Below, one piece after another: positions 1 through 33,354 of a stretch of DNA of 33,354 nucleotides. Below the pieces are notes generated by a model. It was not told where the DNA came from. It searched no databases and worked only from the letters and a program-made list of their open reading frames with translations. The stretch comes from Acidobacteriota bacterium. GTDB taxonomy: Bacteria; Acidobacteriota; Thermoanaerobaculia; Multivoradales; JAHEKO01. The DNA is taken from contig JAUVRX010000007.1 in NCBI GenBank assembly GCA_030597375.1, positions 1-33,354 on the forward strand, read 5' to 3'. Position 1 is the first letter of the stretch; each line of letters begins with the position of its first letter. A program made the translations under genes and the position numbers.

Positions 1-452
1 GCGAAGTCCAGGAGGGTGACCCTGTCGGAGACGAGCTGCGCCAGGTCCTTGTCGGAGGTCACGATCACCGCCTTCTGACCGGCATCTGAGACCAGAGCCG
101 AGAGGGTACCGATCAAGTCGTCAGCCTCGTAGCGGTCGTCGATGAAACTCACCATTCCCAGGCACTCCGCTACATGGCGGCAGCTCTCCAATTGGCTCAC
201 GAGCTCAGGCGGCGGTGTCTCCCTTTTGGCTTTGTACTCCGGATAGAGATCGTTGCGGAAGCTGGTGGTCAGGCTGCCGTCGAAGGCCACCGCCAGATGG
301 CTGGGCTGTTCCTGGGCGAGGAGCTTCAGGAGGAACGAGGCGAAGCCGTAGGTTGCCCCTGCCGGCCGTCCTTCCGGGTCCATCAGGGACGAAGGCATGG
401 AGAAATGAGCCCGGAATATATACGGGCTGGCATCGATGAGATAGGTCGTCAT
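1..452 (-). CDS. 5'-3' exonuclease (PolA N-terminal-type / FEN-like), 3' part cut by the window edge
   Basis: Hand translation of the minus strand: MTTYLIDASPYIFRAHFSMPSSLMDPEGRPAGATYGFASFLLKLL...YPEYKAKRETPPPEL...DDRYEADDLIGTL...VIVTSDKDLAQLV. Metal-binding EADD and TSDKD motifs present. No stop before the window edge, hence absent from the ORF track. Confidence 0.9.
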   Translation of the reverse strand, partial: MTTYLIDASPYIFRAHFSMPSSLMDPEGRPAGATYGFASFLLKLLAQEQPSHLAVAFDGSLTTSFRNDLYPEYKAKRETPPPELVSQLESCRHVAECLGMVSFIDDRYEADDLIGTLSALVSDAGQKAVIVTSDKDLAQLVSDRVTLLDF

Positions 453-607
453 GCTTGGAAGTTCGTCACCGGAGTTAATCAGACTCATGCCGGCGGGTCG
501 AGCTAGAATGGCTCACGGGACTCTCGACCCCCCAAGTCGCGGGTCTGCTGGGTTGTTGCGTCCTCCGCCTGGCGGAGGTAGCGAACTGGCGGACCTGTTC
601 TCGATCC

Positions 608-2551
608 ATGAACTCGTCAAGACACGGCCAACAGGAGGCGTTTCCTGCCTGGGTCCAGGCTCTGGCGGATGGCAAGGAACCTGTCTGGACACCGGTGGTC
701 TGCGGTGCCTTGGCACTCCTGGGATGGCTCGGTCCGGACCTGTTGGGACTGCCCAGGTGGGCCGAGATGCTGGCCTTTGCAGGTGCTTACGTCGCCGGCG
801 GTGCCTTCAGCCTGGGACGGACGATCCAGAGTCTCAAGGGACGGCGCCTCGATATCGACCTGCTGATGCTGCTGTCCGCCCTGGGTGCTGCGAGTATCGG
901 TGAGTATGCGGAGGGCGCGGCGCTGCTCTTCTTGTTCTCGCTTTCCAATGCCCTCGAGGCGCGAGCGCTGCGGCGCACGACGCGGGCTATCGAATCGCTC
1001 ATGGAGCTACGGCCCGACGAGGCCATGTTGCTGCTGCCCGACGGCACCGAGCGAAGGGTAGCGGCGGCGGAGTTGGAGGCGGGGCAGATGGTGAGGATTC
1101 GGCCCGGCGATCGGGTCCCGGTGGATGGTAAGGTCGTCTCGGGCCATACCGCCGCAGATCAGGCAGCCATTACGGGGGAGTCCACTCCGGAGCCCAAGGG
1201 CCCCGGTGATCGGGTTTTTGCCGGATCCATCAATGTCGGGGGCACGGTCGAGGTCTCGGTCGAGCGCCGAGCCTCGGAGTCGACGCTGGCGCGCATCATC
1301 GACCTGGTAGAGGAGGCGCGGGAGGCCAAGGCGCCGACCCAGCGATTCATCGATCGCTTCGAGCAGGGCTACGCGGCGACGGTGATCTTCGCGGCCGTGG
1401 TGGCGGTGGTCTTGCCGGTCGCCTTGGGTGAGGCTTTCCGTCCGGCTTTCTATCGAGCCATGACCCTCCTGGTGGTGGCCTCTCCCTGTGCGGTGGTCAT
1501 CTCGACGCCCGCCACCATCCTGGCGGCGCTGGGTCACGCCGCCCGCAAGGGACTGCTTTTCAAGGGAGGGTCACCGCTGGAAGAGTTGGCCTCCATCGAC
1601 AGCATTGCTTTCGACAAGACTGGAACCCTTACCGGAGGCCGGCCAGTGGTGACCGCAGTGGTGCCGTTCGGGGTCTCCACGGCCGACGAGGTGCTGGCCT
1701 TGGCGGCGGCGGTGGAGCGCCTCTCGGAGCATCATCTGGGCCGCGCGATCGTCGAAACGGCAGAGGCGAAAGACCTGACAGTGCCCCTGGCTCACGGTCT
1801 CGTGAACCATCGGGGTCGGGGTGCGGTGGCGCAGGTTTCGGGTCGGCAGGTGGCCGTGGGTCGCCCCGACTTCGTAGGAGAGCTTGGGGGGCAGCCGCCG
1901 AACGCTCGAGAGATGAGACAGATCGAGCTCTTGCAGGAGGAGGCCCGGACGATGGTATTCGTGTCGGGTAACGGGATCTCGGGGGCTCTGGCGATCGAAG
2001 ACCGGGTCCGGCCGGAGGCGAAATCGACCGTCGAGCACTTGAAACGTCTGGGCATGGGTCGCACGGTGATGATGACCGGCGACAACCCGGTGGTGGCGCG
2101 TCGGGTCGCCGAGGCCGTCGAAGTGGACGAGTGGCACGCCGAGGTGATGCCCGAGGAGAAAGTGGCGATCCTTCGCGGGATGATGGCCCAGGGGGAGCGG
2201 GTGGCCATGGTGGGTGATGGAGTCAACGATGCTCCAGCTCTGGCCGCGGCAACGGTTGGCGTGGCCATGGGTGTCTCCGGTACCGATGCCGCCTTGGAGA
2301 CGGCTGACCTGGTGCTGGTGCGCGATGAGCTGGAGCTGCTCCCCTACGCCTTGCGACTGTCCCGCAAGGCACAGAAGATCGTGCGCCAGAACCTGGCCTT
2401 TGCCTGTGCCGTCATCGCCATTCTCGTGGTGGTGAACCTGCTGCACGGCCTGGCACTACCCATCGGTGTCATCAGCCACGAGGGCAGCACGATCCTGGTG
2501 GTTCTGAATGGCCTTAGGCTCCTGAGGCCCCTCGAAAGCTCGGGGCCTTGA
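608..2551 (+). CDS. Heavy-metal-translocating P-type ATPase, P1B-4-like
   Basis: DKTGTLTGG phosphorylation site, TGES, MVGDGVNDAPALA; SPC motif (VASPCAVVIS) and C-terminal SHEGSTILVVLNGLRLL. No N-terminal HMA domain. Confidence 0.93.
   Translation: MNSSRHGQQEAFPAWVQALADGKEPVWTPVVCGALALLGWLGPDLLGLPRWAEMLAFAGAYVAGGAFSLGRTIQSLKGRRLDIDLLMLLSALGAASIGEYAEGAALLFLFSLSNALEARALRRTTRAIESLMELRPDEAMLLLPDGTERRVAAAELEAGQMVRIRPGDRVPVDGKVVSGHTAADQAAITGESTPEPKGPGDRVFAGSINVGGTVEVSVERRASESTLARIIDLVEEAREAKAPTQRFIDRFEQGYAATVIFAAVVAVVLPVALGEAFRPAFYRAMTLLVVASPCAVVISTPATILAALGHAARKGLLFKGGSPLEELASIDSIAFDKTGTLTGGRPVVTAVVPFGVSTADEVLALAAAVERLSEHHLGRAIVETAEAKDLTVPLAHGLVNHRGRGAVAQVSGRQVAVGRPDFVGELGGQPPNAREMRQIELLQEEARTMVFVSGNGISGALAIEDRVRPEAKSTVEHLKRLGMGRTVMMTGDNPVVARRVAEAVEVDEWHAEVMPEEKVAILRGMMAQGERVAMVGDGVNDAPALAAATVGVAMGVSGTDAALETADLVLVRDELELLPYALRLSRKAQKIVRQNLAFACAVIAILVVVNLLHGLALPIGVISHEGSTILVVLNGLRLLRPLESSGP
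2525..2548 (+). terminator. Hairpin at the 3' end of the P-type ATPase gene (no clear U-tract)
   Basis: AGGCCCC-TCGAAAGCTC-GGGGCCT, perfect 7-bp stem overlapping the last codons. Confidence 0.35.
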
Positions 2552-2603
2552 GGGCTTGGGGGTTGAGGCGTCCGTCGTACCTCCGGCCGGTCTTTGAGCC
2601 CCT
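2551..2603 (+). repeat. Intergenic 3'-flanking GC-rich module, locus A
   Basis: GGGCTTGGGGGTTGAGGCGTCCG...CCGGCCGGTCTTTGAGCCCC; resembles modules at 3891, 14068, 32381 and 32958. Confidence 0.5.
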
Positions 2604-2744
2604 GTTGCCTTCATCGGTGCCAGAGGTTCGTTCGGGTGGTTCGAGAGGGGGGCTCTCGACAAGCGCAGCGCAAGAGCCTTGGTAGGGCACTGGAGATCCG
2701 GTGCGCCGTCGAGCGCAGGTGGTGGCCCTGCCGTCAAAGTCTGT

Positions 2745-2803
2745 GTAGCCGCCGCCGTCCCCCTGCGGACCACCCGAATGGACCTCCACTCGATGATGCT
2801 GGG
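2745..2803 (+). repeat. Second intergenic module (copy 1 of 2)
   Basis: GTAGCCGCCGCCGTCCCCCTGCGGACCACCCGAATGGACCTCCACTCGATGATGCTGGG aligns with 3953..4012. Confidence 0.55.
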
Positions 2804-2821
2804 ATGGACTGTTCGAGCTCT

Positions 2822-3037
2822 CTACTTGGTGGCGGTGGCCCAGGCTTTCAGGATGAGGAGCACCCATGGAATTCCGTGGAACGCAAAGTCCAGCCAGTCT
2901 ATGGGACGGACCAGCGTGCCGCGGAAGAGCATGCGCAGCTTCTCCCAGATATGCGGAGGAGCAAAGGGTGCCAAGCCGAGCGTGAGACAGGCGATGATGA
3001 CAAGTGACCACGGAATCTCTAGCAACCAGGTCTTCAT
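2822..3037 (-). CDS. Small membrane protein (71 aa), of the type often auto-annotated as 'RND transporter'
   Basis: MKTWLLEIPWSLVIIACLTLGLAPFAPPHIWEKLRMLFRGTLVRPIDWLDFAFHGIPWVLLILKAWATATK; two hydrophobic segments. Confidence 0.7.
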   Translation of the reverse strand: MKTWLLEIPWSLVIIACLTLGLAPFAPPHIWEKLRMLFRGTLVRPIDWLDFAFHGIPWVLLILKAWATATK

Positions 3038-3130
3038 GATGTTCGCCAGTCTATCGTCGTTTTGGAATCGAGCGGATCGAGACTCGAGCTAGTAGAATCA
3101 GCGCTCCGATCGAATCGGAGGGTACCCCGC

Positions 3131-3871
3131 ATGAAGAGTCTCGTCTACCTGGCCTGTTGTGTTCTGCTTGCTGCCTGCTCGACAGGCGGGGCCGCACCAT
3201 CCAAGACAGTGCAATCCGAGGGCGTAGTCGGGTCGGACCTGACCCGACCGGTGCACTGGATGCGGAATTCCGCTGAGTTCCAAGCGGCCTTCCTGCAGAC
3301 CTACGCACTGGCCGGGGAGCATCTACGCAAGAGAGTCGAAGGGATGGAGCCTGGTACCTGGGCTGTCGCGGTGGATGCTGACGAGACCCTCATCAGCAAC
3401 TCGGAATACGAGAAAGCGTTGGTGGAGCTCGAGCAGGGCTCTACAGATGAGCTTTGGATGGAGTGGGTGACTCGAAGGGCGGCGCCGCCGTTGCCAGGAG
3501 CTCTCCGTTTTCTCGATCTGGTGCAGGATCTAGGTGGCCGAATCGCCATCGTCACCAACAGGAAGGAACGGGACTGTCCCGACACTCGAGCCAATCTCGA
3601 GGCCTTCGATATTCCCTTCGACGTACTGCTCTGTCGCACAGACAGCCGCGAGAAGGAACCCCGCTGGGAGAGCATAGAGAAGGGCACGGCATCACCCGAT
3701 CTGCCGCCACTCGAGATCGTCATGTGGCTCGGTGACAACATCAACGACTTTCCGGACATGGTCCAGGAATCGAGGTTCTCGTCTCCGGAGGCTTTTGGAG
3801 ACTACGGCTCCAGATTCTTCATGTTCCCGAACCCCAGCTACGGTTCCTGGGAAGCCAACCCGTTCGACTGA
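3131..3871 (+). CDS. HAD-superfamily acid phosphatase lipoprotein (class B/C, 5'-nucleotidase e(P4)-like)
   Basis: Lipobox LLAACS; AVAVDADETLISNSEYE (DxDxT); VTNRKERDC; MWLGDNINDFPD. Confidence 0.85.
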   Translation: MKSLVYLACCVLLAACSTGGAAPSKTVQSEGVVGSDLTRPVHWMRNSAEFQAAFLQTYALAGEHLRKRVEGMEPGTWAVAVDADETLISNSEYEKALVELEQGSTDELWMEWVTRRAAPPLPGALRFLDLVQDLGGRIAIVTNRKERDCPDTRANLEAFDIPFDVLLCRTDSREKEPRWESIEKGTASPDLPPLEIVMWLGDNINDFPDMVQESRFSSPEAFGDYGSRFFMFPNPSYGSWEANPFD

Positions 3872-3890
3872 CCCCAACCGCCCATCCTGG

Positions 3891-3953
3891 AGCTTGGGGG
3901 TTGAAGCGCTCGGCGGCTTCGCCGACCAGCCTTTGAGGGCCTGAAGGTTGAAG
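3891..3953 (+). repeat. Intergenic 3'-flanking GC-rich module, locus B
   Basis: GCTTGGGGGTTGAAGCGCTCGGCGGCTTCGCCGACCAGCCTTTGAGGGCCTGAAGGTTGAAG; contains the perfect hairpin CGGCG-GCTT-CGCCG. Confidence 0.5.
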
Positions 3954-4012
3954 TAGCCGTCGCTGCCCCCCTGTGGACGACGCGGACGGGCCTCCACTTG
4001 ATAGCTGCTAGG
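3953..4012 (+). repeat. Second intergenic module (copy 2 of 2), overlapping the stop codon of the minus-strand acyltransferase
   Basis: GTAGCCGTCGCTGCCCCCCTGTGGACGACGCGGACGGGCCTCCACTTGATAGCTGCTAGG; aligns with 2745..2803. Confidence 0.55.
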
Positions 4013-5306
4013 TTGTTTCGCCGGAAGCTGCGGCGATCTCTGCCAGGGCCTGGTCGAAGGCCAGAGCGAGGCGATGGGGATCCGCTGCCGAGCCAACGTC
4101 GACCGAGACTCCCAGACGAAGATCGTCGGAGGTCGCCGAAAGACCGAGGCTGACCCTCTGCGGACCCGCCTGGGCAGGCCAGTACAACCAGTGCTCGAGC
4201 TTCTGCCCACAGAAATAGAGGGGCTCCGTCGGTTGGGGCGCGAAGGAGAGTAGAAGGGTCGTCTTCTTGGCGATCTGTCGAATGATCTGGTCTTCTACTT
4301 CCGACATCCTGAACCCGGGATCCCCAGACACCTGAAAGACGGAGAGCGAATCCGGCGCAGATCCGAGCTCGTCGAGATCGCGCCTGAGTCTTCGGAGGCG
4401 CGAGCGGATCGTGGTCCTACCGACCGGCAGTGGAAGCATTGCAAGGGCGAACTGGCTGCCCAGGAGATCTTCGTCCGGGCTTCGCAGATTGCACGGCACC
4501 ACCGCCCGCAGGAGTGTCGATTCAGGAAGGAGGCCGAGATGGACGAGCTCCTGCCGCAGGGCTGCCGTGACCGCGGCGAGCAGAAGCTCGGTCTCGGTGG
4601 TCTCCAGGCGGGCCGCGAAGCTGCGAAGGCGTATCAGGGGAAAACCTTGTGACCAGGCAGTCTGACTCTGGTTCGTCGGCTTGCCCATCAGTGACGAATC
4701 GGTGTCCGAGCGCTGAGGGATCAAACGGCAGAGAGATCGGACTGCGGAGCCTGGTTGGCTGGCGGCCTCGACCACCTTCTCGGCCCTGACCTGGGTTTCG
4801 AGTCCCTGGTAGACGATCTCCGCAGGGCTCTGACCCGACTCCGCGCTGCCTAGTTCCAGAATAATCCTGGAAGCCGAAGTGCCGTCCGCCACGCTCTGGT
4901 GGATCCTGACGACCAGGGCCGAGCCACCATCGACCTCTTCGATCAGGTGCAGTTGCCAGAGGGGTTGATCCACCGGCATCGGCTCGGAAATGAGTCTGTT
5001 GATCAACGTCTCCAGATGCCGTTCCGTGCCTGGTGGTGACAGGGTGGCGCGGAACAGATGATGGTCGAGGGCGAAGTCGTCCCCCTCGTGCCAGTGGGGT
5101 CGGGCGAGCGGCAGTCTGGAGGGCACCAGGCGCTGGCGAAAGCGCTCGTAGGACATCAGACGGTCTTCGACGAGCGATTTCAGGGTGTCGATCGGCAGGG
5201 CTTGCTTGAAGAACAGGACCGCCAACGAAGCCATCGGATTGGTGGTCTCCTGGAGGCGGAACCAGGCATGGTCAGCGGCTGTCAGCGTCGATTCTCTCAC
5301 GGGCAC
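4008..5306 (-). CDS. WS/DGAT-like (wax ester synthase/diacylglycerol acyltransferase) protein with a variant active-site motif
   Basis: ADHAWFRLQETTNPMASLAVLFF; FALDHHLFRATL; PLWQLHLIEEVDGGSALVVRIHQSVADGTSASRII in place of canonical HHxxxDG. Confidence 0.8.
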   Translation of the reverse strand: MPVRESTLTAADHAWFRLQETTNPMASLAVLFFKQALPIDTLKSLVEDRLMSYERFRQRLVPSRLPLARPHWHEGDDFALDHHLFRATLSPPGTERHLETLINRLISEPMPVDQPLWQLHLIEEVDGGSALVVRIHQSVADGTSASRIILELGSAESGQSPAEIVYQGLETQVRAEKVVEAASQPGSAVRSLCRLIPQRSDTDSSLMGKPTNQSQTAWSQGFPLIRLRSFAARLETTETELLLAAVTAALRQELVHLGLLPESTLLRAVVPCNLRSPDEDLLGSQFALAMLPLPVGRTTIRSRLRRLRRDLDELGSAPDSLSVFQVSGDPGFRMSEVEDQIIRQIAKKTTLLLSFAPQPTEPLYFCGQKLEHWLYWPAQAGPQRVSLGLSATSDDLRLGVSVDVGSAADPHRLALAFDQALAEIAAASGETT

Positions 5307-5903
5307 CTAGGGTCTGCGAGTCGCCTCGAGCTCCATGTTCCTGAGCTCGGTGCCGCCCGGCGTGACGATGTAGGACTCGTACTTGTACGAATCGTCGCCG
5401 ATAATGGTGGTCACACTCTTGATCGTGAGCTCGGTCTTCGAGACCGGGTCGATGAAGTCTGCGGTCATGGTCCGAATCCCACAAGTGGCGTCGCACCTGC
5501 CACTGAAAACCAGTGTGTAGGTTCCGCGACTATCGCGCCAGGTGCTGATGAACAGGCTGGCAGCAACATCGTAGCCCTCGATCCTCAGCCCTTCGAAGGG
5601 GCTGTTCAGCACCTCGCCTTCGAGTCGTGTCTCCACGAAGTGGTCGCCGAGAATCCAACGAGCGCTAGCGGAGCCTCGAGTCTCTATCGGTTCGCTGTCG
5701 GGTTGGGTCCAGACACGAATGGTCAGGTCCCACTCTCCAACCATGGCTGCGAGGTGACTCTGCGGATCGCCAGGCCCTGGGACTTCACTGGCTTCAGCCT
5801 CGGTTGGCTTGTCCTGTGAGTTCGGGGACGCCAGGCCGGCCGAATAGGGCCAGAGAGCGAGAAGCAGGATCGGCAGGGTCATCGCGAGGCGGCTGCGGTT
5901 CAT
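5307..5903 (-). CDS. DUF1579-like secreted protein
   Basis: Signal peptide; MVGEWDLTIRVW...ARWILGDHFVETRLEGEVLNSPFEGLRIEGYDVAASLFISTWRDSRGTYTLVFSG. Confidence 0.75.
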   Translation of the reverse strand: MNRSRLAMTLPILLLALWPYSAGLASPNSQDKPTEAEASEVPGPGDPQSHLAAMVGEWDLTIRVWTQPDSEPIETRGSASARWILGDHFVETRLEGEVLNSPFEGLRIEGYDVAASLFISTWRDSRGTYTLVFSGRCDATCGIRTMTADFIDPVSKTELTIKSVTTIIGDDSYKYESYIVTPGGTELRNMELEATRRP

Positions 5904-6091
5904 GGCTGGCTCCTGGAAGGTCGAGCGATCACGGGCGGCTCAGACCCGATGTTGAAGCGCTATCGGATCGACTCGACAGGGCACCGAAATGATACCGCAG
6001 AGCCGATCTGGGATATCTTCTCTACCAGGGGATGCTCACTTGATCGAATTGCGCATCTCGAGAATCGGCTGACGAGGGTCAAGGAGGTCGC

Positions 6092-6463
6092 ATGTACTGT
6101 CCTGAGTGTAGAGCGGAGTACCGAGAGGGCATTGAAACGTGTCCGGATTGCGAAATTCGACTGGTTGTCGAGTTGCCTGCCGAAGATCCTGATGAGGATC
6201 TGGTGGCGGTTTTCGAGACCGCCGACGTTTCGCTGCTGCCGATCGTCAAATCACTCCTCGACTCCGCTCGGATCCCTTGTGTCGTCCAGGGGGAGGAGGC
6301 GCTCAGTGTTCTGCCAGTGGGGCGCTGGGGTTCGGGGATCAGTCAGTCGGGCCGAGGTCTGGCAGCGACCTTCTGGGTAGACAAGGAACGGGTCGAGGAG
6401 GCCGAGGAGCTGTTGCGACCCCTGGCCGAAGGTGAGTCTCCGGCAGAGCCCGAAGAGGCTTGA
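6092..6463 (+). CDS. Zinc-ribbon plus DUF2007-like signal-transducing protein
   Basis: MYCPECRAEYREGIETCPDCEIRLV followed by FETADVSLLPIVKSLLDSARIPCVVQGEEAL. Confidence 0.75.
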   Translation: MYCPECRAEYREGIETCPDCEIRLVVELPAEDPDEDLVAVFETADVSLLPIVKSLLDSARIPCVVQGEEALSVLPVGRWGSGISQSGRGLAATFWVDKERVEEAEELLRPLAEGESPAEPEEA

Positions 6464-6467
6464 GGAG

Positions 6468-6875
6468 GTGACTCTGGTGACTGGCACCACAGTCGCGCTA
6501 ACCCTCCTGGATCCGGTCTTTTCCGTCTGTCGTTTGTCTGCCGACGAGGCCATACCCGGTTGGGCACATGGTGGTTCGGTCTCTTCGGTGACCCGCACGC
6601 CGCAAGAACTGTCCATTGTCTGCGAGCAGGGCATTGTCCCGCCGGGAGTGCGGGCAGAGGCCGGGTGGCGCTGCCTGATGGTGGAAGGACCGCTGGAGTT
6701 CACCCTGGTGGGAATCTTGGCTTCGTTGACGGCTCCGCTGGCTGCTTCCGAGGTCAGTGTGTTGGCGATTTCCACCTACGACACGGACTTCTTGCTCATC
6801 AAGGAGGCAAGCCTGGAGAAGGCTCTCTCGAGCCTCAGAGACGAAGGCTTCCGGATTCGCCTGGAACGAGCTTGA
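6468..6875 (+). CDS. ACT-domain-containing protein (CASTOR/ACT_7-like)
   Basis: FSVCRLSADEAIPGWA...ELSIVCEQGIVP...GWRCLMVEGPLEFTLVGILASLTAPLAASEVSVLAISTYDTDFLLIKEASLEKAL; likely GTG start. Confidence 0.8.
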   Translation: MTLVTGTTVALTLLDPVFSVCRLSADEAIPGWAHGGSVSSVTRTPQELSIVCEQGIVPPGVRAEAGWRCLMVEGPLEFTLVGILASLTAPLAASEVSVLAISTYDTDFLLIKEASLEKALSSLRDEGFRIRLERA

Positions 6876-6893
6876 GCTGGGTTGGCTGCCGGG

Positions 6894-7202
6894 TCAGTCG
6901 AAGTCGAAGGGCCGCAGTGGAGGAACATCATCGGGCTCTTCTTTGGCTCGCTCCATGGCCTGCTTGAACTTCTCTTCCAACAGCCGGTCACGGTCCTTCA
7001 TGGCGGCGACCTCGCGAGCGAAGACCTCTTCGGCCTCGCTTTTGTCCCGATCCAGGTCTTCCAGGAGGGTGTCGAAGTCCTTGCCTCCGGCCAGAGGCTG
7101 CTTGACGGCGCGGTGGGAGAGGATCTCACCGGTGGCGGCATCGATCACGAGATGTGCCTCGCAATCGGGACAGCGGAGTGTGAGGGTACGAGTCTTGGCC
7201 AT
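6894..7202 (-). CDS. Small hypothetical protein with one CxxC and a charged helical tail
   Basis: MAKTRTLTLRCPDCEAHLVIDAATGEILSHRAVKQPL...; coding on the strand convergent with the ACT gene. Confidence 0.65.
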   Translation of the reverse strand: MAKTRTLTLRCPDCEAHLVIDAATGEILSHRAVKQPLAGGKDFDTLLEDLDRDKSEAEEVFAREVAAMKDRDRLLEEKFKQAMERAKEEPDDVPPLRPFDFD

Positions 7203-7298
7203 GACGAGCTTCTATTCTAGCGCCTTGACACCTGTGGTGGATCTACTGGCGGCCCGAGGCCGGTCTGTGTCACTCTCTTGGAGTGTGGTTGCAATGGC

Positions 7299-7327
7299 TT
7301 GACAGTGTGCAGGCCGTGAGTTAGAAA
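7299..7327 (+). promoter_or_regulatory. Candidate sigma70 promoter for the binding-protein gene
   Basis: TTGACA - 17 nt - TAGAAA, 40 bp upstream of ATG 7367. Confidence 0.45.
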
Positions 7328-7366
7328 GGTTCTTGGTGCAATCTATGGAAAGCCGGTGAATCGACC

Positions 7367-8554
7367 ATGAAGAAAAAAAGCATTCTTCTGCTCGTTGTGC
7401 TCTCGACAGTCCTCGCTTGTCAGAAGGACAAGCCGGTCAAGTTCGGCGCCGTGTTGCCGCTGACCGGGGAGGCCGCAGTTTACGGAGAACCGATTCGCAA
7501 GGGCGTGGAGCTGGCGATCGAACAACTCCAGATGCTCAGCGACTATCCCTATGAGCTGGAGCTGGTCGTCGTCGATTCGGAGAGTGATCCGGAGAAGGCA
7601 AGGCAGCTTCTGGTGGATCTCTACGACCAAGACGCTCTGGCGGTGATCGGAGGAGTGACGACGGCCGAGGCGCTGGCGATGGTGGCGGTGGCCGACGAGA
7701 ACGATCGCGTCTTGATGTCGCCCTCGGCATCAACGCCCGAGCTGACAGGAATCTCCAAGAACTTCTATCGGGTCTTTCCCTCGGATGCCCGCGAAGGAGC
7801 CACAATGGGCAACTTCGCGACCCAGAAGCTGCACGCTGAGAGGGTCGTGGTCCTGGCCAAAGAGAGTGCCTACGCCAAGGGCGTCCGGGAGATCTTCGAG
7901 AAGGAGTTCAAGCGCCATGGTGGAGAGGTGCTGGACTCGATCGAGTTCCCATCTCTGTCTTCGGACCTCTCGGGTGTCATCGAGAGAGTGATGACGTTGG
8001 ACCCCGACGCGGTCTACCTGGCGGCCTATGCGGAGGATCTGGCCCAGATGATCGCTTACCTGCGGGATCAGGGATACAAGGGTACGATCTTCACGACATC
8101 GGCCTTCGCAGCGCCCGAGATCATCGCTCGGGTTGGCCGGCCGGCAGAGGGGGTCTTCCTGACCCAGGCTGCCTTCGATCCCGACTCCGAGGAGCCTGAG
8201 GTAAAGGTATTTGTTGAAGCCTATCGCACCAAGTACCAGACCGAGCCCGATCTCTTCGCCGTGCACGGCTATGACGCCATGATGGTGCTGGCCGAGGCTC
8301 TGCGGCGGTCCGGGGCACAGCCTAGCGAGTTCTGGAGCGCCGTGCGATCGCTTCGTGACTTCACTGGCGCCGCCGGCACGATCCAGTTCGACGAGCGGGG
8401 CGATGTCCAGAAGTTCCCTCGTGTCTACGTCGTCAACGATGGCCAACTGGTCGACTACGAGGCGGAGGTGGAGCGTCGTCGTCAGGAACTGCTCAATCGC
8501 CTGCGAAAGCTGGAGGAAGAGCAGCGGCGGACTCGCACCGACACCGGTGGTTGA
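7367..8554 (+). CDS. ABC transporter substrate-binding lipoprotein (Leu/Ile/Val-binding, Peripla_BP_6-like)
   Basis: Lipobox TVLACQ; VKFGAVLPLTGEAAVYGEPIRKGVELAIEQ...AVIGGVTTAEALAMVAVADENDRVLMSPSASTPELTG. Confidence 0.9.
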   Translation: MKKKSILLLVVLSTVLACQKDKPVKFGAVLPLTGEAAVYGEPIRKGVELAIEQLQMLSDYPYELELVVVDSESDPEKARQLLVDLYDQDALAVIGGVTTAEALAMVAVADENDRVLMSPSASTPELTGISKNFYRVFPSDAREGATMGNFATQKLHAERVVVLAKESAYAKGVREIFEKEFKRHGGEVLDSIEFPSLSSDLSGVIERVMTLDPDAVYLAAYAEDLAQMIAYLRDQGYKGTIFTTSAFAAPEIIARVGRPAEGVFLTQAAFDPDSEEPEVKVFVEAYRTKYQTEPDLFAVHGYDAMMVLAEALRRSGAQPSEFWSAVRSLRDFTGAAGTIQFDERGDVQKFPRVYVVNDGQLVDYEAEVERRRQELLNRLRKLEEEQRRTRTDTGG

Positions 8555-8661
8555 TTGCGGTCACAGAACGCCAGCCGTACGTCAGTCTTCTGAATTACCC
8601 TGGGGAGAAGCCTCCTGTCGCCCCTGCTGAGCCGATCACTGTCGGCCTCGGTTGCTGTACT

Positions 8662-8719
8662 CTTTGCGTGGACGCGAAGCGGTAGCCACCTATGGCAGGG
8701 TGGGAAACCCGGGCTAGCC
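8662..8719 (+). other. Possible structured 5' leader upstream of the ABC exporter genes
   Basis: Hairpin CTTTGCGT-GG-ACGCGAAG followed by GGTAGCC...GGGTGGGAAACCC...GGCTAGCC, which can pair. Confidence 0.25.
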
Positions 8720-8751
8720 GGCCTTGAGCCAGTGAGAGTCGGAACCTCAGC

Positions 8752-9558
8752 ATGACGAAAGTGGCGGACAGACTATTCCGATTCCGCGGCCTTCTGGTCA
8801 CTCTGGTGTCCCGGGAGCTCAAGGCGCGTTACCGGGGCTCGGTCCTGGGGTTCTTCTGGTCGCTCGTCACTCCGCTGCTGCTGCTCGGCGTCTACACCTT
8901 CGTCTTCAGTGTGGTCTTCAAGCCACGGTTTCCGGGCTCGGATCCTTACGTCCTCTTCTTGATGACGGGCCTCTTCCCGTGGACCTGGGTTGCAACCTCC
9001 CTGATGGAGGGCACTCAGTCGCTGACAGCCAACGCCGGGCTGTTACGGAAGGCCGTCTTCCCGGCCGAAGTCTTGCCCATGGTTTCGGTACTCTCGAATC
9101 TGGTGCACTTCCTCTTCGCGGTACCCATTCTCGTGGCCGGACTGATTGTTGGCCGCCTCCTCGGCTATCCCATCGGCGGGTGGACAGCGGTGCTCTTTCC
9201 TGTTGTTGTCGCGCTCCAGCTACCGGCCCTGGGTGGTTTGACCCTGGGGCTCTCGGCACTCAACGTCCACTTCAAGGACGTCAAGGACATTGTCGGCAAT
9301 CTACTGGCGCTTCTCTTCTATATGACGCCGATCATCTACCCCCTCGACTTCCTGAAAGCCTACCCTCCTCTGGTATGGGCTATTGAATGGCTCAATCCGT
9401 TTACCCCGTATGCTCGGGCCTACCAGGCGGTCCTCTTTCAGGGGGTGCTGCCGGAAGCGCAGATCTGGATGCAGATGATCGGTTGGAGCTCACTACTGTG
9501 GCTATCGGGAAGCTGGCTGTTCGGCCGACTCAGCGACAGTCTCGTGGAGGCGGTATGA
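8752..9558 (+). CDS. ABC-2 polysaccharide export permease (Wzm/TagG-like)
   Basis: LVSRELKARYRGSVLGFFWSLVTPLLLLGVYTFVFSVVFKPRFPGSDPYVLFLMTGLFPWTW; multiple TM segments. Confidence 0.92.
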   Translation: MTKVADRLFRFRGLLVTLVSRELKARYRGSVLGFFWSLVTPLLLLGVYTFVFSVVFKPRFPGSDPYVLFLMTGLFPWTWVATSLMEGTQSLTANAGLLRKAVFPAEVLPMVSVLSNLVHFLFAVPILVAGLIVGRLLGYPIGGWTAVLFPVVVALQLPALGGLTLGLSALNVHFKDVKDIVGNLLALLFYMTPIIYPLDFLKAYPPLVWAIEWLNPFTPYARAYQAVLFQGVLPEAQIWMQMIGWSSLLWLSGSWLFGRLSDSLVEAV

Positions 9559-10922
9559 GCGTCTCCATCCGGGTCGATGGGCTGCACAAGTCCTATCTGC
9601 GGACGGCGCCTGGTTTCCGATTGCGAACGCTGAAAAGCGCCTTGCTACAGCGAAGCCTGGTCGGAGGTCACCGTGCGGAGGACACCATCCTGGCGCTGGA
9701 GGATGTCTCCTTTACGGTGGAGAAAGGAACTGCCTTCGGCGTCATCGGCAGCAATGGCTCCGGCAAGTCGACCCTCCTGAAGATCCTCGCGGGCATGCTG
9801 CAGCCAACGGCTGGCAGCGTCGAAGTGTCGGGCAGGGTGGCGGCGCTGATCGAACTGGGGGCCGGATTCCACCCGGAAATCTCTGGCCGCGAGAACATCT
9901 ATATCAACGGCGCGGTTCTGGGTCTCAGCCGTAAGGAGATCGATCGCCGATACGACGACATCGTGGAGTTCTCTGGGCTGGCGGACTTCATCGAAGAGCC
10001 CGTCAAGAACTACTCCTCGGGCATGTACGTTCGCCTCGGTTTTGCGGTCGCGATCCATACAGATCCGGAGATCCTGCTGGTGGACGAGGTGCTGGCGGTG
10101 GGAGACGAGGCCTTCCAGCATCGCTGTCTGAGACGCATCGAGGAGTTCCTCGCCAAGGGCAACACCCTCTTGCTGGTCAGTCATTCCCTGGACACCATCG
10201 AGCGGTTCTCGGACGAGGTGCTGTGGCTCGAAAAGGGGCGCAACCGATTGCTCGGCTCGCCGCGACGGGTGACGGATGCCTACCGGCTGGCCGTGGCCGA
10301 TAGGGAGGGCCAGGCCCATCTGGCTGCTAAAGAGGCGCGTCAGAGAGAGCTCGAAGAGGGTACTGGCCCGGGGGCAGGCGAGGCTCCTGACGACGAAGGG
10401 CTGCAAGCGGGTCTGTCACCCGGGAAGCCTGATAGCAGGCGTACGGAAGAGCCCCGGCGATGGGGCTCGGGTGAGGCCGAAGTATTGGGCGTCAGGTTGC
10501 TCGACGCCAACGGCCAGGAAAGATACCACCTGGTCAGCGGCGAGGAAGTGTGCTTCGAGATCGAGGTCGAGGCACATCAGGAGTTGAACGACTTCGTCTT
10601 CGGCATTGGCGTCTTCACTCCCAGGGAGGTAGAGGTCTGGGGGATGAACACCGGCTTGTCCGGATACGTTTCAGGGAGATTGCAGGGCAGGACCAAGGTG
10701 CGGCTCGTGTGTCCGGCGCTTCGCCTGGGCCCTGGCGAGTACCTTCTGGATGTGGCTGTTCATGCTCGAGACGGCTACCCCTATGACTATCACCGACGTT
10801 TTCTGAGCTTCTCGATGACCGCTGGCAGCCGTGGGGTGGGTGTCTACTTTCCCCGGTATCGCTGGGAATTCGATGAGGCCGTACATTGGGAGTCGCCTTC
10901 ACCAGAGGACGGGCGGGACTAG
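9555..10922 (+). CDS. ABC transporter ATP-binding protein (Wzt/TagH-like) with a C-terminal extension resembling the Wzt C-terminal domain
   Basis: ATG overlaps the permease TGA (ATGA). Walker A GSNGSGKSTLLK; NYSSGMYVRLGFAVAIHTDPEILLVDEVLAVGDEAFQ; C-terminal beta-rich ~130 aa. Confidence 0.92.
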   Translation: MSVSIRVDGLHKSYLRTAPGFRLRTLKSALLQRSLVGGHRAEDTILALEDVSFTVEKGTAFGVIGSNGSGKSTLLKILAGMLQPTAGSVEVSGRVAALIELGAGFHPEISGRENIYINGAVLGLSRKEIDRRYDDIVEFSGLADFIEEPVKNYSSGMYVRLGFAVAIHTDPEILLVDEVLAVGDEAFQHRCLRRIEEFLAKGNTLLLVSHSLDTIERFSDEVLWLEKGRNRLLGSPRRVTDAYRLAVADREGQAHLAAKEARQRELEEGTGPGAGEAPDDEGLQAGLSPGKPDSRRTEEPRRWGSGEAEVLGVRLLDANGQERYHLVSGEEVCFEIEVEAHQELNDFVFGIGVFTPREVEVWGMNTGLSGYVSGRLQGRTKVRLVCPALRLGPGEYLLDVAVHARDGYPYDYHRRFLSFSMTAGSRGVGVYFPRYRWEFDEAVHWESPSPEDGRD

Positions 10923-10987
10923 GAGCCCGTGGTAGAAGTATGGGGGGGCGCGTTCCGAGCGCAGGGGTCCTCGGGGCAGGTCTGAAG

Positions 10988-11623
10988 ATGCGGAACCTGG
11001 TTCTCGGCTTGACCGTGATGGCGGCTCTGCTCGTCTGCGGGCCGTCGGTTCGGGCCCTCGCTGCGGCTCCGGAGGATCTGAGCGAGTGGGCGAAGGGTCC
11101 GGCACGTTGGCTCTTGCAGCCCAGCGAGCGGCGGGAGATCCGGGAGATCCGGGATCCGGAGGACGCAGCTACCTTCATCGAGGAGTTCTGGTCTCGCCGA
11201 GATCCTCGACCGGAGGAGCCGGACAATCCATTTCGAGAGGCCTACGAGCAGCGCGTCGCCGCGGCCGAGGTGCTCTATGCCGAGGAGGAAATCCGAGGCA
11301 GCCTCACTGCCCGCGGCAGGGCCCTGATTCTTCTGGGCTCGCCAACCCATCTGAGTATCACCACACGCCCTGTTCTGGCCTGGGAGACGCAGAACCCGGA
11401 CGACCGACGAGTCACCACCGAGAGAATCAGTGTCGAGATCTGGGGCTATCGGCGAGAGGATCTTCCGGCCGCGGTTCTCAGAGCCTGGTTGGAGAAGGCG
11501 AAAGGTGGCGACGAGCCGCTGGCATTGACACTCACCTTTCGAACCGATCGGCGCCGGTCGCAGGTGATGGAGGGAGAAAGCCTCCTCGGTCTGGCGAGTC
11601 GCTCGGCGGTACGAAGGGACTGA
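10988..11623 (+). CDS. GWxTD-domain-like secreted protein
   Basis: Signal peptide; WLLQPSERREIREIRDPEDAATFIEEFWSRRDPRPEEPDNPFREAYEQRV...RGRALILLGSPTHL. Confidence 0.7.
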   Translation: MRNLVLGLTVMAALLVCGPSVRALAAAPEDLSEWAKGPARWLLQPSERREIREIRDPEDAATFIEEFWSRRDPRPEEPDNPFREAYEQRVAAAEVLYAEEEIRGSLTARGRALILLGSPTHLSITTRPVLAWETQNPDDRRVTTERISVEIWGYRREDLPAAVLRAWLEKAKGGDEPLALTLTFRTDRRRSQVMEGESLLGLASRSAVRRD

Positions 11624-11628
11624 CCTCC

Positions 11629-11643
11629 GCCCCGGTGCGGGGC
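11629..11643. terminator. Small hairpin between two convergent genes
   Basis: GCCCCG-GTG-CGGGGC in the 48-bp gap between stops at 11623 and 11672. Confidence 0.3.
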
Positions 11644-11671
11644 CTCTACCGATAGACCTGCCGCTCGGCGA

Positions 11672-12163
11672 TCAACGAATCCGGCGCATCCAACCGACGA
11701 TGAGCTTGGCGTCGTGGGCGTCTCCAAAGGACAGGCCGAGCTCCAGGAACAGGTCGCCACCCCCACTCAAGGGCCACTCGATTCCCACGACCCCGAGGGG
11801 CTCGATGACCCAATCGCTGCTGCTCTTTCCTTGCGGGTGGTCACGATCGACGTAGGCGAGCAAGACTCCCCCGCCTGCATAGGGCGTGAAATTCGGACTG
11901 TTGCCGAATCGGTAGTGGACTGGAATCCCCAGGCTTGCAACGGTGCTATTGTCCCCGAACCCGAGCTCGAAATTGGGTTGGAAGCGGATTCTCCTGGAGA
12001 AGTTGCCGAGATTCCACTGGACTCCGATGATTCCCTGATCGGGATTGTCACCGATTCCACCTCGGACACCCCATGTCTGGTAGCCGAGCTCTGCCAGAGC
12101 GGGTGAGGAATAGGCCAGAAGCAGGAGGCCGATAAGAATTCTGTACTTTCTGAGATGGTTCAT
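11672..12163 (-). CDS. Outer-membrane beta-barrel-like hypothetical protein
   Basis: Signal peptide ending ALAELGYQTWG; alternating beta-strand pattern ending in a barrel-like strand LIVGWMRRIR. Confidence 0.6.
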   Translation of the reverse strand: MNHLRKYRILIGLLLLAYSSPALAELGYQTWGVRGGIGDNPDQGIIGVQWNLGNFSRRIRFQPNFELGFGDNSTVASLGIPVHYRFGNSPNFTPYAGGGVLLAYVDRDHPQGKSSSDWVIEPLGVVGIEWPLSGGGDLFLELGLSFGDAHDAKLIVGWMRRIR

Positions 12164-12398
12164 AACCTGACTCCTTCATGGGGTGGCGCCTCGCCTGGGT
12201 GAGTCCACTGTCGTCCACGGCGCGGATTCTAGCTCAGTGTTCCCTGGTTGCAAGAGGGTCTTTTCCACTTCCACAGTCCTTGCCGCCGGCGCCCAACAAG
12301 AATAGCCTCTGAAACGAAGATCGCTCGGACGGGCTCCTGGCCCCGACGAGTCGGGTTCTGTGCTGCGGTGAAAGTCAGTCTGAATGGGAGGGAAGGAC

Positions 12399-14066
12399 AT
12401 GAGGCTAGTCAATAGCGTAGGGATCGTTGTGGTCCTCGCAGCTTGTGCTCCGGCTGTCGAGCAGACGCCTGGGACCTCGGCTGGAGATGAGTTGGAGGTG
12501 GTATCGGACATCGCCGAGAGATTGGCACGATTCGAGCCGACGGAGCTGGTTGCCGATCTGTCGAGTCTGTCTCAGGAGGAGCGCCAGGTCCTGGAGATCC
12601 TGGTGGAGGCGGCCCGCTACATGGACGAGATTTTTCTGCGCCAGGTCTGGCAGGGCAACCCAGATCTGCGTGCTGCGCTGCAGGGGGCCGAAGGCCCCGA
12701 GATGGAAGCGACCCGTACCTACTTCGATGTCAGCTTCGGCCCCTGGGACCGCCTGGAAGAGATGGAGCCGTTCCTGGGGACCCGGTCGCATCCGCAGGGG
12801 GCCGGGTACTACCCAGAGGACATGGACCCAAGCGAGTTCGAAGGCTGGCTCGCCGAGCATCCAGAGGACGAGGAGGCCTTCACATCGGAGTTCACGGTAA
12901 TCCGCCGCCAGGACGGTGGGCTCGTGGCGGTGCCCTACGCGCAGGAGTACCGTCAGTGGCTCGAGCCGGCGATTGCCAAACTGCGGCAGGCCGCTGAAGC
13001 GACCGACAACGCCTCGCTCGGGAGCTTTCTGTCTCTACGGGCCGATGCCTTCGAGAACGATGACTACTACGACAGCGATGTGGCGTGGATGGATCTGGAC
13101 TCCCCTGTCGAGGTCACCATCGGTCCCTATGAGACTTACGAGGACAGTCTTTTCGGCTACAAGGCGGCCTACGAGGCCTTCGTCACGGTTGCTCTGTCGG
13201 CAGAGTCGGCGGCCCTGGAAGGCTTCAAGCTGGAGCTTCCATGGCTGGAGCTGAATTTGCCCATACCCGACGAGCATAAGAACCTCGACCGCGGCACGGA
13301 GAGCCCGATCCGTGTGGTCGACGTGCTGTTCGTCGCTGGAGACACCAAAGCGGGTGTCCAGACCCTGGCCTTCAACCTACCCAATGACGAAAGGGTACGA
13401 GAGGCCAAGGGATCCAAGAAGGTGATGCTGCGCAACATCCTGCGGGCCAAGTTCGACAAGATCCTGGTCCCCATTGCCGAGCGCGTGTTGGCGCCGGAGG
13501 ATCTGGCACGAGTTTCCTTCGATGCCTTCTTCAACGAGAGCCTGCATCACGAGCTCAGCCATGGTCTGGGACCAGGTCTCATCAACATCGATGGGCGGGA
13601 CACCGAGGTGAGGTTGGAGCTCAAGGAGCTCTACTCCACCCTGGAAGAGGCCAAGGCCGATGTCATGGGGATCTACAACATCCTCGCCCTGATCGACAAG
13701 GGGGTGATGCCGAAAGAGCTGCGAGAGAGCCTGGAGGCTACCTATGTGGCAGGGTTGTTCCGTGCGGCCCGCTTCGGTGTGCATGAAGCGCACGGGCAGG
13801 GTGTGGTCTCACAATTCAACTATCTGCTGGAGAAGGGTGCCCTGGTGGTCGACTCCGAGGGACGGTTTCATGCACTGTCGGAGGAGTTCCCAGCCGCGAT
13901 CGAGACGCTGTTGAACGAGATGCTGATGCTGCAGGCCACTGGAGACTATGAAGGAACCGCCAGATTCCTCGAGACCTACGGCAAGGCCAGCGAGCCACTG
14001 CTGAAGGCGATCGGTCGCCTGGACGACGTGCCGGTGGATATCCGCCCGAGCTTTCCGCAGGCGTAG
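12399..14066 (+). CDS. Zn-metallopeptidase, DPP III (M49)-like lipoprotein
   Basis: Lipobox VVLAAC; FFNESLHHELSHGLGPGLI (HExxH) and downstream LYSTLEEAKADVMGIYNI. Confidence 0.8.
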   Translation: MRLVNSVGIVVVLAACAPAVEQTPGTSAGDELEVVSDIAERLARFEPTELVADLSSLSQEERQVLEILVEAARYMDEIFLRQVWQGNPDLRAALQGAEGPEMEATRTYFDVSFGPWDRLEEMEPFLGTRSHPQGAGYYPEDMDPSEFEGWLAEHPEDEEAFTSEFTVIRRQDGGLVAVPYAQEYRQWLEPAIAKLRQAAEATDNASLGSFLSLRADAFENDDYYDSDVAWMDLDSPVEVTIGPYETYEDSLFGYKAAYEAFVTVALSAESAALEGFKLELPWLELNLPIPDEHKNLDRGTESPIRVVDVLFVAGDTKAGVQTLAFNLPNDERVREAKGSKKVMLRNILRAKFDKILVPIAERVLAPEDLARVSFDAFFNESLHHELSHGLGPGLINIDGRDTEVRLELKELYSTLEEAKADVMGIYNILALIDKGVMPKELRESLEATYVAGLFRAARFGVHEAHGQGVVSQFNYLLEKGALVVDSEGRFHALSEEFPAAIETLLNEMLMLQATGDYEGTARFLETYGKASEPLLKAIGRLDDVPVDIRPSFPQA

Positions 14067-14067
14067 G

Positions 14068-14160
14068 GGGTTGAGGCGGCCGGGCGTTCCTTCCGGCCGA
14101 TCTTTAGGGGCTTGAGGGCTTGAAGCGGCCGGACCTGTGCCGGCCGGGGCGTGTGGGGGC
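14068..14160 (+). repeat. Intergenic GC-rich double-hairpin module, locus C
   Basis: GGCCGG-GCGTTCCTT-CCGGCC then AGGGCTTGAAGCGGCCGGACCTGTGCCGGCCGGGG (14115..14149), identical over 35 nt to 32381..32415. Confidence 0.75.
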
Positions 14161-14180
14161 GAGCGCAAATCTCGGGTCGC

Positions 14181-14215
14181 TGGTGGTATTGGGCCACGCA
14201 CGAGGCTCTCCCCCG
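14181..14215 (-). repeat. Inverted sub-module shared with 33062..33096
   Basis: Reverse complement CGGGGGAGAGCCTCGTGCGTGGCCCAATACCACCA matches 33/35 of 33062..33096. Confidence 0.75.
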
Positions 14216-14317
14216 TCGTCCTGGGCCTCCGGCTGGAGACCTCGTGCGCGGCCTTGCACCGTTGTCTGATCTCAAAGTGACAGGATACTTCGAGACTCCC
14301 TGCCAAGGAGTCGCCCC

Positions 14318-15592
14318 CTACGCCCTCGAGCCCCTCTCCGGGGCCTGATGCACCAGCTTGCCGTTCTTGATGACGGCGCTCACTGGGTTGATCCCGTAAT
14401 GGTAGGCCAGGTGCAGCAGATTGGGGGCGTCGAGAACCACCAGGTCGGCCTTCTTGCCGACCTCGATGGAGCCGATGCTCTCACCTAGTCCCAGACAGCA
14501 GGCGGCGTTCAACGTCGCCGCGGTCAGGGCCTCTTCGATGGACAGACCCAACTCGTAGACTGCCAGGACAAAGACCATCGGCACCGACTCGGTGAAGGAG
14601 GACCCCGGGTTGCAATCGGTGGCCAGGGCGATCGGGATTCCCGCCTCGAGAAGCCTTCGAGCCGGAGCGTACTTGTGCTTCATGAGGAAGAAGCTGGTTC
14701 CGGGCAGCAGGACCGCGGTGACACCGGCAGCCGCCATGGCCTCGACGCCGGCCGGGGAGATTGCGGTGAGGTGGTCGGCAGAGAAGGCTTTCAGCTCGGC
14801 CGCCAGCTCGGCACCGCCGGAGTCGACGAATTCGTCGGCATGGAGGCGAGGGGCAAGACCATTCTGTGCGCCGGCCACCAGCACTCGGTGCGACTCCTCG
14901 GCAGAGAAGACACCTTCCTCGCAGAAGACATCGCAGAACCGGGCGAGTCCCGCTTCGGAAGCGGCGGGGATGATCTCCTGACAGACGATGTCCAGATAGC
15001 GCTCCCTTTCCTTGCGATACTCGGGTGGAGTCTCATGGGCCGCGAGGAGGGTTGGGACGAGGTCGACCGGGTGCTCCTCAGAGGCGCGCCGAATCGCACC
15101 CAGTTGCTTCAGCTCGTCGTCGAGGGTGAGGCCGTAGCCGCTCTTGGCCTCAGCCGTCGTCGTGCCATGGATCAGCATGAGATCGAGGCGGTCCAGGACC
15201 CCCTGCGTCAGATCGGCTTCCGAAGCCTGCCGCGTGGCTCGTACCGTGGAGAGGATGCCTCCGCCCTCGGCGGCGATCTCCATGTAGGTCTTGCCTGCCA
15301 GGCGTTGAGCGAATTCCTCCTCGCGACTACCTGCCCAGGGCAGGTGAGTGTGGGGATCGACGAATCCGGGAATCAGGGTCCCCCCCCTGGCGTCGAGTCG
15401 CTGCGCTCCGTCCAGGGGTCCCGCATCCCGCTCGATCTCTTGTCGCGAACCGACGCCAGCGATCTCACCCTCTCGGCACAGTACTTCCACCCCGGAGAGG
15501 CGACGGACCCCGGCTTGGTCTGCCCCCGTCAGGGGCTCGTTGCCGACGGGGGTAGCTACTTCGGACAGATTGGTGATCAGTAGTTGGCTCAT
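14318..15592 (-). CDS. hutI: Imidazolonepropionase
   Basis: FVDPHTHLPWAGSREEEFAQRLAGKTYMEIAAEGGGILSTVRATR; LHADEF; ATDCNPGSSFTESVPMVFVLA. Start at MSQLLITN. Confidence 0.92.
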   Translation of the reverse strand: MSQLLITNLSEVATPVGNEPLTGADQAGVRRLSGVEVLCREGEIAGVGSRQEIERDAGPLDGAQRLDARGGTLIPGFVDPHTHLPWAGSREEEFAQRLAGKTYMEIAAEGGGILSTVRATRQASEADLTQGVLDRLDLMLIHGTTTAEAKSGYGLTLDDELKQLGAIRRASEEHPVDLVPTLLAAHETPPEYRKERERYLDIVCQEIIPAASEAGLARFCDVFCEEGVFSAEESHRVLVAGAQNGLAPRLHADEFVDSGGAELAAELKAFSADHLTAISPAGVEAMAAAGVTAVLLPGTSFFLMKHKYAPARRLLEAGIPIALATDCNPGSSFTESVPMVFVLAVYELGLSIEEALTAATLNAACCLGLGESIGSIEVGKKADLVVLDAPNLLHLAYHYGINPVSAVIKNGKLVHQAPERGSRA

Positions 15593-16266
15593 GATGGGCT
15601 CAATCCTATGCGCTGGCGGCCCAGAATCTCGACTTGGCTCCTGGCCCAGGAGACGACCTCCTGCCAGTCCATCGGTGCCGTCAGAGTCGGCATCGGCTCG
15701 CCTTCGGTCTGGGAGAGATCGCTGAGTCCCTTGAGAGCCTGGAGGGGAAAGTCCCTTACATGTCCGAACTTTCCGGCCGAAGACTCCAGCAGCTCGGCCA
15801 GGGGCAATTGCTGGCAAAGTAGATAGAGGTCGACGAAATCACGACGCGTGCCACGGCTGATGATGGCTCCCAACTTCATGAGTCCGAGGTCGATGGGTGA
15901 AGCTACCGCGAAGCCTTCGAATGTGGTTTCGGAGTCGACAAGGGGATAGGGGTAGTAGAAAAGCCGGAGACCGACTCCCCTGTTCATCCGGGTATGGAGG
16001 AAGCCGTCGCGAGCCGTTTCCACTCGACAGGACGGATCTGCTTCGATCAGCGTCTCCAGAATGTCTCGCCGGTCGAGAGAGCGCAGCCGCAGTACGGGGC
16101 TCATGAGATCGAGGTCGTAAACGGGTCGATGCCCCAGGTAGAGAGCGAGAGCCGCCGAACCTGCCAGGTACGCGTCCTTGGCCCAGTCGCAGTCGGTCAG
16201 CCGAGCCATGAGATGCCGACTTTCAGGTGCCAGGCTCTCGGGGTGGTGAATCGTCAAAAGGGCCAT
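15589..16266 (-). CDS. AbiEii/AbiGii-type nucleotidyltransferase-like protein
   Basis: YLAGSAALALYLGHRPVYDLDLMSP (NTase GS...DxD); FYYPYPLV...ASPIDLGLMKLGAIISRGTRRDFVDLYLL. Confidence 0.75.
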   Translation of the reverse strand: MALLTIHHPESLAPESRHLMARLTDCDWAKDAYLAGSAALALYLGHRPVYDLDLMSPVLRLRSLDRRDILETLIEADPSCRVETARDGFLHTRMNRGVGLRLFYYPYPLVDSETTFEGFAVASPIDLGLMKLGAIISRGTRRDFVDLYLLCQQLPLAELLESSAGKFGHVRDFPLQALKGLSDLSQTEGEPMPTLTAPMDWQEVVSWARSQVEILGRQRIGLSPS

Positions 16267-16553
16267 AGGTCTTCGGTCTCAGGCGGCCGTTCGGCGACAG
16301 CGTGGACATCGCCCAGGAGGGTCGCCCAGAAGGCCAGAGAGCGTCTCGAGAGCTGGCGAGCTCCGTGATCCCTCAGCCAGGTCAGCAGCACGTTCTCGGT
16401 GATGTTTTCTGTCAGCCAGCGAAGATCTCGGCCGTCGCCCTCCTCGAAGAGCCGGCCTATCAAGAAAGCCTGGTGCTCCGGGATGTTTACCTTGCCGTCG
16501 CCATAGTGCGCCAGGAGTCTTCGGGTCGAGGAGGGGAAAGGGAACTGGCTCAC
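16254..16553 (-). CDS. DUF6922-like small protein, putative partner of the nucleotidyltransferase
   Basis: GTG start; VSQFPFPSSTRRLLAHYG...EHQAFLIGRLFEEGDGRDLRWLTENITENVLLTWLRDHGARQLSRRSLAFWATLL. Confidence 0.6.
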   Translation of the reverse strand: MSQFPFPSSTRRLLAHYGDGKVNIPEHQAFLIGRLFEEGDGRDLRWLTENITENVLLTWLRDHGARQLSRRSLAFWATLLGDVHAVAERPPETEDLWPF

Positions 16554-17257
16554 TGTCGAACCTGGCGGGGACCGAACAGGTCCGTGCCGACCCGCACATG
16601 GGTGGCACCCTCTTCGATAGCGATCTCGAAGTCCTGGCTCATGCCCATGGAGAGGCACCCAGGTAATCCTTGCCACCCGAGAATGGGACGCAGGTCGTCG
16701 CGAAGCTGTCGCAGGCGTCGGAACCAGGCACGGATGGCTTCCGGTTCGCTCTCGAGAGGCGGAACGGCCATGAGACCGACCAGTCGGACGGACTGCAAGG
16801 AGACGAGTATCTCCGCAGCATGCGGCAGGTCGTCAGGTAGGAATCCATGCTTGGTCTCTTCCGCCCCGAGATTCACCTCGAGGAACCCCTGGATGCTGCG
16901 ATCGACCCTCTGAGCCTCCTTGTCCAGGGCTCTGGCCAGCTTGATCCGGTCGATGGAGTGAACGGTCGAGAAGTGGGGTACCACCTTCTTTACTTTGTTG
17001 GTCTGCAGAGGTCCGATCAGATGCCACTCCACCTCATCCGGAAGACTGGGCATCTTGGCCAGGGCCTCCTGGACCCGGTTCTCGCCGAAGATAGTGACCC
17101 CCGCCGACCAGGCCGCCAGTAGACGCCCGACAGGTTGACTCTTGCTCGCGCCCAACAGGGTGATCTCTTCGGGGTCGCGGTCACAACGATCACAGGCCTC
17201 GGCAATGCGCTGGCGGATGGCTCTTACACGTTCGGCACCGGTGGGTTCTGTTGTCAT
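16550..17257 (-). CDS. YggS/PROSC-family PLP-binding protein
   Basis: ITLLGASKSQPVGRLLAAWSAGVTIFGENRVQEALAKMPSL...WHLIGPLQTNKVKKVV...VNLGAEETKHGF...LSMGMSQDFEIAIEEGATHVRVGTDLFG. Confidence 0.93.
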   Translation of the reverse strand: MTTEPTGAERVRAIRQRIAEACDRCDRDPEEITLLGASKSQPVGRLLAAWSAGVTIFGENRVQEALAKMPSLPDEVEWHLIGPLQTNKVKKVVPHFSTVHSIDRIKLARALDKEAQRVDRSIQGFLEVNLGAEETKHGFLPDDLPHAAEILVSLQSVRLVGLMAVPPLESEPEAIRAWFRRLRQLRDDLRPILGWQGLPGCLSMGMSQDFEIAIEEGATHVRVGTDLFGPRQVRQ

Positions 17258-17706
17258 GGGTGTGGAACCTCGAGCTCCAGCCACGCCGGCAGAGGAGCCC
17301 GAAGATCGACGGCCTGATTGGCCAGACGGTCGGCCTCCATGTTCTGTTCCCGCGCCACGTGCTCGATTGTGAAGTCGGGGATCGTCTGTCGGAGTTTCAG
17401 CACCCGCAAGAAGATGGGCACCAGGTGGGGTGCCTTCACCCGGTAGGCACCGGTGACCTGGCGCACGAGAAGCTGGCTGTCGCTGTAGACGATGAGCTTC
17501 TTCATCTCTCGGTCGCCGGCCAGGGTGAGCACCGCAATCAGGGCAGCGTACTCGGCCACGTTGTTGGTGGTTTTGCCGAGGTACCCAACGATCTCCTCGC
17601 CGCCCCGATCCGTTTCGAGGAGGACTCCAAAACCGGCTTCGCCAGGGTTCCCCCTGGACGCGCCGTCGATCCAGGCACGGGCGCTACCACCACTGGGTGG
17701 GTTCAA
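17254..17706 (-). CDS. Ribonuclease HI-family protein
   Basis: ARAWIDGASRGNPGEAGFGVLL...TNNVAEYAALIAVL...LIVYSDSQLLVRQVTGAYRV...HVAREQNMEADRLANQAVD. Confidence 0.92.
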   Translation of the reverse strand: MNPPSGGSARAWIDGASRGNPGEAGFGVLLETDRGGEEIVGYLGKTTNNVAEYAALIAVLTLAGDREMKKLIVYSDSQLLVRQVTGAYRVKAPHLVPIFLRVLKLRQTIPDFTIEHVAREQNMEADRLANQAVDLRAPLPAWLELEVPHP

Positions 17707-18437
17707 CCGGCATCCTCTTCTATGTGGAGAATGCGTTTGCAGCTGTCGCAGGTCTCGATGTTCTTGGCCTGGATCGAGACGACCGTTTGGGGGCGAACTC
17801 GATAGTTGCAGGCGCCGCAGTGCCAGATACGGGGCCCCTTGCGAACCACCTCCCTGACCCCGGCCAGCGCGCTGCCACCGTAGTGAAGACCAGTGCGTTG
17901 AAACAGTGCGAGGGTCGGCTTCGGGAGTCGCTCCTCGAGCCCTTCAATCTGCTGGCGAAGCTCTTCTGCCCTTTGGACCACCTCCGGCTTCTGCCCCTCC
18001 CACTTCTGGAGCTCCTGCTGGTAGCGGTCATCGAGCTCCTGAAAAGAACTGCTACGTTCCTCCAGCAGTCGTTGAGCTTCCTCGCCTTGCTCCATGGCCG
18101 AGAGCTGCCGCTCTTCGGCTTCGCTGATCTGTTCCTTGGCGTCGTCGATCTCCTGAAGCAGGGCACCGTATTCGCGTTGATTGCGAACCATGCCGATCTG
18201 CTCCTGGAAGTGCTTGACTTTCACCTGCAAGTCACTGATCTCGCTTGCGGCTGCTCTCTTGGCCTCGTTGGCCTCCTCCGAGGCAGCCTCGAGGCCCTCC
18301 ATCTCGGCCTTCTTCCGACTGTACTCCACGTGGAGATCCTGCATCCAGTCTGGAATGCCGGCGAGGAGTTCCTCCGCTGCGTTCAGTTCGTCGACCGCGT
18401 GTTGCAGCTCGACGATGGTGTTGAGCTCGTCACCCAT
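17703..18437 (-). CDS. Coiled-coil, C4 zinc-ribbon protein (CT398/DUF164-like)
   Basis: Long coiled coil, then HCGACNYRVRPQTVVSIQAKNIETCDSCKRILHIEE. Confidence 0.85.
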   Translation of the reverse strand: MGDELNTIVELQHAVDELNAAEELLAGIPDWMQDLHVEYSRKKAEMEGLEAASEEANEAKRAAASEISDLQVKVKHFQEQIGMVRNQREYGALLQEIDDAKEQISEAEERQLSAMEQGEEAQRLLEERSSSFQELDDRYQQELQKWEGQKPEVVQRAEELRQQIEGLEERLPKPTLALFQRTGLHYGGSALAGVREVVRKGPRIWHCGACNYRVRPQTVVSIQAKNIETCDSCKRILHIEEDAG

Positions 18438-18528
18438 GACCTGGCGTTTCCCCCGCGAAATAGGAAAGGAGACTCTTCCGCCCCCGGCTGGCATGACCCC
18501 TGCCAACTCCGGCCAGGTGGAAGATGAG

Positions 18529-18557
18529 AAAAGGGGTGTCCTTCAGAAGGACACCCC
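18529..18557 (-). terminator. Intrinsic terminator downstream of the minus-strand tRNA
   Basis: GGGGTGTCCTT-CTG-AAGGACACCCC (11-bp stem) followed on the minus strand by TTTTC. Confidence 0.8.
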
Positions 18558-18668
18558 CTACGTATACCTGCTGGCATCGAAGATCGTCTGGCGGTGGGCA
18601 GGCGGTCGCTGCGACACCGGAGTAGCTGTTGATCTCCCCGCAATGGAACCTCGGTTTCCCACAGTTCA

Positions 18669-18741
18669 TGGGCCCACCTGGATTCGAACCAGGGACCTGC
18701 CGGTTATGAGCCGGATGCTCTAACCGCTGAGCTATGGACCC
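18669..18741 (-). tRNA. tRNA with CAT anticodon, most likely tRNA-Ile2 (lysidine type)
   Basis: GGGTCCATAGCTCAGCGGTTAGAGCATCCGGCTCATAACCGGCAGGTCCCTGGTTCGAATCCAGGTGGGCCCA; full cloverleaf, CCA not encoded. Ile2 versus elongator Met not resolved by eye. Confidence 0.93.
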
Positions 18742-18770
18742 CCAAGTCCCCAGAGACTGGGGAGCCGAGG

Positions 18771-18779
18771 AGTATAGCA
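18771..18779 (-). promoter_or_regulatory. Possible extended -10 promoter for the minus-strand tRNA
   Basis: Minus strand TGCTATACT (TGnTATACT), about 30 bp upstream of the tRNA; no good -35. Confidence 0.3.
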
Positions 18780-18849
18780 TTCCTTCCCCGGCCGGATGCG
18801 GCCCGAACGAGGGTCGTCCGAGGCAGAGGTCGCGGCCCGATCCGACCGA

Positions 18850-21087
18850 TCAACCGGGCTGATTGTAGAGGTGTCGGTAGCTGTTGCTGAACAGGACGAT
18901 GCGCTTGACGTAGGTCTTGGTCTCCGTGAGCGAGAGGCCTTCAACAAAGCGGTCGAGCTCCGGATTGGTTCCAGCTTGGCGCCATAGCCGCTTGATGCGA
19001 TACGGGCCGCCGTTGTATCCGGCCAGGGCCAGCTCGACGTTGCCATCGAACATGTCCAGGACCTGCCGGATGTAGAGCGTTCCCAGTCGGATGTTGTAGT
19101 CGGGGTCTGCGAGTCGCTCGGTCGAATACTTCAGGCCGAGACGCCCGGCCAGCTCCCGCCCAGTGGCGGGCATCATTTGCATGAGGCCGCGGGCACCCGC
19201 CCTGCTCCTGGCGGAGAGGTCGAAGGCGCTTTCTTGGCGAATCATGGCGAACACCAGGTTGGGGGACAGATCTCGCTCTCGAGCCCGTCGCACGATCACT
19301 TCACTGAAATCGAGAGGGTAGTACAGGCGTAGAGCGTCGTCCGGCACCGCCGATTGGTGGGACTTGCCCAGTGCCGGGAAGGCGCAGGCCAGCGATTGGA
19401 TGCTGTCTCGGCGCCGATCCAGGCCGGCCAGGACCCTGGCTTCGAGCGCACAGTGAGCCCGTCGCTCGACTTGGCCCTCCAGGCCCTCGAGCTCCTGGAG
19501 TGCGAGGTCGTCGAGAGCGAGCTCATGAAGCCAGTGAGCTCGAGCCAGGCTTGCGGCCTCGGGCCAGGGTGCGGTCGGCAGAGCGGGTGCCGGCTCGGAC
19601 TCGACCCCGGTCTTCTCGAGCCTGGCCAGCGAGTGCTGTCGATAGTAGTCGGTGCTGGCAGAGGAGGCGATCTGTTGGTAGATGGAGGTGGCCCGTTGCG
19701 TCTGTCCGAGAGACTCGTAGGAGCGGCCCGACCAGTAGTGACCACTGCGAGAGTAGCGACTCTCCGGATAGAGTCCGACCAGCTCGCTCCAAAGGCCGAT
19801 CGAGCCGCTGAAGTTCCTACCCTCGAAAGCCTTCCAGCCGAGTTGCCAGAGATGCTTGGCACCGGTGGCGTCGGTAGGCACCATCTCTCGGAGACGCCGA
19901 AGAGTCTGGAGCGTCTCCTCGAAGCTCTCTTCCTCGTCCGCCAACTCCCGAAAGATCCGCTGGAGTGCCGCCACTGACTTGGCCGGATCGTGGTCCAACT
20001 CTACGACCTGCTCGAGGTAGCCGATCCCCAGGTTCCGCAGTTGCTGCCGCTGGGCCAGCGGCAAGTTGGTCCTGCCACGCCTCGCCGCCGCAGCATCCAA
20101 TGCGGCGAGCGCTCTTTGCCAGGCGACCGTCACCCTCGAAGCAGGGTCTTGGGGCGACAGCTCTTTGAGCAGGGAGAATGCCTCGAGACCCTGGTGATTC
20201 GAGGTCAGTGCCGCTGCTCGGAGCAGAGTCCACTCCCGAGTACGAGCCTCTTCGGAGATGTGGTCGATCATCTCGAGAGCCGACTCGGCCAGGTTGGCGG
20301 CAAGCAGGTTCTTGGCTCGCAGCATGAGCTCGTCGTCCGCGAGGATCTCCTCCCAGCGAAGCTCTCCGCTGGGGTGGCGGAAAACCTCGACGACTTCGAG
20401 CTTGGAGGCGTCGATGGGAAAGGCTACGAGTAATCGACGGGCCGCGCTCGAGAGCAGATCGGCCCGGTCGAGAATCTCGCCAATCTCCCAGACGGCGATC
20501 TCGAGGTCCCGCAGCGTGTTTGCGGGCAGGGGTTGCCGGCGCAGGAGATCGATGCGCTCGAGCGCGGAAGTCCAATCCTCCTGCGAGCGCGCTGCCTCGA
20601 CCCATCGGACAGCCGCCAAGGGGCTGATTGGAGAGGCTGGATACCGACTCAGAAGCTCTTCCAGGGCACGATCCGCTGCCAGCCGATCGTCCTCAGCCTG
20701 CGCCGCATCGGCCAGAACGAAGAGACGCCAATCCTCGAAGGCGCCGCCCGGATCGGCCGAGGCCTCGAGGTACTCACGCGCCAGCAGCATTTCCTCGCTT
20801 GCATGAGCGTAGAGGCCGAGAATCAAGCTGGTCGGAAGGGAGGCCGATGGGTCGGCAGTAGCCAGGGGGGAGAGGATCTGGCGTGCAGCTGTGAAGTCGT
20901 CCTTGCGAAGAGCTTCCGCCGCCTCTTTGTAGGCTCGAGGCAGGGGGTCGAGAGAGAGCTCCTGACGCTGGGCAGACGCTGGTGTGACCGGCTGGCTTGT
21001 TGCCCGCGGGGACTCCCGGACCAGGGCGGCAGAGATCGTGATTGCGGCGAACAGGAGCAGCCAACGCAGCTGGGAGCGTGCCGTCAC
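18850..21087 (-). CDS. Soluble lytic murein transglycosylase (Slt70-like) with TPR-like N-terminal region
   Basis: MIRQESAFDLSARSRAGARGLMQMMPATGRELAGRLGL...DPDYNIRLGTLYIRQVLDMFDGNVELALAGYNGGPYRIKRLW. Confidence 0.93.
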   Translation of the reverse strand: MTARSQLRWLLLFAAITISAALVRESPRATSQPVTPASAQRQELSLDPLPRAYKEAAEALRKDDFTAARQILSPLATADPSASLPTSLILGLYAHASEEMLLAREYLEASADPGGAFEDWRLFVLADAAQAEDDRLAADRALEELLSRYPASPISPLAAVRWVEAARSQEDWTSALERIDLLRRQPLPANTLRDLEIAVWEIGEILDRADLLSSAARRLLVAFPIDASKLEVVEVFRHPSGELRWEEILADDELMLRAKNLLAANLAESALEMIDHISEEARTREWTLLRAAALTSNHQGLEAFSLLKELSPQDPASRVTVAWQRALAALDAAAARRGRTNLPLAQRQQLRNLGIGYLEQVVELDHDPAKSVAALQRIFRELADEEESFEETLQTLRRLREMVPTDATGAKHLWQLGWKAFEGRNFSGSIGLWSELVGLYPESRYSRSGHYWSGRSYESLGQTQRATSIYQQIASSASTDYYRQHSLARLEKTGVESEPAPALPTAPWPEAASLARAHWLHELALDDLALQELEGLEGQVERRAHCALEARVLAGLDRRRDSIQSLACAFPALGKSHQSAVPDDALRLYYPLDFSEVIVRRARERDLSPNLVFAMIRQESAFDLSARSRAGARGLMQMMPATGRELAGRLGLKYSTERLADPDYNIRLGTLYIRQVLDMFDGNVELALAGYNGGPYRIKRLWRQAGTNPELDRFVEGLSLTETKTYVKRIVLFSNSYRHLYNQPG

Positions 21088-21184
21088 TTCAGTTGGAGTG
21101 TACGCCCGCTTTCAGGGTGCGGGCTGTGAAGTCCGAGACAGGGCGGCAGCACGGTGGCCGGTGCTCGAGGGCCAGGTCTCCGCC

Positions 21185-22900
21185 TCACAGACCCAGGATT
21201 TCCGACTCGCCGCCGGCCAGAATCCTTACCAGCTCATCGTGAAAGTAATCGGCGTCGTTGCGCACGTCGTCGTCGATTCTCTCTTCGTAGATCTGACGAG
21301 ATCGATCGATGTCTTCTCGTAGGACCTCGTAGACATTCCGATTGCGTCGTCCCGCTTCGACCTGCTCTTCGTTGTAGAGCTTGATCTCCGTGACCAGCAG
21401 GCGAGCCAGACGCCGCGCTTCCTCGTGAATCGCCTCGCCGCCACTATCGGCGCTGAACCGGTTGGTGGTGAAGGCCCATCCTGGACCCTGGGCATCCTCC
21501 GGCGGTCGAATCTCTGCCCCATCCATGACAGCGGCAGCCGGCTCGGGCTCGACGGCAGGTTCCTGCGGCGCCTCGATCTCCTTGTCGGCGATCTCCGGAG
21601 CCGGCTCTGCTGATTCTTCTTCGGCCGCTGGCTCCTCGACCTCGAAACCGGTCTCTTCGGCCGGCTGCAGGTCGGCTTCAGCAGCGATTTCCACCTCTTC
21701 CTCGGCCTCTTCGAGATCCACCGCCTCTTCGGCTGCTTCGATGGTCTCCTCGAAGTCGACCGCCTCAACGGCTTCTTCTTGCGCTTCTTCGGCCTCTTCG
21801 ACCACTTCTTCAACCTGCTCGAAGTCGATGGCCTCGGCAGACTCCACCTCTTCCTCGGCCTCTTCGAGATCCACCGCCTCTTCGGCTGCTTCGATGGCCT
21901 CCTCGAAGTCGACCGTCTCAACGGCTTCTTCTTGCGCTTCTTCGGCCTCTTCGATTACTTCTTCAACCTGCTCGAAGTCGACGCCTTCCTCCAGCTCCTG
22001 CTCGGTGACCGGAATGTCCTCGACCGGTTCGGCGGCGTAGAGGTCCTCTGCCTCTTCTTCGATGGCCGGTTCCACGACCGCTTCGATCTCGTCCGCGATC
22101 GAGACCTCCACCTCCGGAGCGGTGAACTGCCAGAGGGTCAGCGCGGGCTCTCCGGAGGGCGACTCGGTGGCGAGTCGAAGAGTTGCGGTGGAGGAGCGCT
22201 CCCGCAAGGGGAGTGTTTCCAACGCCTGCGCTGCCATATAGGCCAGGAGCTGTAGCGCGAAGAGGCCAACCGACTCGTCGTCCTCGATCTGGTCAGCGTA
22301 GAGAGCAGCGGCGAGGTGGTCTCGAAGTACGATCGGGATGAGCGCACCGGATAGCGGGCTACTGTTGTCGATTCGACTGCAAAGCTCTGCACATTCGGCG
22401 GCGTCCAGTTCGATCACCCCACGCCCTTCGGCCAGACGACCCCAGGGAGAGCCTTCGTCGTACTCGAGGACGAGAGCTTCGAAAGCCTCGTCACCTTGCC
22501 TGAATCCGTGACTGCTCCAACCTTGAAGGCCCTCCTCGTGTGTGAGGAACAGACTGGCGCGGGAGGCGAAGGCACCGGCACTTTCCACGAGACTGGAGAG
22601 GATCTCGTCCTGGGTCCGACAGCGGTCCAGACTGGCCACCGCAGCGTGAAGGCCCGGGAGAAGGTCCGCCGGGGGTGCTGCCGGGACTTCTACGGGCTCG
22701 CCCGCTTCCGTTTCGAGGGTGTCCACCTCGGCCGCCGCTGCTTCCTCCAGGGTCTCCGCAGCCTGGCCGAGCAGCTCGTCGAGCACGGTTCGAGTGTCCT
22801 GCAGCCGCTGCAGGAACTCCTCTTTGATGTCTCGGATAGCCTCTTCTACGAGGGCCGTGATCCTGGGCTCGAGTTCGTCGAAAGACTCCTGCGAAGACAT
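21185..22900 (-). CDS. Coiled-coil plus GAF-like protein with a Glu-rich repeat linker and a charged helical C-terminal domain
   Basis: MSSQESFDELEPRITALVEEAIRDIKEEFLQRLQD; GAF-like block (VASLDRCRTQDEILSSLVESAGAFASRASLFLTHEEG...ALIPIVLRDHLAAALYADQ); IEEAEEAQEEAVE... repeats; C-terminal EARRLARLLVTEIKLYNEEQVEAGRRNRNVYEVLREDIDRSRQIYEERI. Confidence 0.75.
   Translation of the reverse strand: MSSQESFDELEPRITALVEEAIRDIKEEFLQRLQDTRTVLDELLGQAAETLEEAAAAEVDTLETEAGEPVEVPAAPPADLLPGLHAAVASLDRCRTQDEILSSLVESAGAFASRASLFLTHEEGLQGWSSHGFRQGDEAFEALVLEYDEGSPWGRLAEGRGVIELDAAECAELCSRIDNSSPLSGALIPIVLRDHLAAALYADQIEDDESVGLFALQLLAYMAAQALETLPLRERSSTATLRLATESPSGEPALTLWQFTAPEVEVSIADEIEAVVEPAIEEEAEDLYAAEPVEDIPVTEQELEEGVDFEQVEEVIEEAEEAQEEAVETVDFEEAIEAAEEAVDLEEAEEEVESAEAIDFEQVEEVVEEAEEAQEEAVEAVDFEETIEAAEEAVDLEEAEEEVEIAAEADLQPAEETGFEVEEPAAEEESAEPAPEIADKEIEAPQEPAVEPEPAAAVMDGAEIRPPEDAQGPGWAFTTNRFSADSGGEAIHEEARRLARLLVTEIKLYNEEQVEAGRRNRNVYEVLREDIDRSRQIYEERIDDDVRNDADYFHDELVRILAGGESEILGL
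21690..21995 (-). repeat. Two tandem 153-bp (51-aa) repeats inside the Glu-rich linker
   Basis: 21690.. and 21843.. both start TCCACCTCTTCCTCGGCCTCTTCGAGATCCACCGCC; about 4 differences in the first ~139 nt. Confidence 0.85.
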
Positions 22901-23020
22901 GCGGATCCTCCACCAGATATCGAAGTCAAAGGCGGTTCTTGCGTAGACGCCTATTGTATGCTTGGCGCCGTTGGCGGTGTCAAGGTAACACACCACCAAA
23001 CTCCTTGAGGATGAGAGGTT

Positions 23021-23201
23021 TAGCCCGCATTATTCATGACCCCGCGAGCAGATTGTGGAAAGCGTCCGTCAGATCTGGTCATCCGCAGGGAGGAGCACCG
23101 GAGGCAACCTTGCGGGTTGTTGAGGAGCGACGAGCGAGGACGGCCTGAGATGGCGGGCGATCTCCGCTAGATGCCGCGGGGCTCATGAATAATGCGGGCT
23201 A
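23021..23201. mobile_element. MITE-like short element with perfect 19-bp terminal inverted repeats (copy 1, complete)
   Basis: TAGCCCGCATTATTCATGA (23021..23039) and TCATGAATAATGCGGGCTA (23183..23201); 161/169 identical to 33186..33354. Confidence 0.8.
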
Positions 23202-23321
23202 GGATGGTCGTCTCCAGTCGGTCCCAGAGCTCGCTTCAGGCCGCTTTCAGCTTGTCGCAGCCGGGGGCCTGTGGTACGTTCAAATCCTGTGCACGGAGTG
23301 CACTCAATGGGAGGACGGATC

Positions 23322-24134
23322 ATGCTTAGGACCCGTTATGGCCTGCTGATCGCCGGCGTTCTGCTCGCACTCGTTGCTACTGGTTGTGGTGGTGGCGGGG
23401 TTTCGGAGCAGGAGTTGGCCAATGAAGCGGAATGGAACTGGCTACTAGAAACCCAGCAGGAGCTCAATGCCGATCGTCAGGAGCTCGCCGAGCTACGAGT
23501 GGCCGTGGTACAAGCGGCGGCCGAGGAGGCTACCGAAGAGGCGGTCGAGGAGGTCGAAGGTGAGGCCGCCGAGCCCGCCGACGACCCGGTGGCACGTCTT
23601 GCGGAGCTCGAAGAGACAGCGGCGGGCCTGACAGAGGAGTACACCGGGCGTCTGGTCGGTCTCCTGAATTCCGATCCCATGATCGAAGGGGAACAGCCCA
23701 CCGACAGGCAGTTGGCGCTGCTGGCGATGAAGAGCGACGAGGACATCATCCTCGCTCAGGAGTGGATCGACAAGGGTGGAGACTACAAACGAGCCATCGA
23801 GATCTACAACACCGCATTGGTGTTCGATCCAGACAATGCCAAGTTGAAGGCTGGTCTGGCCGAGGCGGCGGCCAACCGATATATGAGCGAAGAGCGGTTT
23901 TCGCAGGCGAAGAAGGGTATGACCGAGGTCGAAATTCGCCAACTGCTCGGTCAGGCGAACCTGCACAACGTCCGCAAGTACGAGGACAAGGGTGTGGTCG
24001 CCTGGTTCTACCCCACCAGTGAGAGTGGTGAGGCGGCGGCCGTCTGGTTCCAGCCTGAGAAGAAGACCGAAGTGATGAAGGTCTATCAGATCAAGTTCGA
24101 GGCGGTGAAGCCGGGTCAGAGTAACGAAGGATAG
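23322..24134 (+). CDS. Lipoprotein with TPR-like and BamE/SmpA-like segments, hypothetical
   Basis: Lipobox VATGCG; GDYKRAIEIYNTALVFDPDNAKLKAGLAEA; KGMTEVEIRQLLGQANLHNVRKYEDKGVVAWFYP. Confidence 0.7.
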   Translation: MLRTRYGLLIAGVLLALVATGCGGGGVSEQELANEAEWNWLLETQQELNADRQELAELRVAVVQAAAEEATEEAVEEVEGEAAEPADDPVARLAELEETAAGLTEEYTGRLVGLLNSDPMIEGEQPTDRQLALLAMKSDEDIILAQEWIDKGGDYKRAIEIYNTALVFDPDNAKLKAGLAEAAANRYMSEERFSQAKKGMTEVEIRQLLGQANLHNVRKYEDKGVVAWFYPTSESGEAAAVWFQPEKKTEVMKVYQIKFEAVKPGQSNEG

Positions 24135-24282
24135 GCTCACCAGGCCTGAGCTGGAGTCGGAGTCGGCAAGACCCGAGCTCCGGGGTCGATTGACAACAGC
24201 TATCCGGATGGGCGAGACTTCCGCCTCGCGGCGGCGGCCGCGTCCGATTGACGATTCGCAGAGAAGGTGAGGTGATTGAATA

Positions 24283-24492
24283 GTGCCGTTGGTCAGTGTG
24301 CGAGAGGACGAGAGCTTCGAGAGTGCCCTGCGCCGCTTCAAGCGCAAGTGTGAGAAGTCGGGGATCCTCACCGAGCTCAAGAAGAGGCAGCATTACGAGA
24401 AGCCTTCGGTCAAGCGCAAGCGTAAAGCCGTTCAGGCGCGCAAGAAGATGATGCGCAAAGTGGCTGAAGAGCGCCGGCTCGGCTTGAGCTGA
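24283..24492 (+). CDS. rpsU: 30S ribosomal protein S21
   Basis: GTG start; [59 protein letters not shown]. Confidence 0.95.
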
Positions 24493-24519
24493 GCGGCTCT
24501 TCCAACTTCGCAAGACTCG

Positions 24520-24553
24520 AGAGCGGGGAGGGATCCCCGCTCTTTCTCTTTTT
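24520..24553 (+). terminator. Intrinsic terminator between rpsU and mutS2
   Basis: AGAGCGGGGA-GGGA-TCCCCGCTCT (10-bp stem) followed by TTCTCTTTTT. Confidence 0.88.
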
Positions 24554-24584
24554 GTCGGAAGCTCGATAGTAGACTTTGGTGAGC

Positions 24585-26993
24585 ATGGACAACAGCACGT
24601 CGCGGGTGACCTCGGCGGTCTCTGAGACCGCACTCGAGCTGCCCGCTCTTCTGTCTCTAGCAGCAGAGCTGACGGTCACGGATGCGGGTCGCCTCCGTGT
24701 CGAGGGCCTGCGACCCTTTCGGCTGCAGGCCGAACTGGAGGGCCACAGGCAGCGACTATCCGAGGCGGCGGCGCTGCTCAATGACGGCAGGTTGGTGCAG
24801 GGCCTCGAAGAGCCGATCCTGCCGCTGCTGGAGAGCCTGGGACAGGGTGATGCCACTGTCTCCGGCCGACAGTTGGTACGCCTGGCCGAGGTGCTCGAGA
24901 GGACGCACGATGCGTGTCATCGGATCGCTACCCATGAATCCGAGTGTCCCGCCCTCGAAGATTTGAGGACGAGCCTGCCGGATACCGACCCGCTTCGCCG
25001 CCAGATCACCAAGACCCTGAATCAACGTGGAGGTGTGCGAGACGGTGCCACTCCCGCGTTGGCAGCGCTGCGCCGCCGATCACGTCGCATCAGGGATGGC
25101 CTTTACAAGAACCTCCAGGAGACCATTACCCAGCATGAGGAGCACCTGAGCGAGAAGACCGTATCCTTGAAGGATGGTCGCCTGATGCTCCTGGTCCACG
25201 CTGGATCCCGCGGTCGGCTCGAGGGGTTGGTGCACGGTCGATCCGGTACGGGGCAGAGCCTCTACTTCGAGCCGTTGAATGTCGTCGAGGCCAACAATGG
25301 CCTGCAGGAGACGCTGGAGGAAGAGGAGGCTGAGCGCCGCAGGATCCTGAAAGAGCTCGTGAATGAGGCTCGGGAGTCCCTGCCCGACCTGGAAGCCCAC
25401 GTCGAGTTCCTGGCCGAGCTCGACCTTCTGCAGAGCCTGGATCGATTCGCCGACCTATGTGTCGGCCGATTGGCTGAGATCTCCGAAAACCGATCACTGC
25501 GTCTCGTAGGCGCCAGGCATCCGCTGCTCGATCCCGGTCTGGCGGGGTTGAGGGAGGCAGCCCTGGGACAATCGGGTCACACGGAGCCCATCGTGCCACT
25601 GGACGTCGACCTCGACGAGAGCTGTCGCTTGTTGGTAGTCACCGGTCCCAACGCAGGTGGCAAGACCGTAGCTCTGAAGACTGTCGGGCTGCTGGCGGTA
25701 GCGCATCAGTGCGGGCTGCCGGTGCCTGTGGACAGTGGTACGCGATTTCCGTTTTTCTCCGCAGTGGTGGCCACCGTAGGCGACGAACAGGACCTGTTGA
25801 CCGATCGATCGACCTTCAGTGGTCGGCTGCTTCGATTGAAGGAGGCCTGGGAGCTGGCCGGCCCCGACAGCCTCGTCCTGCTCGACGAGCTGGGATCGGG
25901 AACCGATCCTGCAGAGGGTGCGGCCCTTGCCATCGCGCTGGTCGAGGAGCTCCTGGAAAAGGAATCTCTGGCGGTTCTCACGACCCATCTGTCACAGCTG
26001 GCTGCCATGGCGTTGGAGCGCCCGGGCGCCTCCTGCGCAGCCATGGAATTCGATTCGGAGACGGGTCGGCCGACCTACCACTTGCGTCCTGGGGCACCAG
26101 GTAGCAGCGAAGCGCTGGCGCTGGGTCGCAGACTGGGACTTCCCGCCGGCTGGCTCGAGCGAGCCGGGCAGCTCCTGGGGCCGGAGCATCGCAATCTGCA
26201 ACGACTTCTGCAGGAGGTCGAGGGTATCCGCAGGCAAGTGACGGAAGAGCGGACTCTCCAGGAGCGAAAGAGACTCGCTGTAGAGGCCGAGCTACAAGAG
26301 CTGTCGGATCACCGGGCGGCACTCGGGGAGGAGCGCCGCAAACTGGGCGCGAAGCTGAGAGAAGAACTGGATTCGTTCCGGCGAAAAGTCCGGGGTCGGC
26401 TAGAAGCCGAGCTCGAGACCATGCGGCAGCAGCTCGAAGCGGGCAGGAAGAAAGGGGTCACGGCGGCTTCTGTGGAGAGGCTCTTTCAGGAAGCACCGAT
26501 GGTCGCGCCGGAAGAACAAGTCATCGGAGAGCCGATCGCCGTCGGTGATGAAGTGCGACATTCGAGTCTCGGATGGGTGGGAACCTTGCGAGAGATCCGG
26601 GATACTAAGGCTGAGGTGATGGTGAGGGGTAAGCGATTCCGTTGTGAGCTGAAGGATCTGGGCCACGCCAGCGGTCCCGACACGGGCGCTGCTGAAGCAG
26701 CACCGTCCGTTCGCCTGTATCGTGAGGTAGAAGACGAAATGGAGCTCGACAAGGAGCTGAACCTCATAGGGCGGCGCGTGGAGCCGGCACTCGAAGAGTT
26801 GGACAGCTACCTGGATCGTGCTCTGCTGAGCCCCCACCGAGAAGTTCGAGTCGTCCATGGTTTCGGTACGGGCCGGTTGCGACGGGCGGTTCGTGAGTTT
26901 CTTCGGAATCACCCGGCGGTGTCGGCATCGAGACCTGGACGTGGCAATGAAGGGGGCGACGGAGCCACGGTGGTCACCCTGAGGAGTTCATAG
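24585..26993 (+). CDS. mutS2: MutS2-family ATPase with C-terminal Smr domain
   Basis: VTGPNAGGKTVALKTVGLLAV; LVLLDELGSGTDPAEGAALA; C-terminal LNLIGRRVEPALEELDSYLDRALLS...VRVVHGFGTGRLRRAVREFLRNHP. Confidence 0.94.
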   Translation: MDNSTSRVTSAVSETALELPALLSLAAELTVTDAGRLRVEGLRPFRLQAELEGHRQRLSEAAALLNDGRLVQGLEEPILPLLESLGQGDATVSGRQLVRLAEVLERTHDACHRIATHESECPALEDLRTSLPDTDPLRRQITKTLNQRGGVRDGATPALAALRRRSRRIRDGLYKNLQETITQHEEHLSEKTVSLKDGRLMLLVHAGSRGRLEGLVHGRSGTGQSLYFEPLNVVEANNGLQETLEEEEAERRRILKELVNEARESLPDLEAHVEFLAELDLLQSLDRFADLCVGRLAEISENRSLRLVGARHPLLDPGLAGLREAALGQSGHTEPIVPLDVDLDESCRLLVVTGPNAGGKTVALKTVGLLAVAHQCGLPVPVDSGTRFPFFSAVVATVGDEQDLLTDRSTFSGRLLRLKEAWELAGPDSLVLLDELGSGTDPAEGAALAIALVEELLEKESLAVLTTHLSQLAAMALERPGASCAAMEFDSETGRPTYHLRPGAPGSSEALALGRRLGLPAGWLERAGQLLGPEHRNLQRLLQEVEGIRRQVTEERTLQERKRLAVEAELQELSDHRAALGEERRKLGAKLREELDSFRRKVRGRLEAELETMRQQLEAGRKKGVTAASVERLFQEAPMVAPEEQVIGEPIAVGDEVRHSSLGWVGTLREIRDTKAEVMVRGKRFRCELKDLGHASGPDTGAAEAAPSVRLYREVEDEMELDKELNLIGRRVEPALEELDSYLDRALLSPHREVRVVHGFGTGRLRRAVREFLRNHPAVSASRPGRGNEGGDGATVVTLRSS

Positions 26994-28769
26994 ATGGCGT
27001 TGAGCAACATCCAACTCACGCCGCAGTTCGTTCAGGCTGTTCGGGACGTTGTGGATGTCGTCGATATTGCCGCCGAGCACACCCGTCTTCGCAAGAGCGG
27101 GCGGCGACAGACAGGCCGCTGTCCACTGCATCGGGAGAAGACTCCCTCGTTCAGTGTCGATCCGGAACAGGGGCTGTTCTATTGCTTCGGTTGCGGCCGT
27201 GGAGGTGACGCCATCAAGCTCCACATGCTGCTGAGTGGAGATGATTTTCCCGCTGCGATCGAGTCCCTGGCGCGCCGCTATGGGGTGCCCTTGCCGCCAC
27301 CGCGCCAACAGAGGGGTGGGCCTCGGGAGCCCGATCTGGAGCCGGCACTGGAGGCGGCGGCGCGGTTTTTCGTCGAGTCTCTCGAGCGCTCTCGAGAGAC
27401 CCAGGCCTACCTCGAAAAGCGCCGGATACCGCCGGAGCTGGTCGAGCGTTTCGGTGTCGGGTACGCTCCGGACGGTTGGACGAATCTCCTCGAGGCGCTG
27501 CATCCCCGAATCCCCCTGATCGATCTGAAAGCCGCAGGTCTCGTAGGCTTATCGCAGAAATCAGGTAAGCACTACGACCGCTTCCGTCAACGGCTGATGT
27601 TTCCGATCCGGGCGGCTTCGGGACGGCTCCTGGGGTTCGGAGGGCGCACCCTGGCCGACGATCCGGCGAAGTACATCAACAGTACTGAGACCGCTGCTTT
27701 CCGGAAGGGTCATGTTCTGTATGGAGTGGACCTTGCGAAGAGAGCCATTCGGGAGAGCAGCACGGCCCTGATGGTGGAGGGCTACTTCGATGTTGTGGGT
27801 GCGGTGGCCTCCGGGGTTGAAGCGACCGTGGCGACCATGGGGACGGCCCTTACCGAAGAGCAGACGCGTCTGCTGAGTCGCTTCTCGAGTGACGTGGTGG
27901 TGGGCTACGACGGGGACGAAGCGGGCGAGCAGGCTTTTCAACGAGCCCTGCCTCTGCTGTTGTCACAGGGCCTTACCGTGAGACGGGCGCGTTTCGGCAA
28001 GGATCAAGATCCGGACTCCCTGCGTACTTCGGCAGGGCCCGAGGCAGTCTTCGAGGCGGTGACCCAGGCGGAGGATGCGGTACTGATGGAGTTGGAGCGC
28101 CTGATTCCTCCCGCCGTCCACCAGGACCCTCGCCTGCAGGCCCGTGCCGGCAAGCAGGTGAGCGAGCTGCTGCTGTCCGTGCGTGACAGCATCCTGCGGT
28201 ACAGCTACAGTCGAAAGGCGGCGGATCGTCTCGGAGTGCCTGTCGAAATCCTGTTGCGGCGGCGGGTAGGGGGCAAGACGGACCCAGAGCCGGAACGACC
28301 CTCCCAGGAGTCGCAGACGGGACCCAAATTGGTGCGGAGCCTGGAGGAACAGGCTCTTCAGCTCCTCCTGGTCGGCGGCGAAGAGCTCCCCCCCCCCGGC
28401 GATCTGCCTGCCGCAGAGGTCTTCCTGATCCCAGAGTGTAGGAATATTTACAGGGCGTTTTGCGATCTATATAGAGGCGGAGGGGGGCGCCGGCCAGCGG
28501 CGAGAGAGGTTCTGGCCAGCGTACCCCTCGATAGCCAAGAAGTTGACCAAATGGCTCGCCTTCTGTTAGAAGGTTCGATCGCTGAAGAGGCGACGGGCTT
28601 GAGCGTGGCGTTGGGTCAATTGAACCGGCGCTGGTTGCAGCAATGTGTGCGGGCGCTCTCGAGCCAGATCTCCGAGGCCCAACGGGCCGGTGACGAAGGA
28701 CGTCTTCGGACCCTGCTAGAGGAGAAGACAGCTCTCAGTAGAGCTTTGCATGGCGGCCGGGAGGAATGA
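26994..28769 (+). CDS. dnaG: DNA primase
   Basis: Zn finger [33 protein letters not shown]; Toprim VEGYFDVVG and [11 protein letters not shown]; abuts mutS2 stop. Confidence 0.96.
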
Positions 28770-30486
28770 CATCTTGAGCACTTTGACCACTTCCGTTCCC
28801 GTCGAGGAGAAATTCCCGTCGGTGAGGCAGCTCACCGAACTGGGCAAGGAGAAGGGTTACCTACTCTACGACGAGATCTACGATCTTCTTCCTGACGAAA
28901 TCGTTTCTCTCCCAGATTCGCTGGACGCCATCTACCTTCGTTTCGGCGAGCTGGGAATCGACATCATCGACCGGCCCGATCGCTACCGAAACCGGGAGGA
29001 TCTGGATACCGGAGATTCGGCTTTCGTCAAGGCTGGCGAAGAAGTGCAGGAGTATGCGGTCACCGAGCAGGAGAAGACCAACGATCCGGTGCGCATGTAC
29101 CTGCGGGAGATGGGTACGGTGCCGCTGCTGGATCGCGACGGCGAGGTCGAGATCGCCCAGCGCATCGAACAGGGCGAGTGGACGATCTACGAATCTCTGT
29201 GTGGCAACCCGGTGGTACTGCGGGAGCTTCTGCGACTCAGCGAACTGGCCCAGCGCGACGATCGCGTCTTGATGCTGCTGACCACTAGTGACACCGACGA
29301 TGTGCTGGACTCCAAGGCGACCGATCGGATCAAGACCAATCTCAGGATCTTCAAGCGCATCGAAAAGAACGATCGGGCCATCGATACTCTGCAAAAGCGC
29401 CAGAAGCGCTTGAAGGGGGGTAGTCCGAAGTTCCAGGTGACCGAGCGCGAGATCGATCGATTGGTGGCGAAGATCGCCAAGGACATCCGCTCCATCGATT
29501 TCTCTCTCCAGACCCGCAACCAGTTGGTGGAGTTCCTGAAGGACCTCAATGCCCGATTCGTAGGTAATGAAAGGAATATCCGCCGGGCCAAGATCGCGCT
29601 CGACCGGGAGAAGAACAAACAACTCCAGTCGCTGCACCGGCGCCGTATCGACAAGTACCGCCGCAAGATCAAGGATCTGGAAGAGCGCTACGGCACGAGT
29701 CGCTCGGAGGTGTCGGCGACCATCAGCAAGATCAGGCAGGGTGAGGCACGCTGCGAGAGAGCCAAGGAGGAGTTGATCGTCGCCAACCTCCGACTGGTGG
29801 TCTCCATTGCCAAGAAGTACACGAACCGAGGTCTGCAGTTCCTGGATCTGATTCAGGAGGGCAATATCGGCCTCATGAAGGCAGTGGAGAAGTTCGAGTA
29901 TCGCCGCGGATACAAGTTCTCCACCTATGCCACCTGGTGGATTCGACAGGCGATCACTCGTGCGATCGCCGATCAGGCTCGCACCATCCGGATTCCGGTA
30001 CACATGATCGAAACGATCAACAAGCTGACGCGAACGAGCCGATCCCTGGTCCAGGAGTTGGGCCGGGAGCCTACAGCGGCCGAGATCGGCGCCAGGATGG
30101 ATCTATCGGCTTCCAAGGTGCGCAAGATCATGAAGATCGCCCAGGAGCCCATTTCCCTCGAGACCCCGATCGGCGAGGAAGAGGACTCACATCTCGGCGA
30201 TTTCATCGAAGACAAGAATGCCGCCTCTCCCGTGGACGCCGTGATTGGCAACAATCTGAAAGATTCAACTGGCGATGTGCTGACAAGCCTCACCCCGCGT
30301 GAGGAGTTGGTTCTCAGAATGCGCTTTGGCGTCGGCGATGGCTCGGAGCACACCCTGGAAGAAGTCGGGAGATCCTTCAACGTCACGCGCGAGAGGATTC
30401 GCCAGATCGAGTCGAAAGCCCTGCGCAAACTCCGTCATCCGAGCCGGGCGAGTCGGTTGAAGCCCTTTCTGGATGGCACCCATTGA
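28750..30486 (+). CDS. rpoD: RNA polymerase primary sigma factor RpoD (TTG 28774 is an alternative start)
   Basis: [133 protein letters not shown]. Confidence 0.97.
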
Positions 30487-30516
30487 GGTGGCGGCATCAT
30501 TCGTACCAGGCGGCGA

Positions 30517-30545
30517 TTGACAAAGCGGACTTCGGTTCCTAACAT
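30517..30545 (+). promoter_or_regulatory. Candidate sigma70 promoter of tRNA-Asn
   Basis: TTGACA - 17 nt - TAACAT, ending 32 bp before the tRNA. Confidence 0.6.
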
Positions 30546-30577
30546 CTCGCCTTTGGTGGCCCGAAGGGGCCTCATAT

Positions 30578-30652
30578 TCCTCGGTAGCTCAGCGGTAGAG
30601 CGGTCGGCTGTTAACCGACGGGTCGGGGGTTCGAATCCCTCCCGGGGAGCCA
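30578..30652 (+). tRNA. tRNA-Asn (GTT), CCA encoded
   Basis: TCCTCGGTAGCTCAGCGGTAGAGCGGTCGGCTGTTAACCGACGGGTCGGGGGTTCGAATCCCTCCCGGGGAGCCA. Confidence 0.96.
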
Positions 30653-30663
30653 TTCAAGATCGT

Positions 30664-30692
30664 GGCCGCCGGTATTGTCTCCGGCGGCCTTT
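30664..30692 (+). terminator. Intrinsic terminator downstream of tRNA-Asn
   Basis: GGCCGCCGG-TATTGTCT-CCGGCGGCC followed by TTT. Confidence 0.65.
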
Positions 30693-30737
30693 CACTACGA
30701 AGTCGGTGAGCAGGTCGGGCTAGCTGAAACCCTCCCC

Positions 30738-31538
30738 ATGCCGGATACCGAAACGTTCGCTTCCGAGCCCCGTGACCTGGCTCTCCAACGCCTCATGGAA
30801 GAGGAGGGGGGGCGGATGTACGGTCTCGGGATGAAGCTCTGCGGCAATCGGGACGAAGCCGAGGACCTCGTGCAGGAGACCTTTCTGCAGGCCTTCCGAA
30901 AATGGGATCAGTTCAAAGGGCGCTCGGCGCCCGGCACCTGGCTCTACACCATCGCGGCCAGGATATGCCAGCGGCGAAGTCGACTTCGCTCTGGTGAGCC
31001 GGCGAGGGTCGAGTCTCTCTCCGAGTTACTGCCCTCGGGACAACCGATGATCGCCGAAATTCCAGCCCCTGGCGAGAGTCAACTCGATGAGCAACTGCGG
31101 CGAGAGACACAGGAAAGAGTCGAACGGGCTCTTACCAATCTGCCGATTCATCTGCGGCTGCCCCTGCTTCTGAAGGACATCACCGAGTTGTCCCTGTCGC
31201 AGATCGCCGACATCCTGGGTCTCAAGGAAGCGACGGTGAAGACCAGGGTACATCGGGGCCGGCTGGCCCTGCGCAAGGAGTTGGCCGAATCCCTTCCCCA
31301 GCGGCAGGCTCCGCCTCCAGACCATTCCCGGAAGGTCTGTCTGGATCTCTTGAGCGCCAAACAAGAGGCTCTCGATCGCGGCGTCGAGTTTCCGGTACCC
31401 CCTGACGAGCTCTGTTCACGCTGTCGTTCCCTGATGGCAACGCTCGATATGACCTTCGATGCCTGTCGACAGCTCGATCTCGCTCGGCTCCCAGAGTCCC
31501 TTCGCCAGTCGATCCTCGACCAGACATCGACGGGCTGA
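30738..31538 (+). CDS. ECF-like RNA polymerase sigma factor with a Cys-containing C-terminal extension
   Basis: MYGLGMKLCGNRDEAEDLVQETFLQAFRKWDQFKGRSAPGTWLYTIAARICQRR; LSLSQIADILGLKEATVKTRVHRGRLALRKEL; tail KVCLDLLSAKQEALDRGVEFPVPPDELCSRCRSLMATLDMTFDAC. Confidence 0.9.
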   Translation: MPDTETFASEPRDLALQRLMEEEGGRMYGLGMKLCGNRDEAEDLVQETFLQAFRKWDQFKGRSAPGTWLYTIAARICQRRSRLRSGEPARVESLSELLPSGQPMIAEIPAPGESQLDEQLRRETQERVERALTNLPIHLRLPLLLKDITELSLSQIADILGLKEATVKTRVHRGRLALRKELAESLPQRQAPPPDHSRKVCLDLLSAKQEALDRGVEFPVPPDELCSRCRSLMATLDMTFDACRQLDLARLPESLRQSILDQTSTG

Positions 31539-31651
31539 CCGCCTCTTCCCTGGCAGCCCGAAGCACCCGTTCTATCTGAGATGCCACGGCAGGAATCGGC
31601 CTGTGGTAGTTTTTCCTTTTCTTGAACGAGACAGATCGGAAAGGAGAAGGC

Positions 31652-32374
31652 ATGACCGAGAAGAAGGGTCTGAGCCCGTGGGCGTGGGTAGCCATCGGCT
31701 GCGGTGGCCTGTTGTTGGTGGCCATGATCGTGATGATGGTGGGTGGCATGTTCGTCGCAAAGAAGGTTGGCGACTTCGCTGAGGACTTTCAGGAGAACCC
31801 GGCGGCGGCTGCCGAGTTGCTGATCAAGATGAACCCTGATCTGGAACTGGTAGAGAGTGACCGGGAGGCAGGCACGATCACCATCCGCAGCAAAGAGGAT
31901 GGCGAAGTCATAACGGTCAACTACGACGACATCGAGCAAGGCAAGCTCAGCTTCGAGACCGACGAGGGAGAGGTGACGATCGGCGTGTCGGGAGACGCCG
32001 AGGAAGGTCTGCTGACGATGACCAGGGATGGCGAAGAGACCATGCGCATCGGCAGCGCCGACATGGACGACGTCCCCGACTGGGTGCCGCTACTCCCCGG
32101 CGCCAAGGCGACCGGCACTTATTCGGCATCGACAGCCGACGGTGTTAGCGGATCGTTCCAGCTCACTTCGGCAGACTCGGTTGATGATGTCCAGGCCTTC
32201 TACGTGGAGCAGCTCGAGGGCGATGGATGGAGCGTCCAGAAGACTGAGTTTTCGGGTCCCGATGGCAAGGGAGGTCAGGTCATTGCCTCCCGCGAGGCCC
32301 GAACCGTGATGGTCATCCTCTCCTCCACCGATGACGGGACGCAGGTCATGGTCAACTACGGCGGCGGTCAGTAG
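31652..32374 (+). CDS. Hypothetical single-TM membrane-anchored protein
   Basis: MTEKKGLSPWAWVAIGCGGLLLVAMIVMMVGGMFVAKKVGDFAEDF, then acidic soluble region with VPDWVPLLPGAKATGTYSAS. Confidence 0.65.
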   Translation: MTEKKGLSPWAWVAIGCGGLLLVAMIVMMVGGMFVAKKVGDFAEDFQENPAAAAELLIKMNPDLELVESDREAGTITIRSKEDGEVITVNYDDIEQGKLSFETDEGEVTIGVSGDAEEGLLTMTRDGEETMRIGSADMDDVPDWVPLLPGAKATGTYSASTADGVSGSFQLTSADSVDDVQAFYVEQLEGDGWSVQKTEFSGPDGKGGQVIASREARTVMVILSSTDDGTQVMVNYGGGQ

Positions 32375-32380
32375 GGGGTA

Positions 32381-32452
32381 AGGGCTTGAAGCGGCCGGAC
32401 CTGTGCCGGCCGGGGTGTGTGGAGGTACCCGGGGGAGGGCGCAAGGCTCTCC
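32381..32452 (+). repeat. Intergenic GC-rich module, locus D
   Basis: AGGGCTTGAAGCGGCCGGACCTGTGCCGGCCGGGG identical to 14115..14149, followed by GTGTGTGGAGG and a second hairpin GGGAGGGC-GCAAG-GCTCTCCC. Confidence 0.75.
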
Positions 32453-32462
32453 CTACAATCTT

Positions 32463-32494
32463 CACTGCCTCACTGCCTCACTGCCTCACTGCCC
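32463..32494. repeat. Tandem octamer (CACTGCCT)x4, last copy CACTGCCC
   Basis: cactgcctcactgcctcactgcctcactgccc; related CATTGCCTCACTGCTTC near 33125. Confidence 0.85.
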
Positions 32495-32588
32495 AGGGGT
32501 CCAAGAGAGGAGCGCTTGCCCGCTCCCGTGGTTCGTTGGTGAGATTGGACCAGGCCCGAAGTGTCGGGAGGCACAGGGAGAACCCAAG

Positions 32589-32933
32589 ATGAGTGAGCTT
32601 GCGGATGGGATCTGTATACCTTGTCGGGGAGGCGTGCCTCCTCTGGAAGGTGAAGAGCTGGAGAGTCTCTACGAACGGCTCGGTAACGACTGGCAACTGG
32701 TGGACGGCCACCATCTCGAGAAGGAGTTCCGTTTCGGCAATTTCGCCCAGGCTCTCGCCTTCACGAATCGGGTCGGGCAGCTAGCGGAGAGGGTGGACCA
32801 TCACCCGGAGATCTTCCTGACCTGGGGTAGGGTGCGGCTGAAGATCTGGACCCACAAGATCGATGGTCTGACCGCGAGCGATTTCTTCTGGGCCGCAAAG
32901 GCCGATCGACTCGAGGGTGGTACAGGCGGGTGA
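32589..32933 (+). CDS. Pterin-4a-carbinolamine dehydratase
   Basis: CRGGVPPLEGEELESLYERLGNDWQLVDGHHLEKEFRFGNFAQALAFTNRVGQLAERVDHHPEIFLTWGRVRLKIWTHKIDGLTASDFFWAAKAD. Confidence 0.93.
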   Translation: MSELADGICIPCRGGVPPLEGEELESLYERLGNDWQLVDGHHLEKEFRFGNFAQALAFTNRVGQLAERVDHHPEIFLTWGRVRLKIWTHKIDGLTASDFFWAAKADRLEGGTGG

Positions 32934-32957
32934 TGCCCCGTCCATCCTGGGGCTAGG

Positions 32958-33184
32958 GTCCTGGGTCCTGAAGCGGCCGGCGCCCTTGGCCACCAATGGT
33001 GCAGTTATCCAACGAGGTTTCCGATGGGAGGCCCGTCCGGGGTGTGAGGGGGGCCGGATCCCGGGGGAGAGCCTCGCGCGTGGCCCAATACGACCAAGAA
33101 CCCGGAGCCAAGACCTCGGATCCTCATTGCCTCACTGCTTCAAAGATCGACCGGGAGACAACGTCTGGCCACTTCAAGCCCTTA
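32958..33184. repeat. Intergenic composite repeat, locus E, bounded by diverged inverted modules
   Basis: Left GGGTCCTGAAGCGGCCGG; right CTGGCCACTTCAAGCCC (reverse complement GGGCTTGAAGTGGCCAG); internal 33062..33096 is the inverted match to 14181..14215. Confidence 0.6.
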
Positions 33185-33185
33185 A

Positions 33186-33354
33186 CCCGCATTATTCATG
33201 ACGCCGCGAGCAGATTGTGGAAAGCGTCTGTCAGATCTGGTCACCCACAGGGAGGAGCACCGGAGGCAACCTTGCGGGTTGCTGAGGAGCGACGAGCGAG
33301 GACGGCCTGAGATGGCGGGCGATCTCCACCAGATGCCGTGGGGCTCATGAATAA
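33186..33354. mobile_element. MITE-like short element, copy 2, truncated by the window end inside its right TIR
   Basis: Collinear with 23024..23192, 8 substitutions and no indels over 169 bp. Confidence 0.8.

Follow-up and report, generated by a model that had tools for sequence, protein, structure and literature searches.

MITE families in bacteria are usually reported from a single genus or family. Insertion sequences of the IS1380 family, like the distantly related eukaryotic piggyBac, generate 4-bp target site duplications (TSDs) and have CC..GG termini (PMC10045372). Both hallmarks, 5'-CC..GG-3' ends and a 4-bp TSD, were found in a short repeat element carried by an acidobacterial genome. 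The window analysed, 33,354 nucleotides in length, is the entire contig C32 of this genome (3.0 Mb in 323 contigs, a 92%-complete MAG). The element is most likely a MITE mobilised by the IS1380 family, with a conserved rod-shaped interior predicted to form an RNA hairpin (probability roughly 0.9). This reading rests directly on structure, dispersal, empty sites, TSDs, ends shared with IS1380, covariation and a fold that recurs across phyla; mobilisation in trans, transcription and an effect on host genes are what we infer beyond these results.

Structure of the element and its copies in the window

Positions 23021-23201 are bounded by TAGCCCGCATTATTCATGA and its exact reverse complement (19 bp on each side), which the earlier note had taken as terminal inverted repeats (TIRs). 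The repeat is indeed perfect over this length. Among 67 paired elements, however, 31 were flanked by an identical 4 bp on both sides with the consensus YTAR, and none by an identical 5 bp. As flank identity stops at 4 bp, the TIR proper measures 16 bp and the whole element 175 bp, the other 3 bp of the perfect repeat belonging to the TSD flank. Alignment of copy flanks, as the earlier note had proposed, thus defined a 4-bp YTAR duplication that replaces the TA duplication suggested there, in agreement with the empty site described below. The features are as follows.

23020..23023, no strand: left TSD, TTAG; a single TTAG stands at the empty site in genomes G001 and G002
23024..23198, plus strand: MITE copy 1, element proper, 175 bp
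23024..23039, plus strand: left TIR, 16 bp, CCCGCATTATTCATGA; identical to one end of the IS1380 elements L233 and L329
23040..23182, plus strand: conserved body with rod fold; 163.9 bits with covariance model R1
23100..23125, plus strand: central hairpin module GGAGGCAACC-TTGC-GGGTTGTTGAGG; occurs across phyla, with a covarying stem
23183..23198, minus strand: right TIR, 16 bp
23199..23202, no strand: right TSD, now CTAG, one mismatch to TTAG
33182..33185, no strand: left TSD of copy 2, TTAA, read from the sequence
33186..33354, plus strand: MITE copy 2, 169 of 175 bp, ending at the contig end
33202-33344: body of copy 2; 154.6 bits with R1

Copy 2 was 94.8% identical to copy 1 over 172 bp, from 33183 to the contig end, with 9 mismatches and 0 gaps (BLAST). 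One mismatch falls in TAG/TAA and 8 remain over 33186-33354, which matches the 8 substitutions without indels first reported for this copy. The stem extension CCCCGCG/CGCGGGG with its one-base bulge, also reported at that time, was present in both the DNA and the RNA folds. The single-stranded DNA fold of the element had a z-score of -6.05 relative to dinucleotide shuffles, and 70 TIR matches at up to 2 mismatches were obtained in the genome against 0 for a reversed control pattern. The element is thus a real feature, far beyond chance. Between the two copies lies an ordinary macromolecular synthesis cluster (24576-30652), in which genes for MutS2-Smr, DnaG primase and the RpoD sigma factor are consecutive and followed by tRNA-Asn.

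Dispersal, target sites and the IS1380 family

BLAST of the element against its own genome returned roughly ten copies, full-length or nearly so, at 91-96% identity in addition to many fragments. These copies sit in differing, unrelated flanks, several of them at contig ends, and MITE copies explain contig breaks in this MAG. A genome of the same genus (G001) gave 23 matches, and full-length relatives at 75-82% identity were found in other genera of the same family (G016, G010, G014 and G009). No match was obtained by BLAST in the sampled genomes from other families of the order. Shared copies and flanks also link G001 to records of the Acidobacteriota MAG CSMAG_2557, which places the organism in the Acidobacteriota.

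Empty sites were sought by joining the flanks of eight own-genome copies without the element and aligning these to genomes of the family. The joined flanks of copy 1 aligned over the whole 340 bp and without a gap in two sister species, at 84% in G001 (C548) and at 83% in G002 (C276). In both, the site reads GGT-TTAG-GATA, with one TTAG and the insertion absent. The site of the C186 copy is CTAG in G001 and CTAA in G002, and the remaining joined flanks also aligned across the insertion site with greater divergence. The element is accordingly a short, transposase-less MITE bounded by TIRs, as originally proposed: it measures 175 bp, is dispersed with a TSD, has TIRs at both ends that are common with autonomous IS elements, and is absent from the corresponding sites of sister species. 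The two outcomes that had been named as contrary to this, namely no further copies in the genome or copies always in homologous flanks, are both at odds with the copies found.

Of 114 non-redundant elements, 51 had identical 4-mers on the two sides, compared with a mean of 31.9 and at most 46 in 10,000 shuffles. Where the two TSDs of an element were discordant, the difference was asymmetric, in that the outer base varied and the TIR-adjacent base was the canonical G/C (21 to 6, p = 0.006, 114 elements). As a lead, this would be consistent with piggyBac-like chemistry, a 4-nt overhang travelling with the element, mutation and sampling being the alternatives. Mini-palindromes of 25 bp like TAGCCCGCATTATTCATGCGGGCTA were also observed at four unrelated places in the genome (G000 C1:618, C5:95446, C116:530 and C172:10059; L059, L088, L094 and L096). 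They look as if both element ends had been fused through an ATG repeat, and could be excision scars or minimal elements.

A search of GTDB genomes for the exact 19-bp pattern returned mainly Nitrospira among the matches listed, which also included Myxococcota, Gammaproteobacteria, Mariprofundaceae, Planctomycetota, Eisenbacteria, Thermodesulfobacteriota and others; among these listed matches the ends were mostly 130-350 bp apart. At up to 2 mismatches, 137 TIR matches were found in Nitrospira RSF3, 116 in a Mariprofundaceae genome of 1.8 Mb and 17 in the complete genome of Nitrospira moscoviensis, in which every TIR pair among those listed was short. MITEs bounded by this TIR number dozens per genome in Nitrospira and also occur in Gammaproteobacteria, Mariprofundaceae and other phyla. 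BLAST of the window element against plasmids and of a relative against phages gave no match. A contig from a viral collection (L223, IMGVR_UViG_3300015264_000082) was observed to hold, at 802-1043, an element of 242 bp that has this TIR in perfect copies; such a contig is a possible route between hosts.

Of 35 carrier genomes, 8 had transposases of the IS1380 family that scored above the cut-off of NCBIfam model NF033539. Four transposases above the cut-off (L230, L231, L233 and L235) are bounded by this TIR or a close variant of it, preceded by CTAG or TTAA, as is L238, a weaker partial match. Searching Acidobacteriota with one IS1380 transposase from a carrier genome yielded two-ended elements. 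Of these L329 is an intact IS1380 of 1693 bp, TTAG|CCCGCATTATTCATGA...TCGTGAATAATGCGGG|TTAG, with a TIR identity of 15/16, and L332, L341 and L344 have related ends. A further IS1380 transposase (L346) likewise has this TIR or a close variant at its boundary, and an IS1380 on a Bradyrhizobium plasmid has CTAG on both sides and the ends CCCGTCTTATTCAT. That intact IS1380 elements share both the ends and the TSD indicates that the mobilising family is IS1380, and the full-length IS sharing the TIRs that the earlier note proposed to look for is thereby found. In G016, of the family of the window, a CCTGC subtype is common to its MITEs and to its IS1380 end; the second end of this IS matches at only 12/16, which counts against the assignment, as does the resemblance of IS and MITE ends over the TIR only. 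Two Nitrospira IS1380 copies (L232 in G053 and L234 in G040) were considered as partner. Their ends, TCCCGGATTCCGCAGT, differ and mark a separate IS1380 subgroup, and they are probably not the partner of the MITE.

The element itself is too short to encode an IS1380 transposase, and no IS1380 match was found in its own 92%-complete genome; it is therefore an IS1380-type MITE and not an IS1380. As IS1380 transposases were also absent from the complete genome of N. moscoviensis, present-day mobility in these two genomes is unproven. Multi-copy IS elements assemble poorly, and an IS1380 fragment was found in G001. No shared ORFs were found beside solo TIRs, so that the solo ends are probably decayed copies and not IS ends.

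Two other origins were weighed against mobilisation by IS1380. A segmental duplication or host repeat that had never transposed would account for shared sequence alone; against the differing flanks, the empty orthologous sites, the TSDs and a TIR common to several phyla it has next to no chance. Mobilisation by another YTAR-targeting transposase, of IS5 or IS701 type, draws support from the use of YTAR-like sites by IS5 and IS701 elements too. The exact TIR and TSD are however carried by IS1380 elements, and the IS701 model gave no match over cut-off in 15 carrier genomes, which makes this origin very unlikely. For an element mobilised by IS1380, a DDE transposase of this family, encoded elsewhere at present or formerly, would recognise the 16-bp ends and insert the element at YTAR sites, thereby generating the 4-bp duplication.

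The conserved interior and its strand asymmetry

Sixteen interiors of 143 bp from across genera of the family were aligned, and about half of the columns were invariant. The interior forms one rod of 45 pairs, of which 15 covary by double changes. In this alignment 95.3% of cells were paired as opposed to 34-50% when the partner was slid, and the covariation score was 0.327 compared to 0.173 in shuffled alignments. Whole elements of Nitrospira and Gammaproteobacteria had the same fold architecture. At the centre is a hairpin, GGC-RTACT..AGTAY-GTYGAGG, whose stem changes (CAACC/GGTTG, CATACT/AGTATG, CGTACT/AGTACG) as GTYGAGG stays constant. This hairpin was present in 27 of 29 acidobacteriotal, 36 of 117 Nitrospira and 12 of 21 gammaproteobacterial elements, in 0.17% of shuffled interiors and in none of the five IS1380 copies examined.

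Covariance model R1, for which only Acidobacteriota interiors were used, also finds Nitrospira and gammaproteobacterial elements. In genome G052 it matched 44 places (best E = 4.5e-17), and the inspected elements had the same TIR. G023, of the same order as the window's genome, gave 29 matches; of three that were read, one had diverged IS1380-like ends and two had none. Rfam covariance models gave no match over the window copies at E <= 1, nor over elements at loci of other phyla at E <= 0.1. Interior conservation and a cross-phylum fold go beyond the earlier note.

Matches to R1 were also found between unrelated ends, GCAGGMTGCTCAAAA, in Nitrospira contigs (L108:4464-4604, L129:1564-1703 and L123:6795-6936), and a further Nitrospira match (L139:1404-1550) has yet other ends. 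In the window's own genome a second R1 body has the ends AGTGGGCTGTCATGCCTACAC (L025 and L100). The body is therefore not tied to one TIR. Ends of GCAGGMTGCTSAAAA or close to it were observed on the Nitrospira MITE-like elements L108, L129 and L123, and also L490, all with the same conserved body. A second element with the ends AGTGGRCTGTCATGCCTACAC and its own copy of this body lies apparently inside the MITE right arm at L011, L025, L100 and L024 (G000 C87, C5, C304 and C184).

With strand orientation fixed by the GTYGAGG motif and not by the fold, mean minimum free energy (MFE) was about -99 to -102 on the motif strand versus -78 to -89 on the other, the motif strand being more stable in all three groups. 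At opposite rod positions G.U exceeded A.C in three lineages (200:106, 133:38 and 106:13), and A.G was well above C.U on the motif strand; rods defined on the other strand had no comparable excess there. In these counts copies within a group are related and not independent, and rods are partly chosen by fold energy. The asymmetry is what RNA folding on one strand would leave, and with such a strand-specific fold the element may also act as RNA. The interior is no transposase-gene remnant; it is a conserved rod of 143 bp, central hairpin included, common to these MITEs. From a transcribed insertion site a long, stable RNA hairpin would form from one strand, and would probably affect the stability or termination of the surrounding transcript.

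The element could also be a MITE as described whose long fold is a by-product of its palindrome and has no RNA role, the arms being kept matched by template switching or by the needs of the transposase. MITEs are frequently palindromic, the fold forms in single-stranded DNA too (z = -6.05), and the orientation of the longest ORF upstream agrees only weakly with that of the motif strand (26 against 14 on crude ORF calls, a bias that is not significant). The strand asymmetry in G.U, A.G and MFE, seen in three lineages, with no comparable G.U or A.G excess in other-strand rods, argues against a by-product, as does the conserved body within MITEs bearing other TIRs; its chances fall somewhat short of even. 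A stronger version of an RNA role is offered tentatively and is, on balance, doubtful: that selection maintains the 143-bp body as a strand-specific structured RNA, carried as MITE cargo between phyla and changing carriers between IS1380-type ends and at least two unrelated kinds (GCAGGMTGCTSAAAA... in Nitrospira and AGTGGGCTGTCATGCCTACAC... in the window's genome).

Comparison with known systems

One TIR and one covarying body were traced over Acidobacteriota, Nitrospirota, Gammaproteobacteria and others, and tied to IS1380; a search of the open-access literature for the TIR and hairpin sequences, by words and short sequences, returned nothing relevant. A cross-phylum MITE tied to a named transposase family makes it testable why the interior of transposase-less elements stays conserved, and whether the chemistry of IS1380 is piggyBac-like.

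ERIC, Correia, QMITE2 and similar bacterial MITEs resemble it in size, in their palindromic fold, in a predicted transcript with a stable stem-loop and in having dispersed copies (PMC10969869); compared by description and not by sequence, the present element differs in that one TIR and body span several phyla. MITEPye1 of Paracoccus yeei likewise combines TIRs that match an IS family with a long stem-loop fold, but has IS1182-type ends and 1-3 copies per chromosome (PMC11578231). IS1380 itself (NF033539) shares with the element the terminal 16 bp, the 5'-CC..GG-3' termini and the 4-bp YTAR duplication, whereas the element is without a transposase and its interior shows no relationship to the examined IS copies.
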